Shown here in pieces: positions 1-53,245 of a DNA stretch of 53,245 nt. The notes beneath the pieces were generated by a model that had not been told where the DNA came from, did no database searches, and worked only from the letters and a program-made list of their open reading frames with translations. A program made the position numbers and the translations under genes. Origin of the DNA: a virus; the IMG/VR virus record IMGVR_UViG_3300042905_005752, positions 1 to 53,245 of that record. The stretch is one strand, 5' to 3'. How positions within the stretch are numbered: position 1 is the stretch's first letter; each line of letters starts with the position of its first letter.

Positions 1-87
1 GGGGGCTTTCCCCTCACCGTCCAACCACCCATCTTGCAATGAGCGGACCCTAAGTAGGTTGGCTTTGAATTTGCTTTCGGTTTGCAT
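1..87 (-). CDS. Hypothetical protein, 3' end cut by window edge
   Basis: Open frame of 29 codons running off the left edge without a stop. The start is the ATG at 85-87 in the context CCAAAATG, the usual start context here. The visible peptide contains GWLDGEGKAP, a kind of motif I associate with small phage and cyanobacterial orphan proteins, but I cannot assign a function. It follows an unusually long repeated A/C leader. Confidence 0.7.
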   Translation of the reverse strand, partial: MQTESKFKANLLRVRSLQDGWLDGEGKAP

Positions 88-147
88 TTTGGTTTGTGGT
101 TGGCTTGTGGTTGGCTTGTGGTTGGCTTGTGGTTGGCTGGTTAATAC
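88..147 (-). repeat. Tandem 11-bp A/C-rich repeat forming a 5' leader
   Basis: About four copies of AAGCCAACCAC on the minus strand run directly into ACAAACCAAAATG, the start of the gene at 1-87. The tract contains almost no G, so it should be unstructured as RNA. There is no Shine-Dalgarno sequence. It is the clearest example of the A/C leaders seen before many genes in this window. Confidence 0.8.
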
Positions 148-178
148 AACTCAAAAGTTTAAGGAGATGGCGCCAGAG

Positions 179-367
179 TCACTTGTCAAGAAAGGCAGCC
201 AAAACCAGGAGCAAGGCAATGAAAGAGATACCAATTAGAACAGAAATCCACAGAGGAGAAAGCACCCAAATCCAGGGCCAAGTGATGTGACCGGTAAGTT
301 TGAGACCAATAAACAAAACAGTAAGCAAACCATAGAATCCAATCCCTGAAGAAGATGATGAGGACAT
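179..367 (-). CDS. Small membrane protein
   Basis: 62 residues starting MSSSSSS. Two hydrophobic segments are visible, about residues 9-27 and 35-58, so it is probably a two-helix inner-membrane protein. The start follows ACACAAATG. A TATACT hexamer about 80 bp upstream could be a -10 box. No family recognised. Confidence 0.65.
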   Translation of the reverse strand: MSSSSSSGIGFYGLLTVLFIGLKLTGHITWPWIWVLSPLWISVLIGISFIALLLVLAAFLDK

Positions 368-518
368 TTGTGTGCGGCGGCGAGATTGTAGTGATATTTT
401 GATTGGGTGTAGGGTAGCTGAGGGGGTATGGACTCACACCTAGTATAGGAGACCCTAGGCAAGTGACTAGTGGTGAAAACCGAACATGCCACCCTGGCCA
501 AACTCCCCCTAGCCACTT

Positions 519-773
519 CTATTTGGGATGAACAAGGTTCGTCAAATCCGCAGGCAGTAGTTCTATCATATAGATTGAATCCCGGAGGATAAATGGATTC
601 AGCACAATTGCATTACCCTTTTCATCTTGTAAGGTATAGGAGTTACCTCCCTTATGGCATCCATCCCCTAACTCTTCCAGCTCTGTGGTTAAGACTTCGT
701 ACCTCTCCCTGGAATAAGGCTCGTGTCTTGTTGCGATGATTCCGAAATCTTTTGTAATAATTTTTACTCTCAT
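519..773 (-). CDS. Hypothetical protein (84 aa)
   Basis: The start is placed at the ATG at 771-773 (MRVKIITKDFG) because it has the CAAAATG context; a longer TTG-started reading to 806 would run into the upstream gene. Soluble, mixed alpha/beta composition. It follows the acidic-tail gene by 29 bp and is probably cotranscribed. Function unknown. Confidence 0.65.
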   Translation of the reverse strand: MRVKIITKDFGIIATRHEPYSRERYEVLTTELEELGDGCHKGGNSYTLQDEKGNAIVLNPFILRDSIYMIELLPADLTNLVHPK

Positions 774-802
774 TTTGCTTGTGGGTGTGGATTCAGTTGT
801 TG

Positions 803-1648
803 TCAATCTTCGTCGTTATCGCTGCCATCGGTATCGTACCAGCTATCGTCCCCATCGGTATCATCCTCGATGTCATCATCCCCATCGGCATCATCATCAC
901 CACCGGTACCGTACCAGCCATTGCCGCCATCGGTATCTTCCTCGATATCGTCATCATCACTACCGGCACCATCCCCATCAGTATCCCTAAGTCTCAAAAC
1001 TCTGGCTGATCTATAATTGAAGGTCTTGTTTGGGTCCCCACCTAATTTTTTCATCCTGTTATATTGAGCTTCAATCTCTCCAAACTCTACCATTTTAGCC
1101 AACAAGTATAACCTCTCACATGAGGAAATAAAAGTAGTGGCCGACCCGCAGAGATAAGTCAAACGGGCTTCTTCCATAATTTTTTCTTTATCATCGGGGT
1201 TATCATCGAGCCAAACAAGCATCTTTTTATACGCGTCTTTGCTATTCTTGTGCCAGATCTTGCTAGATGTTTTTTCTTTCCCTTTCCAAGACGGTGATGG
1301 AACTTCTAGCCAATCTGGATATTCCCCTATGAAGCGACTTCGGACGATTCTGGTGATACTTTGAGTGTGCCTGGCCCCGGAAATTACCCTAATCTCTTCA
1401 ATCAGGTCCTTGGCATCTTGAAATTCTTTGAATAGCTTTTTAAGACTCCTCATTGCATTAGGGTAGTTATCACTCCCCATTGCTTCGGTGAAGGCATCAA
1501 GCTTTTCTTTGTACCGGGCAAGGAGTTTAAATCTGGATTGTATTACCCTGATAGCATTAATTAGAAGCTTAGTGTCGGTTAGCTTCATTAGTTCGTCTTG
1601 AACTTCAAGGAGATAAGTCCTTGAGTATTTCATATTTTGTATCGTCAT
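803..1648 (-). CDS. Hypothetical protein with long acidic C-terminal tail
   Basis: 281 residues. The first 215 or so look like a helical soluble domain. The last 60 are dominated by Asp and Glu with Gly, Trp and Tyr in repeated DDD/DTDG-type units, encoded by GAT-rich repetitive DNA at 803-1000. Such tails occur in DNA mimics and in proteins that bind basic partners, which is inference only. Start ATG in the context AAACAAAATG. No family recognised. Confidence 0.75.
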   Translation of the reverse strand: MTIQNMKYSRTYLLEVQDELMKLTDTKLLINAIRVIQSRFKLLARYKEKLDAFTEAMGSDNYPNAMRSLKKLFKEFQDAKDLIEEIRVISGARHTQSITRIVRSRFIGEYPDWLEVPSPSWKGKEKTSSKIWHKNSKDAYKKMLVWLDDNPDDKEKIMEEARLTYLCGSATTFISSCERLYLLAKMVEFGEIEAQYNRMKKLGGDPNKTFNYRSARVLRLRDTDGDGAGSDDDDIEEDTDGGNGWYGTGGDDDADGDDDIEDDTDGDDSWYDTDGSDNDED

Positions 1649-1713
1649 TTTGTTTCGTAGTAGTTTTGGTTTAAGGGGATTTTACTGCTTAGATTTTACC
1701 CCTTGCTATTGGG

Positions 1714-1929
1714 TTAATTGCTGTTGGGACGAATAGGATACAGGCTGACCCTTACTTGAGTTTGGTGTTCGTCATTTGACCAGATAGTCCAATCAGCGTA
1801 TCCAACCCGGTAAGACTTGCCATCCAGAGTTAGGAAGCTTTCTCTTGCGGGAATTGCGGGGAGTTCTAGCTGGCGGTGATCAATATAAGAATCGTTATCG
1901 TCAGCGTTTGTGAATTGAATTGGAATCAT
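1714..1929 (-). CDS. Hypothetical protein (71 aa)
   Basis: Small soluble protein with a beta-rich centre (YRVGYADWTIW). The start ATG follows TTGCATA. It lies in the same direction as its neighbours with 60-65 bp gaps. No recognised domain. Confidence 0.6.
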   Translation of the reverse strand: MIPIQFTNADDNDSYIDHRQLELPAIPARESFLTLDGKSYRVGYADWTIWSNDEHQTQVRVSLYPIRPNSN

Positions 1930-1989
1930 TATGCAATAAAGATTAGAAAGGCCATTGGGTCTGCATTAATTGAAAAAGAAGCATGGAAT

Positions 1990-2277
1990 TTACCAACTAT
2001 GTTCAAATCGAATTTTATGAACACCTTGGGGAATCTCCGAAAGGATGATCTCATAGCCTTCGGAACCAGGGCAAGGGACAACTTCATGGACCGGGATTTT
2101 TACTTCCAGGGTACTATCTGGGTCGATATACTCGGGTTTGATGCCGCCGAAATAGTCCGAAGTTTCTTCCGGCAAGGACACCCCAACTTCTTGACAAACT
2201 CGTAGAACTTTGAGATGTTTTTGATGCTCTGCATCGTCAGGGGAACGGTAGCCTTTGACGTAGGTTGACATTGACAT
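1990..2277 (-). CDS. Hypothetical protein (95 aa)
   Basis: Starts MSMSTYVKGYRSPDD in the context ACCACAAAATG. The N-terminal half is helical (HQKHLKVLRVCQEVG) and the C-terminal half beta-rich, ending IRFEHSW. It resembles many phage orphan proteins of about 95 residues. Function unknown. Confidence 0.65.
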   Translation of the reverse strand: MSMSTYVKGYRSPDDAEHQKHLKVLRVCQEVGVSLPEETSDYFGGIKPEYIDPDSTLEVKIPVHEVVPCPGSEGYEIILSEIPQGVHKIRFEHSW

Positions 2278-2331
2278 TTTGTGGTCGGGTTATTGTCGTG
2301 GTAGTGAGCAGAGTTTAAAGGTTTCGGAAAT

Positions 2332-2637
2332 TCAGCGGGGAACGTGTTCCCTCTTATCAAGTTCTGCCTTGAGGTTGTCTCTTAAGAATATGAGGTCCCT
2401 AACCTGTGAAGCTCGGTACAGGGGGTTAGGCTGGTAAATTCCTAGTTCATTCAATACTTGCTTGGGTATTACCGCAGTTTCAGGATAACCCTCCAGGTCC
2501 TTTTTGTGGACTTCATAGGCATTCCAATCCCAATCATGCAGCACGCTGAGCTGGCCACTAACCATTCGAAATACCTTAAGCAGCCTGGGTGTAGGTAGCT
2601 TCAAGAGGTAGTCTAGATTGTTGTTGTTTGGGTTCAT
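2332..2637 (-). CDS. Hypothetical protein, paralogue of 6600-6830
   Basis: 101 residues. The N-terminus MNPNNNNLDYLLKLPTPRLL matches that of the protein at 6600-6830 in spacing, and both end in a basic helical stretch with an arginine-rich KREHVPR or RREHLIRN sequence. They appear to be members of a small gene family dispersed by duplication. The start follows CGAAACTATG. Function unknown. Confidence 0.7.
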   Translation of the reverse strand: MNPNNNNLDYLLKLPTPRLLKVFRMVSGQLSVLHDWDWNAYEVHKKDLEGYPETAVIPKQVLNELGIYQPNPLYRASQVRDLIFLRDNLKAELDKREHVPR

Positions 2638-2703
2638 AGTTTCGTTGGGCGCACGGGTTAGAAAATCCGGGCATCAACCCGAAGTCACCAATCCAGGGCC
2701 ATC

Positions 2704-3813
2704 CTACCGGATCCCAAGCAGTTTGTCAAGTTGTTGGGGCCGTAGGTCTGCTAGCCACTGCCGGAAGGTAGGGTACCTACCGGAGCGTATTGCGAAACAG
2801 GCTGCCGATACCGAGGGGGCATCTTTGAGAATTGCAATGGCGAATTCCTTTTGCGTTAAGGCTCCATACTTATGAAGCATCATCTCACATAAAGATTGCA
2901 TCGCAGGGATAGCAGAGTCCAGATGAATCGAAAACTTATCTCTATATTCAGGGAAGTGCAATAGGAACTCTTCCAAGTCGTCATTAAGGAACAATTCCGA
3001 AAAGTCAGGCTCGCCATTATTCCATGCCCGGTGTAGTTGGCAGTATAACCTAGACTTAATCTTAACCCTTCCAACCCCATCAAACAATACATAACCTTCA
3101 TGATTTGAATCTCGCTTTTCAACTTTGGTAAGTACAGAGTCAAGGTCACTGAATTCGTAAGATGGGGCCACCACATAGCCATACCACCCAAACTCTTCCA
3201 GATCACACTCTTCGAAGTCCTGATCTCGGTCTCGTACTGCTAGTAAGGGAAGTTTGGGCGCATCGTAGTTAATAACATCTTTATTATCTAGGTGACATAA
3301 CTCAAAGATGTAGCAAATTGACGGGTCTAGGCATTCCTTTAAGTACCCTACTTTTTCGAATACATCCCAGAATAATTCATCAAAGGTTTTTTTAGTTTTT
3401 CCTACTAGGCCATCCCCTGCTACTGAACCAGAAGTTGAAACGAGCCATTGCCCCCTATACTCAAACAATTTAATTAAGGAGCCGGAAAATTTCTCATAAA
3501 CCTTGGTGCGAGACCAATCTAGTTCGTGACAGTAACCTTCCCCAACGTTGAAAAATCTATCGAACGCATATGCAACCAAGCGATAGTACGGCGAGTGGTC
3601 ACCATCGTTATCAACACGCTCGACCACAGCACCACGGCAGGCACAAACCAGCGGATTTGATTTGGATGCTAAAATCGTCCCATATTTCAAATTAAAAAGG
3701 TTCGGATACCTTTCATCGCGAGTAACACGAATGTCATACTCAGCTAGGGCGTCTAGGGCATTGTAACCCCTCTCGTTAAGCCAGTCAATCAAGTAGTGGC
3801 GCAAGTTTTCCAT
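2704..3813 (-). CDS. T4 Rnl1-like RNA ligase
   Basis: 369 residues. Nucleotidyltransferase motifs appear in order: motif I around EKFSGSLIKLF with the nucleophilic lysine of KxxG, motif IIIa FELCHLDNKDVINY, motif IV HEGYVLF and motif V VKIKSRLYCQLH, closest to the T4 Rnl1 family. Rnl1 seals tRNA cut by host anticodon nucleases. No polynucleotide kinase partner is seen here. The chosen start (MENLRHYL) lies just 6 bp after a TATACT -10 box; a longer in-frame reading to 3873 would cross that promoter. An RlaP-type nucleotidyltransferase lies at 25251-26375. Confidence 0.9.
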   Translation of the reverse strand: MENLRHYLIDWLNERGYNALDALAEYDIRVTRDERYPNLFNLKYGTILASKSNPLVCACRGAVVERVDNDGDHSPYYRLVAYAFDRFFNVGEGYCHELDWSRTKVYEKFSGSLIKLFEYRGQWLVSTSGSVAGDGLVGKTKKTFDELFWDVFEKVGYLKECLDPSICYIFELCHLDNKDVINYDAPKLPLLAVRDRDQDFEECDLEEFGWYGYVVAPSYEFSDLDSVLTKVEKRDSNHEGYVLFDGVGRVKIKSRLYCQLHRAWNNGEPDFSELFLNDDLEEFLLHFPEYRDKFSIHLDSAIPAMQSLCEMMLHKYGALTQKEFAIAILKDAPSVSAACFAIRSGRYPTFRQWLADLRPQQLDKLLGIR

Positions 3814-3818
3814 GGTTG

Positions 3819-3824
3819 TAGTAT
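3819..3824 (-). promoter_or_regulatory. -10 box of the RNA ligase promoter
   Basis: On the minus strand TATACT is followed by ACAACCATGG. A weak TTACCC lies 17 bp upstream and a CGGTAAACCG hairpin precedes it. The expected start of transcription falls on or next to the initiator codon, so the mRNA would be nearly leaderless. Confidence 0.45.
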
Positions 3825-3863
3825 AGGTGGTTTTTACTGGCAGGGTAAGGCGGTTTACCGAAC

Positions 3864-3938
3864 TCATTTCCAAGAAATGGTTGTTTTACAATCATAATCA
3901 TCAACTTTTACTTCAAAACCTTTATTTCGTGCGTTCAT
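3864..3938 (-). CDS. Possible 24-residue peptide
   Basis: Frame of 24 codons (MNARNKGFEVKVDDYDCKTT...) whose ATG overlaps the stop of the 3935-4330 gene as ATGA, the coupling arrangement common in this window. It ends just before the RNA ligase promoter. Very short, with no homologue recognised; it could be chance. Confidence 0.35.
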   Translation of the reverse strand: MNARNKGFEVKVDDYDCKTTISWK

Positions 3939-4330
3939 TGTGCCACCTCATTTTCTTGATTCCATTTCCACTGATAATACTTATCCAGGGCAATTTTCTC
4001 TGCGTGTTCTTTGTCCCGTGCCCAACAGTATACTTCAAAGCAAGAATACACAACATTATCATAATACTTTTCATTTGGTTCAGAATAAACACCAAGGGAA
4101 ATTTGTTGAGCCGTGTAATTAATGGCATTAGTTTTTGCGTTGATATTCACACGCCATGCAAAATGACCCGGGGGGTGCTCGGGAATTTCTAGTGCGTCCA
4201 ACTCATATTCTTCAATATCTGAATTTGGGCAGTGCTTTTGCGCTTCTTCTGCCAGTTCACGAGTTGAATATGTTGCAATAATGTGGTAATCTGAATATTC
4301 TCCTTCAGTTAGAATGTAGATGGTTTTCAT
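3935..4330 (-). CDS. Hypothetical protein (131 aa)
   Basis: Begins MKTIYILTEGEYSDYHIIAT, an N-terminal type common in small phage proteins that start with a beta strand and then a helix (STRELAEEAQKH). The start context is AACAAAATG. The C-terminus is rich in aromatic residues. Function unknown. Confidence 0.75.
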   Translation of the reverse strand: MKTIYILTEGEYSDYHIIATYSTRELAEEAQKHCPNSDIEEYELDALEIPEHPPGHFAWRVNINAKTNAINYTAQQISLGVYSEPNEKYYDNVVYSCFEVYCWARDKEHAEKIALDKYYQWKWNQENEVAQ

Positions 4331-4437
4331 TTTGTTATAGGTTGATTGAGTGAGGGGTGAATTGAATAGCTATCGTAACACAAATTGCCCTACCCACGTA
4401 GAACAGTGTGCCAGTTGGCCAAGTGTCCACACATGGG

Positions 4438-4650
4438 TTAGTCTTGTGGCTGTTTTGCCATGTTCAGTTGTGCAATATGAAGAAGTTTTTCCTTCCTTGC
4501 TTTTTGCTTTAGGTAGATAACAAAAGAAATATTCATTTTGCCACCTTCACATTTTTTGCAAGGGCGATGAGTTTGGTTATACCAATCTGCGTACTCTTGT
4601 TTTGCAACATCGGTATCATAAGCGACACCGCGATAGACTGCTTTAGACAT
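4438..4650 (-). CDS. DUF4278-like small protein
   Basis: 70 residues beginning MSKAVYRGVAYDTD, the YRGxxYD pattern of the cyanobacterial DUF4278 family, which supports a cyanobacterial host. A CKKCEGG pair of cysteines follows and then a basic C-terminal half. A GAGG sequence about 8 nt before the ATG could serve as a ribosome binding site, unlike most genes here. Confidence 0.6.
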   Translation of the reverse strand: MSKAVYRGVAYDTDVAKQEYADWYNQTHRPCKKCEGGKMNISFVIYLKQKARKEKLLHIAQLNMAKQPQD

Positions 4651-4830
4651 TTTTTTCCTCTATGGTGAAATCATGAGTCCCGTTCCTTCGGAAGGCGATT
4701 GCGTTTCTCGTCGTCCTACTTGCGTCCACTGTGTGTTAATAGCGGATGAACGATGGTAGTTTAGGTCTCTGATATCTTGTATAGCTTATAATACCCATCT
4801 ATTTAGAAATCAGGTTCACTCAATACCCCG
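4651..4830. other. Intergenic stretch without a clear gene
   Basis: 180 bp between two minus-strand genes. It holds stops in all relevant frames, a possible CATGAT -10 box close to the downstream gene and a CCTTCCGAAGG palindrome. Nothing else is supported. Confidence 0.4.
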
Positions 4831-5115
4831 TTATCCAAACTCCTTCTTAAGTTCCTCATAAGCCATCCTGCGACTCTCTTTCCACTCATTTTCTTTGTCG
4901 ATGCGGGCGTTATATTCGGAGTCAGTTTCTGGGCGGGTTTTAGTTACTTGGACGTAGAAAATATCGCCTTCATAGACTTCTGCCCTTCTCAACTCAATTC
5001 TTTCCCACCCTTCTGATTGAAGGTTCCGGAGATGTTCGATAAAAACGGAAATGTCATGGGAGTCATATTCCCCCATAACGGTTCTAAAGTCATTAACTTG
5101 TTTACGGTCAGTCAT
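4831..5115 (-). CDS. Hypothetical protein, RxETDxEYxxR family
   Basis: 94 residues from MTDRKQVND, start after an A-rich leader. It contains the motif RPETDSEYNARIDKE near the C-terminus. The proteins at 41360-41740 and 41792-42151 have the same motif (REETDEEYEKR, REETDAEFQAR) at the same relative place, after a similar helix-beta region. This is a dispersed paralogue family of unknown function. Confidence 0.7.
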   Translation of the reverse strand: MTDRKQVNDFRTVMGEYDSHDISVFIEHLRNLQSEGWERIELRRAEVYEGDIFYVQVTKTRPETDSEYNARIDKENEWKESRRMAYEELKKEFG

Positions 5116-5192
5116 TTTTTTATTTGGGGTGTTAAGTGAAACTACGATACTTCGGCAGATGTCTAGGATTTGACTTCGGGAGGTAGGCACAG

Positions 5193-5519
5193 TTAGGAAA
5201 ACACAGTTAGGAAAACTTTGTATGCAAGCCGGTACTTGCACCACAATTTATGATAACTAGCTGCCAACCATTTTGGCTGTTTAGGGTGGGGCTTTAGGTA
5301 CCAGTTTGCATACCCGATTTGAATAGCCATTTGCCCCCTATTGACAGACAACCCAGTTAGCTTCTCAGCTTCTTTCACTGCTGTTTCTATGCTGTCAGAA
5401 ATTATTTCACAGTGAATCGGGCAAGGGGTAGAAGTCCATGGTTCCCACTTATAGGGGCCAGGTTCAACGAACACATAACAATCTTTCAGTTTCATGGTTT
5501 CCAAGGAAGAGTCGTTCAT
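5193..5519 (-). CDS. Hypothetical protein (108 aa)
   Basis: Starts MNDSSLETMKLKDCYVFVEP; the internal ATG at 5493-5495 (MKLKDCY) is an equally good start. Mixed alpha/beta composition with no recognised domain. Confidence 0.6.
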   Translation of the reverse strand: MNDSSLETMKLKDCYVFVEPGPYKWEPWTSTPCPIHCEIISDSIETAVKEAEKLTGLSVNRGQMAIQIGYANWYLKPHPKQPKWLAASYHKLWCKYRLAYKVFLTVFS

Positions 5520-5539
5520 AAACTAAGGGTACCGTCTCT

Positions 5540-5839
5540 TCAAGGGTCAGTCAGACCCAATGCCTCTTTCTCTTCTTTTGAGAGTTTCTTGAGGGCGGCC
5601 TGCCGGACTTTTTCCTTGTCGGATTCCAGCTCAACTATGTCGTAATCGATTACGTTAACCGGTATGATGTCCCAGTCTCCGTACTGATTCAAAGACCATT
5701 TGCCCCTTCGCCCCATGACTCCAGGTTGCTCGTCGATGTACCTCTCAGCATGTTGCCTGTGAAGGAAAGCGAGATCTGGAACCATTGGTCCCCTACCCTC
5801 TGTTTCATCAGCGTTGCGATAAGTTTGCCAGATTTGCAT
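5540..5839 (-). CDS. Hypothetical protein, MQIxQTYRNAD family
   Basis: 99 residues. The first 50 closely match the protein at 7196-7510 (QTYRNADxTEGRGPM, then PDLAFLHxxHAERxIDEQPG), so the two are paralogues. The C-terminus is KLSKEEKEALGL. The pair also share promoter and leader: TTGTTT, 17 nt, TATGAT or TATAAT, then an A/C leader ending CGCACAAATCAATG. The duplication therefore took the regulatory DNA along. Confidence 0.8.
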   Translation of the reverse strand: MQIWQTYRNADETEGRGPMVPDLAFLHRQHAERYIDEQPGVMGRRGKWSLNQYGDWDIIPVNVIDYDIVELESDKEKVRQAALKKLSKEEKEALGLTDP

Positions 5840-5869
5840 TGATTTGTGCGGTAGGGTGTTTATGTAATA

Positions 5870-5898
5870 ATCATACTGTGTCTGCGTGGCAGAAACAA
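5870..5898 (-). promoter_or_regulatory. Promoter TTGTTT-17-TATGAT
   Basis: The -35 box is at 5893-5898 and the -10 box at 5870-5875 on the minus strand, followed by an A/C leader of about 25 nt and the gene at 5540-5839. A GC-rich hairpin precedes it at 5920-5935. Confidence 0.7.
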
Positions 5899-5919
5899 GC
5901 CGGGGAACCGAGCCGGGTA

Positions 5920-5935
5920 GGGCGGTTTACCGCCC
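5920..5935 (-). terminator. GC-rich hairpin at gene boundary
   Basis: Perfect inverted repeat GGGCGG TAAA CCGCCC directly after the stop of the gene at 5937-6170 and just before the next promoter. A likely terminator or insulator, but it has no immediate T run. Confidence 0.5.
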
Positions 5936-5936
5936 C

Positions 5937-6170
5937 TCAGTCAAAGTGTATCTTGGCCACCCTTGGCTTGGACGCAACAATGTAGTAATCAGGGACGTGA
6001 TCGGTTGGATTAGCCTTGTTGACTTCTATGAATCTAGCCTGGGCTTCTTCAAAGGTAGTGTAATACTCATTCCAGTTTTCACTACCCCATCCACGTTCAG
6101 ACTCACGGACTTCAACAAGCCAAAGTTCGCCGATTGTGCTCAGGATTTGTTCTTCTGTGATTCGTGCCAT
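5937..6170 (-). CDS. Hypothetical protein (77 aa)
   Basis: Starts MARITEEQILSTIGELWLVEV in the CAAAATG context. The pattern of strand, helix (TTFEEAQARFIEVNKA) and strand (YYIVASKPRVAKI) is typical of small phage orphan proteins. Function unknown. Confidence 0.65.
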   Translation of the reverse strand: MARITEEQILSTIGELWLVEVRESERGWGSENWNEYYTTFEEAQARFIEVNKANPTDHVPDYYIVASKPRVAKIHFD

Positions 6171-6275
6171 TTTGCTGTGGGGTAGTAATGCGAATGGGTC
6201 AATTGCGGGGCAGATGCTCACGACGAGCCAGTTGATTTCAAGAATATGTCGAATCTGGAAGTTTGTCTACAACAT

Positions 6276-6548
6276 TTAATCACCCTCAAAAACGAATGGA
6301 ACCACTGGCATTTCATAATTCCAATTGAACTTTTCTACAAGTTTGGTCATCAAATACTCAGCATCTAAAGTTTTTTTACTGAAAGTAACACCACAAGAGG
6401 TAATTTTATACTCAATTACGTCTTTATCTCTCTCCAAAAGACTGCAAAAAGATATTAAATCGTCCATACTTGTGCATACCACTTGGGGTGGTGCATCATA
6501 ACAAACTACACCAACTCGGTATTCGACTGTAAAAACTTTAAATGTCAT
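6276..6548 (-). CDS. Hypothetical protein (90 aa)
   Basis: Alpha/beta protein starting MTFKVFTVEYRVGVVCY, ATG preceded by AGCAGCA. It is more AT-rich than its neighbours. No recognised domain. Confidence 0.65.
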   Translation of the reverse strand: MTFKVFTVEYRVGVVCYDAPPQVVCTSMDDLISFCSLLERDKDVIEYKITSCGVTFSKKTLDAEYLMTKLVEKFNWNYEMPVVPFVFEGD

Positions 6549-6599
6549 TGCTGCTATGATTGTTTACGATCAGTTATTCGTTTTTATTGAAAGAGAAGG

Positions 6600-6830
6600 T
6601 CAATTTCGGATAAGGTGCTCACGCCGAGCCAGTTCCTCCCTCATTGGGTCTAATCTTTTTTCTACTTCTTGCCTGTGTGCGCGAATATTCACACATTTCG
6701 AACAATCACAAGACCACACCCAATCTTCCACGTAGAAGTGGTTTTGGCTTCTTTCGGACCTGTATGCCGCAAGTAGGCGGTGTGTCGGCAGCTTGAGGAT
6801 GGTTTCGAGTGAGTTACGGTTGGGGTCCAT
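6600..6830 (-). CDS. Hypothetical protein, paralogue of 2332-2637
   Basis: 76 residues beginning MDPNRNSLETILKLPTHRLL and ending RREHLIRN, as in the 2332-2637 protein. The middle differs and has a CDCSKC cysteine cluster that could bind metal. It has its own promoter 24 bp upstream. Confidence 0.7.
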   Translation of the reverse strand: MDPNRNSLETILKLPTHRLLAAYRSERSQNHFYVEDWVWSCDCSKCVNIRAHRQEVEKRLDPMREELARREHLIRN

Positions 6831-6853
6831 GCTAGATTTGTAGTTGCTTAGCT

Positions 6854-6881
6854 AGTATAGCACCTTTCGTGGTGGAGGCAA
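6854..6881 (-). promoter_or_regulatory. Promoter TTGCCT-16-TATACT
   Basis: The -35 box is at 6876-6881 and the -10 box at 6854-6859. The spacer ends AAAGGTGC, giving a TGC extended -10. The same spacer end occurs in the promoter at 49545-49573. Confidence 0.65.
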
Positions 6882-6914
6882 GGGTAGAAAACCGCCCTGT
6901 AAAAGTCACGGGAA

Positions 6915-6952
6915 CTACCGGTAAACTACTGGTAAACTACTGGTAAACTACC
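6915..6952. repeat. Three direct 11-bp repeats upstream of a promoter
   Basis: Plus-strand GGTAAACTACT occurs three times in succession (the last copy with one change), between the end of the upstream frame and the promoter at 6854-6881. The position upstream of a promoter suggests an operator or activator site; this is inference. Confidence 0.6.
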
Positions 6953-7199
6953 AGAAAGGCAACCGGAAAAGTCTCTCGAAAACTTGACGTATTAAGGGAG
7001 ATGGCCCTGTGCGAACCATTCGGGACGAAAAAGCCTTAAGGGGCCTCCAGGAAAACAGTGTAAGGCACCCTGACGAAAAAGCTTCATCGGTATAAGTCAA
7101 TTGGGATAGATCGTCCCGGATTAGCATAACCCAACTTGCCTCATTCTCGTTTTCTACCCGGATGTTGCGTCCAAGATTCCACCAACTTTGGATTGTCAT
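6948..7199 (-). CDS. Hypothetical protein, overlapping start
   Basis: 83 codons whose ATG overlaps the stop of the 7196-7510 gene (ATGA). The first half (MTIQSWWNLGRNIRVENENE) looks like protein. The second half is Ser/Arg/Phe-rich and less convincing, and the frame ends inside the direct repeats, so a frameshifted remnant is possible. Confidence 0.45.
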   Translation of the reverse strand: MTIQSWWNLGRNIRVENENEASWVMLIRDDLSQLTYTDEAFSSGCLTLFSWRPLKAFSSRMVRTGPSPLIRQVFERLFRLPFW

Positions 7200-7510
7200 T
7201 GTCTCAGTTGTTCCTCAATCACATCATAATCTACAACCTCTATCCGCCTAATCCCCCGGTCTCCATATTTCCCCCGGGACCATAAAGTTTGTCTGCCTAT
7301 AATATTGATGTCGCAGTCTTTGTATTCCTCCCGCATGACTACCCAATCCCCATGCCTTAATTGGGACCACTTCTCTCTACGCCCCATGATGCCCGGTTGT
7401 TCGTCAATGAACCGTTCGGCATGTTCTTTGTGGAGGAAGGCTAGATCAGGTTCCATTGGCCCCCTGCCCTCGGTTTGATCAGCGTTGCGATAAGTTTGGT
7501 AGATTTGCAT
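7196..7510 (-). CDS. Hypothetical protein, MQIxQTYRNAD family
   Basis: 104 residues, paralogue of the protein at 5540-5839 over the N-terminal half, with an inserted segment in the C-terminal half. It has a good promoter with an A/C leader ending GCACAAACCAATG. Unknown function. Confidence 0.8.
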   Translation of the reverse strand: MQIYQTYRNADQTEGRGPMEPDLAFLHKEHAERFIDEQPGIMGRREKWSQLRHGDWVVMREEYKDCDINIIGRQTLWSRGKYGDRGIRRIEVVDYDVIEEQLRQ

Positions 7511-7541
7511 TGGTTTGTGCGTTGTGGTGTTTACGAAATGA

Positions 7542-7570
7542 TTATACCGCTTTTGCCTCTCACAAACAAG
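7542..7570 (-). promoter_or_regulatory. Promoter TTGTTT-17-TATAAT
   Basis: The -35 box is at 7565-7570 and a consensus -10 box at 7542-7547. Directly upstream is a hairpin (CTAAACC/GGTTTAG, 7575-7592) and the conserved ATAACCGAACC sequence that contains the stop region of the preceding gene. Confidence 0.75.
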
Positions 7571-7596
7571 GGTCTAAACCGAAGGTTTAGGTTCGG

Positions 7597-8259
7597 TTAT
7601 CCGCCCTCACCGCAAATAGCTTCTTGAACTTCTGCAGGAAACATAGCGATTCTTTGTTGGTTAATTTCATTAAAGTCATATCCAGCAACTTTCGTATCCC
7701 CGTAATGGAGCAACCAAAGGAAAGGTTGTTCGATCCATTTTTTCATGAAAATCCCCGTATCCCTGTAGTTGTCAAGGCGGTGTTTAAACCCCTCCCGCGC
7801 ATCAAAGTCTCCACACCAGACGTATTTACCGTTCGGCCCTTCAACTGCAGTACCACTAAAGCCACCCCTATATGAATTGTCACTAGCTGGCAAATAGTTA
7901 AAGAATGCTTTGGCACCATTTAGAGATCCTCTAAAAGAATCATAAACCACCAAAATACCATCCTTCCAGTCAATAAACCATTCGTCTTCACTATTTGGAA
8001 TGAATCCACTGGCAACCGATTTGAACCCCATACTATCCATTAAAACAACAAATTCAGCAAACTCCATCCCGTAATAAGAGTCTTTGTTGGTCTTCAGTAG
8101 TTCTTTTTTCTTTTGATTGTTGTCAACTGCCAAAAGAAGTCCAATACTGGAAGTTGCTTTATCATGTTTGTAGCTGCGGCCTGTCATGATTTCAGCTTCT
8201 TGCAAGGGGTCAAATCCTAGAAGCTCGTCCAGGTTGTCGTTGGGGAACTGTTGGGTCAT
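7597..8259 (-). CDS. Hypothetical protein (220 aa)
   Basis: Starts MTQQFPNDNLDELLGFDPL in the context AGTCAATG. Alpha/beta protein with an aromatic- and Gly-rich second half (YLPASDNSYRGGFSG, WCGDFDAREGFKHRL). Its stop lies inside the hairpin cassette that precedes the next promoter. No family recognised. Confidence 0.75.
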   Translation of the reverse strand: MTQQFPNDNLDELLGFDPLQEAEIMTGRSYKHDKATSSIGLLLAVDNNQKKKELLKTNKDSYYGMEFAEFVVLMDSMGFKSVASGFIPNSEDEWFIDWKDGILVVYDSFRGSLNGAKAFFNYLPASDNSYRGGFSGTAVEGPNGKYVWCGDFDAREGFKHRLDNYRDTGIFMKKWIEQPFLWLLHYGDTKVAGYDFNEINQQRIAMFPAEVQEAICGEGG

Positions 8260-8310
8260 TGACTTTTGGGGTACGGGTTTGTAAAAAAGGGGGGGGGGTC
8301 AAATCCAAGG

Positions 8311-8841
8311 TCATCCTACACTGACTGTCTCCTGGGGGCTATGGCGGTTAACCGCCCCCCAGATAGCTGCATTCCTAGCTGCGGATAACGCAACAGGGTT
8401 ACGCGAACTATTTCCACTACCATTGAACCACTTGCAACACTCAAGGTGAAAGTCCGGCTGATCCAGTGGAGAAGCCCCAATGTAGCCCCCAGATGAACGC
8501 CACTCAGGTTGGTTTCCGCAAAAGGGGCAATTCGTATTTTTCACACCTACGATTTCAAGTATCTTCCCGTTGAGGTGGGAAATGCCAACCGGAATTTCGG
8601 CCCATTCTATCAAACCTTCTGGTAAGAGCAGGCTGTATCCGTCCCAGTAGTCGAATTCAGGAGAAATTACGTCTCTGTAACCAGCCCATCGAGCCCGTTG
8701 TTCCGATGTGAAGATTAATGTAAAGGATTTACTTTTGTGAAGCATTCTCCAAATGTATCGGCCTTCGGGCGGTTTGCTTTTGGAGTAATCATGAAAGACC
8801 AACCCCTCAAGACCAGGTAGGTCAGACTTAGATTCAGGCAT
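8311..8841 (-). CDS. Lar-like zinc-ribbon protein
   Basis: 176 residues. Residues about 110-145 hold CPFCG followed by a Cys-Cys pair (LECCKWF), then a helical end rich in Ala and Asn, the layout of restriction-alleviation (Lar)-like zinc ribbons common in phages. The start is set at the ATG at 8839-8841 (MPESKSD). The ATG at 8860-8862 lies 6 bp after the -10 box and would leave no leader; from the later ATG the leader is A/C-rich. Confidence 0.65.
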   Translation of the reverse strand: MPESKSDLPGLEGLVFHDYSKSKPPEGRYIWRMLHKSKSFTLIFTSEQRARWAGYRDVISPEFDYWDGYSLLLPEGLIEWAEIPVGISHLNGKILEIVGVKNTNCPFCGNQPEWRSSGGYIGASPLDQPDFHLECCKWFNGSGNSSRNPVALSAARNAAIWGAVNRHSPQETVSVG

Positions 8842-8868
8842 GGGGTGAGGGGTGTCGTTCATACCTAT

Positions 8869-8897
8869 ACTATACTACCTTCGCCCCGCAAAAACAA
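8869..8897 (-). promoter_or_regulatory. Promoter TTGTTT-17-TATAGT
   Basis: The -35 box is at 8892-8897 and the -10 box at 8869-8874. Upstream lies the CTAAACC/GGTTTAG hairpin and a CGGTTAACCG palindrome, as at 7542-7605. Confidence 0.7.
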
Positions 8898-8901
8898 GGG
8901 T

Positions 8902-9186
8902 CTAAACCGGGGGTTTAGGTTCGGTTAACCGCCTACTATCCACATAGAGCGACCATCGCCCTGCCCAAATGATTCTCCCTCGGGGGTTAAAACTATTTGA
9001 AGGGTTAGAGTTAATCCATCTGAAGTTTCCGATTCCCCCAGAGTCTGAACTAATGAAGCCAAATCTGCAATCAATGAGCGGTGGAATGTTTGACTCACTA
9101 TGGTCATAGTTGCTGGGGCAACCCATAACCTCAAAAGAGGACTTTACTCGTTGAAGCCAACGAAGGAAATTTGTAAGGGGGCTCAT
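8902..9186 (-). CDS. Hypothetical protein (94 aa)
   Basis: Starts MSPLTNFLRWLQRVKSS. The last ten residues (RRLTEPKPPV) are encoded by the promoter/hairpin cassette of the next gene, so the natural end may be earlier or the gene has run into the cassette. Function unknown. Confidence 0.55.
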   Translation of the reverse strand: MSPLTNFLRWLQRVKSSFEVMGCPSNYDHSESNIPPLIDCRFGFISSDSGGIGNFRWINSNPSNSFNPRGRIIWAGRWSLYVDSRRLTEPKPPV

Positions 9187-9217
9187 TTTTTTAATTGCGC
9201 AGAGTAAGCTTCGTCAT

Positions 9218-9520
9218 TCAACTATAATAGAAACCATTGCTTTTAAACTTTACTTTGCCACCTTTCAAGGTCACAACCCACTCTTTCTTTGTATAAGTTA
9301 GGAATTTACCATCGAATTTAAAAGACTTGATGGCAGTCAGGATGATGGTGTGGCCAGGGTCCCGGAGAAAGAGGCTCTTGGCATAAGAACGGGCTCGTTT
9401 CGAAGTGTCGAAAGTTTTGCCTATACTGAAATTTAATTCTTCAACTAGTTCTTCATTGAGATGTAAATCACCTACACTCCACCGCCCGCGTGATAGTATG
9501 TCCTTGTGTTTAATTTTCAT
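9218..9520 (-). CDS. Hypothetical protein (100 aa)
   Basis: Basic alpha/beta protein starting MKIKHKDILSRGRW; an ATG at 9527-9529 is an alternative. GAGGACC just before the chosen ATG is Shine-Dalgarno-like. It overlaps the end of the small membrane gene at 9510-9671. Confidence 0.65.
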   Translation of the reverse strand: MKIKHKDILSRGRWSVGDLHLNEELVEELNFSIGKTFDTSKRARSYAKSLFLRDPGHTIILTAIKSFKFDGKFLTYTKKEWVVTLKGGKVKFKSNGFYYS

Positions 9521-9671
9521 GGTCCTCATTCTCGTACTCTTGCAGAACCAAGGGGATTCCAGAGATGAGTACCGTTACACCCAGTAATATAGGTGGCCAG
9601 CCCTGTAGCAATGCTGCGAATGTTGACACTGCTGCCAAAAGTAGAAAGTAGGTAGTTTCGGTGTGATTCAT
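9510..9671 (-). CDS. Small membrane protein (53 aa)
   Basis: MNHTETTYFLLLAAVSTF opens a protein with two hydrophobic segments (about residues 7-24 and 27-43) and an acidic tail (EYENEDHEN). Its ATG overlaps the stop of 9668-9895 as ATGA, supporting a real coupled gene. Function unknown. Confidence 0.65.
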   Translation of the reverse strand: MNHTETTYFLLLAAVSTFAALLQGWPPILLGVTVLISGIPLVLQEYENEDHEN

Positions 9672-9895
9672 TTTCTAGGGGTAATTTTTTGGAATGTTGA
9701 CTCAAAGAGTATATCCTCAGCTAGCTCCTTCGGTGAAGCGTACTCTAGAAAAACTAGGTAGCTATCTGTGGTGAAATCCTCGGACGGTATAATCTGATTA
9801 TAAGAGCAAACCTTTTTACGGGCTCGCATAAGTAGGATTTCATGCTTAGTTTCTTCATGCAACCAGAAATCACCCATATTGATCTCAAGAGTCAT
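9668..9895 (-). CDS. Hypothetical protein (75 aa)
   Basis: Starts at MTLEINMGDFWLHEETKHE, an ATG overlapping the end of the upstream gene; a longer TTG-started form to 9961 would overlap that gene more. It is part of a run of four overlapping frames (9510-10124). No domain recognised. Confidence 0.55.
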   Translation of the reverse strand: MTLEINMGDFWLHEETKHEILLMRARKKVCSYNQIIPSEDFTTDSYLVFLEYASPKELAEDILFESTFQKITPRK

Positions 9896-10124
9896 ATAAG
9901 TCCCAGAGATTTTCCCGAAGGGTACGTTCGAAATCAGGGTCAAGGTTCTTTGATTTTTCAAGTAAGTCGTGGTGGATATTCCTTAGTTCCTCAATCACTT
10001 TACTATCCAACCTCCGGCTAGTTTCATGGCCTGAGACCCGTCCCAGGGCTACCAATTCACACTCATTCAGTAAATCATCTTCGCTAAGAAAATCATCAAA
10101 GCTGCTACCCACATGGCAAATCAT
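9885..10124 (-). CDS. Hypothetical protein (79 aa)
   Basis: Starts MICHVGSSFDDFLSEDDLL at an ATG overlapping the stop of the ASCH-like gene. GGAGGG lies at Shine-Dalgarno distance within that gene. Acidic, mostly helical. Function unknown. Confidence 0.6.
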   Translation of the reverse strand: MICHVGSSFDDFLSEDDLLNECELVALGRVSGHETSRRLDSKVIEELRNIHHDLLEKSKNLDPDFERTLRENLWDLYDS

Positions 10125-10933
10125 GGCTGCACCCTCCGAAACCCGATAACCCACACCCAAGGGTTCGCTTCCCATGACCCTTCACCATTTATGGATTCCC
10201 AGAGCCTGGCGTAGACGCTGGCAAGGCAGTCGCCGGACAACATGCTATCAGTCGAGCAACCCTCAGCCAAAGCATCCGCATCGCTAATTGCATTCAGTCG
10301 CTCCACCCGAATATCAGTAACCTCCAACAAGATGCGGCTGGCCCAGCGGGGCATAAAGATAGATTGGCGAAGTTTAATCCCTTCGGATATTCTGTCGGTT
10401 GATGGGTACAAGACTTTGGTTGGTGCGTGGCCAGGACCCTTCGGCAAGTCCTTGCAAATAGCCGATGGTGCAAGTTTGTCATAAATGTTACTAACTGCCC
10501 AGGTTTCGCGAACCCATAGCATGTCCCCAGGTTGCTTCCACTGCATGTTTTCTGGTGTTATGTCAGAATCAGGCCCGATAGATTCAGGGTCGTCGCACTC
10601 TGTGAAACCCCACGTAAAGTAATGAGGGTTTACCCACACTGCTCGGTTATCTCCGCCAATAGATTCGTTAAGAAGCCCGCGCACGTAATACATGCCATCC
10701 TTCGGAGGTAATCCGGTGTTCCAGTCGCGGTCACCTGGTTTGCCGTAGGGGTTGTGCGCAACTTGATTCACCCATTCGGCATCATCATCTGCAGGCACCT
10801 CAATCATGCGCCCGCCGCAAACACGCATTTTGGCCACACGCCGCGTTTGAGTTTTGCTGCCGTCCAAAATGGCGCGAACCATTTCACCCTTAAACAAGAT
10901 GGGCCTTTCTTTTGTTGGGATTGGGGTTGTCAT
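10121..10933 (-). CDS. ASCH-domain-like protein
   Basis: 270 residues. The N-terminal ILFKGEMVRAILDGSKTQTR and the later GDMLWVRETW are hallmarks of a phage-common ASCH-like family, a PUA-related RNA-binding fold. The ending WANPWVWVIGF-type block is also typical. Its role is unknown; ASCH proteins are proposed to bind RNA or modified bases. The leader contains four AACC repeats directly before the ATG. Confidence 0.75.
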   Translation of the reverse strand: MTTPIPTKERPILFKGEMVRAILDGSKTQTRRVAKMRVCGGRMIEVPADDDAEWVNQVAHNPYGKPGDRDWNTGLPPKDGMYYVRGLLNESIGGDNRAVWVNPHYFTWGFTECDDPESIGPDSDITPENMQWKQPGDMLWVRETWAVSNIYDKLAPSAICKDLPKGPGHAPTKVLYPSTDRISEGIKLRQSIFMPRWASRILLEVTDIRVERLNAISDADALAEGCSTDSMLSGDCLASVYARLWESINGEGSWEANPWVWVIGFRRVQP

Positions 10934-10958
10934 GGTTGGTTGGTTGGTTGCATCGTGC

Positions 10959-11399
10959 CTAGGGGGTAATCATAGCATTTTTTGCTAATGGGTGCCCATG
11001 GGGGGGTAGGGTTTGGTATGCCTTTAAAGTGGTTTCCACCCACAGTCTATTCCATAAATCGATTGGGATGTCTAACCGCAAATTGTACGCATCTTCACCC
11101 ATTTCTACAACAGTGAAACTAAAGCTATTGTTGGTTGTCAGCTCGGCCTCTTGTGATATCCGACGTATACTTCTGATAGAAACATAATCTGTCTGCTCAA
11201 AACCATTATAGTTTTCCTTTATATACTTCTTTATTTTATCCATGTAAATAATACTTCGGTATTTTAATGAGTCCAGGAATAGATATCCCCCGATGGCATC
11301 CCGTCTACTTCTCAATCGGGTGCCAAGTTTATGGGGCCATGGGGACATTCGGACCTGAGGACGCCTAGTATAATGTACCAAATAGAGTGGTTCCGGCAT
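10959..11399 (-). CDS. Hypothetical protein (up to 146 aa)
   Basis: The C-terminal 95 residues from MDKIKKYIKENYNG (ATG at 11241-11243) look like a normal alpha/beta protein. The N-terminal part is Arg/Pro-rich and spans a TATACT -10-like box, so the true start may be 11348 or 11243. Function unknown. Confidence 0.5.
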   Translation of the reverse strand: MPEPLYLVHYTRRPQVRMSPWPHKLGTRLRSRRDAIGGYLFLDSLKYRSIIYMDKIKKYIKENYNGFEQTDYVSIRSIRRISQEAELTTNNSFSFTVVEMGEDAYNLRLDIPIDLWNRLWVETTLKAYQTLPPHGHPLAKNAMITP

Positions 11400-11403
11400 G
11401 TGG

Positions 11404-11583
11404 TTAAGTTTCGGTGTCTTTCTGGCTGTGGGAACTCATAGCATCCAGCAATGACTCTACCCGAATCAATCGATTAGAAATGGCAACTAAAATGTCCGTC
11501 AAACCCTCAATCTCCTCATGAATGTCTTGGTGGTGGAATCGTAATGGCTTTTGAATTAGCTTGTTGAATTTAGATTTTTTCAT
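11404..11583 (-). CDS. Small helical protein (59 aa)
   Basis: MKKSKFNKLIQKPLRFHH is followed by an amphipathic helix (EEIEGLTDILVAISNRLIRVESLLDAM) that could form a coiled coil. The chosen ATG (11581-11583) follows a CGCCACG leader. No family recognised. Confidence 0.55.
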   Translation of the reverse strand: MKKSKFNKLIQKPLRFHHQDIHEEIEGLTDILVAISNRLIRVESLLDAMSSHSQKDTET

Positions 11584-11611
11584 CGTGGCGTAGTAATAAG
11601 GATTGTGACAA

Positions 11612-12205
11612 TTATGCGTAGATATACTCACGCCATTCCGCAACTTCAGCCATGCTGATAGTCACTGTGATTTTATTGAATGGGGCTTTAGGGTTCCCTG
11701 CCAAGGTGGTCCCACGGCTATTTACTCTGGCATCCATCATACCGACTTGAAAACTATCCCAAGTGAATGGCAATGGCGCAACATTCGTAGTTTCCTTAGC
11801 AAATACCTTCTTCAAGGCCATAGCCCATTCTTCTGGGGTACGATTATCCTTGCAATTGTTGCATTCCAGGCAGCTAGTAACTAGGTTTTGCCAAGTATCT
11901 TGGCCACCTCTGGACTTTGGAATTACGTGGTCGATTGTAAGGTTTGGACCTGAATACCCGCAATATTGGCAAACATGCCTATCTCGCTTCAGGATCAAGG
12001 AACGGGAGGGTTTCCCGGCAAAGAGTTTAGATTGGGGGACTTTGACATAGTGCTTTAGGCGGATAGTGCGTTTGGACACAACGTGTGCTTTATTTTTCAA
12101 CACCAAAATAGTCGCCCTCTTCCAACTCAACATCGTCAAAGGTTGGTATGTAGCATTGAGTAATAAAATAGTCGAACCAACTTTGACAGGGATTTCTTTA
12201 GGCAT
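11612..12205 (-). CDS. HNH endonuclease, cyanobacterial type
   Basis: 197 residues. The N-terminal block LLNATYQPLTMLSWKRA and the HNH core CQYCGY...LTIDHVIPKSRGGQDTWQN...CLECNNCKD give two Cys pairs and the catalytic His. Close relatives are common on cyanobacterial chromosomes, where their role is unclear. A frame of this size with an intact core is probably active. It could act in DNA processing or as a selfish element. Confidence 0.85.
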   Translation of the reverse strand: MPKEIPVKVGSTILLLNATYQPLTMLSWKRATILVLKNKAHVVSKRTIRLKHYVKVPQSKLFAGKPSRSLILKRDRHVCQYCGYSGPNLTIDHVIPKSRGGQDTWQNLVTSCLECNNCKDNRTPEEWAMALKKVFAKETTNVAPLPFTWDSFQVGMMDARVNSRGTTLAGNPKAPFNKITVTISMAEVAEWREYIYA

Positions 12206-12272
12206 TCTTCGAGGTCTTTTTCAAATAGTGAGCATATGGTTCTATTGCGCCATTAGTCCCATGTTCTTAAGG

Positions 12273-12527
12273 CTATACAACAGGGTCCTTAACTTCCCCA
12301 ATGTCAAGGTCCACCAATCGTGTAAAATCATTGGCTTCCATTTGGGTAAATGGATTGAACCGAATTTCCCTACGGTTACCAGCCTCATCAATGCTAAAAT
12401 GCCTGTAGTATTCAACAGAGTCCTCATACTCAACATCAAACTGATACCCAAACATTGAGCCATTGCGCCCAGTAATTACGAATTTGCAATTTGCGTAACG
12501 AAAGTTGAATGCGTCTGGGATTTCCAT
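12273..12527 (-). CDS. Hypothetical protein (84 aa)
   Basis: Starts MEIPDAFNFRYANCKFVITG, preceded by a striking leader of repeated CCAACCA units (12528-12568). A longer reading through that leader is only translated repeat. Beta-rich. Function unknown. Confidence 0.65.
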   Translation of the reverse strand: MEIPDAFNFRYANCKFVITGRNGSMFGYQFDVEYEDSVEYYRHFSIDEAGNRREIRFNPFTQMEANDFTRLVDLDIGEVKDPVV

Positions 12528-12568
12528 TTGGTTGGTTGTTGGTGGTTGGTGGTTGGTGGTTGGTAGGT
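12528..12568 (-). repeat. CCAAC repeat leader
   Basis: On the minus strand about six CCAACCA/CCAACAA units precede the ATG of 12273-12527. It contains no G over most of its length and no Shine-Dalgarno sequence. Confidence 0.75.
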
Positions 12569-12603
12569 GTCTAAATAGCAATCAGTCAGAAACCGGTAGC
12601 AAT

Positions 12604-12765
12604 CTATTGACGGCCACTCCCAAGGTTCTTAAGGTTTCTCAAAGCCATAATAGCCAATGGCAAGACCATAACCCCCACAAGCAAGAAATTGACTACGGGG
12701 TCTGGCAAGTTGACGGGGTCGTTAATTGTTGTGGGTTGGATTTGGGTGGTTCGTTGGGTGGCCAT
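12604..12765 (-). CDS. Small membrane protein (53 aa)
   Basis: MATQRTTQIQPTTINDPVNL precedes one hydrophobic helix (about residues 25-42) and a basic tail (RNLKNLGSGRQ), so it is probably a single-span protein. It has a strong promoter at 12828-12856 and an A/C leader. It is the first gene after the NAD+ module. Confidence 0.6.
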   Translation of the reverse strand: MATQRTTQIQPTTINDPVNLPDPVVNFLLVGVMVLPLAIMALRNLKNLGSGRQ

Positions 12766-12827
12766 AAGGGGTGGCTTGGGGGTTGTTTGGTGATTGCTGG
12801 AGGGGGAAGTTGCCCAGTTATGGACCC

Positions 12828-12856
12828 ACTCTAGCCTGATGCCTTGGCAATGTCAA
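12828..12856 (-). promoter_or_regulatory. Promoter TTGACA-17-TAGAGT
   Basis: A consensus -35 box at 12851-12856 and a -10 box at 12828-12833, reading toward the small membrane gene. A weaker candidate TTGACG-17-TACCTT sits at 12919-12947, beyond a CGCCATTTTGGCG hairpin. Confidence 0.6.
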
Positions 12857-12957
12857 CCCCCCTCCCCGAATCGCGCCAGAATTTGCGCCAAAATGGCGGG
12901 ATAGGTCCCCATCTAATCAAGGTAGCCTGATTCCCAACCCGCGTCAACCCTTTGGCC

Positions 12958-14463
12958 TTAACCAAGTAGGCGACTGCGAACGTTCGCTAAACCGTTGGTA
13001 TCTTCACCGTAAATCACACTATTTAGAAATACGGTTTGGAGCGCACCTCGCTGCTCTTGCTCACGAGTTTGCTGTTGATAGAGGACAAAGTCATCTCCTT
13101 CTTTTTCAACACGGAGTAAACCCTTGGCCGACTTTTTGGTGCCACGGTCGGTAACCGGATCCTTCATGGTCTCAATCGGGACACCTTTGATCTGGCCCCA
13201 AGTTGTTTTGTAAGCGATTCCGAAAGTATCACGAGTGTGGTATTGATAGGTGTAAGAACCGATCCCAAACACGATGTTTTCGGATGCCCAACCTTGTTGC
13301 CTCATGTGCTCCAAAATAGCTCTGGCACGGGGTAGAGTGATGGAATCCCCATAAATAAGTCCAATCCGAGGGTTCAAGACTTTGAATCCCTTTTCGTTCA
13401 CTGTCCCACCGAAGACTTCCCACAGGAGTTGAAGGGAGCCCTTGAACTCACGGCTACCTGGCTCAGTGCCGTTGTCACCGCAAATGATTTTCTCGGGGGA
13501 TCCCGAGTCGGGTCTGACGGTTACCTTGGCTAGTCCCAATTCATTAGGCTGACGGTTTAGGATTTCATCTTTAAGGGTAGGGAGAATTACCGTCAGTGTA
13601 TCCCAGTAATTCCAAGTGTCACTGACTACGCTAACAATCCCTTTTGGGTACACCTTCGTGATGATCCGTCGAATAGTCTCCAATTCATTTTCCCGTCCCC
13701 CTAGGCAGGTAACACTATGCTCCGTAGCGGGGACACTACCCCCAATGAACTCGGAACCGCAATCATAATAATCGTCAAGGTAATCAATCGAAAGGATAGT
13801 GTCAGTACCCTTAAAACTATACAAGTGCCCAATCTGGTGAGCTGCCGCATCATGAATGCCCCCTACTCCGCGAGCAGAAAAGTCATGCCCCTGAAAGTCA
13901 ACGAACTGAGGACTACTACCTGTGAGTTCAGCGTAGTGGTCTAAAAGACGGCGAAATTCATAGGCAATGGTGGCTACGTTGACTGCTTTCCAAATTTCCG
14001 AAGATTTAGCAGTTTCAATATAGTTAGTGGCCCATGGAGCCATCCACTTGAAGTCTTTATGAGTGTTTTGTGCCGTCAGAAAGGGGACGCCAATGTTCAC
14101 ACGACTACCTTCTGGGAGAGCTTTAATGTGAAGGGGCAGGTAACCAAGGTCGTGTAATTCCGCAAAGTGATCAGTTCCCACTACGCCTTCCCCCAGCGAA
14201 GAATCCATTCGCCGCTTATACTTATCAAGGACTTTAGCCTTAGGCTGGTGAAAGAAGGTTTCATTCCAAAGATCCCTCAACATCCATTTCATGGTCCCCT
14301 GGATATTAGCCACAACTACCTTATGGTCGAATCCCTCAGGCATATTTGCTAGGCGATCAGACCTAGCTGTCATGTTGGCATAGATAATCTCAGTGCCTTC
14401 TGGGTTTTGAAAGGGGTGTCCAGTCTTGTAAAAGTCTGTTGCGTGGGGGGCGAAAAGTTTCAT
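12958..14463 (-). CDS. Nicotinamide phosphoribosyltransferase family (Nampt/Namat-like)
   Basis: 501 residues, the size of full-length Nampt. Recognisable motifs: YKTGHPFQNPEGTEIIYAN near the N-terminus, FQGHDFSARGVGG, SVPATEHSV with the catalytic-type His, and VTVRPDSGSPEKI for phosphate and ribose binding. Nampt joins nicotinamide to PRPP. In phages a homologue beside a Prs-like gene forms NARP1, in which Adps makes ADPR-PP and Namat couples it to nicotinamide to rebuild NAD+ after host defence. The neighbouring Prs-like gene upstream fits this. Which substrate is used cannot be told from sequence alone. The leader is A/C-rich with CGCAACCAAA repeats. Confidence 0.9.
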   Translation of the reverse strand: MKLFAPHATDFYKTGHPFQNPEGTEIIYANMTARSDRLANMPEGFDHKVVVANIQGTMKWMLRDLWNETFFHQPKAKVLDKYKRRMDSSLGEGVVGTDHFAELHDLGYLPLHIKALPEGSRVNIGVPFLTAQNTHKDFKWMAPWATNYIETAKSSEIWKAVNVATIAYEFRRLLDHYAELTGSSPQFVDFQGHDFSARGVGGIHDAAAHQIGHLYSFKGTDTILSIDYLDDYYDCGSEFIGGSVPATEHSVTCLGGRENELETIRRIITKVYPKGIVSVVSDTWNYWDTLTVILPTLKDEILNRQPNELGLAKVTVRPDSGSPEKIICGDNGTEPGSREFKGSLQLLWEVFGGTVNEKGFKVLNPRIGLIYGDSITLPRARAILEHMRQQGWASENIVFGIGSYTYQYHTRDTFGIAYKTTWGQIKGVPIETMKDPVTDRGTKKSAKGLLRVEKEGDDFVLYQQQTREQEQRGALQTVFLNSVIYGEDTNGLANVRSRLLG

Positions 14464-14528
14464 TGTTTGTTAGGGGTTTGGTTGCGTTTGGTTGCGTTTA
14501 ACGGTAGTTGCGTCCGGGTTAATAAGGC

Positions 14529-15449
14529 CTAGTTCACCCTAAGACAAGTCAAGTTGGCGGGTAGTTCCCGATAAAAGTCCCGATTCGGCAACAAGTTCGC
14601 CACATAGAAGTGATCGATAAGGCCATCAAAAACCTCAAAGCCCTTCGAGAAGATTCCATGGGTGACATACAAGTCGATGCGGGATGGGTTGTGTTCCCGA
14701 AGGACTTTAGCCAATTCTATGAAGGTGCGACCACCATCGCAAATATCGTCAACAATAAGAAGGTTCTTTCCTTTGTAATCACCGTCTTGGATCTCCGTTC
14801 GCAGGATTTCCCCATTTTCAGGGTTACGGACTTTGGTGGCATACTTGACTTCAGAAGACCCTATAGACCTAGCAGCTATTTCCGCCCGTGGCACTGCGCC
14901 TTTATCAGGGGCAATGATTATGGTGGTGGGGTCCCACTCCATGTCTGAAGGTATCAATTCAAAGATACTCAAAAGGGAATCAACCTGATCGTTAACAAAA
15001 TTGGTAAATTCCCCAAAGATGCTCTCAGCTACGGGGCTATGAACATCCCATGTTACCAAGCAGTCGCCCTTGCCCAAATACGGCCTGAGGGAATTAGCAA
15101 ACACCAACAAGGAAAAAGCTTCACCTTCAGCACAAACTCTATCCTGGCGGCTATAGGGCAAGTAGGGGATAAAAAGTTCCAACCCCCAAGGCTTATTGAG
15201 GCCACTTCTTACCCTTTTAATTGCATCCAAAATAAGCAAAAGTTTCGCCCATTCTTCGCCTTTGCCGTCGATGTCAGCAGTGACGAAGATTTCGGAGTAT
15301 TCAGACAGACTATCAAGGTTAACTCCGTCTAAGATTCTAACTTGATGTTCCCCGGCAGAGAAAGTGAAGGTTGAGTAATTGATTTCTGCAGGGGGCTTCC
15401 CTTCAATTAGATCCCTCGTTAGATTGGTTGCAGTTATGTTGATTGTCAT
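14529..15449 (-). CDS. Ribose-phosphate pyrophosphokinase family (Prs/Adps-like)
   Basis: 306 residues from MTINITATNL (CAAAATG context). It contains a pyrophosphate-transfer region (FIPYLPYSRQDR), TWDVHSP, and the PRPP-loop VDDICDGGRTF. Prs makes PRPP from ribose-5-phosphate and ATP; the phage NARP1 homologue Adps instead pyrophosphorylates ADP-ribose. It lies 65 bp upstream of the Nampt-like gene with the same orientation, so the two are probably one operon. The usual Prs flag loop is altered, consistent with a changed substrate but not proof. Confidence 0.88.
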   Translation of the reverse strand: MTINITATNLTRDLIEGKPPAEINYSTFTFSAGEHQVRILDGVNLDSLSEYSEIFVTADIDGKGEEWAKLLLILDAIKRVRSGLNKPWGLELFIPYLPYSRQDRVCAEGEAFSLLVFANSLRPYLGKGDCLVTWDVHSPVAESIFGEFTNFVNDQVDSLLSIFELIPSDMEWDPTTIIIAPDKGAVPRAEIAARSIGSSEVKYATKVRNPENGEILRTEIQDGDYKGKNLLIVDDICDGGRTFIELAKVLREHNPSRIDLYVTHGIFSKGFEVFDGLIDHFYVANLLPNRDFYRELPANLTCLRVN

Positions 15450-15519
15450 TTTGTTAGTGGGTTTTGGTTTGTGGATTTGGTTTGTGGGGTTGGTATCTAT
15501 GGTTAAAGGTCTGAAAGTT

Positions 15520-15756
15520 TCATACCGGGTCATACCGGTAAAAAGCCTCCCGATAAGCCTCAAATGCTACCTTCTCCATCCACATGACTACGGGTAATCC
15601 GGAGATACATCCCAAATCTTCTTTAATTCCTTCAGCAATAGACCTAAGGGGGCAATCCCCAATGGAAGCTTCTCTTTCGAATTGCTCATAATTTCTGATT
15701 ATTTCCCTGATTTCATCTGTGGATAGTGCCTGGATTCTTTCTTGTAGGGTTTTCAT
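15520..15756 (-). CDS. Hypothetical protein (78 aa)
   Basis: Helical protein starting MKTLQERIQALSTDEIREII. It is the first gene after the promoter at 15802-15829 and heads the NAD+ operon. Function unknown. Confidence 0.65.
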   Translation of the reverse strand: MKTLQERIQALSTDEIREIIRNYEQFEREASIGDCPLRSIAEGIKEDLGCISGLPVVMWMEKVAFEAYREAFYRYDPV

Positions 15757-15801
15757 TGGTTTTTAGTTGGTTTTAGTTGTAATGGTGTCTCAACTGAAGT
15801 A

Positions 15802-15829
15802 ACTATAGCGTTTTGCCCTGCAGAAACAA
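15802..15829 (-). promoter_or_regulatory. Promoter TTGTTT-16-TATAGT heading the NAD+ operon
   Basis: The -35 box is at 15824-15829 and the -10 box at 15802-15807. A hairpin with the ATAACCGAACC core lies just upstream, as in other cassettes. It probably drives 15520-15756, the Prs-like gene and the Nampt-like gene. Confidence 0.7.
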
Positions 15830-15910
15830 GGGTGGAAGCCGAATGCTTCGGTTCGGTTATCCACCCCCCCCTAGACTCTAGTTTCTATGGGTTTAAATGT
15901 TATGTAAGAA

Positions 15911-15934
15911 AGAAAAGGGGGGCATCCCCCCCGG
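15911..15934 (-). terminator. Rho-independent terminator after the SLH protein gene
   Basis: A stem of six G-C pairs (GGGGGG/CCCCCC) is followed at once by TTTTCTTTCTT on the minus strand, directly after the stop of the gene at 15941-16795. It is the clearest intrinsic terminator in the window. Confidence 0.85.
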
Positions 15935-15940
15935 CCGCAA

Positions 15941-16795
15941 TCAGAACTTAAAGCCCAGGCCGACAGTACCAACTGGGGCGTAAGCAGTCCCAGCAACACC
16001 GTTTTCCTGGGTCGGGAATTTCAGATCGGCGAAACCAACTAGGGACGATGTAAAAGCACGCTCCACACCGGCAACGAATACAAACTGAGAGCCTTGGCCG
16101 ATGCTCGTCTGGTAGTTGGCTTCCCCATCGTTAGTCAATGCCCATTGGCCACCGGCACCGAGGTAGAGGTTAGTGCCACTGACGTAAGTACCACCAATGG
16201 TACGCCCAGCCAGGGAAACGTCTACGGTCCCCAGAACGCCGATAGCAGAACCAATTTGGCTATCAAGGCCCGCAGCGAAGTTTACATAGGGGCGAGCTGA
16301 GATGGTAGTACCGTAGACTTCAGCCACTGGGAAACGTCCCTGAAGGGTACCACCAGCGATAGTACGATTGTTGCTATAGGTATCGCTGCTAACGCCTTGA
16401 CGATTCAGGTTGATACCTGAACCAATATAGTTACCGATTCCAATTGCCTCGCGGGTTGCCGTATCTTCAAGGGCAGAAACACGAGCGTTGGTAACTGCGA
16501 TAGCCGCACGAGCCTCGTCTGCAATGCGACGGTCGGCTTGGCTCAAGGTGTCATAAACCCGGTCAATGCAAGCACTCATGAGAGCTACGCTTTCGTAGCG
16601 GGCGGTGGGATTGCTACCACGGAAAGTGCCATCGGGATACCCCACGGCACAATCATACTTTTCAGCGAGGTTTTGAAGGGCACCGTAGGCCCAATTTGTA
16701 GGAGAAGAGTCCGTAAACCGTGGTGCGGCGAGCGCAGGGGCGGCAAAGGAAGCGATGGCTACTGAGGCAGCGATAATTCGATTTTTCATTTTCAT
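15941..16795 (-). CDS. SLH-domain outer-membrane barrel protein
   Basis: 284 residues. The signal peptide ends near ALAAP (residue 25). An SLH domain follows (FTDSSPTNWAYGALQNLAEKY, then GYPDGTFRG and the YESVALMSACIDRVYD helix), then a short coiled coil with ISALED-like sequence, then a Gly-rich beta region ending in GLGFKF, a terminal aromatic typical of outer-membrane barrels. This is the architecture of cyanobacterial SLH porins but much shorter, about half the usual length. Its presence among phage genes is notable; it may alter the host surface. Confidence 0.85.
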   Translation of the reverse strand: MKMKNRIIAASVAIASFAAPALAAPRFTDSSPTNWAYGALQNLAEKYDCAVGYPDGTFRGSNPTARYESVALMSACIDRVYDTLSQADRRIADEARAAIAVTNARVSALEDTATREAIGIGNYIGSGINLNRQGVSSDTYSNNRTIAGGTLQGRFPVAEVYGTTISARPYVNFAAGLDSQIGSAIGVLGTVDVSLAGRTIGGTYVSGTNLYLGAGGQWALTNDGEANYQTSIGQGSQFVFVAGVERAFTSSLVGFADLKFPTQENGVAGTAYAPVGTVGLGFKF

Positions 16796-16918
16796 TTTGT
16801 TTGTGTTTTGTCTGTACAGATCCGGGTTACAAATCCCGGAATGTGATTGTAAGGATGCGATCCTTATGCTGATGGCATTTGCTCTCCCAGAGCAACAATC
16901 ACCTTGCTATTGGGACGA
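16796..16918 (-). promoter_or_regulatory. Leader of the SLH protein gene with several palindromes
   Basis: Contains AAGGATCGCATCCTT, CCGGGATTTGTAACCCGG and TCTGTACAGA inverted repeats in tandem, then an A/C stretch ending AACAAAATG. A TACAAT hexamer follows the first palindrome. The arrangement suggests a regulated leader or protein-binding sites. Confidence 0.5.
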
Positions 16919-17029
16919 TTATTTTCTAGGCTCATTGCCAATTTGAAAAATTTCAAGCCATGTCATTGTTGTCAGAAAGATAACAACGCAGTCGGAAATA
17001 AATAGCTTTTCCTCAGGAGTGAAGTTCAT
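16919..17029 (-). CDS. Possible small protein (36 aa)
   Basis: MNFTPEEKLFISDCVVIFLT is followed by a short hydrophobic segment. The ATG is preceded by TTAACCAGA. It lies between the prepilin-like and SLH genes in the same direction. Short but plausible. Confidence 0.4.
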   Translation of the reverse strand: MNFTPEEKLFISDCVVIFLTTMTWLEIFQIGNEPRK

Positions 17030-17049
17030 TCTGGTTAATCTTATCGAAC

Positions 17050-17268
17050 TTATTTACCGGAGTCAAAGGTGCAAAGTGCGGTGTAATGCCCTAGTTCATA
17101 ACCTTCAGTCCAATTTCCCCCGGACCGAACACAGTCACTCATTCTGTACGGACTTTTACCAGAGAGCACCCCGGCAGTAATTGAAGCAAGGATCCCAAAA
17201 ATAACCCCACAAATTAAAAGTTCAATCAGGGTGAAGCCGTTGGGGGTTTGAAATTTTAATCGTGCCAT
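17050..17268 (-). CDS. Type IV prepilin-like protein
   Basis: 72 residues. The sequence GFTLIELLICGVIFGIL at residues 11-27 is the class III signal: prepilin peptidase would cleave after the Gly and methylate the Phe, with Glu at +5. A short Cys-containing globular part follows (CVRSGG...CTFDSGK). At this length it is a minor pseudopilin rather than a major pilin. It might modify host pili, which are phage receptors in cyanobacteria; that is inference. Confidence 0.75.
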   Translation of the reverse strand: MARLKFQTPNGFTLIELLICGVIFGILASITAGVLSGKSPYRMSDCVRSGGNWTEGYELGHYTALCTFDSGK

Positions 17269-17323
17269 TTTTAAGAAGTAAAGGAAAGAAGGGTGAGTAC
17301 CAGCAAGGCATCACCCATAGCAA

Positions 17324-17668
17324 TCAGAGGCGAGAAATGCAAACGTTGGCTAAACCACTGACTCCCAGGCGTTGAGCAGCCCCGTGAGCAAGGTCAATGA
17401 TACGACCCCCGATGTAGGGTCCCCTGTCTGAAATCCTAACATCAGCAACAAGGCCATTGTCACGATTTACGACCCTGACCCAGCTTCCAAAGGGGAGTGT
17501 AGGATGTGCTGCTGTCATTGTGTTAGGGCGCAATCTTTCACCACTAGCAGTTAAGTTTCCATATAATCCTGGCCCATACCAACTGGCTTGGCCACACTGC
17601 TTGGCTTGAGCTGGTGCCCCAGAAAGAAGTCCGGCAGCGAGAAAGAAAGAGGCTAATTTGAAACGCAT
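17324..17668 (-). CDS. RlpA-like double-psi beta-barrel protein
   Basis: 114 residues from MRFKLASFFLAAGLLSG, a signal peptide ending APAQA. The mature part holds ASWYGPGLYGNLTASGERL and VRISDRGPYIGGRIIDLAHGAA, the catalytic core of RlpA-type lytic transglycosylases including the Asp of SDRGP. It would act on periplasmic peptidoglycan. A start at 17689 (MSNPNVS) is possible. It lies downstream of the muramidase gene. Confidence 0.85.
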   Translation of the reverse strand: MRFKLASFFLAAGLLSGAPAQAKQCGQASWYGPGLYGNLTASGERLRPNTMTAAHPTLPFGSWVRVVNRDNGLVADVRISDRGPYIGGRIIDLAHGAAQRLGVSGLANVCISRL

Positions 17669-17793
17669 GGAAACATTAGGGTTCGACATTCGTGTTTGTT
17701 GCTTTTGGCAACCATGGTCCAGTGCCTGATTACTCGGGCTAGATACCATTGTGGTTTGTTGCAGTTGGCAAGTAAAGTTCGGGAAACCGCCCA

Positions 17794-18471
17794 TCAGCTT
17801 GCCTCCCGACGAAGGTTTGCTAGGTTATCTTCGTAAAAGCGCTTCAGGTCGTCATACCTTTTGACAGGCTGACCGTAATAACTGTTGCCGCTATAGGTTG
17901 GTAACGATGCCCATTCCGGAGCAAGCTTTGCAATTAGCGTAGGAGTAATCTTTCCGGAATCAGCGAGACGCAAAGCATTACGCCTTTCGACAAGGTACAA
18001 GGCTGCTTGGTCTTGGCTTCCAGGGCCAAAGTCCGAAAGGTTAAGTTTCTTGGAGGCCTCATCCCAGGTTCCTGGCAAGAACTGATAAGCCCCAGCAGCT
18101 GCACTCGCGTAGCTCACTGAGTATTGAATTTGGTTTGGATGTTTTTCTAATGAGGATACCATGCGCCCCCCAAACAGAATCCGGTAGCCATCTCGGCTAT
18201 TTTCAGTCCAGGTTCCTTCGGCGAAGCGAATGGTATTTAAAAGGGCTCTGCGTTCTGGCGTAAGCTCATAGGCAGGGGCCGGTAAAAACTTTGTAGGATC
18301 GCAGCCTGTGCAAATGGAGTCGAGTCCTAGTGGTAGACCTGGGGAGAGACCCCTGATTGCGACTTTCTGAGGTACAGGGTATTCCAGTCTGTTAAACTCA
18401 GTAAGTCCGTTCAGCGGGGTTGCAACAGTTCCAACTAGGGAAACAGCCACAAGTGTAGTGAGGTTGAGCAT
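17794..18471 (-). CDS. GH104-like muramidase
   Basis: 225 residues. A hydrophobic N-terminus (MLNLTTLVAVSLVGTVATPL) suggests a signal or anchor. The catalytic domain from about residue 75 has IRFAEGT with the family Glu, YRILFGG, SAAGAYQFLPGTWDEA and QDQAALYLVERR, as in phage glycoside hydrolase family 104 lysozymes. It probably cleaves host cell wall for lysis or entry. It forms an envelope module with RlpA, the prepilin and the SLH protein. Confidence 0.88.
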   Translation of the reverse strand: MLNLTTLVAVSLVGTVATPLNGLTEFNRLEYPVPQKVAIRGLSPGLPLGLDSICTGCDPTKFLPAPAYELTPERRALLNTIRFAEGTWTENSRDGYRILFGGRMVSSLEKHPNQIQYSVSYASAAAGAYQFLPGTWDEASKKLNLSDFGPGSQDQAALYLVERRNALRLADSGKITPTLIAKLAPEWASLPTYSGNSYYGQPVKRYDDLKRFYEDNLANLRREAS

Positions 18472-18564
18472 TTAATTAGTTAGATACAACATCCGATTAG
18501 GATAAGGAGAAGTTCCCCGTCTCAGGGGCGAATCCCTCGGCACATTTTGTTTAAGGACACATTA

Positions 18565-18636
18565 TCATGCCCCGATCCCCACTTTGCGATTTGCAAAGAA
18601 CCCCCTCATAAAGGGCGACGTTTTAGGTTCCGTCAT
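18565..18636 (-). CDS. Possible leader peptide (23 aa)
   Basis: The frame MTEPKTSPFMRGFFANRKVG... begins 12 bp after a strong promoter and ends in TGA overlapping a further ATG (MIMCP stop). Short overlapping frames in the long leader of the muramidase gene could control its expression by translation. Not proven to be coding. Confidence 0.35.
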   Translation of the reverse strand: MTEPKTSPFMRGFFANRKVGIGA

Positions 18637-18647
18637 GGGTCGTTTCT

Positions 18648-18675
18648 ATTATAGCACCCTAGATCAGAAAGTCAA
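18648..18675 (-). promoter_or_regulatory. Promoter TTGACT-16-TATAAT
   Basis: The -35 box is at 18670-18675 and a consensus extended -10 box (TGCTATAAT) at 18648-18653. The transcript would have a leader of about 170 nt before the muramidase, including a CTTTGCGATTTGCAAAG hairpin. Confidence 0.8.
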
Positions 18676-18722
18676 TGGGGGGGGGATGGGTGCGCGGGTA
18701 GGTGGACGGGTGATGACGATCC

Positions 18723-18908
18723 TTACAGGAAGTCGGAGCCAGGTGTATTACCAAAGTCTAAACAATATTCTCTAAACATCCCCTTAACTAATTGCCAATT
18801 TTTCCCGCTGGCATCTAACCCGAGTCTCTCAGTGGCTTGGGGGACGTTCCATTTTGCCCCATATAATTTTCCCATAGCAATTTCATAGTCCCCCTTTGAA
18901 AAAGTCAT
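18723..18908 (-). CDS. Small helical protein (61 aa), possible HTH
   Basis: MTFSKGDYEIAMGKLYGAKW is followed by VPQATERLGLD, which resembles a helix-turn-helix, and then a third helix. The start overlaps the stop of the gene upstream as TAATG. Possibly DNA-binding; no family assigned. Confidence 0.6.
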   Translation of the reverse strand: MTFSKGDYEIAMGKLYGAKWNVPQATERLGLDASGKNWQLVKGMFREYCLDFGNTPGSDFL

Positions 18909-19360
18909 TACTTGTTGCCAGGATTTTTATTGTTATTTTTCCGTTTATTGTTATTTAACAAATTATTTATCATCTTAGTGAGAATCTTATTGACAGGCTC
19001 TGGGACCTGGTAAACGGGGATTTTTGGTTTTTTGCCGGGAGCTTTCGCTGCAGGGGCTTTCGCTGCCGGAGCCTTGACTGCAGGGGCTTTCGTTTCGGGT
19101 TTTGTCACCGGGGACTTTGCTGCTGGTGACTTACGTTGGGCCAATATCTGATTAGCAACTTTGGTGATCGCTGGATTTAAAGCCCAAGGAATATCAACCA
19201 TGCAAACATGGTAACCCGGGATGCAAGAAGCCCCGCAAGATTTCCCCTTTTTGCATTTCTTTCTTTTTAGTTTGGGTAAATTGAGACCCCCTAGCCTAGC
19301 TATTTGACCACGTTTAGCGGCATTAATTTGGCCCTCAGTTCTTTTCTCAATTAAAGGCAT
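18908..19360 (-). CDS. Lys/Ala/Pro-rich histone H1-like protein with Cys motif
   Basis: 150 residues, very basic. Residues about 34-54 hold CKKGKSCGASCIPGYHVC, a four-Cys block I associate with some phage and cyanobacterial proteins. Residues 80-113 are KAPAAKAP-type repeats like histone H1 tails, followed by an Asn/Lys-rich end (NNNKRKNNNKN). It probably binds nucleic acid or forms a basic virion or linker protein; function unproven. Confidence 0.7.
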   Translation of the reverse strand: MPLIEKRTEGQINAAKRGQIARLGGLNLPKLKRKKCKKGKSCGASCIPGYHVCMVDIPWALNPAITKVANQILAQRKSPAAKSPVTKPETKAPAVKAPAAKAPAAKAPGKKPKIPVYQVPEPVNKILTKMINNLLNNNKRKNNNKNPGNK

Positions 19361-19427
19361 CTGGGGTGGGTCACTTAGTATTCCTTTCTTATTCTACCCT
19401 GATGCCCCCCCCTTTTTTATTGTCCTG

Positions 19428-19802
19428 CTAATTACCCTTAAGTGTCCTATAAATTCCCTCAAACCACCCTGCCTTACGGGGATCCCCACACTTCCACAAC
19501 GGTAAATGAGATAGCAAATATCGTTTTTCCTCTTTAACCAAACAAGCGATTGCGCTAGGGTCATAGCCCTTATAGTCTGGGTCGTGGAACTTAACTACCG
19601 GTATAGAGTGGTACTCTAATGATAAGAGTAAATCTATCAGGTGCCATCTCCCCTCAACTGTTAGCCAAACGAAAGAGGGATGCTCGCCCTCAGGAACTCC
19701 CCGTAAACGGCAATACTCCAGCTGAGCATGAGCTGACTGGATAGCTTGTTGATGGGTAGGGAGATCACGCCTAGAAATGGCGTAGAAGTGTTTTGGGCTC
19801 AT
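19428..19802 (-). CDS. PTH2-like peptidyl-tRNA hydrolase family protein
   Basis: 124 residues. HFYAISRRDLPTHQQAIQSA (then HAQLEY) matches the RKDLxxxxxxAQxxHA start of the PTH2 fold, and IPVVKFHDPDYKGYDPSAIA matches its later conserved strand region. PTH2 enzymes release peptides from peptidyl-tRNA. Several phages carry such diverged copies and their activity is untested. It fits the other translation genes here. Confidence 0.7.
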   Translation of the reverse strand: MSPKHFYAISRRDLPTHQQAIQSAHAQLEYCRLRGVPEGEHPSFVWLTVEGRWHLIDLLLSLEYHSIPVVKFHDPDYKGYDPSAIACLVKEEKRYLLSHLPLWKCGDPRKAGWFEGIYRTLKGN

Positions 19803-19849
19803 ATTTCCTAGGTAGGTATGCTAACGGAATCGTCACCCTGGGTTAAACC

Positions 19850-20239
19850 CTAGTCAGATAAACCAAAAAGTTCTTTAAAAAACTCAACTTCACCTGAGAA
19901 TTCAACTGGTACAGTAGCTAAATTAGAAAAAATTGCTGCTGCTAAGCGGTGATTCCCGTCAGTGAGTATCCAATCCATAGAGTAACCCATAGAGGGGATT
20001 CCTACGTCTAAGGAAATTGGATCCTCAAACCCATTCACAATGAAATAGGCTATTCTTGCTGCGTGGTCATTGGCAGTTGGTTTTCTACCGTTGGCTTTAA
20101 GACTACTGATGGGAATCTCTAGCAAATTCCCGCAATTGATGGCCTTTTGTACCTTGGACTTTGGGACCTTAACACCCCAAGGATGGTATAGGTATGGGTC
20201 GCAAAGTTCTTTAAGCTTACTCACCGGGACATGGATCAT
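19850..20239 (-). CDS. ParB/sulfiredoxin-like nuclease-fold protein
   Basis: 129 residues. WILTDGNHRLAAAIF is the GxHRxxA motif of the ParB N-terminal fold, and IPISSLKANGRKPT resembles its first strand. Small phage members of this fold include nucleases and CTP-binding switches. No helix-turn-helix is visible, so a chromosome-segregation role is unlikely. Confidence 0.7.
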   Translation of the reverse strand: MIHVPVSKLKELCDPYLYHPWGVKVPKSKVQKAINCGNLLEIPISSLKANGRKPTANDHAARIAYFIVNGFEDPISLDVGIPSMGYSMDWILTDGNHRLAAAIFSNLATVPVEFSGEVEFFKELFGLSD

Positions 20240-20262
20240 GTGTTTCTGAATACAAATGGCAT

Positions 20263-20970
20263 TTACTTAAGGGGCTTCCCACGGAAAGAAATCTTAGCAT
20301 CAAACCCCCTCTGTGTCAACCGGTCCTTGTCTGAAATGTCTACTGGTGGCAAACTGTCGGGGTTATCTCTGAGGGATGTCAAAAACATAGCAATCTCCTG
20401 GTACATTTGTTCAGCAGTGAACAAGGATGCAAACCCTAGTTCCCCCAAGTTTGGTACCGTTCGATTTAGTGTCACATGAAATGGTTCCCTAAGGTGCTTG
20501 TAGTGGGGGTCTTCTAGAGTGAAAACAGGAATTTGTAACTTTTTGGATACTTCAACGCAGGCTGAGTTTGGAACTCCAATTAGGTCTTTGATGTCTGGCT
20601 CTTTGAACCATACTCCAGGGGATCTGCTGTAGACTAGGGCCAAGGATGGGTGAGCCTCGGTAATTAGTTTATATTTGGGGAGATACACTCCAGGTTCTTC
20701 AGTCACCAATAGATACAACTTACCGCATACCGAGCACCATTTGTATAACCAGGGAAATGGGTCCGGTTTTCTGCCCCGGTATCCGTCGGCTTTTGGTAAC
20801 GGTTTAGCTGGTATCCCTCCTTTCACCCCAATGGAAAAATAACCACAACTGTATTCGTCCTTACTCTCTAAATCTCTACGAACATAAGTGTTAGCCGGAT
20901 CCCCACCTTCTTGGCTATACAGGTATTCTACATAGTCGTAGTAATCTTTGAACTTTGATAGGATTTTCAT
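20263..20970 (-). CDS. Hypothetical phage-type protein (235 aa)
   Basis: Begins MKILSKFKDYYDYVEYLYSQEGGDP and ends RLTQRGFDAKISFRGKP, two blocks I associate with a widespread phage orphan family. A CSVCGK sequence near residue 80 may be part of a metal site. Function unknown. Confidence 0.7.
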   Translation of the reverse strand: MKILSKFKDYYDYVEYLYSQEGGDPANTYVRRDLESKDEYSCGYFSIGVKGGIPAKPLPKADGYRGRKPDPFPWLYKWCSVCGKLYLLVTEEPGVYLPKYKLITEAHPSLALVYSRSPGVWFKEPDIKDLIGVPNSACVEVSKKLQIPVFTLEDPHYKHLREPFHVTLNRTVPNLGELGFASLFTAEQMYQEIAMFLTSLRDNPDSLPPVDISDKDRLTQRGFDAKISFRGKPLK

Positions 20971-21037
20971 TGTTTTTGGGGTGAAAGGTGAATGAGTTTT
21001 ACTTATTCCGTAAATCAGAACAATTTTCTATGGAACC

Positions 21038-21292
21038 TTAAGGGTTTGCAAAATCCTCCGTATGAATGGCCAGTATAGCAAACTTGTCCAAGGTGTCGTA
21101 GGTCTGGCTAACCCATTGCATCCCAGATTGTTCAAACCACCAATCGGAGGGTAATTCACAAAGATCAGCACTAATGCCAAACTCTGTGACCAACCAGCTT
21201 TCCCTATCGTAAGCCCATGGAACATTTGAAAGCTCTGCTTTTCTGGCAATGTAAGTTCGACCGTCAGGCCCCTCAAGAAGTAGGTGCGTCAC
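21038..21292 (-). CDS. Hypothetical protein (84 aa), GTG start
   Basis: Starts GTG ACG CAC (MTHLLLEGPDGRTYIARKA) seven bases after the stop of the upstream gene. Alpha/beta, rich in Trp. Function unknown. Confidence 0.6.
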   Translation of the reverse strand: MTHLLLEGPDGRTYIARKAELSNVPWAYDRESWLVTEFGISADLCELPSDWWFEQSGMQWVSQTYDTLDKFAILAIHTEDFANP

Positions 21293-21298
21293 TTTTAT

Positions 21299-21652
21299 TC
21301 AGTCCCAGCCCCCATCCAAACGTCTGCTAACCCCACGCGCAGTTTCAGCAGCGTCTTCAATTTGGTTTCTTAAACTGATTATAATGTTGGCAATGTTCGT
21401 GTAGATTATTCCATCGTTATAACTAAGGTCAAAACCGCAATTGTATTCATCATTCTCTTCAACTCCTGAACCGTTAAAAATTTCCCTAAGAACCTTGTGG
21501 GTATTCCACTTATCCCGGAACTTGTAGTAATCTTCTCCCTTTTGGAAATCACTCCAAGCTAGACCACTGTAGTCTGGGGGACCGCACTCTGATAGGATTT
21601 TCTTAAGTTTTTTCTTACCGGTAGCAGTCAATAATTTAGGGTCGATTTCCAT
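21299..21652 (-). CDS. Hypothetical protein (117 aa)
   Basis: Starts MEIDPKLLTATGKKKLKKIL. NDEYNCGFDLSYNDGI recalls DEYSCGYFSIGVKGGI in the protein at 20263-20970, so the two may share a domain. A strong UUCG hairpin lies just upstream. Function unknown. Confidence 0.65.
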   Translation of the reverse strand: MEIDPKLLTATGKKKLKKILSECGPPDYSGLAWSDFQKGEDYYKFRDKWNTHKVLREIFNGSGVEENDEYNCGFDLSYNDGIIYTNIANIIISLRNQIEDAAETARGVSRRLDGGWD

Positions 21653-21687
21653 TTTTCTATTAGTGTTTGGGGCAGCAAGGGGACCGA

Positions 21688-21706
21688 AGCCCCCCGCAAT
21701 GAGTCA
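21688..21706 (-). terminator. UUCG tetraloop hairpin
   Basis: On the minus strand GGGGGC TTCG GTCCCC forms a stable stem with a UUCG loop between the tRNA-like region and the gene at 21299-21652. There is no T run, so it may be an RNA-processing or stability element rather than a terminator. Confidence 0.5.
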
Positions 21707-21844
21707 GAATGCTATAGCTCAAACGGCTACGGCAGTCCTCTCGAATTTGACGATTTTGTTAGCGTCTATGTTGTGCTTATGCAAGCGGCTTTCGGTAATT
21801 GGCTTGCTGTCGGTCGATTCCAGAGCGGACCCTCGAAAGGGAAA

Positions 21845-21916
21845 TGGATCCGGGGCGATTCGAACGCCCGTGTCGCGCAGTAGTGACAACTACCTACACC
21901 CAGTTTTGAGCCGTAT
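21845..21916 (-). tRNA. Degenerate tRNA-Asp-like sequence
   Basis: On the minus strand the T arm is perfect (GGGCG TTCGAAT CGCCC), followed by CGGATCCA as a 3' end, and TTGTCAC gives a GUC (Asp) anticodon in a short stem. The matching 5' acceptor and a normal D arm are not visible. It is a tRNA pseudogene, a tRNA-like RNA or a badly diverged tRNA. Confidence 0.4.
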
Positions 21917-21948
21917 GGTAGGGCTTTAACAATTATTACCCGTTACAG

Positions 21949-22182
21949 TTAAGAGTCTATGGTAATCTTATACTGCCTAACTAAGTTAAACAACTCAGTT
22001 TGAAGGTCTTCGAAGCCGCCCACAAGTTGATCCTGAGTGACCGCATAGCAAGGGCCCACTTTAGAGCCCGCCCAAGGTATGACTTGTTTGTGCTCTAGAA
22101 TCTTGTTCCTGTACTTAAGAAGTAGGGAGTTAATCCCGGAGGCGAGCTGAACTTTATCGGATAGATCTACTTGTTTTAACAT
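21949..22182 (-). CDS. Hypothetical protein (77 aa)
   Basis: Helical protein starting MLKQVDLSDKVQLASGINSL. The leader before it contains CCGTTACCAACA twice, and further upstream two strong hairpins follow the promoter at 22322-22349. Function unknown. Confidence 0.65.
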   Translation of the reverse strand: MLKQVDLSDKVQLASGINSLLLKYRNKILEHKQVIPWAGSKVGPCYAVTQDQLVGGFEDLQTELFNLVRQYKITIDS

Positions 22183-22321
22183 GGTTGGTAACGGTGTTGG
22201 TAACGGTGGATTGATAACAAAAGGTGATGTTACCGGATGGGCTGGGTCCGGGCATAGCCTGCGGCGCCCGTCCCTGGTCGGGGGCTAACGCCCCCTCCCG
22301 AAATTTTCGGGCCATACCCCT
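22183..22321 (-). promoter_or_regulatory. Leader with two strong hairpins (possible attenuator)
   Basis: After the promoter the RNA would form CCCGAAA-A-TTTCGGG and then GGGGGC-GTTA-GCCCCC, followed by a G/C-rich stretch and an A/C repeat leader. A 53-codon frame starting 6 bp after the -10 box crosses both hairpins. The layout suggests regulated read-through, but no ligand or partner is evident. Confidence 0.5.
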
Positions 22322-22349
22322 ATTGTAGCGCGTTTACTAGGGGAGGCAA
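22322..22349 (-). promoter_or_regulatory. Promoter TTGCCT-16-TACAAT
   Basis: The -35 box is at 22344-22349 and the -10 box at 22322-22327, just beyond the helicase gene. Confidence 0.6.
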
Positions 22350-22419
22350 GGCGGCTAACCCCCCACAACCCAGCAAGCTGCCTGGAGTCCACCCATTTAA
22401 CATATATGGCTAGGCAGGT

Positions 22420-23988
22420 TCACCCTTGCGGGACCATCCGCCGCCTATTTCGAGTCGATGGAACTTCGATATAAGTCAAATGCTCTTTGGCTCTTGTCAC
22501 CTGGACATAACATAAGTTGTTTTCTTGAATAATTTCCCAATCTTTTCTCGCCCACTTACTTGGGCTATAAGCATTCATACCTAGCGCATAAACGTGATCC
22601 CATTCTTTACCTTTAGAGCGATGCACTGTGGATAGGGTCAAAATGGACTGGCCCTTTGACGAATCACTATCTCCAAACAACCCTTTAATTTTATCGATCA
22701 ATACACTGATTGGATCATCCAATTTACACTGTTCCATCAAAACCCTTAAGGTTTCTGCTTGGTCTTCAATATCATCACATTTTGTATAATCTTCGTCATC
22801 CCTAGCCTTAGCCATGGCTTTTATGTACCAGTTGGCTACTTTGGACTCTAGTTCGGACACCTCTTCACAATCCCAACGGTTTATTAACTTAATTAGACCA
22901 TCTCCAATAGCCCGACCCTCTACCCTGCATGAAATACCCTTCTTGATAAGCTTAAAAGCCAACTCAACCAAGGGCTTCGTTACTCTGCACAAGATGGCAT
23001 CGCTCGGGTTAAGGTTGGGATTCTTCAGTAGATCTTCCAACTTTAGGGAATCTACAATGCCGTCGGGCGCACCATCAAATGCTTTAATGTGGGGCACCCA
23101 CCTTTGGGCCTCCTTGACAATGAGCTTTGGACAACGGAAAGTTGTTGTCAGCGGGAGATTGATGGTGTTGAATTCTTTAGCAATCAAATCCATTGCATTG
23201 TGGTCAGCACCAGTATACGCATTGATCGACTGATGGCTATCCCCAACAGCAATTAGACGTCCATTAGGGGCAAGCATCATCTTAATGAGTTTGCGCCTTA
23301 CAGGGTTAGTATCCTGGGCTTCATCTAGGAGGACCCAGTCATATTGCTTAGATTTTAACCCCAAAAGAACCGGTCCATATACCATGTCATCGAAGTCAAT
23401 TATTTTCGGGATAGCCCTATTACTTTCTTTTAGGACAGCACGAGCTTCTTTGATTCCGTCACTTAGTGATGCAAACTTAGGGAGAGCCAAATCCAGGGAA
23501 AAGTGATCAACCATGTGGTTCCAAGCCTGGGTATCATCAATGTTTGAAAAAATACCTATCCCGATTTGTTTGGCTTTTGATGCAGCATTTATGGCAAACG
23601 TGCGTAGATAAGGGTTTTTAACGACAGAGTCTGCAATTTTTTTGAGTTTTTTGTACCCGTCTAGCTCTACCCTTGGGTAAGCAGAACGTAAAATTTTATA
23701 CCCGAAACTATGAACGGTGCCAATATTGAGTCGATCCCCGATTTGCATTGGGCTAGATCTTACTTCAAGTTCTTTGACAATGGCTTTGTTATAGGCGCAA
23801 AAACCTACATCGCCCTTAGTTCGAGGGAGAACCCCAAGTAAAACCTTAGTTTTTCCTGACCCTGCCACAGCTTCAACAAGTGCAGATCCTTCACCTTTGA
23901 CGGCCCATTCTGCTACTGCATACTGCTCAGGGGATGGGGTTGGCCCTTTGGTTGCGGTTGAATCGTCAGTAGGCTGGAGTATTAGCAT
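22420..23988 (-). CDS. UvrD/Rep-like superfamily 1 helicase
   Basis: 522 residues. Motifs in order: Q-motif region PSPEQYAVAEWA, Walker A AVAGSGKTKV, motif Ia GTVHSFGY, Walker B LLDEAQDTNP, motif III GDSHQSINAYTGAD, motif IV TTFRCP, motif V STVHRSKGKEWDHV and motif VI CYVQVTRAKEHL. It is an ATP-driven 3'-5' helicase, shorter than UvrD because the accessory domains are reduced. It probably acts in phage replication or recombination. The leader contains repeated AACCGC units. Confidence 0.92.
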   Translation of the reverse strand: MLILQPTDDSTATKGPTPSPEQYAVAEWAVKGEGSALVEAVAGSGKTKVLLGVLPRTKGDVGFCAYNKAIVKELEVRSSPMQIGDRLNIGTVHSFGYKILRSAYPRVELDGYKKLKKIADSVVKNPYLRTFAINAASKAKQIGIGIFSNIDDTQAWNHMVDHFSLDLALPKFASLSDGIKEARAVLKESNRAIPKIIDFDDMVYGPVLLGLKSKQYDWVLLDEAQDTNPVRRKLIKMMLAPNGRLIAVGDSHQSINAYTGADHNAMDLIAKEFNTINLPLTTTFRCPKLIVKEAQRWVPHIKAFDGAPDGIVDSLKLEDLLKNPNLNPSDAILCRVTKPLVELAFKLIKKGISCRVEGRAIGDGLIKLINRWDCEEVSELESKVANWYIKAMAKARDDEDYTKCDDIEDQAETLRVLMEQCKLDDPISVLIDKIKGLFGDSDSSKGQSILTLSTVHRSKGKEWDHVYALGMNAYSPSKWARKDWEIIQENNLCYVQVTRAKEHLTYIEVPSTRNRRRMVPQG

Positions 23989-24059
23989 CTTGGTTGCGGT
24001 TTGGTTGCGGTTTAGTAGTTGGTTGGTAATTGGTTTATAGCTGGGTGTGTCAAATTAAC

Positions 24060-24248
24060 TTATGGCAATATGGCAATGTCCCAGTGGGGATCCCCTGAAA
24101 GATCCACCCATGCGCAGTATTTGCCGTTAACTGAAACGAAGAATATTTTATTGCCTTTCCGCTGTTCGATGTTGATATTGGGGTTTCCACCCATTGAATT
24201 TATCAGGCGGTTCCTGGCTTTGTTTGAGATTGGAATTGCTCGGGCCAT
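24060..24248 (-). CDS. Hypothetical protein (62 aa)
   Basis: Basic N-terminal helix (MARAIPISNKARNRLINSMGG), then a beta hairpin region ending DLSGDPHWDIAILP. It is driven by a consensus promoter. The start follows a run of A. Function unknown. Confidence 0.65.
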   Translation of the reverse strand: MARAIPISNKARNRLINSMGGNPNINIEQRKGNKIFFVSVNGKYCAWVDLSGDPHWDIAILP

Positions 24249-24276
24249 TTTTTTTTCGACTTTGGAACTTACTTCT

Positions 24277-24304
24277 ATTATAGTACATGTGGGGGGAAAG
24301 TCAA
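24277..24304 (-). promoter_or_regulatory. Promoter TTGACT-16-TATAAT
   Basis: The -35 box is at 24299-24304 and the -10 box at 24277-24282, 28 bp before the gene at 24060-24248. Confidence 0.75.
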
Positions 24305-24329
24305 CTCCACAGGGCTCTGGGGGGCATGG

Positions 24330-24689
24330 TCAATCGTAAAAGGTTCTCAAAAGGTCCGCACACTCCTTAATTTTCTTTCTAGAAAAGTTCTTTGGCACCT
24401 TAAAGATAGTCTTATTATCAATGAATTGATTGTATTTGGATCCGTAAATTCCCCATCCAACTTGGTAGCAAACTTCAACAAATGCTGCTTTTCTTTCCCC
24501 ATCTGGTCCAAAGGGTAATTCTAGAAGATAATGAATTGAATCATGTTCGGACCAGGCAACCAGGTAATCCTGGTATGAAAACCCTGAACAGGGTACCGAA
24601 GTTTTATCGAGTGATACAGAATAATTATAGCTTTTCTCACTTAAAACTTTATCCGGGCATAAATCATAAAAACATTGAAGATCCATCAT
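24330..24689 (-). CDS. Hypothetical protein (119 aa)
   Basis: Starts MMDLQCFYDLCPDKVLSE; the second Met may be the true start. Mixed alpha/beta with aromatic residues. The C-terminal helix is basic (FSRKKIKECADLLRTF). Function unknown. Confidence 0.65.
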   Translation of the reverse strand: MMDLQCFYDLCPDKVLSEKSYNYSVSLDKTSVPCSGFSYQDYLVAWSEHDSIHYLLELPFGPDGERKAAFVEVCYQVGWGIYGSKYNQFIDNKTIFKVPKNFSRKKIKECADLLRTFYD

Positions 24690-24725
24690 TGGATTTCTTT
24701 AGTGCGGGTTTTTCATTAACCAATT

Positions 24726-25193
24726 CTAATCGAAGCTCGGCTCTAGTAGTAGTGCCAGCATTTCCTGAATGGTTTTATAGACGGGATCCCCGGGTGAGAA
24801 GGAAAACTTTTGAGTTGCTTTATTGTCGATCCATTCGCGGATGCCAGTTCCAAACTCAGTTGACCTAGCATACCAATCACATACCATCTCGGCAACGTAA
24901 ACTTTCGGCATGTCATGGATGCTACCCCAGTATTCAGGGTGATGTGGATTCACGGACTGATGATGCTTGATGACTTCAGAAAGTAAAGGGTCTGAATGAA
25001 AAAGGTGGGCAAACTCAATACCTTTGAATTTGGAGTTATCATGGATTTGCCCGTTGGCAATTAGGTTACGACCAAGCTCAATTTCGCCACGCTTCATTAG
25101 TTTGAGCCCTAGCTTATAGCAGCCCCTTTGAACATTTTGAATGTGGTTAAAAACAAGTTCGATTTTATCGATGGATTCGGTTTCGATTGTCAT
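24726..25193 (-). CDS. DUF5662-like protein
   Basis: 155 residues. IHDNSKFKGIEF, KHHQSVNPHHPEYW and MVCDWYARSTEF are the conserved His/Asp-rich blocks of the phage-associated DUF5662 family. Their layout resembles a helical metal-dependent hydrolase, which is inference. It precedes the next genes with small gaps. Confidence 0.75.
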   Translation of the reverse strand: MTIETESIDKIELVFNHIQNVQRGCYKLGLKLMKRGEIELGRNLIANGQIHDNSKFKGIEFAHLFHSDPLLSEVIKHHQSVNPHHPEYWGSIHDMPKVYVAEMVCDWYARSTEFGTGIREWIDNKATQKFSFSPGDPVYKTIQEMLALLLEPSFD

Positions 25194-25250
25194 TTGGGGG
25201 TACGCGCATTCATCATTGATACCTAAGCTATTACCCTGCTTTACCGGGCT

Positions 25251-26375
25251 CTAGCAATGATAGTGATAGAATTTTTCTATGGTATCACCACACAAATAAT
25301 TAATTAATTCATCATCAATTGTGTTCGGTAAAACGCATTCATTTTTTATTACGTGGTCGGCTTCGTCAAATAGTTGGTTTACAATGGAAATAAGTTCGCT
25401 ATAGGTGATCCTACCATACTTAATGTCAAGAAGGAACTCTGCGTCACCGACCAATTTCCTATCTACGAATAGCTTACCGGTCCGCATCCCTTCAATAGCC
25501 ATTTTCATAAGCCTCACGCAATGGCTGGCATTCTTACCATCGTACCCGCAAGCCCGTTCAATTTCAGATCGTTTGACATTTCTATTCGTCAACCAATCTT
25601 GATAGTTGCCCCATCTTTTCAGGTCTGCCCGGTATTGCTGACTGGAGTGAAGTAAGGCCATGTATTCATCACTTGCCCTTGTGATTTTCTGTGTCTCATC
25701 AAAGCATTGCGTTGGTAGGACACTCTGTTTTAGAATACCTTTCCAATCAATTTGGCCATTGAGGAGGTCGTAAAGCTCAGTGGAGGCCTGATAATATTCG
25801 ATTCTATCTTTAATCAACAGATACAAATACTCAATAAACGACTCAATCTGCGACGGTGTTAAGCTCGGTGAAGGTACCCCGTAGTCTCCCCACTCTGGTT
25901 TCCTTGTTGGTGGATCCCGAAGCCATTTGCGGTGGGTTTCCATCTTTTTGATTTGAGACTTTGCATACTGGACAAATGTGCCAGAGATTCTTTTGGAGAT
26001 TAGTTTCTCCCGGTTGTTAATTAGGGACTGTCCAAGATAATCTAGGTAGATATAGCTATCGGGGGTTTGCCAAAGCATCTCCAGGATGTTGGGGTTTTGC
26101 GATCGTAACAGGCTGAGATATCGCCTGATGCCATAAACTACTGAGTCGGAATTGTCTAATTCAGGAAATCTTGTCCTAAAAGTTGGTTCTCCGGTATGCT
26201 CCCACCCTTTATCCTTTTGTTCAAATGTTTCGAGTGTATTGTAAAATCTCCGTGGTGCAACACAGATACCTTTAAAGTCAAGGTCTGACATTTCGGTGTT
26301 TAAACCATAGGCGTGACTACCTGATTTACAAAACAGGATCATCCCGTCTTCGATTTCTTTTCGTGTAATTGTCAT
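25251..26375 (-). CDS. RlaP-type nucleotidyltransferase
   Basis: 374 residues. GSHAYGLNTEMSDLDFKG at residues 18-35 is the GS...SDxD signature of polymerase-beta-type nucleotidyltransferases, and the long helical C-terminal part (SQIKKMETHRKWL) fits the RlaP family, named for its association with RNA ligases. It could modify RNA ends together with the RNA ligase at 2704-3813, although the genes are far apart. Confidence 0.8.
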   Translation of the reverse strand: MTITRKEIEDGMILFCKSGSHAYGLNTEMSDLDFKGICVAPRRFYNTLETFEQKDKGWEHTGEPTFRTRFPELDNSDSVVYGIRRYLSLLRSQNPNILEMLWQTPDSYIYLDYLGQSLINNREKLISKRISGTFVQYAKSQIKKMETHRKWLRDPPTRKPEWGDYGVPSPSLTPSQIESFIEYLYLLIKDRIEYYQASTELYDLLNGQIDWKGILKQSVLPTQCFDETQKITRASDEYMALLHSSQQYRADLKRWGNYQDWLTNRNVKRSEIERACGYDGKNASHCVRLMKMAIEGMRTGKLFVDRKLVGDAEFLLDIKYGRITYSELISIVNQLFDEADHVIKNECVLPNTIDDELINYLCGDTIEKFYHYHC

Positions 26376-26395
26376 TTTTTGGGGGGGGAGTCTCG

Positions 26396-26707
26396 TTAAG
26401 TAGGGTCGTTAGCTTCTAGGAGGTACTCTGATCGGATCAAGTGCTCGTCTACTTCGTAATAGGATGGGATATCAATTTTGTCGTGGGGTCCATCAATGCG
26501 AAACTCTCCTCGCACTGCAGTCATCAAAGCATTTACAAAGGAGTCTAAACAGTCTAAATTCCCGCAAACCCCCTTATTTGTCCTGAGGCACTGGATTTCG
26601 ATGGTGGCCCTATAACGTTTGATTCTCGATGCTTCGACTGAAGCAATGTCGGCTTTTAGTTTCCGAATTTGAAGGTCGGTTAGTTTGGTTAAGTCAATCA
26701 GTTCCAT
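26396..26707 (-). CDS. Hypothetical protein (103 aa)
   Basis: Starts MELIDLTKLTDLQIRKLKADI, a helix, then beta-rich sequence with Cys residues (CGNLDCLDSF). The C-terminus is acidic. No recognised domain. Confidence 0.65.
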   Translation of the reverse strand: MELIDLTKLTDLQIRKLKADIASVEASRIKRYRATIEIQCLRTNKGVCGNLDCLDSFVNALMTAVRGEFRIDGPHDKIDIPSYYEVDEHLIRSEYLLEANDPT

Positions 26708-26731
26708 TGGGTTTTCACTTTTTTGTGTAAA

Positions 26732-26958
26732 TCATTGGGTCCATTCCCTCAAGTCAACAATTTCATACCAAGCGCATTCCAGGACCCCCTTTTTTTTTCT
26801 CCGCGTTTAACATTATAGTGATCAAATTGGCTGGCACTTGAGACCACAAACTCTACTTGCTCTTTAGCTTCTTCGTATGTTGAGAAACAACCAATCCAGT
26901 CTCCAGTATCACCTGACGGGTAATAGTCTCCAGCAATTAACAAGTATGGCTTATTCAT
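26732..26958 (-). CDS. Hypothetical protein with probable -1 frameshift
   Basis: The frame from MNKPYLLIAGDYYPSGDTG runs in zero frame to a TGA at 26749 with a poor C-terminus. At 26790-26798 a run of nine A follows GAG. Reading one base back there gives a better end, LECAWYEIVDLREWTQ, stopping at 26732. The site fits the heptamer A AAA AAA in the correct phase. Either programmed or transcriptional slippage or a one-base sequencing error would explain it. A helix with EEAKEQVEFV precedes the site. Function unknown. Confidence 0.6.
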
Positions 26959-27170
26959 AGTGACACCAAATCTTCAGGGCTACAAGATTGGGATGTGGTC
27001 CCAGCCCAGCCCAGCCTCGATACTGCTTTGTCAAACTTTACAAATACGTTTTTGCCATTGTTAGATGATACGGTGCCATGTTCAACGTCCGGGTGGTTGA
27101 TTTCCCCGTGGGCGTGCCCCGGAATATAAGCCACTTTGACTCCGGGTGTTGCAAGTTTGATGTCAATCAT
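26955..27170 (-). CDS. Hypothetical protein (71 aa)
   Basis: PGVKVAYIPGHAHGEINHPD is followed by GTVSSNNGKNVFVKF, an SH3-like small beta fold common among phage orphans. It overlaps the frameshift gene by ATGA. The His-rich segment could bind metal. Function unknown. Confidence 0.7.
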   Translation of the reverse strand: MIDIKLATPGVKVAYIPGHAHGEINHPDVEHGTVSSNNGKNVFVKFDKAVSRLGWAGTTSQSCSPEDLVSL

Positions 27171-27435
27171 TGGTTTTGGTGTTATTTAATTTGATTTCTA
27201 ATGATAGGACTCTTAGGGTAATTTCCTCGGTCTTGAGCGCCATTTCCTCGGCTCTGAGAGCCATGCGTTCAGCTTTGTAAGCCATTTCCTCAGCCTTGAG
27301 CGCCATCTCTTCAGCCTTGAAAGCCATTTCCTCAGCTTTGAGCAACACTTCTTCGGCATTAAGAGCCGGGGTACGTTTGTTTATGGGCGGCAATGGTTGC
27401 CTCATCCACAATGGCAGATATGCTGGGCTCCACAT
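27163..27435 (-). CDS. Heptad-repeat coiled-coil protein
   Basis: 90 residues. After about 23 N-terminal residues come seven copies of a heptad of the type KAEEMAL (residues 26-74), encoded by 21-bp tandem DNA repeats at 27228-27361, then a helical end. It should form a long amphipathic helix, charged on one face and Met/Ala/Leu on the other, so it may oligomerise. Start at 27435, or at 27405 (MRQPLPP). Function unknown. Confidence 0.7.
   Translation of the reverse strand: MWSPAYLPLWMRQPLPPINKRTPALNAEEVLLKAEEMAFKAEEMALKAEEMAYKAERMALRAEEMALKTEEITLRVLSLEIKLNNTKTND
27228..27361 (-). repeat. 21-bp tandem coding repeats
   Basis: About seven imperfect 21-bp units inside 27163-27435, in phase with the reading frame; copy number is likely to vary among relatives. 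Confidence 0.7.
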
Positions 27436-27456
27436 GGGTTTAAAGGTAAATTACAA

Positions 27457-28065
27457 TTAGTTAGAACCCAGAACGAACCGAGCGAATCGCTTCACAACAA
27501 TGTTTTCGCCCACAGTAGCAGCGAAGTTCTTGGTATAAGTATCGATAGTCATCGTGCCATCTTTGATATAAGGTTGGTCCATCAGGGACATTTCCTTAAA
27601 GCGTTTGGCTACACGACCTTCAACAATTCTGCTACGCATTGCTTCTGGCTTTTTAGCAAGGTCTTCTTTGCCCATTTCGATTCGTGTCTCGTCTAGCAGG
27701 ACTGATTCTGGAATTTCTGAAATGGAGACATAACTTACAGAAGGGCAAGCTGCGATTTGCATTGCCAAAGTGCGAACGAACTCTTGGAATGGCCCAGATT
27801 TTGCCACAAAATCAGTTTCGCAGTTGACTTCGATGAGTACGCCTATGTTGCCACCCGTATGGATATAGCTAGAGATGGTCCCTTCTTTGGCAGCCCTGCC
27901 AATTTTACCATCGGCCAAGGCAATACCTTTTTGGCGCAGCCAAGTGATTGCTCCTGCTTCATCGCCTTTGGAGTTAATAAGTGCATCCTTACAAAGGATC
28001 ATTCCTGCTCCGGTCTTTTCTCGTAGAGCTTTAATTTGTGGGATTGTGGGTGGGAAGTTGGTCAT
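27457..28065 (-). CDS. tsf: Elongation factor Ts
   Basis: 202 residues from MTNFPPTIPQIKALREKTG. The N-terminal UBA-like domain has TGAGMILCKDAL and WLRQKGIALADGK; the core has SYIHTGGNIGVLIEVNCETD and DFVAKSGPF, the TDFVA motif that opens EF-Tu; the end has DQPYIKDGTMTIDTY and IVVKRFARF. It matches the short cyanobacterial form. EF-Ts recharges EF-Tu with GTP. A phage copy could sustain translation late in infection or redirect EF-Tu, as EF-Ts does in the Qbeta replicase. The start is in the CAAAAAATG context. Confidence 0.93.
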   Translation of the reverse strand: MTNFPPTIPQIKALREKTGAGMILCKDALINSKGDEAGAITWLRQKGIALADGKIGRAAKEGTISSYIHTGGNIGVLIEVNCETDFVAKSGPFQEFVRTLAMQIAACPSVSYVSISEIPESVLLDETRIEMGKEDLAKKPEAMRSRIVEGRVAKRFKEMSLMDQPYIKDGTMTIDTYTKNFAATVGENIVVKRFARFVLGSN

Positions 28066-28116
28066 TTTTTGTTTTAGGTATTTGGTTGGGGGGGGCAATG
28101 ACTGAGTAGGCAATGG

Positions 28117-28461
28117 TTAGATGCCGGGGTCATGATAAAAGATGGGGATTTTCCGGTCCCGTGCAAAGGAAATTTCATCTTGAACTCCAGGAGATTCCAT
28201 CCACCCTGGAAGTTGCAAGACAATTAGCTGATCTGACTTCTCAAGAATTGTCAAGCAGTAGTTTCTCCAAAACCCATAATCGGAAGGCAGTTCAACACCC
28301 CGACCAAAGCAAAAGTGCATGAGCAACGGTGAGAAGGCCACCAGTCCTTTCGAGGCAAGGTCGGCAAGTTCATAGGTGACAGCATCCATGCGGGTTTGTG
28401 TGACTGCAGGATTGCTATCACCGTATGGTGCAGCCAGATAGATTAAAGGTGAGATTTCCAT
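28117..28461 (-). CDS. DUF1937, nucleoside 2-deoxyribosyltransferase-like
   Basis: 114 residues. IYLAAPYGDSNPAVTQTRMD, VAFSPLLMHF, LPSDYGFWRNYC and LQLPGWMESPGVQDEISFA are the blocks of the DUF1937/2-deoxyribosyltransferase fold. It may cut or transfer N-glycosidic bonds of nucleosides or NAD-like molecules. It follows EF-Ts by about 50 bp. Confidence 0.8.
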   Translation of the reverse strand: MEISPLIYLAAPYGDSNPAVTQTRMDAVTYELADLASKGLVAFSPLLMHFCFGRGVELPSDYGFWRNYCLTILEKSDQLIVLQLPGWMESPGVQDEISFARDRKIPIFYHDPGI

Positions 28462-28515
28462 TGGGCTGGTTAATTGTTTGGCGAGTTCAGGGGGGTCGGT
28501 CTTGGCTATGGTGCT

Positions 28516-28544
28516 AGTTTAGCACGTTGGGGCCGGAAAGTCAA
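28516..28544 (-). promoter_or_regulatory. Promoter TTGACT-17-TAAACT
   Basis: The -35 box at 28539-28544 overlaps the stop of the upstream gene, with the -10 box at 28516-28521. Drives 28117-28461 and probably EF-Ts further on. Confidence 0.65.
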
Positions 28545-28855
28545 CGGGGATCACACCCTGGTGGCACTATGGCAGTGGGACCGTCGTGAGTAGTGATGCT
28601 GCCAATGATCTCAGCGCATTTTCCATTCGAAATCTGAATAAGAGAAGTTCCTTTGGTTGTATTATTCAGGTATACATCCCCCACAATGACCAAATCATCA
28701 CCAATCAGAACCTTAAGGATTGGCCCACGAATGGTTCGACAAAAATCACGCCATGCAGCGCGAAAGAGATCGGTTAGTTTATTGCCTTTCCATTTCCATT
28801 TTACTAGGGTATAAGGCGTGGTAAACCCTCGCCAGAATTTATAGATGGTTTTCAT
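28541..28855 (-). CDS. Hypothetical protein (104 aa)
   Basis: From MKTIYKFWRGFTTPYTLVKW. An upstream ATG at 28894 lies 4 bp after a TATAAT box, so the later start with a C-rich leader is preferred. Basic N-terminal half, beta-rich C-terminal half. Function unknown. Confidence 0.6.
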   Translation of the reverse strand: MKTIYKFWRGFTTPYTLVKWKWKGNKLTDLFRAAWRDFCRTIRGPILKVLIGDDLVIVGDVYLNNTTKGTSLIQISNGKCAEIIGSITTHDGPTAIVPPGCDPR

Positions 28856-28898
28856 TGCCGGGTTCGTAACAGGGGGGATGGTGTGTAGCATCATGATT

Positions 28899-28981
28899 AT
28901 TATAGGTTGTTTGCCTTTGGGTGTGGGTGCGGATTCCCGTACAAAAAGGTTCGGTAATTACACCATCGGGAGCCGAAGTCA
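28899..28981 (-). repeat. Intergenic element with ATTACCGAACC core (copy 1 of 4)
   Basis: Minus-strand GACTTCGG, CCGATGGTGTAATTACCGAACC and ACGGGAATCCGCACCC are followed by TATAAT. Related copies lie near 40187-40252, 40812-40893 and 41302-41362, each between two genes and ending in a -10-like hexamer. TTCGG and CCGAA can pair. Likely a terminator/promoter unit. Confidence 0.65.
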
Positions 28982-28982
28982 A

Positions 28983-29369
28983 TCAGAAGCGAAGGGTCTC
29001 TTCACCGGGTTGCATCGTTTGCGGTGGTGCTGACCCGGGTGAGCTTGTCGGCGATGACGCTGACCGACCCCGTAAGTAAATATCTAATTGATACGGAACG
29101 GCGGACATTATGTCTCGCAAGTAGTCTTCAACTTCGGTCAATATGGCGGGGGGTACCCAATACGCAAAAGTTGGATTCCACTCCGAGGACCCCCAGCGCC
29201 CCCTGTCTTCTAAATGGAACCAACTTCCAGCGCACTCAAACGTCTTTTTTCGATCGACCCAACGTGTAAAAGTAATTGGCCAGAAATGATAAAGAACTAG
29301 ACCCGAATTAAAGTAAACACGAAAGCGATCGGTGCCAATCTTACCGTTGTAGATGATGTGGGTCGTCAT
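28983..29369 (-). CDS. Hypothetical protein (128 aa)
   Basis: Beta-rich N-terminal part with many Trp and Tyr, then a Ser/Pro-rich tail (RSASSPTSSPGSAPP) that looks disordered. The start overlaps the upstream stop as ATGA. Function unknown. Confidence 0.65.
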   Translation of the reverse strand: MTTHIIYNGKIGTDRFRVYFNSGLVLYHFWPITFTRWVDRKKTFECAGSWFHLEDRGRWGSSEWNPTFAYWVPPAILTEVEDYLRDIMSAVPYQLDIYLRGRSASSPTSSPGSAPPQTMQPGEETLRF

Positions 29370-29710
29370 TGGTTAGGGTCCATCTCGGTAGTAACGATTG
29401 AAAGTCGGCCACAATGCTTATTCCATTCGGCCCGCAGATAATCTTTGTATACTTGGTAAGGGACACCCCTTTTACAGCACGCTTCCATCACACTCTCTGC
29501 TTGTACGCCAGGGTCCCATTTGTGCTGACAGCGGCATTTAGCAAAGTTACCATTATCAAAAACCCAAGTACGCGGAAACTCTCTGCAATTAGGGCATTGA
29601 TCCCATCCAGCTGTGGATTTAAGCGGTTCGTACCATTCGCCACAGCAGTCTTCCCACCTGTAGGTTTCAGTTATTGCATGAGCAGTAGGGGTTGAATGTA
29701 GGTCAGTCAT
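29366..29710 (-). CDS. Zinc-ribbon-like protein (114 aa)
   Basis: From MTDLHSTPTAH, start context AACCAACCAAATG. CCGEWYEPL...CPNC and CRCQH give three or four Cys clusters, suggesting zinc binding. A helical part follows (VMEACCKRGVPYQVYKDYL). An earlier ATG at 29725 is possible. Function unknown. Confidence 0.65.
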   Translation of the reverse strand: MTDLHSTPTAHAITETYRWEDCCGEWYEPLKSTAGWDQCPNCREFPRTWVFDNGNFAKCRCQHKWDPGVQAESVMEACCKRGVPYQVYKDYLRAEWNKHCGRLSIVTTEMDPNQ

Positions 29711-29927
29711 TTGGTTGGTTTTCATTGCTTATAGGAACGTTTACGATCCATCCGAACTTTATTGAGAAGAAACCAAAGATCAAAAAAATGGCTCGAACAT
29801 CTTCATCAATCGGACTTTGCAGCTTGCGCAATCTAAACCGTACTGGCTTATTGTTATCCATCCAACAGTCTGAAAGGTCAACGCGAAGCAGCGTCCGCTT
29901 TGTCTCATGCTCGATAAGATTTATCAC
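29703..29927 (-). CDS. Small protein with a C-terminal membrane helix, GTG start
   Basis: 74 residues. The GTG overlaps the stop of the kinase gene as GTGA. Charged N-terminal half, then a hydrophobic helix (IFLIFGFFSIKFGWIV). Function unknown. Confidence 0.6.
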   Translation of the reverse strand: MINLIEHETKRTLLRVDLSDCWMDNNKPVRFRLRKLQSPIDEDVRAIFLIFGFFSIKFGWIVNVPISNENQPND

Positions 29928-30481
29928 GCCTTCACCTCCCCGGTTTGGGGAATGGTAACAAGGCCAGTAGGCGCAAGCCCACGAGCTATGATGCCTATGA
30001 CTCGCAGCACAGAAAGATCCAATTCTTCCTGGGGCCCATTATTGTCGAAATAAATATCAGCATCACCTACTACAAGCTCCATTGAATATGCGCTTTCCGG
30101 TGGCCTGCGCTTTGAGGCGTCAACCCAGATAACGTGATCAAACAACCCAGCCTCGCGGCAGGCGTTAAATTCATCCCGTTTTCGCATCCCATCATACACA
30201 TCATATCCACAGCTCAACATTGTCTTGGCCGTTCTCGTCTTGTCGGGAGTATTGTATTCGGAAATTAGGTCAGCCCATGTTTTCCGATGATTTACTCGAT
30301 CGGCAAACATATCGTTGAAAGTGGTATAGTGCTTCCAACCCCATTGCCACCAAACATACTCCCACCCGACAAAAAGTGAAGAAGAGGTAGACGCGAGGTC
30401 CATTTTGCTGCAGATTTTTTCGGCGACGGTATCCTTGCCGTGGCGGGCGTGGCCGATGATTAGGAGTTTGGGTTTAGTCAT
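29924..30481 (-). CDS. dNMP kinase-like P-loop protein
   Basis: 185 residues from MTKPKLLIIGHARHGKDTV. GHARHGKDT is a P-loop of the phage deoxynucleoside-monophosphate kinase type, and HVIWVDASKRRPP fits the nucleotide-binding lid region. It would supply dNDPs for phage DNA synthesis. The start is in the CCAAAATG context; a longer reading to 30649 is low-quality sequence. Confidence 0.75.
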   Translation of the reverse strand: MTKPKLLIIGHARHGKDTVAEKICSKMDLASTSSSLFVGWEYVWWQWGWKHYTTFNDMFADRVNHRKTWADLISEYNTPDKTRTAKTMLSCGYDVYDGMRKRDEFNACREAGLFDHVIWVDASKRRPPESAYSMELVVGDADIYFDNNGPQEELDLSVLRVIGIIARGLAPTGLVTIPQTGEVKA

Positions 30482-30503
30482 TTTGGATAAGTGGTGTGGT
30501 CGC

Positions 30504-30944
30504 TCATGGCTGGGACTCCACGGCATGGGGTAAAGGAATGGCATTGTGAGGGAGCGTGTGGGTTTCTTGGCCGTTTGACCGGCTATAGCTCCAGTTGCTC
30601 CACCTTGAGTCACTCTCCGGGTGAAACCTCCAGCACTGCCCTTCCGCATCGCAATACCCCTCCTCTAATGGCTGTTCACTCGTTGCCACCGGCACCACTG
30701 CTAGGGCAAAGCGTGCAAGGACTGCGCGGCCAAAGCGCAACGCTTCGTCATACAGAGCAAAATACCCCGCTACCTCGTCCCAAAGGCCCCATAGATCTTG
30801 ATCCGATGGCCCACCCTTTTCCGGCTTGTCCAGGGCGGCTCGGGCTCGGGTGATCAGATCGCGGTGTTCGTGACAGGGGTTGGCGCCGTCGTATTCAGCC
30901 AACGGTTGCAATAGCTCGGCACACAGTGCGCGAAAGTCAGTCAT
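30504..30944 (-). CDS. Hypothetical protein of a cyanophage-type family
   Basis: 146 residues from MTDFRALCAELLQPLAEYDG. The start LCAELLQPL...LITRARAALDKP followed by GPSDQDLWGLWDEV is a pattern I associate with cyanophage accessory proteins. Unlike most genes here it has a clear GGAGG five bases before its ATG. It is GC-richer than its surroundings. Confidence 0.7.
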   Translation of the reverse strand: MTDFRALCAELLQPLAEYDGANPCHEHRDLITRARAALDKPEKGGPSDQDLWGLWDEVAGYFALYDEALRFGRAVLARFALAVVPVATSEQPLEEGYCDAEGQCWRFHPESDSRWSNWSYSRSNGQETHTLPHNAIPLPHAVESQP

Positions 30945-31198
30945 GGTTCCTCCGATTCTAGTTGTTTCAATGCTATTTGGACGCAATCAGCAGCTTTGGA
31001 GGCAATATCGGCCCGAAGGTGTGCTTCTTTCGCCGCTATGCCCGCATCCCACGAGGCCTCGTGATGCCATACAAGCGCAGCAGACAGAATAAGGTTTTTA
31101 TCGCCAGTGACGCAGGCTTCCCTGTAGTTTTTGGCAGCCTGGCGAGCAGATTCCGACGTTCGTTGTCGGTCAGTGTAAATGTCTGGGTTAGTCGTCAT
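30941..31198 (-). CDS. Hypothetical helical protein (85 aa)
   Basis: Ala-rich helical protein (SARQAAKNYREACVTG, AAKEAHLRADIASKAAD). The ATG overlaps the upstream stop region. No Shine-Dalgarno sequence. Function unknown. Confidence 0.6.
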   Translation of the reverse strand: MTTNPDIYTDRQRTSESARQAAKNYREACVTGDKNLILSAALVWHHEASWDAGIAAKEAHLRADIASKAADCVQIALKQLESEEP

Positions 31199-31617
31199 AG
31201 TAAGTTTTTCGGGTTATGGGGGGGTGGAACGGGAAGGTTGCCCCAACGGGCGAGAACGGAGCGGGCAAAAACACCAGGATTGTTGCAAGCGAGCCACATG
31301 TTCCGAATCTCTACTGCAGTCGGCCCCTCCGGCTCGGCCAAAGCAGCGGGCGGCACTAGCCATTCCAGGTTGCACTGCTCACACCCTGCAATAAATGCCT
31401 CCAGCGATTCGGCCCAGACGTGACCAATCCCGCGTGATCCAACCTGCACCAGCTCAGGAGACCATTCGGGTGAATGAACGGTTCTGGCTATGTCTCGGCA
31501 AGTGTCGGGCTTGCCATGATCCAAGTCAACAATGCAGACGATCGCTGCGGTATGGGCCAGTTCCCAAAGCTGGCGATAATCGCGTGAGGTTGGGTAGTTG
31601 GCAGTTGGGACGATCAT
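31195..31617 (-). CDS. Hypothetical protein (140 aa)
   Basis: Starts MIVPTANYPTSRDYRQLWEL with GGAGGCACC directly before the ATG. Alpha/beta with a mid-region CEQCNLEW. The ATG overlaps the TGA of the upstream gene. Function unknown. Confidence 0.65.
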   Translation of the reverse strand: MIVPTANYPTSRDYRQLWELAHTAAIVCIVDLDHGKPDTCRDIARTVHSPEWSPELVQVGSRGIGHVWAESLEAFIAGCEQCNLEWLVPPAALAEPEGPTAVEIRNMWLACNNPGVFARSVLARWGNLPVPPPHNPKNLL

Positions 31618-31841
31618 GGTGCCTCCGTGGTGGTGGTACTAGTGTCTTCAATCGTGCCGCCAATAAAAAGTTCATGGCAAGCATGCAAATAAGTGGCGCC
31701 TAGATCCAACCATACGCCTCTCTCTATTGGCCTCTGGTAGTACCCAAAGAGTTTGTCATAGTGGGTGAGGCGCCGTAAGCCGCCGTCAGTACATCTGACT
31801 TTTTGATTTAGCGCTTCGTCCAGGGATTGGATCGTGATCAT
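31614..31841 (-). CDS. Hypothetical protein (75 aa) ending TTTTEAP
   Basis: Starts MITIQSLDEALNQKVRCTDG. Its last codons ACCACCACCACGGAGGCACC also form the Shine-Dalgarno sequence of the next gene. The gene at 31838-32275 ends with the same TTTTEAP for the same reason. Function unknown. Confidence 0.65.
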   Translation of the reverse strand: MITIQSLDEALNQKVRCTDGGLRRLTHYDKLFGYYQRPIERGVWLDLGATYLHACHELFIGGTIEDTSTTTTEAP

Positions 31842-32275
31842 GGTGCCTCCGTGGTGGTGGTTTGCTGTTGCTCTAATCCTGAGGCAATAAATGCCCCCCT
31901 CAACTTATCAACTACATCTGCTTTGAACGTCTCAACCTGCGAACGCAACTCTCCCAAAGAGTCGCATTCAAACGGTTTCTCTTGCATTTCTTCGCCCAGG
32001 ATCAATACAGTCACGGTGCCATCCCATTTTGGTCCGTAGTGGGTCTTTGGGGGATAGAAGCGACTGCTAAAGCTAACTACTGGGCCATCGTAGTCCAATT
32101 TGAAGCCACAATCCCACTTCCAGGTCGGCTCATGTCGCTTGTAGCTATCGGTGTTGGCCTGTGATTCCCATTGGTAGGCCTGGTCCCAACTGGTTGGGCA
32201 ATCTCCCAAAGGCTCACCGCCATCGAAAATAATTTGGTTGTTTGTGGTGGGCATGTCAATGTGATCGGTGTTCAT
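31838..32275 (-). CDS. Hypothetical protein (145 aa) ending TTTTEAP
   Basis: Starts MNTDHIDMPTTNNQIIFDGG with AAGGAGGCAAC before the ATG. Beta-rich, aromatic (WKWDCGFKLDYDGPVVSF). The C-terminal TTTTEAP is encoded by the coupling cassette shared with its neighbour. Function unknown. Confidence 0.65.
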   Translation of the reverse strand: MNTDHIDMPTTNNQIIFDGGEPLGDCPTSWDQAYQWESQANTDSYKRHEPTWKWDCGFKLDYDGPVVSFSSRFYPPKTHYGPKWDGTVTVLILGEEMQEKPFECDSLGELRSQVETFKADVVDKLRGAFIASGLEQQQTTTTEAP

Positions 32276-32541
32276 GTTGCCTCCTTAATTGGAATGCACA
32301 GCCAGTAACGATGCTGTTCATTGATGCGTTGATACTCTGGGCCGATTTCCCAGGTAGTACGAGCCTCCATCAATGGAAAGTCAGCGCCGGGAAAGCCATA
32401 GCTAGTAAACATATCGCCTTCAAATGATGCTGTACCAAACGGCACAAGTTCAGGGTGCCGAGCGCGAATCACGGCCCAGACTTCTGCGCTTGTTTCGACT
32501 TTTCTGTAGCCTTCATCGGTCAACCTCCCGGCGAAGCTCAT
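32272..32541 (-). CDS. Hypothetical protein (89 aa)
   Basis: Set to start at MSFAGRLTDEGYRKVETSAE (ATG 32539-32541), overlapping the end of the MazG-like gene by 29 bp; a GTG at 32565 and a TTG at 32523 are alternatives. Includes RYWLCIPIKEAT at the end. Function unknown. Confidence 0.55.
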   Translation of the reverse strand: MSFAGRLTDEGYRKVETSAEVWAVIRARHPELVPFGTASFEGDMFTSYGFPGADFPLMEARTTWEIGPEYQRINEQHRYWLCIPIKEAT

Positions 32542-33757
32542 CGGCGCTGCCTTTGTTCCCGACACGATCGAGCCACGCCGCTACCTCGCGGATTAGGGCG
32601 CGGGTTGCCTCTTCATCGCTGGTCGCCATGCCTTTCCAGAAAGAGTGTAAGGCACTCTTCACCAATCCCCCGACAGGCAAAACCGGTGAAGCAGGCTGGG
32701 TGGCTGAGGGCTCCTGCTCCCACCGTTTGATTTCGGACCACTCCGAGTCAGTGTATTCGCTCTCGTTATTCACATGGGGCGCGGCAGGTTGGGTAACCGG
32801 TGGGATTTGCTCCGATTCGGACTGGGCCAGGGCACCCCGCTCTTCCCTCGGATATGGATCGCAAACCTCCAACCGTGCGCATGTCATTGCGGTCTGATTC
32901 AGAACATCGCACCAGGGAATACCGGCGTTTTCCGTAATCGACATTAATACCAGCAAAACATCAGCAGCTTCACTGAGCGGATCGCCATGCTTGCCCCGGA
33001 TGGCTTCGATCAACTCGGAAGCTTCCAGGAGAAGGTACACGCCTCGGCTAGACCAACTAAGGTCCCACCCGCGCTTTTTGCACATAGTTAACACACGGGC
33101 TGGCAGTGCGTTTGGGGGTTGAGCGGTAGTGGTGGCGCCATCAGCCTCTTCATTCAGCCACTTAATGATGCGCTTTAATCGCTGAAGTAAATTGTAGTGA
33201 GTATAACTATTAGCCCTATAGTCAGAGTTCCCAGTGCAGAAATTAAGTGCTCCGGTAAGCAGCTGAACCTCGGCTAATGACAATTGGTAGGGGTGAGAGG
33301 TAAACCGAAAAGCCCGCACTCCTCTAATGCCCCGCAAAAGCGTTTCGTGATCCACATCCGGGTGCCGGCCGCAAGCTCTGTAGAAGACATCAAGCAGCTG
33401 TCCGTCAGCATTTTTCCCTTCAGGGTCGATGTAGGCGGCTGGCAATGCGTGCCCCTTTGGGGGAATCCCTGAGTCGGCCCGAGCGGCGGCGTCAGCTTCT
33501 CCGAGCAAATAACCTTCCGCCAATCCATCTTCGCGGCCACGCCTATAATCAGAAGTTTCATTGTTTAAGACCCATGCCTCCGACTGGGTGGCGGCCTCTG
33601 GTGAGGCCAGAGCGTCTACAATCTCAGACAAAGTCTTCTGTACGTCAAGCAACTGAGCGTCCTTGGATTCTGCTGAGACGCAGCAAAGGCCCTCAGACAC
33701 CTCATTCAATGCCTCTTTAACCTTCTCGGAGCATAGTGCCATAAGATTGCTATTCAT
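32513..33757 (-). CDS. MazG-like domain protein, multi-part
   Basis: 414 residues. Residues about 230-290 (LLLEASELIEAIRGKHGDPL, then EAADVLLVLMSIT) show the ExxE...D helix pattern of MazG-like NTP pyrophosphohydrolases, which hydrolyse (d)NTPs. The N-terminal 200 residues are of unknown type, and the C-terminal part has Ala/Pro/Glu linker sequence. It looks like fused accessory modules. The start lies after an A/C leader, but genes downstream of it use GGAGG starts. Confidence 0.7.
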   Translation of the reverse strand: MNSNLMALCSEKVKEALNEVSEGLCCVSAESKDAQLLDVQKTLSEIVDALASPEAATQSEAWVLNNETSDYRRGREDGLAEGYLLGEADAAARADSGIPPKGHALPAAYIDPEGKNADGQLLDVFYRACGRHPDVDHETLLRGIRGVRAFRFTSHPYQLSLAEVQLLTGALNFCTGNSDYRANSYTHYNLLQRLKRIIKWLNEEADGATTTAQPPNALPARVLTMCKKRGWDLSWSSRGVYLLLEASELIEAIRGKHGDPLSEAADVLLVLMSITENAGIPWCDVLNQTAMTCARLEVCDPYPREERGALAQSESEQIPPVTQPAAPHVNNESEYTDSEWSEIKRWEQEPSATQPASPVLPVGGLVKSALHSFWKGMATSDEEATRALIREVAAWLDRVGNKGSADELRREVDR

Positions 33758-34371
33758 GGTTTTTCTGATTGGTAATTGGTGGTTGATTGTTGATGGTTTA
33801 ATAAAGCTTTCAACTCAGCTATTTCAGCGGCTTGCCGTTGTTCAAGAGTGGGGGGCTTGGGTATCGCACGGTACGCGGCTAGGGCGTCTTCTTTCGTGGG
33901 CCAACTGAATTTCTCTATGAACTTCGGGTATGGATCGGTGCTTAATTCCCATTTACTTTCTTTATTTAAGAAATATTTCCGGTCTCTTACTACCCACTTT
34001 GTGTTCTCACGGTCGCAGGCTTCAATACAAATTACGCTGTGATGGTGTGTATAATGGAACCTAAAAGGTACTGGTTCCGGTATGGGCCCTAAAAAAGAAG
34101 GCTCTTTGATCCAGCGGACTAGGCCCAAAAGGGTATCCGTAGCATCCATTGATTCCCAGTGAACCCAGCGTAGTGTACCGTCCACATTTTGTTCTAAATC
34201 ACCATCAATAAACCCCTGACCATCCAAAAAGCGTAGAATCTCGTCGTCAGTCCTAGTATGTTTGGTACCACCAGCAAGCTCCCTTAGCAAAGCAGTTCGA
34301 TACTGCCCCATTGATTGAAAACTCATAGCGAAATCATCGTCAGCGATTAGGCTTCGAATGTCGTTTGTCAT
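33754..34371 (-). CDS. Hypothetical protein (205 aa)
   Basis: From MTNDIRSLIADDDFAMSFQS, start after ATCAAAC. It contains a beta-rich middle (FRFHYTHHHSVICIEACDRE) and ends in a helical Gln/Ala-rich stretch reading into the leader of the next gene. Function unknown. Confidence 0.65.
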   Translation of the reverse strand: MTNDIRSLIADDDFAMSFQSMGQYRTALLRELAGGTKHTRTDDEILRFLDGQGFIDGDLEQNVDGTLRWVHWESMDATDTLLGLVRWIKEPSFLGPIPEPVPFRFHYTHHHSVICIEACDRENTKWVVRDRKYFLNKESKWELSTDPYPKFIEKFSWPTKEDALAAYRAIPKPPTLEQRQAAEIAELKALLNHQQSTTNYQSEKP

Positions 34372-34397
34372 GTTTGATTTAGGGGTTACAAGGTTCG

Positions 34398-34529
34398 TCA
34401 GAAAAGGTTTAATGCCATCGCCTGGGCCCAACACAGGATCAGGGTTTGGAGGGCAATTATGACGTTGAGTTTATTACCAGTGGGGACCTGAAAGTAAATT
34501 TTAAAGTCCGGGGAGTGTTTAGTTGCCAT
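34398..34529 (-). CDS. Small membrane protein (43 aa)
   Basis: MATKHSPDFKIYFQVPTGNK is followed by a hydrophobic helix (LNVIIALQTLILCWAQAMAL). The ATG overlaps the end of the upstream gene. Short but coherent; function unknown. Confidence 0.5.
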   Translation of the reverse strand: MATKHSPDFKIYFQVPTGNKLNVIIALQTLILCWAQAMALNLF

Positions 34530-34731
34530 TTCCCCAAAGCTCTTCATAAGTTTGCTTGACGGTGTCTTTCTTATTAAGTGGGTGGTCGTCGTTCCATTCG
34601 CCAATTTCTTTTGATTGAATAGACATTACCGTGGGGTAGAGGTGCTTTATGTTCTCAATGAAATACACAATATCATCTTCAGACATGTCCTCAAAGTTCA
34701 GCACTAGAACTTCAACTTTGTATGCTTTCAT
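34519..34731 (-). CDS. Hypothetical protein (70 aa)
   Basis: Starts MKAYKVEVLVLNFEDMSEDD, strand-helix-strand layout with YFIENIKHLYPTVMSIQS, like many small phage proteins. Overlaps both neighbours. Function unknown. Confidence 0.65.
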   Translation of the reverse strand: MKAYKVEVLVLNFEDMSEDDIVYFIENIKHLYPTVMSIQSKEIGEWNDDHPLNKKDTVKQTYEELWGNGN

Positions 34732-35285
34732 TGCCCCCTAGTTTCTGGGTTATAATCAGGAAGTGGCATCCAGTGAGTTGGGGGGAAAGGATGTGGCCAC
34801 CTTACGAATTTACCATCTTCGGGCCAAACACAGTACGGGTCTGTTGTATAGCGAGTCCCATTGCCAACTCTAACATCCACGGCAATCACAACAAACATTC
34901 GGTAAGGCTCCCGAACTTTGGGGGCGGTACTAATTGGGAGCCATTCCCCAGCTTCGGCCCCCCTACCATAACTCAACGTTCCCTCAGCAATCATTAATTC
35001 GATATTAGTCCATACGGACTCTTGAAAGGGACACTCAACTACCCAATTACCAAGAGAACTGAGAAGTCCAAAAGGGGCATCTAGCGTTCGCTCAATGAGT
35101 CGCAGCCTGGAACCAACTTGATAGACATAACCAGCCAGAGTCCTGAAAGGCTTTTCAACTACAAGGACATCGCCAGCTTGAGGTAGACATTCGGGGCGAG
35201 GGAACTCGGATGAGCCTCTGCAATAATAATTGGCGTTGTTCACCACCGAAATGGTGTAGGTTGGTTTGGGCATTGGTTTTGGCAT
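34728..35285 (-). CDS. DUF551-like protein (185 aa)
   Basis: From MPKPMPKPTYTISVVNNANY. The C-terminal EWLPISTAPK...HWMPLPDY matches the DUF551 pattern seen with Lar-type phage proteins. The N-terminal part is beta-rich. An ATG at 35315 lies 6 bp after a TATGAT box, so the later start with an A/C leader is preferred. Confidence 0.65.
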   Translation of the reverse strand: MPKPMPKPTYTISVVNNANYYCRGSSEFPRPECLPQAGDVLVVEKPFRTLAGYVYQVGSRLRLIERTLDAPFGLLSSLGNWVVECPFQESVWTNIELMIAEGTLSYGRGAEAGEWLPISTAPKVREPYRMFVVIAVDVRVGNGTRYTTDPYCVWPEDGKFVRWPHPFPPTHWMPLPDYNPETRGQ

Positions 35286-35365
35286 TGGGTTGAACGTTGG
35301 GTTGATGTGTTCCATGGGGCTATCATACCTTGAGCGAGGGGTCAGGTAAAGATCGGTTAACCGCC

Positions 35366-35617
35366 CTACCCGTCAAACTCTGAAAGTTCTTTCTTAGCGG
35401 CTTCCTTCCCAAGCAACCTTTTCTCTTTGCTATGCAAGACCTTTCCATGGGAACAAAGTTTGCATCGCGGGTTTCCGCAATCGATTGGGTCAGAATTGTA
35501 GGTGCGCCCAAAGGTTATACCATTAGGGTTGATGCCGTTATTCAAACTACCTAGCAATCTTAACCATTTATTCCTCAAACGTTCCGCATGGTGGCGTCTT
35601 CGGGCTGACTTTGCCAT
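35366..35617 (-). CDS. Small basic Cys protein (83 aa)
   Basis: Arg/Lys-rich N-terminus (MAKSARRRHHAERLRNKWLR), then CGNPRCKLC, a likely zinc site. Start in the CAAAATG context. It resembles small cyanobacterial and phage proteins with a DCGxPRCxLC motif. Possibly nucleic-acid binding. Confidence 0.7.
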   Translation of the reverse strand: MAKSARRRHHAERLRNKWLRLLGSLNNGINPNGITFGRTYNSDPIDCGNPRCKLCSHGKVLHSKEKRLLGKEAAKKELSEFDG

Positions 35618-35632
35618 TTTGGTCCCGGGGTT

Positions 35633-35770
35633 TTACAGTTCTAGATAGCTAACGACGAAGTAAAGCCAACCGATACCACAAACAATTATACCAAGGGGTT
35701 GATTCAGAATTGCTAAGCCAATGACGGTTAAAATGGTTCCGACAGCGATCAGAATGTAAGGTTTGGGCAT
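35633..35770 (-). CDS. Small membrane protein (45 aa)
   Basis: MPKPYILIAVGTILTVIGLA has two hydrophobic segments, residues 4-20 and 24-43. The start follows AAAACCCAATG. A TATAAT box lies about 40 bp upstream. Function unknown. Confidence 0.6.
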   Translation of the reverse strand: MPKPYILIAVGTILTVIGLAILNQPLGIIVCGIGWLYFVVSYLEL

Positions 35771-35874
35771 TGGGTTTTGTTGAGATGGGTGTGATCCGAT
35801 GCCATTATAGGACAAGTTTTCCCTGGGGACACGGTCGGTTTTCCGAACCCATAATTAAAACTTCGAAGCCAAAA

Positions 35875-35956
35875 TACCGAATGTCGGACTCGAACCGACA
35901 CGCCTTGCGGCAATCGCTTTTGAGGCGACCGTGACTACCAATTCCACCAATTCGGC
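35875..35956 (-). tRNA. tRNA-Leu(CAA)
   Basis: Acceptor GCCGAAT pairs with ATTCGGT, anticodon loop CTCAAAA gives CAA, with a long variable arm (TGCCGCAAGGCGT) and a perfect T arm GTCGG TTCGAGT CCGAC. Discriminator A. No encoded CCA. An extended -10 (TGCTATGCT) lies upstream near 36020. Confidence 0.92.
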
Positions 35957-36078
35957 TTGTTGCTCCGAGGGGCAAATAGGAGCAGGGGAAGTCGAAGTGC
36001 CATTAATGTGCCATCAGCATAGCACCCCCCCTGAGTAGAAGTCAGGGCCTGTAGTTAACCCAGGGCCAAATCCAAAGA

Positions 36079-36306
36079 TCAACCAATACTCAAGTAAGCC
36101 CTAGCCTCTACAATTTCCAAGCCATCCCCACCGAAAGTAAACGCAGTCTGGATGCCCCTATGATTTGAAAACGGGCTAGAGATTGTCACCGTTAGAGAGT
36201 CAGGGTTATCTAACTCCCCATAGGAAACTCTGCCCAGGGTCAACCAGTTAGATTGGAATCTATTGATGATAGACTCTTTTGAAAGTCGTGGGTATTGGGA
36301 TTGCAT
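36079..36306 (-). CDS. Hypothetical protein (75 aa)
   Basis: From MQSQYPRLSKESIINRFQSN, start context AGCAAACAAATG; a GTG at 36348 would overlap the upstream gene. Beta-rich second half (LTVTISSPF, TAFTFGG). Function unknown. Confidence 0.6.
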   Translation of the reverse strand: MQSQYPRLSKESIINRFQSNWLTLGRVSYGELDNPDSLTVTISSPFSNHRGIQTAFTFGGDGLEIVEARAYLSIG

Positions 36307-36331
36307 TTGTTTGCTAAGGCTGCCCCCTAAA

Positions 36332-36775
36332 TCAGGCAGTGAGTACACATGGGGTAGATTTACCCAACTTGCTGAAATTGGCTGTTGTCACTAGTTTTAC
36401 TGATTGACTGCCGGACATCTTGGCCTCCGATTGGGCACCAGCCAGCAATTTCATTTGCTTTAGGGTAGCCAGCATTTCGGTAGCTTCCTTGGCGCCATCA
36501 CGGTTGGCGATAGCAAGTTTGGAATGGTTTTTGCGGGCAGAGCCATAATCACTCCCATATTGCGCCCACCAAGCATCTTGCTGCTCGATGTCCCAATCAT
36601 AGGAAAACACAGGCACATCAGAGACGGCGTGTTGGTTGGTGCGGATTTGATTTTTGCGGTTGCGTTGGCCCTGGCTGAGTTGGCTGTAGGCTTGCTGCCA
36701 GTCGGCAATGGCTTGAAGGTAGGTTTCCTTAGTAGTGAAAGCGGTGAAGGTGGTGAATGCGGCTAGTGTTGTCAT
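36332..36775 (-). CDS. Hypothetical protein (147 aa)
   Basis: Thr/Ala/Phe-rich start (MTTLAAFTTFTAFTTKETYL), helical Gln-rich middle and a C-terminal helix with LATLKQMKLLAGAQ. Long A/C leader (ACACAACAAAAACAATG). Function unknown. Confidence 0.65.
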   Translation of the reverse strand: MTTLAAFTTFTAFTTKETYLQAIADWQQAYSQLSQGQRNRKNQIRTNQHAVSDVPVFSYDWDIEQQDAWWAQYGSDYGSARKNHSKLAIANRDGAKEATEMLATLKQMKLLAGAQSEAKMSGSQSVKLVTTANFSKLGKSTPCVLTA

Positions 36776-36811
36776 TGTTTTTGTTGTGTGTGTTTTGGTG
36801 TGGGCTATCGA

Positions 36812-37123
36812 CTAGGCTAGTGTCAATTTGGGTTGAGATGCGGGCACGGGGACACCATGCTTATTGATGTACTCAAGGACGGCTTCGGAAAATTTCTTAC
36901 TGGAATAAGTGATGAAAGGATTGAAATCATCATCATCATCTTCCCATACCCAGACCCCATTTTCATAGTAAATATCCATCACCTGGTGGGTGTCTTCCTG
37001 GCCATTGAACCTTGTTTCACTCACGGTGGCACAGTCGGTCCCGATATTGTAAATTTTTACGGTTTCCCCTAATACCTCAAAGAGATATGAGATGTGGGGA
37101 GTGTAGGGCTGAGGTAGGGTCAT
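36812..37123 (-). CDS. Hypothetical protein (103 aa)
   Basis: Starts MTLPQPYTPHISYLFEVLGE. Contains an acidic DDDDD stretch and a C-terminal helix (FSEAVLEYINKHG). Alpha/beta fold likely. Function unknown. Confidence 0.65.
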   Translation of the reverse strand: MTLPQPYTPHISYLFEVLGETVKIYNIGTDCATVSETRFNGQEDTHQVMDIYYENGVWVWEDDDDDFNPFITYSSKKFSEAVLEYINKHGVPVPASQPKLTLA

Positions 37124-37223
37124 TGTTTGTGGTTGCTGTTGAAGCGATTAAAGCTGTGATTGTTGCGTTTCCATTGTAGCTTAAAGGGGGAGCTGAGTCA
37201 AGGGGTTGACCGATCCCCGACCA

Positions 37224-38456
37224 TCACTCAATCCAATGGGGGACCACTCGGCTTGTGTCAAGGACAATCGGCCGGTCATGGTCCCTAATGATGATGCCTG
37301 CGGGTTCATTACCAACAACCCAAGACCCGATGACTGCCCGATTGTCACCGTCCTGGAAAAGATCGGCTTTTTTCTGGTAGATGCGGGGCCCATCATACTT
37401 GCCAGTAGTTCTAGAGGTTACCATGCCGGACTCAACAATGTCAATGTTGGCCCCTTCCCGGCTCAGCATAGGCTTTACCACGTAGGATGTGGGATTTAGT
37501 TTTCCGGATGAAAACGCCTCTAATTGTTCTGGTGTCCCATGCTCCCGGAGATTCAGCCAATCCCAATCATCCACCGGGATGCCACCCTCAGTGAAACTGG
37601 CTGGAAGGATGTTAGGGTGGTCTGGAAACATCTCATGGAGAATAGGCAAGATGCCCTTATTGCTCAGGATTGATTTCCAGATTGGCTCTACAATTCCAGA
37701 GGAACCTTTAATAGTGTGTAATCCAAACTCATCCCCCATCATCCATTCCCATGGGTATAGCTTGAACCAATACTTAATCGGATTCTCTTGGATGTCAGTG
37801 AAGTTTTCTCCATTCCAGCCAATGTCCCCCAAATCAATAAAATCTGTAGTTAACCCAGCCTGAGTAGCTAAATCTTGGAAGTAAACCAGGGTCTGATACT
37901 CCTCTAGGCTTTCAGAATAACCTGCAAATACAAACTTGTGGCCGAACGGTACCCTTTGCCTGATTTCCCTGAATTGGTCAATAAGTTTTTCATGCAAAGA
38001 GTTGAATTGGTCTTTTCCGGGCTTAACATCCTGCAACCAGAACCATTGCATTAGCGCCGATTCAATAACCATTGTAGGAGTGTCTGCATTGTATTCCAAC
38101 ATCTTAGGTTGGCTGTCCCCCGTATATGCAAAGTCAAACCTGCCATATAGAGATGGGTCGCATTGCTTCCAGGATTTGGAAATCGCGGAGTGATATGCTG
38201 AGGGAATTCCGATTTTTGCCATTAACTCTGAATCACCCACAACCTTGTCCACAGCATCGAGGCACCGGAGTTGGCATTCCCGTGTGGCATCTTCAAGTTC
38301 GTCAATTTCAGCCATAGAAAACTCATAGGCCACAGATTCATCCCAATAAGTTCCCTCCCCATCTTTTGATGAGGTACCCGATGTGTGGTAGGTGAACCCA
38401 ATCTCTTCAGCTTTTTCTTGCCAATTAACGCGAGGTTGTAGGGTGTGACGTTTCAT
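37224..38456 (-). CDS. Glutathionylspermidine synthase-like ATP-grasp enzyme (YgiC type)
   Basis: 410 residues, near the usual length for this ATP-grasp family. FDFAYTGDSQPKMLEYNADTP is the acceptor/active-site block, and KPMLSREGANIDIV and FQDGDNRAVIGSWVV are nucleotide-binding blocks. The family ligates amines or peptides. YgiC proteins are linked to YgiB lipoproteins, and a YgiB-like gene lies directly upstream, so the pair probably makes an envelope modification. It is driven by a promoter at 38516-38544 or from the YgiB gene. Confidence 0.85.
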   Translation of the reverse strand: MKRHTLQPRVNWQEKAEEIGFTYHTSGTSSKDGEGTYWDESVAYEFSMAEIDELEDATRECQLRCLDAVDKVVGDSELMAKIGIPSAYHSAISKSWKQCDPSLYGRFDFAYTGDSQPKMLEYNADTPTMVIESALMQWFWLQDVKPGKDQFNSLHEKLIDQFREIRQRVPFGHKFVFAGYSESLEEYQTLVYFQDLATQAGLTTDFIDLGDIGWNGENFTDIQENPIKYWFKLYPWEWMMGDEFGLHTIKGSSGIVEPIWKSILSNKGILPILHEMFPDHPNILPASFTEGGIPVDDWDWLNLREHGTPEQLEAFSSGKLNPTSYVVKPMLSREGANIDIVESGMVTSRTTGKYDGPRIYQKKADLFQDGDNRAVIGSWVVGNEPAGIIIRDHDRPIVLDTSRVVPHWIE

Positions 38457-38515
38457 TTTTCTGTTTGGGTTGGCGGGTTGGTGCCCGGTATGAAAATTTG
38501 GGAGTCTACCCAGCC

Positions 38516-38544
38516 ACTATAGCACAGCTTAACCCTGCAATCAA
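38516..38544 (-). promoter_or_regulatory. Promoter TTGATT-17-TATAGT
   Basis: The -35 box at 38539-38544 overlaps the stop of the YgiB-like gene, and the -10 box lies at 38516-38521. It would drive the ATP-grasp gene. Confidence 0.65.
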
Positions 38545-39317
38545 CTCCCACTGCCAAACCCTCGACCGCCCCCTCCGAATCCGCTCCGTGCCGATGACCC
38601 AACGGATGCTGGCCGAGACGACGTAAACGATGAGCGGCCATAGCCACCTACAGAGCCCCTAATCGATGCACTACGGGCAGATGGCACATAGTTGCTGCTT
38701 AATGCCAAAGTGCGCCCGCTAGATGGGTTGGCGCGAATGTAGGAGGTTCGCATTCCTTCCGTCAGGGAATTGGATCGAATTCCGGAGAACCCATACGAGT
38801 AATAATAAGGAGTCGGATACCAACCGCCAAGAACAACAACTGAGGTTCGATCATAATCGTCGTCCTGATTATCAAAGACCGATGGCCCCGCAACTACGGC
38901 TCGCTCCTTAAGCTCATCAGCAGTAAGGGGCCGCTCGTTGATATAGCCTTCTTCATCCTCGTATTCTGCTGTTTTTTGATCGTAGCCTTGGAGATATACA
39001 GGGCGACTATTCGCCATGAACCCCACCATTTTAGGCAACCAAACTGTGGCACCGTCTAAAGTTACTTCGGAACATTCCTGATGACCTGCCGTCTTGCAAT
39101 TAGCAGTGCTGGGGTAGCGAGGTGCCTTGAGCAGGTGGCTAAATGCTGCCCGATCATAATGCTGCTTGCAATCTTTGGTTCCAGACTTTTCACATTCTTC
39201 TACAGTTGGAAAAATCTTCTGACCTTCCAAGCTGGGTTGGGGTTTGGAGCAAGCTGTCAATGTGATGGCCGTCATGGATGCAATGAGGACCAAAGAGATG
39301 GATTGTGTGTGTTTCAT
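38541..39317 (-). CDS. DUF1190 (YgiB)-like lipoprotein
   Basis: 258 residues. A lipoprotein signal peptide ends LTAC at residue 23. FPTVEECEKSGTKDC, HLLKAPRYPSTANCKT and LPKMVGFMANSRPVYLQGYD are DUF1190 blocks. The C-terminal 80 residues are Ser/Gly/Arg-rich and disordered, ending GGGGRGFGSGS. It is probably anchored in a membrane as the partner of the YgiC-like enzyme. Confidence 0.85.
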   Translation of the reverse strand: MKHTQSISLVLIASMTAITLTACSKPQPSLEGQKIFPTVEECEKSGTKDCKQHYDRAAFSHLLKAPRYPSTANCKTAGHQECSEVTLDGATVWLPKMVGFMANSRPVYLQGYDQKTAEYEDEEGYINERPLTADELKERAVVAGPSVFDNQDDDYDRTSVVVLGGWYPTPYYYSYGFSGIRSNSLTEGMRTSYIRANPSSGRTLALSSNYVPSARSASIRGSVGGYGRSSFTSSRPASVGSSARSGFGGGGRGFGSGS

Positions 39318-39389
39318 TGTTGGTGGTTGGACTTTATATGTATGGTAAGGCCTATAGTAGGGGGTTTAGAAACCCATTGAAGTTAGGCG

Positions 39390-39551
39390 CTAAAACCAGC
39401 ATGAGCCCCCCTGGCGAAACTCAGCTTGAATCTGCTTGTAGGTGCAGCGTTTATTGTCCGCAGGACTAACCCATAGCAACCCTTCAGGAAGCTCCGTACA
39501 CTCGGAGAGAAGTTTGACTTCAATGTCTTTGATCTTAATGTCAGGAATCAT
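39390..39551 (-). CDS. Hypothetical protein (53 aa), perhaps 3' half of a split gene
   Basis: MIPDIKIKDIEVKLLSECTE runs to GGSCWF. Immediately upstream the frame at 39565-39744 ends in another phase. Shifting frame at the A7 run near 39588 would join them into one protein with a repeated IPDIK unit. See the partner entry. Confidence 0.5.
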   Translation of the reverse strand: MIPDIKIKDIEVKLLSECTELPEGLLWVSPADNKRCTYKQIQAEFRQGGSCWF

Positions 39552-39564
39552 CTTGGTTTTAATG

Positions 39565-39744
39565 TCAGGAATTGCTTTTTGGACAAGCTTTTTTTAAAGC
39601 CATGATGGCGGAAAGGGTGTTTCGAACTTCAGTCGGGGTTCTGCACCACCCTAAAGCATTGGAAACTTGTTTGCGGCGGGAGCATATCTCCTCGGCCCAA
39701 AATCTAAACAGTTCGGCATCTTTGTCATCGTTGGGGGCATCCAT
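39565..39744 (-). CDS. Hypothetical protein (59 aa), perhaps 5' half of a split gene
   Basis: MDAPNDDKDAELFRFWAEEI is followed by an aminoacyl-type helix and SAIMALKKAC. After the ALKK codons (A7 run) the +1 frame gives LVQKAIPDIKTKMIPDIKI, which continues into 39390-39551. One gene with a frameshift, programmed or due to a base error, is as likely as two genes. Confidence 0.5.
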   Translation of the reverse strand: MDAPNDDKDAELFRFWAEEICSRRKQVSNALGWCRTPTEVRNTLSAIMALKKACPKSNS

Positions 39745-39746
39745 AT

Positions 39747-40094
39747 TTAGTCTTTGTGTCCTGAATCTGCATTCCGCTCAAAACCCGAAGCAATAGATCT
39801 GATATAACTTTGAGTCTCCTCAGTCACACCGAGTTGGTTATCGGGGGATATTCTCGCAAGGATTGCCTTACCGATTTGTTGCCAAATAGTTAAGGGTTTC
39901 GGTGGCAAGGGTACCCATTGGCTGTGTCTAAAGCAAGCCCAATGCGAGCCCGATAGTGCTGGGTTATTGACCAAAGAACAAGAATCACTGCAAAGATTGC
40001 AAAAGCGGTATCGATCTTTGTTCTCTTGCGAGACGAAGTCACCAGGGGTGCTGTGGCCGCATGTAGAGCAGTTTTTGATTGGGAGTTCGCTCAT
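39747..40094 (-). CDS. Cys-rich zinc-binding-like protein (115 aa)
   Basis: CSTCGHSTPG, RFCNLCSDSCSL and WACFRH give about seven Cys/His ligands in the first 55 residues. The rest is helical. Function unknown. Confidence 0.7.
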   Translation of the reverse strand: MSELPIKNCSTCGHSTPGDFVSQENKDRYRFCNLCSDSCSLVNNPALSGSHWACFRHSQWVPLPPKPLTIWQQIGKAILARISPDNQLGVTEETQSYIRSIASGFERNADSGHKD

Positions 40095-40309
40095 TGTTCT
40101 TAGTGTGGGGAATCGAATGCGGGACTTTGATTGGCCCTGATGGTCTGTGGCGGGGTAAATTCTTAGCGCCTTAACTTAGCTACTATAGATTGTTTTCTCT
40201 GGGATTGCCGATGCGGTTATCTCTACTAAAAGGTTCGGTAATTACACCATCGGAAGGAAGGAGCACCTTACCGCATGGGTGACGAACCTTGTGCATCATC
40301 ACCGATAAG
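40095..40309. other. Intergenic region with element copy and possible short frame
   Basis: Contains a -10-like TATAGT near 40182 and one copy of the ATTACCGAACC element (about 40187-40252). A 37-codon minus frame (MHKVRHPCGKVL... to about 40183) translates the element and is probably not a gene. Confidence 0.45.
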
Positions 40310-40771
40310 TCAATAAAGGCCCAGAAGTTTACGATCTTCGAGGTCGAGTTTTGCAAGGGCAGCTTGCCGTTTACGGTGTTTTTCTTCTTCTTCAAGACGA
40401 GAGCGTCTAATGGACTCAATCACTGAGAAGGCATTATCGATATCGTATTCCAGATTAACGTAGTCAGAGTAAGAGTAGTCATCTTGAGATACCGTAAAAT
40501 TAAGGCTATTATCTGAGAGGCCGAAGTTTGAATTATGGATGGTAAGTTCGAATTTATTGGATTCCGGTTGTTTTAAGGTATAGTCAATAACCTCTTTATC
40601 AAGTTCTGAAAGCAAATTAAGGATAAGACGAGGTAAACCCTGGAAGTAGGCATCCATTTCCTTAACCATAACAGCTTCTGCAAGAGCTTTTTCTTCGGCT
40701 TCTTTTTCCAGACGTTGCTGCTTGCGGAGAGCTTTTTCTTCGTCGGATAGTGGTTGTTTGGGGCTTGGCAT
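40310..40771 (-). CDS. Charged helical protein (153 aa)
   Basis: The N-terminal 40 residues (EEKALRKQQRLEKEAEEKAL) form a likely coiled coil, the middle is beta-rich, and the end (KRQAALAKLDLEDRKLLGLY) resembles the tails of other proteins here that end ALGI or ALGL. Function unknown. Confidence 0.65.
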   Translation of the reverse strand: MPSPKQPLSDEEKALRKQQRLEKEAEEKALAEAVMVKEMDAYFQGLPRLILNLLSELDKEVIDYTLKQPESNKFELTIHNSNFGLSDNSLNFTVSQDDYSYSDYVNLEYDIDNAFSVIESIRRSRLEEEEKHRKRQAALAKLDLEDRKLLGLY

Positions 40772-40811
40772 GGTTTGCTTAGGGTTTGGGGGGCTGGAGG
40801 GTGTTGGTGCT

Positions 40812-40893
40812 ATTATAGTTTGTTTGCTTTCGGGTATGGGTGCGGATTCCCGTACTTTTAGGTTCGGTAATTACACCATCGGAAGCCGAAGTC
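40812..40893 (-). repeat. Intergenic element with ATTACCGAACC core (copy 3 of 4)
   Basis: Matches the element at 28899-28981 closely over GACTTCGG...CCGATGGTGTAATTACCGAACC...ACGGGAATCCGCACCC and ends in a consensus TATAAT at 40812-40817 upstream of the gene at 40310-40771. Confidence 0.65.
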
Positions 40894-41245
40894 AAAACCC
40901 TGGTAGGCCACAATCCTTAAGCCAACCCTCATACCAAACCCTGGCAGAACCTGTGATAACTTCCCGCACCATGTCAGTCAGGATCCACCCCTGGCTTGAA
41001 TGAAATGCCGTGTCCTTTAGTTGCACATACCGGTGACCTGCCCAGTAGTCTAGAAACGTCCGGTCTTCGTTAGGGAAGAGATCAAAAAGTAGCTGACTCA
41101 TGAGCGGGCGCTTCTCAATGCCTCGACTTATTTTGTCAAGCGTAACTTTGATGGCCCCTAGTTGGTCTTGAGTAAGGGTGTTTTTCGGGATTGCATCAAG
41201 GTTGACTTTTCCAGTGGAGGTCGTTGCTAGTGGATGATAAGGCAT
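40892..41245 (-). CDS. Hypothetical protein (117 aa)
   Basis: Starts MPYHPLATTSTGKVNLDAIP. Helical, ending VWYEGWLKDCGLPGF. Its stop abuts the intergenic element. Function unknown. Confidence 0.65.
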   Translation of the reverse strand: MPYHPLATTSTGKVNLDAIPKNTLTQDQLGAIKVTLDKISRGIEKRPLMSQLLFDLFPNEDRTFLDYWAGHRYVQLKDTAFHSSQGWILTDMVREVITGSARVWYEGWLKDCGLPGF

Positions 41246-41301
41246 TGGCTCGGGGGGGCATGGTCGAGGTGTTAGGGCTATTGTATGGTGTTTACTAATC
41301 G

Positions 41302-41362
41302 GGTGTGGTGCGGATTACCGTACAAAAAGGTTCGGCTATTACGCCATCGGAAGTCGAAGTCA
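41302..41362 (-). repeat. Intergenic element (copy 4 of 4)
   Basis: Diverged copy with GTAATAGCCGAACC as core and a TACAAT hexamer downstream near 41279. Confidence 0.55.
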
Positions 41363-41740
41363 ACGAATCCCAAGTGCGTCCCTTTGCTCAGGGGTCAACG
41401 CTTCCCTTGCTACCTCCATTGCAGCCCTTCTAGCTTCCGTCTTAACTTTTTCCGCTTCCTTTTGTTTTCGGTGGTTTTCACACCGCTTCTCATATTCCTC
41501 GTCGGTCTCCTCTCTTATTTTGTAGTACTTAGTCTCACACTTTGCGTACCCATGGCCGTAATCGTGATCAACCCATCTTTCGCTACTTAGGTGGGTGTAA
41601 CCCTCATCTAAAATACCCTGGAGATACGCAATCGCTCCTGAAATCCCCCCATCGAAAATATCAGTGGGGTCGTCAGTGTATTGCTCTTTTTTAGACTGCA
41701 TTTTGTAGTCAGTTACAGTTAGCCTTTTGAGTTTTGCCAT
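41360..41740 (-). CDS. Hypothetical protein, RxETDxEYxxR family
   Basis: 126 residues. A helix-beta domain (GAIAYLQGILDEGYTHL) is followed by REETDEEYEKRCE, a charged helix and the end LTPEQRDALGIR. It is a tandem paralogue of 41792-42151, sharing the SLQGxxDEG-like block and the QRDALGI ending. Start in the CAAAATG context. Confidence 0.75.
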   Translation of the reverse strand: MAKLKRLTVTDYKMQSKKEQYTDDPTDIFDGGISGAIAYLQGILDEGYTHLSSERWVDHDYGHGYAKCETKYYKIREETDEEYEKRCENHRKQKEAEKVKTEARRAAMEVAREALTPEQRDALGIR

Positions 41741-41791
41741 TTTGCCTTTGTTTTTGTTTTCAAAAGAATTCTAAAGGGATGCCCTAACAGA

Positions 41792-42151
41792 TTATTGACT
41801 AATACCCAAAGCATCTCTTTGCTCCTGGGATAGTCCCGCAATAGTCACCCTCCGTCTCTCCGCTTTTTCTTCCCTTTCTAATTCAACTTTCAGTCGTGCC
41901 TGAAATTCTGCGTCAGTTTCCTCTCTTTCTTTGAAATAGGAAAGATAAGCTGTACCGGGCCCCTCCCATCCAGAGATGTCTACGTCTAAGGTTGTAAAAC
42001 CTTCGTCTATGCGAGACTCGATATAGTCCGCAAGTTCCCTTAGGTTTCTAGGGAGGTACTCCAGGTCATCTTCAAGTTTTTCTTGTCTGTGGATGTTGTG
42101 GGCGAACGGCCCTAACTTGTATTCTTTAACTAGTTTCTTTGTTTTTTCCAT
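41792..42151 (-). CDS. Hypothetical protein, RxETDxEYxxR family
   Basis: 119 residues. ADYIESRIDEGFTTLDVDIS and REETDAEFQARLKVE align with the neighbour at 41360-41740, and both end EQRDALGI. A tandem duplication of unknown function. Confidence 0.75.
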   Translation of the reverse strand: MEKTKKLVKEYKLGPFAHNIHRQEKLEDDLEYLPRNLRELADYIESRIDEGFTTLDVDISGWEGPGTAYLSYFKEREETDAEFQARLKVELEREEKAERRRVTIAGLSQEQRDALGISQ

Positions 42152-42215
42152 TTTGATTCAGTGATTTGTTGTGTGGGGGGGGTCCTAATCCCTTAGTATT
42201 CCAGCCAATGTAAAG

Positions 42216-42289
42216 CACCCTGTACAGGACTCGAACCTGTGACCCTCTTTTTAGGAAAAAGATATTCTATCCATCTGAACTAACAGGGC
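42216..42289 (-). tRNA. tRNA-Arg(CCT)
   Basis: Acceptor GCCCTGT pairs with ACAGGGT, D stem GTTC/GAAT, anticodon stem TCTTT/AAAGA with loop TTCCTAA (CCT), and T arm ACAGG TTCGAGT CCTGT. Discriminator G. It has its own promoter at 42333-42361. Confidence 0.93.
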
Positions 42290-42332
42290 TTGATGGTGAG
42301 GACCTAGTGGGGGGTGTAAGATAACCCCAACC

Positions 42333-42361
42333 AGTATAACATACCCGACCAGCAAAGTCAA
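42333..42361 (-). promoter_or_regulatory. Promoter TTGACT-17-TATACT for tRNA-Arg
   Basis: The -35 box at 42356-42361 overlaps the stop of the membrane gene, with the -10 box at 42333-42338. Confidence 0.75.
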
Positions 42362-42540
42362 TGAGGCAATGACGCAACTTTAAGCAACCAAATGGAATGG
42401 ACGATGCCAAACACAAATGCCACGCCAATTAGTCCGCTAACCCAACCAACTCTCAACTCTTGCTGCCGTATTTTAGTGTCCACAATCTCGTTGGCGATAC
42501 GGGTGATTGCTTCTATGGTATCGGATTCTAGGTTTGTCAT
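42358..42540 (-). CDS. Small membrane protein (60 aa)
   Basis: Charged helix (MTNLESDTIEAITRIANEIV), then a membrane segment (GLIGVAFVFGIVHSIWLL) near the C-terminus. A tail-anchored layout. Function unknown. Confidence 0.65.
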   Translation of the reverse strand: MTNLESDTIEAITRIANEIVDTKIRQQELRVGWVSGLIGVAFVFGIVHSIWLLKVASLPH

Positions 42541-42551
42541 TGGTTGCGGGT

Positions 42552-42827
42552 TTAGCGGTTGGGGTTGGCAATTAGCATTTCATGATGGGACCATTTTGTG
42601 GGGGGCCTTTGAGCAGGGTTTGTTGGCGGGACGGGCACTGAAGACCCTGAGTGAATCATGTTTAAGGCATCCTGAACTTCGGGACCCCCAAAGCTCGGGT
42701 CAATCTCATGGTAGAAAACCATGTTGAGGTGATTGCGGATGACTTGGATTTGGCCCGGAGTGAGGGACTCAGGGTTCCCAAGTTCAAAGAGCCCTTGTAG
42801 CCAATAGCAAAAGTCGCGTGATGTCAT
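42552..42827 (-). CDS. FCYWLQG-family protein (91 aa)
   Basis: MTSRDFCYWLQGLFELGNPE, then LTPGQIQVIRNHLNMVF: the two blocks of a widespread small phage protein family. First of three tandem paralogues (with 42864-43271 and 43336-43713). Function unknown. Confidence 0.8.
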   Translation of the reverse strand: MTSRDFCYWLQGLFELGNPESLTPGQIQVIRNHLNMVFYHEIDPSFGGPEVQDALNMIHSGSSVPVPPTNPAQRPPTKWSHHEMLIANPNR

Positions 42828-42863
42828 TTTGGTTTCGGTGGTTGATGGTTGGGGATGTAGCAG

Positions 42864-43271
42864 TTAATTGGTAGCGATTATCGGGGAGTAACCACTGTTG
42901 TGAATAGTGCCGATGGATCCAATTTGCCCTGACATACCTGTGGGCCCCAGTGAGCTGCCTACTCTAACGATCCGCCATGTGGTTGTACCATCGGGTTGTC
43001 GCTGCTCGATCTGAATGGCTTGATCTGGGTCAAACCCGTGCTTGGCTATGAATGCCTGAAGAACCTCTTCGCGTTGAGATAGGATCGGGTTTACTATGTT
43101 TTGTAAACAGTTATGAAACACTTGTAGTTCCTTATTGTCTGGGCTCTGCCCCGGTACCTCATATGACCCGGCCACGGCGGCGATGACTTCAGCTTGGTCC
43201 GAATTGAGTTCGGTTCCAGTAACGCCCAGGATGTAGCCTTGCAGCCATGTTACGAAGTCAGTTTTGTTCAT
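42864..43271 (-). CDS. FCYWLQG-family protein (135 aa)
   Basis: DFVTWLQGYILGVTGTELNS then DQAEVIAAV matches the family start; a longer Gly/Gln-rich C-terminal part follows. The leader has two CCGGAATACAA repeats ending CAAAATG. Confidence 0.8.
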   Translation of the reverse strand: MNKTDFVTWLQGYILGVTGTELNSDQAEVIAAVAGSYEVPGQSPDNKELQVFHNCLQNIVNPILSQREEVLQAFIAKHGFDPDQAIQIEQRQPDGTTTWRIVRVGSSLGPTGMSGQIGSIGTIHNSGYSPIIATN

Positions 43272-43335
43272 TTTGGTTGTATTCCGGTTGTATTCCGGTT
43301 TCAGTTGAAGAGAATAGAGGGTGACCTCATGGCAG

Positions 43336-43713
43336 TTAGCAATTTATTGCCGGGGTCGGCCACCACCTACCGGGTCCCTCTGGAGGGTAGTAAGGGTCGG
43401 GCCAAGTGAGGGGCCAGGTTTGAGGGGTGGGCGGCCCATCGTAGACCCATTTATCGGCTTTTCGTTTTTCATACTCCTCTAGCATTTTGAAATACTTGTC
43501 AAGAAGGGGGTCTGGGTCCCCGGTAGCCGTATCAGCCTCAGATTCCTCCGTCAGGATAGCATGGCCGGAGTCGGAGTCAGGCTCAGGGTGGGTGAAAACC
43601 GTATCGAGCTTTGCTTTTAGGGTAGTTAGTTGCCCCGGATTTAGGCTGGTACCGCAACCTTCGAGGAAGCCTTGTAGCCAAATGCAGAATGTTGCTGGTG
43701 TTTGTGTGGTCAT
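43336..43713 (-). CDS. FCYWLQG-family protein (125 aa)
   Basis: FCIWLQGFLEGCGTSLNPGQ then LTTLKAKLDTVF, followed by an acidic linker and a Pro/Tyr/Trp-rich end. Third tandem paralogue. Confidence 0.8.
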   Translation of the reverse strand: MTTQTPATFCIWLQGFLEGCGTSLNPGQLTTLKAKLDTVFTHPEPDSDSGHAILTEESEADTATGDPDPLLDKYFKMLEEYEKRKADKWVYDGPPTPQTWPLTWPDPYYPPEGPGRWWPTPAINC

Positions 43714-44312
43714 TGTGTTGTGATGTCCGGGAATTTAAAGACGTTTTTAGAATCCATACGGATGGATTTCAGAAATTTACAATGCTTTACATATTCAATA
43801 TCGAAGCCAGTTGCGTAAGCATCAATATCATTTTGATCGGCCACAAGGAGCCAACCTTCCGGGTTTATAATCCCCTTTCGTAGAGCAGCTAACCTCCACC
43901 ATAGGGATGGGTGTTTTGCCATGAAAATTGCCCAATGGTATTTAATGAAGTATTTACCTTCTTCGAGACTAATTTTTTCAACTCTGCCAAAACCGCCAAC
44001 TGTTTTGCTACGGTCACCGACCGTAATAGAAAATGTATTTTGTGGTTCTCCGTGGGGAATGTTGTTAGGGGTCAAAAAGCCAACTCCGAAGCAAGGGTTT
44101 TTAAAGTCCATAGGGCAACCTTCTGTAGTTGAAGCTAAAACATAGTCATCAATTTCTGGTATGGTTGTGCCTACGGGGTGTTCGTGATTCCAACTTACAG
44201 TTATCTTTTTGGCTTGATCCAGAGTTAATTTACCCTTTTCGACCATGCCCACTAGCTCTTTTGGGAGTGAGTCAACCGAAGATTGGGCAATGTTGGTTAT
44301 TAGTGTGGCCAT
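43710..44312 (-). CDS. Hypothetical protein (200 aa)
   Basis: From MATLITNIAQSSVDSLPKEL. The block DDYVLASTTEG...FKNPCFGVGFL and SLWWRLAALRKGI correspond to GDYVLATKWSD and SLWWHLDCIRGV in 44498-44947, so the two are paralogues. Overlaps the next gene as ATGA. Function unknown. Confidence 0.7.
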   Translation of the reverse strand: MATLITNIAQSSVDSLPKELVGMVEKGKLTLDQAKKITVSWNHEHPVGTTIPEIDDYVLASTTEGCPMDFKNPCFGVGFLTPNNIPHGEPQNTFSITVGDRSKTVGGFGRVEKISLEEGKYFIKYHWAIFMAKHPSLWWRLAALRKGIINPEGWLLVADQNDIDAYATGFDIEYVKHCKFLKSIRMDSKNVFKFPDITTQ

Positions 44313-44434
44313 TGGTCGGGATTTAGATCTAGGTCCGCAATTACTTTGCAGTTTTTGAAGCAATCTGGGTAGTTGGCCTGCAGGAACTCATACATTTTAG
44401 GACCGATGAGTAATGGTCTTCGTTCCCTGGGCAT
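44300..44434 (-). CDS. Small protein (44 aa or longer), start unclear
   Basis: MPRERRPLLIGPKMYEFLQA reads to a TAA at 44300. The same frame is open and protein-like upstream (IKDLEKLKEDTLRHAL) to about 44490, but that part has no ATG, GTG or TTG. A mutated start codon, a rare start or loss of the 5' end could explain it. Confidence 0.5.
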   Translation of the reverse strand: MPRERRPLLIGPKMYEFLQANYPDCFKNCKVIADLDLNPDQWPH

Positions 44435-44497
44435 TAATGCGTGTCTTAGGGTGTCCTCTTTAAGTTTCTCAAGGTCTTTGATAGTTCTTACTCATTG

Positions 44498-44947
44498 TCA
44501 ATCATTGTCAGACCCACTGTCATCCCTGTCGCCATGGTCACAGGGGTCATATGGATCGGCCACGCCTCTAATACAATCAAGGTGCCACCAGAGGGATCTC
44601 CCTGGTTTATCACCAATTTCAGGAATTAGCGCCACTAAGGCTTTACCTTCTTTAGCCGTAATGGCTCCAACCCTCCTAAAACCGTTTCCCCTAACTAGGT
44701 TATCATTTTCATCAACTATGAGATGTCGTAGCCCTCCATTGTAGGATTCTTTATAAAAACCCACATAAAAGTGATCACGAGGGTCACCATCGCTCCATTT
44801 AGTGGCTAGGACGTAATCCCCCTTTTGCAAAGGCGGCTGCTCTGCGACTAAAACCCGGATGGGATATCTCGGCAATTGCTGCCTTACGGCATTCTTACCA
44901 TCGAGGATTTCCTGGATTGTGGCGTCTTTTGGATGATCTTGATCCAT
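44498..44947 (-). CDS. Hypothetical protein (149 aa)
   Basis: Paralogue of 43710-44312 by the blocks GDYVLATKWSDGDPRDHFYV and SLWWHLDCIRGV. Acidic C-terminal tail (DHGDRDDSGSDND). Function unknown. Confidence 0.65.
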   Translation of the reverse strand: MDQDHPKDATIQEILDGKNAVRQQLPRYPIRVLVAEQPPLQKGDYVLATKWSDGDPRDHFYVGFYKESYNGGLRHLIVDENDNLVRGNGFRRVGAITAKEGKALVALIPEIGDKPGRSLWWHLDCIRGVADPYDPCDHGDRDDSGSDND

Positions 44948-44952
44948 TGTAA

Positions 44953-45351
44953 CTACCGCCCCATTCTTTCAGGATTTTCTGACCACGAGATGAGGTTTTC
45001 TAATTTTTCCACCTTTTCTTTAGCAGCCTTTAGTTTCTTTTCCGCATGTTTTAACTTTGTGGAAGAGTCTACAAGGTCTGAATACTCCTTAAACGTTATT
45101 GTCTTAAACCTTGGGTCACCCGGTTCAGTGGCAACTTTGATCGTAGGGTGACCATGCTCACCTTGGTAGTTCTCCCTAGTTCCCTCAAGGATGTAACGAG
45201 CTTCCTCAAGGTAGACATCCCAGGGGGCTTCCCCTTCAAGCGTATCAGGCGGGCCGTTAATGCGGTCAACGAGCATATTCTGATACGCCGCGATTGGGAT
45301 CGCTTGCTCAAGGGGCAGGAAGAGTTCGGGTGTATACTCAGGTGGTTTCAT
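44953..45351 (-). CDS. Hypothetical protein with C-terminal coiled coil (132 aa)
   Basis: From MKPPEYTPELFLPLEQAIPI. The C-terminal 40 residues (KLKHAEKKLKAAKEKVEKLE) form a coiled coil. A 40-bp near copy of its N-terminal coding sequence lies 70 bp upstream. Function unknown. Confidence 0.65.
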   Translation of the reverse strand: MKPPEYTPELFLPLEQAIPIAAYQNMLVDRINGPPDTLEGEAPWDVYLEEARYILEGTRENYQGEHGHPTIKVATEPGDPRFKTITFKEYSDLVDSSTKLKHAEKKLKAAKEKVEKLENLISWSENPERMGR

Positions 45352-45411
45352 AGTGTTTGAGGGGTACTTAAAGGATCGCTTGCTTAAGGGGCTGGATGAC
45401 TTCGGGTATAA
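45297..45411 (-). repeat. Imperfect 40-bp direct repeat spanning a gene start
   Basis: Minus-strand copies at about 45297-45337 (inside the gene at 44953-45351) and 45371-45411 (upstream of it) share TATACCCGAA..., CCAGCCCCTTAAGCAAGCGATCC-type sequence. Translated, they read YTPELFLPLEQAI and FIPEVIQPLKQAI, so both were coding: a remnant of a tandem gene duplication. Confidence 0.65.
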
Positions 45412-45412
45412 A

Positions 45413-45664
45413 TTACCGGTGAGCAACAACAACGTAGTCTTTCATATGCGATTGAGGGATCTCTTTTGTAGCGCCGTTGGCGTAAAACATGCGCTCTGCA
45501 ACGAACCAACTACCAGTGTACATTCGCGGACTTGAACGGTAAATGTGGTACAAGTTCCCGTCTCGCAGATTGCGAAAGATTGTCTCGGTACGATCACCAG
45601 ACTTTCGATCTAATTCGAAACCGAATCCTTGTTCAACCAATTGCTTGAGGGTGACTTTTGACAT
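45413..45664 (-). CDS. Hypothetical protein (83 aa)
   Basis: Starts MSKVTLKQLVEQGFGFELDR. Mixed alpha/beta, basic. The start follows AAAAAAAATG. Function unknown. Confidence 0.65.
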   Translation of the reverse strand: MSKVTLKQLVEQGFGFELDRKSGDRTETIFRNLRDGNLYHIYRSSPRMYTGSWFVAERMFYANGATKEIPQSHMKDYVVVAHR

Positions 45665-45690
45665 TTTTTTTTCATTGGGGGTTGGAAAGG

Positions 45691-46422
45691 TTACAATGAT
45701 CCTGTCACGACTGCTAGAATGTCTTCTTCACAGTCAAATGGGCACTTGCCGTCAGCATAAACGGAAATACGATTGTAACCGTAACCTTTGTAATCATTTC
45801 TATAAGAAATTTGCCATAAGCCATCACCCCAGCTTATCTCGTGAACGGTAATAATCCTGTTGTCTCGAAGAATTAGGCGGTCCCCTGGCTTGACGATGTG
45901 GCCGTCAATGGTTACGGGGGTGTCTGAGGTAGTCTTTTTATGCGTGTTTGCCGATGTCTTTGTCGGGATTTCGGTTTGAATCAATGCTACAACACGACGA
46001 AGCAAAGCAACTTGCTCAGAGCTGAGGCCTGTATCCCCGTCACCTAAGGCGGTTGGCAGGATTTGGTTAAGTAATGCCGCTCCTTCTCGTTTCAAGGCCA
46101 GCTGAGGATTGAGAACCCAGCCCGGTGTATGCAACCAGGCATTGCCGCTCCCAGCGACGAGTTCCCAACCCTGCAAATACCACCATACTGAGCCGTCGCT
46201 TCTTGAGTGCAAACTCTGAACGTAACCACCTTTGTCTGCGTCTTCTGCGGTCGGCGGCCTATGACTGATGCCATTGGTCGGCATTTGGTGCCGCATCGCC
46301 TCGAAGGCTTGGGTAGCGCCCCATCGGGCAAAGAATTTGTAGTTGGTTTCGTTAGAATGCCACAATCCGCGCTCTTCTATCAAATCTTTCGGCGGTACGA
46401 TGCTGTTGAGATCAAATGCCAT
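45691..46422 (-). CDS. Hypothetical protein (243 aa)
   Basis: From MAFDLNSIVPPKDLIEERGL, start context AAAACAACCATGG. The first 120 residues contain several Trp-rich strands (VWWYLQGWELV), a helical linker follows (EQVALLRRVVALIQ), and the end has a small beta domain (IVKPGDRLILRDNRIITV). Function unknown. Confidence 0.7.
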   Translation of the reverse strand: MAFDLNSIVPPKDLIEERGLWHSNETNYKFFARWGATQAFEAMRHQMPTNGISHRPPTAEDADKGGYVQSLHSRSDGSVWWYLQGWELVAGSGNAWLHTPGWVLNPQLALKREGAALLNQILPTALGDGDTGLSSEQVALLRRVVALIQTEIPTKTSANTHKKTTSDTPVTIDGHIVKPGDRLILRDNRIITVHEISWGDGLWQISYRNDYKGYGYNRISVYADGKCPFDCEEDILAVVTGSL

Positions 46423-46708
46423 GGTTGTTTTTATATGGGCGAGGAATGGTAACAAGGTAACTATACTGCTTTTGCTCCGCAGAAACAAGTCGGGGAACCG
46501 AACCGGGTGCGACGGTTAACCGTCTCCCTATATCTGAAAACTTTTTCTTCACTTTGGTCTCACCCTTTGAGAAGTGCTTTAACCATAAACCCAATGTAGG
46601 TTCCCCTAGGTGGAAGTTCCAAGCTGGAGTTTCATCGTTACAGGCTTTGGACTTGGTAAACTTCCAGTCGTGGGCTTTCCCCTCAACGACGGTAAAAAAC
46701 TTTCCCAT
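46412..46708 (-). CDS. Hypothetical protein reading into a promoter cassette
   Basis: MGKFFTVVEGKAHDWKFTKS to about residue 62 looks like protein. The last 36 residues are translation of the hairpin, the promoter and the next gene's leader. The original stop may have been lost, or the gene may be a decayed relative. Confidence 0.5.
   Translation of the reverse strand: MGKFFTVVEGKAHDWKFTKSKACNDETPAWNFHLGEPTLGLWLKHFSKGETKVKKKFSDIGRRLTVAPGSVPRLVSAEQKQYSYLVTIPRPYKNNHGI
46460..46488 (-). promoter_or_regulatory. Promoter TTGTTT-17-TATAGT
   Basis: The -35 box is at 46483-46488 and the -10 box at 46460-46465, preceded by a GACGGTTAACCGTC hairpin; drives the gene at 45691-46422. Confidence 0.7.
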
Positions 46709-46768
46709 TTTCAGATTGAGTGTGATCAGTTGTTTGTTACGGTTAGTGTAGCACGATTTTAGTCAAAA

Positions 46769-46841
46769 TGGGCTCAAAGGGGGTCGAACCCTCAACATGC
46801 AGAGTAAGACCCGGTTACTCTTCCAATTGAGTTATGAGCCC
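46769..46841 (-). tRNA. tRNA, probably Lys(CTT), weak anticodon stem
   Basis: Acceptor GGGCTCA/TGAGCCC is perfect, D stem ACTC/GAGT and T arm GAGGG TTCGACC CCCTT fit. The anticodon loop in register is GTCTTAC (CTT), but the stem has two mismatches; a TAC (Val) register is worse. Discriminator A. Confidence 0.75.
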
Positions 46842-46849
46842 ATGTAAAT

Positions 46850-47374
46850 TTACATTTTTCTGCCCTTTCTATACCCTTCAGGTATTTCTCCGTCTTTTGG
46901 GATTTTAAGATTGTTATATCCATTAGTAACCCACATAGTGCCGTGCTGGGAGTTTTTCTCTCCTACTCCGTGTTTGTTCTTTTTAAACGTTTCAATACGT
47001 TTATGCCTTGAAGCTTCGCTCAGGGCTGCGACCACAGCTTTTGGTTGAGAAGTCATAGTTTGGGTCTTGCGTAACGAAGGGTTATCTGAATGCGTATCAT
47101 AACTATTTTCAGATAAAGTGCCCAAGTACAAGTGTTCGGGATTTACGCAGAACCTCTCTGTTTTCCCCCTACAGTTCGTACACCTGTGGCATACGCAGGC
47201 TCCAAACTTTTGGATGTTGGGCTCGTACGGTATACCGAGTTTAAGAAAAAGATTCTTTCTCATTAAGTTTTTTCTCCAGCCTCCCCCTCCACCAGAAAAG
47301 TCACAGGGACTAGACAGGTTAATGTGGGATTGTCTTTCACCTTGTGGTAGCTTCAGGTAATTAGGGATTTCCAT
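46850..47374 (-). CDS. HNH homing endonuclease
   Basis: 174 residues from MEIPNYLKLPQGERQSHINL. CHRCTNCRGKTERFCVNPEH then LYLGT is an HNH core of the NPxHL type. The C-terminal GEKNSQHGTMWVTNG and IPEGYRKGR is a DNA-binding tail also found in the nuclease at 51965-52714. It sits between tRNA genes with no intron visible, so it is a free-standing homing gene. Confidence 0.85.
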   Translation of the reverse strand: MEIPNYLKLPQGERQSHINLSSPCDFSGGGGGWRKNLMRKNLFLKLGIPYEPNIQKFGACVCHRCTNCRGKTERFCVNPEHLYLGTLSENSYDTHSDNPSLRKTQTMTSQPKAVVAALSEASRHKRIETFKKNKHGVGEKNSQHGTMWVTNGYNNLKIPKDGEIPEGYRKGRKM

Positions 47375-47410
47375 AAATAACTTAATGTTAGTTTCTAGAG
47401 CCAGGGCTAA

Positions 47411-47484
47411 ATCCCGATGTCGGATTCGAACCGACGACATGCTGCTTACAAGGCAGCTGCTCTGGCCAGCTGAGCTAATCGGGC
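47411..47484 (-). tRNA. tRNA-Thr(TGT)
   Basis: Acceptor GCCCGAT pairs with ATCGGG, with a G1-A72 mismatch. D stem GCTC/GAGC, anticodon stem GCTGC/GCAGC, loop CTTGTAA (TGT) and T arm GTCGG TTCGAAT CCGAC are all intact. Confidence 0.88.
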
Positions 47485-47512
47485 ATTTTGTTTGTTTTCC
47501 CGTAAGGAAAAA

Positions 47513-47586
47513 AGTTCCAGGCCGGAATCGAACTGTCGTCTCTCGCTTACAAGGCGAGTGCATCACCACAATGCTTTAGGGGCAAG
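47513..47586 (-). tRNA. Chimeric or degenerate tRNA-Thr(TGT)-like gene
   Basis: The anticodon arm CTCGC CTTGTAA GCGAG is perfect and gives TGT. The 3' end CTGGAAC and part of the T arm equal those of tRNA-Cys at 48923-48999 over 13 bases, but the 5' acceptor does not pair with it and the T stem has two mismatches. It lies next to the homing endonuclease. A recombinant or pseudo-tRNA is likely. Confidence 0.55.
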
Positions 47587-47593
47587 CGTTTCC

Positions 47594-47621
47594 ATTATAG
47601 AATGGCTTGGCAAAAAGTCAA
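47594..47621 (-). promoter_or_regulatory. Promoter TTGACT-16-TATAAT of the tRNA cluster
   Basis: The -35 box is at 47616-47621 and the -10 box at 47594-47599, just upstream of the Thr-like tRNA. Confidence 0.8.
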
Positions 47622-47711
47622 TGCCCCCAAAGTCAGGGTGCCGGTTTTGACACCCCCTGCCTCTAGATTACAGACTGTAAGGGCCAATAAACGGGATGCC
47701 CCCCCTCTCTC

Positions 47712-48143
47712 CTACAACACAACCAAGTTATCACGAACCCGATCAGATGAGTAAGAATACACTTCATCATCAATACCAATGGCAACATAGTCAGGGTGTG
47801 AGACCGTGGTATCACCTTCCCTCGTTTTAAGGGTTACGGTATATCCAGCAGGGACAGGGACAAATTTGCAAAGGGCACTGCGACGATACATGCCAGAATT
47901 AGGCTCAGTTTCTTCCCAGGAGCCAGGAAAAATATCAACCTTACACGGGTACGGCTGTGACCCATCGACCGGCATCAGTACATGGTCAATGCCTTCGACG
48001 GCAGTTAGATCGCCCCTTTCTCGGGGGAAGACTTCGGTACCAACCGTTGGGCGAATGCGGACCAGAGTTTTTCGCTTTGCAGTCAAAGGTTGCCCGAAAG
48101 CTGCGATGACTTCGGTTCCGGTTGTGAATGTGAGGGTTGTCAT
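47712..48143 (-). CDS. Hypothetical beta-rich protein (143 aa)
   Basis: Starts MTTLTFTTGTEVIAAFGQPL. Nearly all strand-forming sequence with Thr/Val repeats, ending VYSYSSDRVRDNLVVL. Start follows AAAAATG. Function unknown. Confidence 0.7.
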   Translation of the reverse strand: MTTLTFTTGTEVIAAFGQPLTAKRKTLVRIRPTVGTEVFPRERGDLTAVEGIDHVLMPVDGSQPYPCKVDIFPGSWEETEPNSGMYRRSALCKFVPVPAGYTVTLKTREGDTTVSHPDYVAIGIDDEVYSYSSDRVRDNLVVL

Positions 48144-48212
48144 TTTTGATGTTGGTTTGATTGCTGGGTGGCTCTTGGACCCCCATCAGTTTAGCAGACC
48201 ACTAAGGCAAAG

Positions 48213-48407
48213 TCAAGGGTGGTGGTCCCGAGTCCTTGTATATAGGGGGGTATCCCTGATGGAAATATCAGCCCCATCGGCATCCAGGAATGGTATGCCA
48301 GTTGTGCGGCGTTCCCTGGCAATGAGGGCAACCCGCATCAACGCATGGCCGATTGTTTCGCCGGGTTGCAAGTAGATGTTGATAGGGGGGTTTAATGGTT
48401 GAGCCAT
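48213..48407 (-). CDS. Hypothetical protein (64 aa)
   Basis: Starts MAQPLNPPINIYLQPGETIG. Contains GHALMRVALIARERRTTG, a likely helix. The gene ends near a hairpin. Function unknown. Confidence 0.6.
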   Translation of the reverse strand: MAQPLNPPINIYLQPGETIGHALMRVALIARERRTTGIPFLDADGADISIRDTPLYTRTRDHHP

Positions 48408-48441
48408 ATGCTTGTAGTTAGGCGAATTAAACGGGGTGCAA

Positions 48442-48858
48442 TCAACCCTTATTAGTCGGAGCAGTCAGGATAGGCAACCCGCCTTGGTTAGGGGCTACGA
48501 AATAGGTTTTGTTTCCCTTTTCTGCCCCTTCCTCAATGTGTTGAATCTGCAGGAACGTCAAATACTCGGGGTTATCCTTAAGGCTGGCACCAATGATTTT
48601 ATTGGATTCTGCGATACCTTCAGCTTCTTTGATGCGAACTTCCTTAAGTTTTTCGGCACTATCGAGTTTAGCTTGAGCCTCCAGAACTGCGACTTGGCGC
48701 GTATATTCGGCCTTTTGCAACTCGGCCTTCCCTTCTAGGGACTGCTGCCAGACTCCGTATTGTGGTAGTACAAACATTGCGGTCGCAATGATGGCCGCCA
48801 AAAGGAATGCCAGGATGCCAAAAATGACGCCGCCTGAGTAACTGTCTGAGTGCTTCAT
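48442..48858 (-). CDS. Membrane-anchored coiled-coil protein (138 aa)
   Basis: Residues 9-32 (GVIFGILAFLLAAIIATAMF) span the membrane. Residues 40-90 form a long charged helix (AKLDSAEKLKEVRIKEAEGI), and the end YFVAPNQGGLPIL resembles the tail of phage band-7-like proteins. It may form a membrane-associated oligomer. Confidence 0.7.
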   Translation of the reverse strand: MKHSDSYSGGVIFGILAFLLAAIIATAMFVLPQYGVWQQSLEGKAELQKAEYTRQVAVLEAQAKLDSAEKLKEVRIKEAEGIAESNKIIGASLKDNPEYLTFLQIQHIEEGAEKGNKTYFVAPNQGGLPILTAPTNKG

Positions 48859-48922
48859 GGTGCGATTGGTTGTTGGTTGTTTGAGGTAGTGATTTGGCCT
48901 AATTGGGGGAACCCGATAGGCA

Positions 48923-48999
48923 AAGTTCCAGGCCGGATTCGAACCGGCGAAAATGCGAGTTTTGCAGACTCGTGCCTTAGACCACTTGGCGACTGGAAC
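48923..48999 (-). tRNA. tRNA-Cys(GCA)
   Basis: Acceptor GTTCCAG/CTGGAAC, D arm GCC/GGC, anticodon stem CGAGT/ACTCG with loop CTGCAAA (GCA), and T arm GCCGG TTCGAAT CCGGC. Discriminator U, as required for Cys. Confidence 0.93.
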
Positions 49000-49038
49000 G
49001 GGTGGGCCTGGGGTTGCCAGGGGGTAATTACATAGTGG

Positions 49039-49182
49039 TCAAAGCCCGATGATTCCCCTTTTGTTTCTAAGTCTCAATGCCCTTCTAGCAAACTTTTTCC
49101 ATAAACTCTTGGCAACTTTAGTGGGGAAGTCTCTTACTTCTCTAAGGTATCTGCTTTGGTTTCTATTCACTGGTTTTGCCAT
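49039..49182 (-). CDS. Very basic small protein (47 aa)
   Basis: MAKPVNRNQSRYLREVRDFP then KVAKSLWKKFARRALRLRNK has about 17 Arg/Lys in 47 residues. Probably binds RNA or DNA; it has the composition of a small ribosomal or nucleoid peptide but I cannot place it in a family. The start ATG follows GAATAAAT. Confidence 0.6.
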   Translation of the reverse strand: MAKPVNRNQSRYLREVRDFPTKVAKSLWKKFARRALRLRNKRGIIGL

Positions 49183-49188
49183 ATTTAT

Positions 49189-49506
49189 TCAAGAACCGTA
49201 AAAAATATAGTCAGTCTCAATTAGACTAGTGCCGTACTCAAGAATGGAACAGCCCCTACTGAGATCCCCGGCGTAAGCCCAGGCTTCACTTTCGGAGAGG
49301 AAAATTGGAGAGTCACCCCAAACTTCTTTCAGATAAGCGCCAATATTATAAGGCTGCTCACGTTCGTAAAAGTCAAAGTTGTCTATAGCCTGAGCTTCAG
49401 CTACCCTGTAGACGGGGCAAGGATCAGTGTGTCGAGACCTACCTCCTTTGTCTCCAAGGGTTGTGCTCAAGGTCTTTAGAATGTAGATGCCGTTGTCAGC
49501 AGACAT
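49189..49506 (-). CDS. MSADNGIYIL-family phage protein (105 aa)
   Basis: MSADNGIYILKTLS...YRVAEAQAIDNFDF is the start of a widespread phage orphan family, followed by SESEAWAYAGDLSR and GCSILEYG. Function unknown. Confidence 0.8.
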   Translation of the reverse strand: MSADNGIYILKTLSTTLGDKGGRSRHTDPCPVYRVAEAQAIDNFDFYEREQPYNIGAYLKEVWGDSPIFLSESEAWAYAGDLSRGCSILEYGTSLIETDYIFYGS

Positions 49507-49741
49507 TTGAGTTTTTCGTGCGTTGGGAATTTGAAGCTGTGGATACTATAGCACCTTTCACAGAGTAAGGCAAGCCCCTCACTCGTTTGTAAACCTCCCC
49601 CCTCACTACTACTTGTTCCTCTTCACTGAGGGCAAACCAAATCTTGTCTAGTTCTTCCAGGATTTGATCTTCGACATCTTCATTCCCTTCGGCAAGGGCT
49701 TTCAAAGATTCTTCTAGCTTTGATAGGTAAATCTCTACCAT
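49496..49741 (-). CDS. Hypothetical helical protein (81 aa)
   Basis: Starts MVEIYLSKLEESLKALAEGN; helical, acidic, with LEELDKIWFALSEEEQ. The last 20 residues cross the promoter at 49545-49573 and are less convincing. Function unknown. Confidence 0.55.
   Translation of the reverse strand: MVEIYLSKLEESLKALAEGNEDVEDQILEELDKIWFALSEEEQVVVRGEVYKRVRGLPYSVKGAIVSTASNSQRTKNSNVC
49545..49573 (-). promoter_or_regulatory. Promoter TTGCCT-17-TATAGT
   Basis: The -35 box is at 49568-49573, the -10 box at 49545-49550 and the spacer ends AAAGGTGC, as in the promoter at 6854-6881. Drives 49189-49506. Confidence 0.65.
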
Positions 49742-49833
49742 GGCATTAAAATTGAGAGAAAAAAATCAGCGTTTTGATAATCCATGGGAACTTGTAAGGC
49801 AAGTTTACAACTTGGGTGCGTATCTTAGTGTGA

Positions 49834-49905
49834 TGGGGGATATCGGGCTTGAACCAATGACGGCCTGTTTGTAGGACAGGTGCTCTACCACTGAGCTAAT
49901 CCCCC
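49834..49905 (-). tRNA. tRNA-Val(TAC), C33
   Basis: Acceptor GGGGGAT/ATCCCCC, D stem GCTC/GAGC, anticodon stem CCTGT/ACAGG with loop CCTACAA (TAC), T arm ATTGG TTCAAGC CCGAT. The usually invariant U33 is C in this gene. Discriminator A. Confidence 0.88.
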
Positions 49906-49934
49906 AATAAAGGGCAACGATGACTACCGCTACT

Positions 49935-50135
49935 TCAATCCAAGACAATAAAGACGGAATTTTGTATCACATTGGAGCCAAAATATAAAGAACCTTCCTC
50001 AGTTACACAATAGTAGTACTTAAGATCTTCCAAGTTAGTAGTCAACATTTGTTCGAGTGCTTTCCTTTCGGACTCCGTTAAGGGTTGCTCCACAGAGACA
50101 AAAGTTCCAAGAGGGGTGATTGCCTTGATTTTCAT
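49935..50135 (-). CDS. Hypothetical protein (66 aa)
   Basis: Starts MKIKAITPLGTFVSVEQPLT. Helix LTESERKALEQMLTTNLEDL in the middle. Overlaps the upstream gene as ATGA. Function unknown. Confidence 0.65.
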   Translation of the reverse strand: MKIKAITPLGTFVSVEQPLTESERKALEQMLTTNLEDLKYYYCVTEEGSLYFGSNVIQNSVFIVLD

Positions 50136-50500
50136 GGTTGGGGGATAGAGGCGATGGGTGGGCTGGGGAGAGGGTGCCAGTGGGTGTCTCGGGGGAAGTA
50201 GCCCACTTGAGGCAGTTCAACCCGCATTTCATACCCATCCCACACAAGAATCTCAGTCGGAACTCCAATGCTTCCCTTGCCACCCCTAGGCGCCGTTTCA
50301 ATCGGCTGCCAGGGGTTGCGCTGGTTCCATGCAGCGATAGCTTTATCAATGCTGCCAGTTTCATCATAACTGAAAGCCGGTCCAGCTGCTTCACAGTTGC
50401 CGCATACAACAAAGTTGTAAATGCCATCGTCGTGAAAGCTGACATCAACGCTGCCACAAAACGGGCAGGGTAGGAGGTTAGGGGTGGTGGCGTCAGGCAT
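50132..50500 (-). CDS. Lar-like zinc ribbon fused to a DUF551-like domain
   Basis: 122 residues from MPDATTPNLLPCPFCGSVDV. CPFCG...CGNCEAAGP is the Lar zinc ribbon, followed by AIAAWNQRNPWQPIETAP and HWHPLPSP of DUF551. Lar-type proteins reduce type I restriction in some phages and prophages. The start is set after the -10 box; earlier ATGs at 50515 and 50539 lie in or next to the promoter. Confidence 0.75.
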   Translation of the reverse strand: MPDATTPNLLPCPFCGSVDVSFHDDGIYNFVVCGNCEAAGPAFSYDETGSIDKAIAAWNQRNPWQPIETAPRGGKGSIGVPTEILVWDGYEMRVELPQVGYFPRDTHWHPLPSPPIASIPQP

Positions 50501-50521
50501 GGGTTTGTCTTTCATGGGCCA

Positions 50522-50550
50522 ATCATAGCGTTTCTGCATTGCGGGAACAA
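50522..50550 (-). promoter_or_regulatory. Promoter TTGTTC-17-TATGAT
   Basis: The -35 box is at 50545-50550 and the -10 box at 50522-50527, with an upstream GGTTTACC half-palindrome like the other cassettes. Confidence 0.65.
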
Positions 50551-50608
50551 GGGAGAGAACCAAACCGGATAGCACGGTAAACCGACCCCCTCTAGAGCAG
50601 TGATCGCC

Positions 50609-51208
50609 TTAGGTAGCAGCCGGTGTAAATACCCCATAGTATGCCCTGCCATGACAACCGGATTCAGCCAACGTAGTAACACGACCTGTCTGCCCTATCC
50701 ACCCATTAAGAGCATCTTCAGTAAGTTCATGGGGGTGGCCATCATGAGCAGGAATGTCGATCCATTCAAAGATTCGAAAAACTGGTGCGGCTCTCAGGGC
50801 ATTCTTGACGATTTTGGCAGGGTCTACCGTATGTTGTAAACAGTTATACATCCAAACTTCGTCCCACCCTGTGTCTTCAATATCTTCACCCATTGAAACT
50901 GAAACTGAGACGTTATTACTCGCGTATCGATCAACGGTCCATTGAGGGTAGGATACCGGGTCTACGATTTTGCCTTCGGTTAAGTTGATGGTTTTAAGCA
51001 AAAGGCTGCTGGGACCGCCACCGATATCAAGGATTCTTTTGCCTGATACATCAAAACTATAATGGGTCCGATGCAACCCCATCAATTTTCCGTAGACGAA
51101 TTGCTTCTGTTCCTCGTCAAAGGTATTGCAGCAGTTACCCCAGTATGACTTTTCAAACTCGTGATCATTGCTGCGATCGTTATGGTTGTCGTGGTCGTTA
51201 TGGCTCAT
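50609..51208 (-). CDS. SAM-dependent methyltransferase, class I
   Basis: 199 residues. KRILDIGGGPSSLLLK is motif I, GKIVDPVSYPQW motif II and WDEVWMYNCLQHTVDPAKIV the motif IV region of class I methyltransferases. The His/Asp-rich N-terminus (MSHNDHDNHNDRSNDHEFEK) is unusual. Substrate unknown. Confidence 0.85.
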   Translation of the reverse strand: MSHNDHDNHNDRSNDHEFEKSYWGNCCNTFDEEQKQFVYGKLMGLHRTHYSFDVSGKRILDIGGGPSSLLLKTINLTEGKIVDPVSYPQWTVDRYASNNVSVSVSMGEDIEDTGWDEVWMYNCLQHTVDPAKIVKNALRAAPVFRIFEWIDIPAHDGHPHELTEDALNGWIGQTGRVTTLAESGCHGRAYYGVFTPAAT

Positions 51209-51239
51209 TTCAGTGGGTTAAATATGTGATATTTGCGCT

Positions 51240-51540
51240 AGCAAAACATGGCGGACCGGAGAATTGAACTCCTATTCCGATAGAATTTTGCTAACCTAAG
51301 TTAACAATGCACAGGTATTAATACCTGAGGGGCTATCTCCCAAAGTCTCAAGAATTCTTGAGACGCTTTTTACCCAGATATTCCGGGCACCATGTTGGCA
51401 GTAGATGCTAAGCTACTGGCCTTAGTATTAAAACTGAGGACTTAGACCTGTGCGTCTTACATGGATTTCTCCAACCCGCAGTGAGGTAATGAACTGAAGA
51501 AGCAACCTTCAGACTTAAGGGGACCTTAAGATTTGAGTTA
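51240..51540 (-). ncRNA. Structured RNA segment with tRNA-like ends
   Basis: About 300 bp without a protein gene. On the minus strand it starts with a GCGGGTTGG stretch recalling tRNA-Leu 5' halves (near 51480), then has perfect palindromes at 51345-51364 and 51312-51327, and hairpins at 51514-51530 and 51494-51512. It ends with a T-arm-like GGAG TTCAATT CTCC and GGTCCGCCA (51246-51275). The G-U-rich pairing of GCGGGTT with GGTCCGC is possible. It may be an intron- or insert-bearing tRNA, or another RNA. Confidence 0.5.
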
Positions 51541-51556
51541 TGGCCAAAAGGTCATA

Positions 51557-51630
51557 CAAGATGGTTGTTTTTCTACCAAAAAGAAAGTTTTTAGATTGCT
51601 GAACCATCTTAGTTTTGTGCTAGCAAAACA
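51557..51630 (-). repeat. 74-bp tRNA-flanking repeat, copy 1
   Basis: Directly follows the 3' end of tRNA-Met. Minus strand: GTTTTGCTAGCACAAAAC stem-loop, then AAGATGGTT ... AACCATCTT enclosing an inner hairpin. It is nearly identical to 53138-53213. Probably an RNA-processing or terminator unit. Confidence 0.75.
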
Positions 51631-51702
51631 TGGCGGAAGCTGGATTTGCACCAGCGATCTTCAGGGTATGAGCCTGACGAGATTCTACTTCTCTACTCCG
51701 CG
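51631..51702 (-). tRNA. Initiator tRNA-Met(CAT)
   Basis: Acceptor CGCGGAG with TTCCGCC leaves C1 opposite C72 unpaired, the hallmark of bacterial initiator tRNA. Anticodon stem TCAGG/CCTGA with loop CTCATAC (CAT). T arm GCTGG TGCAAAT CCAGC. The D loop is shortened. This points to initiator rather than elongator Met. Confidence 0.85.
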
Positions 51703-51730
51703 TTATTGTACCGTGTGTTAATTACGGTAA

Positions 51731-51804
51731 TCGGGATGACAGGATTCGGACCTGCGACCTCTCGCTCCCAAAGCGAAGGCTCTACCAAACTGAGCTACAT
51801 CCCG
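51731..51804 (-). tRNA. tRNA-Pro(TGG)
   Basis: Acceptor CGGGATG/CATCCCG, D stem GCTC/GAGC, anticodon stem TTCGC/GCGAG with loop TTTGGGA (TGG), T arm GCAGG TCCGAAT CCTGT. Discriminator A. Confidence 0.92.
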
Positions 51805-51868
51805 TTTGGAGCCGTTTTGTCTTGTATAGACCCGGACGGACAGACCCGGTTTGGGGTGCGACCCCGAG

Positions 51869-51941
51869 TGGACAAGATCGGTCTCGAACCGACAACCCCC
51901 TGCTTGCAAAACAGGTGCTCTACCAATTGAGCTACGAGCCC
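51869..51941 (-). tRNA. tRNA-Ala(TGC), imperfect acceptor
   Basis: D stem GCTC/GAGC, anticodon stem CCTGT/GCAGG with loop TTTGCAA (TGC) and T arm GTCGG TTCGAGA CCGAT are good. Acceptor GGGCTCG against CTTGTCC has two mismatches and a G-U pair at position 3-70, the alanine identity pair. Discriminator A. Confidence 0.85.
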
Positions 51942-51964
51942 TTGATTCCTAACAGTTTAACGAC

Positions 51965-52714
51965 TTATCGAGTCTTGGTCGGTGACGCCCGCTTGTAAAC
52001 TTCTCCATCATAGTATTTATCAACAAAAGCACGAGTTGATGTTCCGGATAAGCCAAGCAGTTTAGATGCCTCCTTGACCCATCTATAAGAGGTTAGGTCT
52101 ACTTGTGTTAACAAAGAAAGACGGTTCTGAATTAGGTCTCTTTTACTTTTCTTTCGAGAAACTTTTTCTTCTTCCTTGAGGATCAAATGAGGGAGTTTCT
52201 CCTCAGTTCTTCCGGGACTAAATCCTTCTGGAATTTCAGAACCCTTGGGAATTTTTTTGTTCCCACTTAACGTTCCATTTGTAATCCACATCGTTCCAAA
52301 CATGCTGTTCTTCTCTCCTTTTTGGTACCCCTTTTCGGAAAAAGTTTTCTTTCTCTTTTCTCTTGCCTCTAGCGAGTTAGCTAAATGCTGTCCGATAGCC
52401 AAGTTATTTTTGTTTGCTTGGTATTGCTTTAAGGTTATACCGTGGAGAGCTATGTTTCTGGCTTTAACAGTTTTAGCTTTTTCCAGACCCAACCTTCTCA
52501 GGTCAGCTATGATGGCTTCTTTTCCGATTTCACCAGTTAGACCTTTCCAGGCCAACCAGTCTCGTTTGTCCCCCCATAATTGCCAGTTACAGAAATGAAA
52601 CATGGCATGTTGAGTGACTGAGACTTCAATAAGATTAGAGGAATGATCGGTGCCCCCTTTATATTTAGGAAGAAGGTGGTGTTTGTGGTTCACTGCCAGT
52701 CGTTTAACTAACAA
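51965..52714 (-). CDS. HNH homing endonuclease with C-terminal helix-turn-helix
   Basis: 249 residues from a TTG codon. NHKHHLLPKYKGGTDHSSNL is an HNH core, GEKNSMFGTMWITNGTLSGN and IPEGFSPGR is the DNA-binding tail shared with the nuclease at 46850-47374. The end (SYRWVKEASKLLGLSGTSTR) looks like a helix-turn-helix. It lies next to the tRNA-Ala gene. No ATG is available near the N-terminus, so the extreme 5' end may be lost. Confidence 0.85.
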   Translation of the reverse strand: MLVKRLAVNHKHHLLPKYKGGTDHSSNLIEVSVTQHAMFHFCNWQLWGDKRDWLAWKGLTGEIGKEAIIADLRRLGLEKAKTVKARNIALHGITLKQYQANKNNLAIGQHLANSLEAREKRKKTFSEKGYQKGEKNSMFGTMWITNGTLSGNKKIPKGSEIPEGFSPGRTEEKLPHLILKEEEKVSRKKSKRDLIQNRLSLLTQVDLTSYRWVKEASKLLGLSGTSTRAFVDKYYDGEVYKRASPTKTR

Positions 52715-52746
52715 GTTTTACCCTATAAAGAGCTATGGCCCCGTGT

Positions 52747-52887
52747 CTACCTAATGTTTTCTAACATGTAGGTTTTACCCTTGAGTGTGACAGTGAGCGA
52801 AGGATTAGCTATGGCAGCAGCCAGTTGCTTCCTTGCTTCAGGGTCGTTTAGAATTTCTTTAATTAGTTCCGTTGGCCTTACTTTCAT
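52747..52887 (-). CDS. Hypothetical protein (46 aa)
   Basis: MKVRPTELIKEILNDPEARK, then AAAIANPSLTVTLKGKTYML. Small, mostly helix then strand. Its start overlaps the gene upstream by 29 bp. Function unknown. Confidence 0.6.
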   Translation of the reverse strand: MKVRPTELIKEILNDPEARKQLAAAIANPSLTVTLKGKTYMLENIR

Positions 52888-53107
52888 CCCAAGACCTCAT
52901 AAGAGCCTGATACTTAACTTCATCTTCTTGAGCTTGCTTTTGAATTATATCGTAAGCTTGCTCCGCTCCCGCCACTAAAGACTTGTATATGTATTCATTC
53001 TCAGGTTTATCCTGGATGAAGGTCTCTGGGCACTTCCCCAGGGAAATTAAAAGATTGTACATACTCTTATGCACGTACTCTTCTTTAGTTTGTTCGATCT
53101 TTTGCAT
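52859..53107 (-). CDS. Hypothetical helical protein (82 aa)
   Basis: MQKIEQTKEEYVHKSMYNLL...AGAEQAYDIIQKQAQEDEV; helical and charged throughout. The ATG follows GGTAAACCC and a run of nine A lies further upstream. Function unknown. Confidence 0.65.
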   Translation of the reverse strand: MQKIEQTKEEYVHKSMYNLLISLGKCPETFIQDKPENEYIYKSLVAGAEQAYDIIQKQAQEDEVKYQALMRSWDESKANGTN

Positions 53108-53137
53108 GGGTTTACCTAAAAAAAAAATTCACTAGGG

Positions 53138-53213
53138 CAAGATGGTTGTGTTTTCTACCAAAAAGAAAGTTTTTAGATTGCTGAACCATCTTAGTTTTGC
53201 TATCGCAAAACAT
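53138..53213 (-). repeat. 74-bp tRNA-flanking repeat, copy 2
   Basis: Differs from the copy at 51557-51630 at only a few positions, mostly in the TTTTGCTATCGCAAAAC stem. It follows a CCCCG...CGGGG stem-loop at 53214-53232 near the window edge, so another structured RNA probably ends there. Confidence 0.75.
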
Positions 53214-53245
53214 CCCCGTTTTTTGCCGGGGTTTGATCTCCCGGT
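53214..53245 (-). other. Edge sequence, possible RNA 3' end
   Basis: The minus strand reads CCGGGAGATCAAACCCCGG then AAAAAACGGGGA. It resembles the end of a structured RNA followed by the repeat. It does not fit a tRNA T arm and acceptor in register. Confidence 0.3.

Follow-up and report, generated by a model that had tools for sequence, protein, structure and literature searches.

The window analyzed here is the whole of a 53,245-base virus record (IMGVR_UViG_3300042905_005752, positions 1-53,245), a fragment in which several genes begin directly after short tandem repeats rich in A and C. The original prediction took such leaders, which lack a Shine-Dalgarno (SD) sequence, to be the standard start signal of a whole phage. 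The question raised by this locus is whether the start signal lies in the repeats or in the composition of the leaders that carry them, and how widely it is used among the genes of the phage and its relatives.

Window, relatives and probable host

All 70 gene starts called in the window were on the - strand; they are predictions from a home-made codon-usage gene finder and were not taken from annotation. The genes included those for nicotinamide phosphoribosyltransferase (NAMPT), ribose-phosphate pyrophosphokinase, a UvrD-like helicase, glutathionylspermidine synthase and an RNA ligase, and the RNA elements comprised nine tRNAs, a cyanobacterial-type tmRNA and a glutamine riboswitch, the aptamer of which (4677-4754, - strand) lies upstream of a 70-aa ORF (4438-4650). 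A megablast search of window positions 1-49999 against phage records revealed no match, and the nearest isolate by helicase was Synechococcus phage B23 (48%). Close relatives in IMG/VR included G005 (279 kb), G004 (277 kb), G007 (134 kb) and G010 (130 kb). Because G004 carries a psbA gene, the clade consists of cyanophages, and we regard it as a family whose members are large, infect cyanobacteria and have not been cultured. The phage psbA gene, used as a query over genome contigs, retrieved no relative; the control cyanobacterial loci were fetched with a typical cyanobacterial psbA. The tmRNA is of the permuted type seen in a subset of cyanobacterial genomes, which we take to be the picocyanobacteria, and this type therefore makes the picocyanobacterial lineage probably the likeliest host.

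The phage tmRNA (window 21679-21941, - strand; Rfam cyano_tmRNA, 76 bits) carries the tag AN[KN]IVKFER[TI]AVAV. A permuted tmRNA with an AVAV-ending tag was also found in G002, G003, G004, G005, G006, G007 and G010 and is conserved in the clade, whereas VAA is the tag ending in 12 genomes with permuted tmRNA (e.g., ANNIVRFSRQTAPVAA); the AVAV end might alter the degradation of tagged proteins. Additionally, the NAMPT gene was interrupted midway in G006 (20765-23206) and G007 (19860-22301), where it forms one 838-aa open frame with matches to query residues 1-324 and 316-500 about 0.9 kb apart, possibly owing to an intein or another insertion.

Composition of the leaders

In the 35 window leaders preceded by at least 30 nt of intergenic sequence, the region from -30 to -1 was rich in A and C and contained little G (A.40, C.33, G.09, T.18); the composition from -60 to -31 of the same leaders was A.30, C.26, G.18 and T.26. 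The result was the same (G.09) for the 20 starts that follow an in-frame stop and have no other candidate start close by. SD-like 4-mers (GGAG, GAGG, AGGA or AAGG in -20..-5) were at the chance level in the 35 leaders (2.9% vs 2.3% in shuffles), and the gap genes of G005 (.09 vs.06 expected) likewise showed no clear excess. Both the scarcity of G and the lack of SD sequences had thus been correctly predicted for genes with a gap of their own. Operon-internal genes showed some SD enrichment (.27-.33 vs.15-.24 expected).

Runs of at least 14 nt made up only of A and C occurred at 4.6 per kb in the window leaders, 0.2 in coding sequence and 0.4 in other intergenic DNA, an approximately 20-fold difference between leaders and genes. 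No G/T counterpart of these runs was present in the window leaders, and the bias is therefore strand- and position-specific. It was also expected that most genes would start as CAAAATG or AACCATG; this holds for the A/C composition, as an A/C tetramer of any kind directly preceded 40 of the 70 starts, but not for the motifs themselves, since CAAA or AACC was found at only 17. G was also low at the second and third positions of the first codons. The frequency of A peaked at -1 (.54), -3 (.49) and -6 (.44), compared with.28-.40 at -4, -5 and -7 to -12, so that the starts have a Kozak-like A-3/A-6 context. No core motif was shared among the leaders beyond an AAC/CAA/ACC composition. ACA was depleted in them (491 occurrences against 598 in shuffles, z -5.4), and therefore the enteric ACA-motif enhancer was rejected as a model.

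The predicted folding energy of the region from -30 to +20 was -2.1 kcal/mol at window starts and -9.1 in coding sequence, in line with the unstructured leaders originally proposed. The corresponding values were -3.8 at G005 starts, -8.4 to -9.2 in coding sequence, -5.0 in cyanobacterial leaders and -4.4 to -12.9 in genomes with permuted tmRNA. The weak predicted folding at the starts would follow largely from base composition. With low G and little predicted structure at the start, these leaders have the properties of unstructured, C/A-rich, SD-independent leaders.

Neutral strand-biased mutation or a gene-calling artefact might create such a pattern, given that the related genomes have a common history and the starts are predicted. 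We consider this highly improbable: coding-strand composition was balanced (C.22-.24, G.23-.26) while the bias sat at -30..-1, the unambiguous starts agreed, and the same gene finder did not produce the bias on other phages and cyanobacteria.

Tandem arrays

All seven arrays of the original prediction were found by TRF and read back on the - strand, the mRNA strand, where each ends at an ATG. They are listed with other features in Table 1. The gene starting at 87 runs off the contig, with 29 codons visible.

Table 1. Array leaders and promoter-like boxes in the window
Position	Strand	Feature	Gene or remark
88..147	-	CCACAAGCCAA x4.5, A/C-rich leader ending ACCAAAATG	gene start at 87
3820..3825	-	-10-like TATACT at exactly -12	RNA ligase gene start (3813); predicted leaderless mRNA
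10934..10950	-	AACC x4 leader	ORF 10121-10933
10969..10974	-	-10-like TATGAT upstream of the AACC array	consensus match alone; the array would then be inside the mRNA
12528..12568	-	CCAACCA-type leader	ORF 12273-12527
14464..14505	-	CGCAACCAAA x2.4 leader	NAMPT gene
15450..15494	-	CCACAAACCAAAT x1.9 leader	ribose-phosphate pyrophosphokinase gene
22183..22215	-	CCGTTACCAACA x2 leader	ORF 21949-22182
23989..24030	-	AAACCGCAACC x2 leader	UvrD-like helicase gene
43272..43300	-	CCGGAATACAA x2 leader	ORF 42864-43271
48859..48890	-	CAACCAA-type leader	ORF 48442-48858

Of 48 window leaders, 6 contained a tandem self-match 12 nt or longer, where dinucleotide shuffles gave an expectation of 0.0, and none of the control windows did (0/53 coding, 0/31 upstream). 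In G005, 7 of 215 leaders had a tandem array. Arrays were therefore present in approximately 3 to 13% of leaders, roughly a tenth at most, and composition is the common feature; the repeats are not the standard start signal that they were first taken for. The array units of different genes were unrelated to one another, and not every array was an A/C leader, an example being GGCTGGGCTGGG before the start at 26958. A further array at 35261-35292 was rejected as a leader, as it lies in an open reading frame and is probably inside coding sequence. Two other repeats were observed in the window: a tandem AACTACCGGTA x3.6 at 6913-6952, which is neither A/C-rich nor start-adjacent, and an array of 21/42/63-base repeats at 27221-27342 within ORF 27163-27435.

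Variation between orthologous leaders

Individual leaders differed among the relatives. The NAMPT leader unit was present in one copy in G001 and in two in the window, G005, G006 and G007, and another A/C leader took its place in G002, G003 and G004. The ribose-phosphate pyrophosphokinase array was missing in G005, G006 and G007. The leader of ORF 48442-48858 had one added 7-nt unit in G005, and that of ORF 12273-12527 differed in sequence among close relatives with its A/C composition kept. In the G005 and G007 orthologs of ORF 42864-43271, the leader was entirely different in sequence and contained little G. In two lineages, the same gene carried different tandem units (G005 175557 vs G004 65040), and one ortholog pair combined 100% identical proteins with unrelated A/C/T leaders.

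We compared 755 ortholog pairs with a shared start from related phage genomes, which are not independent of each other. The 110 pairs with leaders less than 60% identical still had A.37, C.31 and G.12. As fully replaced orthologous leaders keep their composition, it is composition rather than sequence that looks selected, and the data fit a reading in which selection acts on leader composition and the arrays are by-products. Duplicative indels between orthologous leaders numbered 10 in -45..-1 and 1 further upstream, a noisy count that does not prove duplication to be the main process of leader change.

The arrays might instead be functional in themselves, for example as copy-number-tunable standby sites for the ribosome or S1, with array length acting as an expression rheostat. 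They are far above shuffles and concentrated in leaders, and their copy number varies between near-identical phages. We nevertheless consider this explanation unlikely, as so few leaders have an array, the units have nothing in common between genes, orthologous genes are found without an array or with another one, and duplicative indels are few.

Promoters and leaderless genes

In 22 of 26 array leaders, the array lies downstream of the best -10-like box. A consensus match carries little weight as evidence, but this position suggests that the array leaders are probably transcribed. The original prediction would have failed had transcription started downstream of the repeats, and these predicted boxes point the other way. 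Their position also led us to reject the repeats as promoters or operators.

A -10 box at exactly -12 occurred in 11 of 551 non-redundant leaders, so only a small class of genes appears leaderless, and this class excludes A/C-array leaders. Together with the SD enrichment inside operons, such genes further limit any claim of a single standard start.

This region could also have been shaped at the level of transcription or DNA instead of translation, through the initial transcribed sequence, through promoter escape or by operator repeats, and the promoter-like boxes do end roughly at the start of the A/C tract. This explanation is very unlikely in our judgment, because the bias reaches the start codon with its A peaks at -1, -3 and -6, and G remains low into the first codons. 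Cyanobacteria are generally reported to be without Rho, which makes a Rho-site function unlikely.

Other promoter-like elements were observed. A recurrent promoter with an inverted repeat (TTGTTTCTGC-n-GCAGAAACGcTATAgT) was found on the - strand of the window at 5870-5898, 7541-7569, 15802-15829, 46460-46488 and 50522-50550, and a loose search, in which some matches elsewhere are due to chance, gave approximately 30 candidates in G004. It resembles a -35/-10 promoter overlain by an operator; this inverted repeat (TTTCTGC..GCAGAAA) is an element separate from the leader arrays. At several sites an ATG follows the -10 box by 12 nt, and a leaderless mRNA is predicted. The called start (50539) of ORF 50132-50539 (- strand) falls within this promoter, and translation more likely begins at the in-frame ATG at 50515, which lies 12 nt past the first base of the -10 box. 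A GGGTAA(A) box located 30-40 nt before starts was most frequent in the structural-gene region and is a candidate late promoter (examples at about 30-50 nt include starts 4464, 40178 and 45046 in the G005 3337-98201 region), while TATAAT-like boxes were commoner outside that region.

Structural and non-structural genes

The first 100 kb of G005 contain the terminase, portal, tail sheath, baseplate and tail fibre genes. Leaders in this structural region had G.18 and C.25, in contrast to G.12 and C.33 in the rest of the genome (Mann-Whitney p about 2e-4 each), with coding composition nearly equal in the two parts. In G004, a more distant relative with a weaker leader bias (C.28, G.17), C alone differed between the gene classes (p.014) and G did not. 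Among gap genes, the structural genes showed no SD regain clearly above chance. The A/C leader bias is thus not phage-wide but is gene-class dependent in one full-length relative, G005; a 53-kb fragment cannot in any case support a claim about the whole phage. Since structural genes are presumably strongly expressed and their leaders are less biased, the bias cannot be read as a plain sign of high expression.

This dependence on gene class would be expected if the A/C tracts bound a trans-acting regulator that coordinates the non-structural genes, for example an sRNA whose seed is rich in G and U or an RNA-binding protein of phage or host origin. The enteric sRNA GcvB targets C/A-rich leaders (PMC3879156), and G005 encodes a 490-aa member of phrog_850, a phage family annotated as RNA-binding protein. 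The free turnover of the leaders and their want of any common core beyond composition argue against such a regulator, which we regard as quite unlikely.

Comparison with cyanobacteria and other phages

The 468 leaders sampled from 80 cyanobacterial loci had C.20 and G.17, used SD sequences above chance (.19 vs.10 expected) and included 13 with arrays; the composition of the phage leaders therefore differs from that of the sampled cyanobacteria, as the original prediction required. In stretches from six genomes with permuted tmRNA, SD use was at the chance level or close to it, and an A/C run of 14 nt was absent from all 178 leaders. Leader C was.12-.19 in seven other cyanophages, with the exception of the GC-rich Pan1, which is strongly SD-type; S-SSM6a leaders had C.15 and SD.33 vs.12 expected. 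Phages further removed from the clade but carrying related helicase or NAMPT genes did not show the pattern. The absence of SD is common to the probable host lineage, and A richness is common to other cyanophages. Because the probable host lineage is itself SD-poor, the missing SD is not the novelty; it is the C-rich, G-poor, array-bearing leader form that is particular to this phage clade.

Discussion

We favor, with moderate confidence, the explanation that these are short unstructured leaders for SD-independent initiation, with the arrays arising as duplications inside them. Most genes with an upstream gap of their own, chiefly non-structural ones, would be transcribed with a short 5' leader that is almost G-free and T-poor. 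An A/C strand would be unable to pair with itself or with the first codons, leaving the start codon accessible, and the host 30S subunit could then load without SD pairing, aided by A at -1, -3 and -6. Selection would act on composition and leave the exact sequence free; such low-complexity leaders would be lengthened by slippage and by small tandem duplications, which would give rise to the visible arrays and be tolerated because composition is unchanged. We infer that the leaders are transcribed as outlined, that initiation is higher because of them, and that they may be contacted by S1 or by some other ribosomal component that binds mRNA. Searches of seven phage records for S1, S21 and IF3 genes revealed none above the family cut-off, with one sub-threshold S21 match in G004.

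The leaders resemble several known systems without being identical to any. An ACAA-repeat leader was reported to promote SD-free initiation (Tzareva 1994, as cited in PMC3879156), and both this leader and the gltI, yifK and dppA leaders (PMC3879156), which promote initiation, are short and C/A-rich like those described here. However, these enhancers are single enteric or synthetic leaders, mostly beside an SD (PMC3879156), whereas the phage clade uses its leaders widely, without SD and with ACA depleted. Similarly, A-rich SD-free initiation of the Bacteroidetes type combines the absence of SD and low structure with A at -3 and -6, positive determinants measured in Flavobacterium and E. coli that the leader A peaks match (PMC6847099); the phage leaders differ in that C is as marked as A and in their tandem arrays. 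Huge phages with a possible S1 gene rarely have SD (PMC7162821), and they resemble this clade in large genome size, weak SD use and translation-related genes (tRNAs, tmRNA and Tyr-tRNA synthetase), although the seven phage records searched here contained no S1-domain match. The cyanophages S-SSM6a and S-SSM6b also rely on cyanobacterial ribosomes, but they are reported to mimic cyanobacterial SD use (PMC6847405).

Short-unit arrays in intergenic DNA have a counterpart in cyanobacteria as well. The short tandemly repeated repetitive sequences of filamentous cyanobacteria are arrays of this kind; the phage arrays differ in lying directly before start codons, in being strand-specific and A/C-rich, and in having a unit that varies by gene. 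None of the window arrays had a unit dispersed at many loci.

The leaders are a striking variant of a known idea and not a new mechanism. A bolder proposal, which we offer only tentatively and think rather doubtful, is that leaders made only of A and C and independent of SD have become the settled format for the non-structural genes of the clade, differing both from its structural-gene leaders and from those of the SD-poor host. Composition alone would then favor initiation on phage mRNAs, and tandem duplication would be a fast means of lengthening the leaders.

The A/C leaders might serve as short, compact expression parts for cyanobacteria. SD-independent initiation on mRNAs is debated in cyanobacteria, and one comparative study holds that cyanophages copy host SD use. 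A clade that lacks SD and shapes leader composition is a natural experiment on this question, with hundreds of leaders, many of which have been replaced between close relatives.
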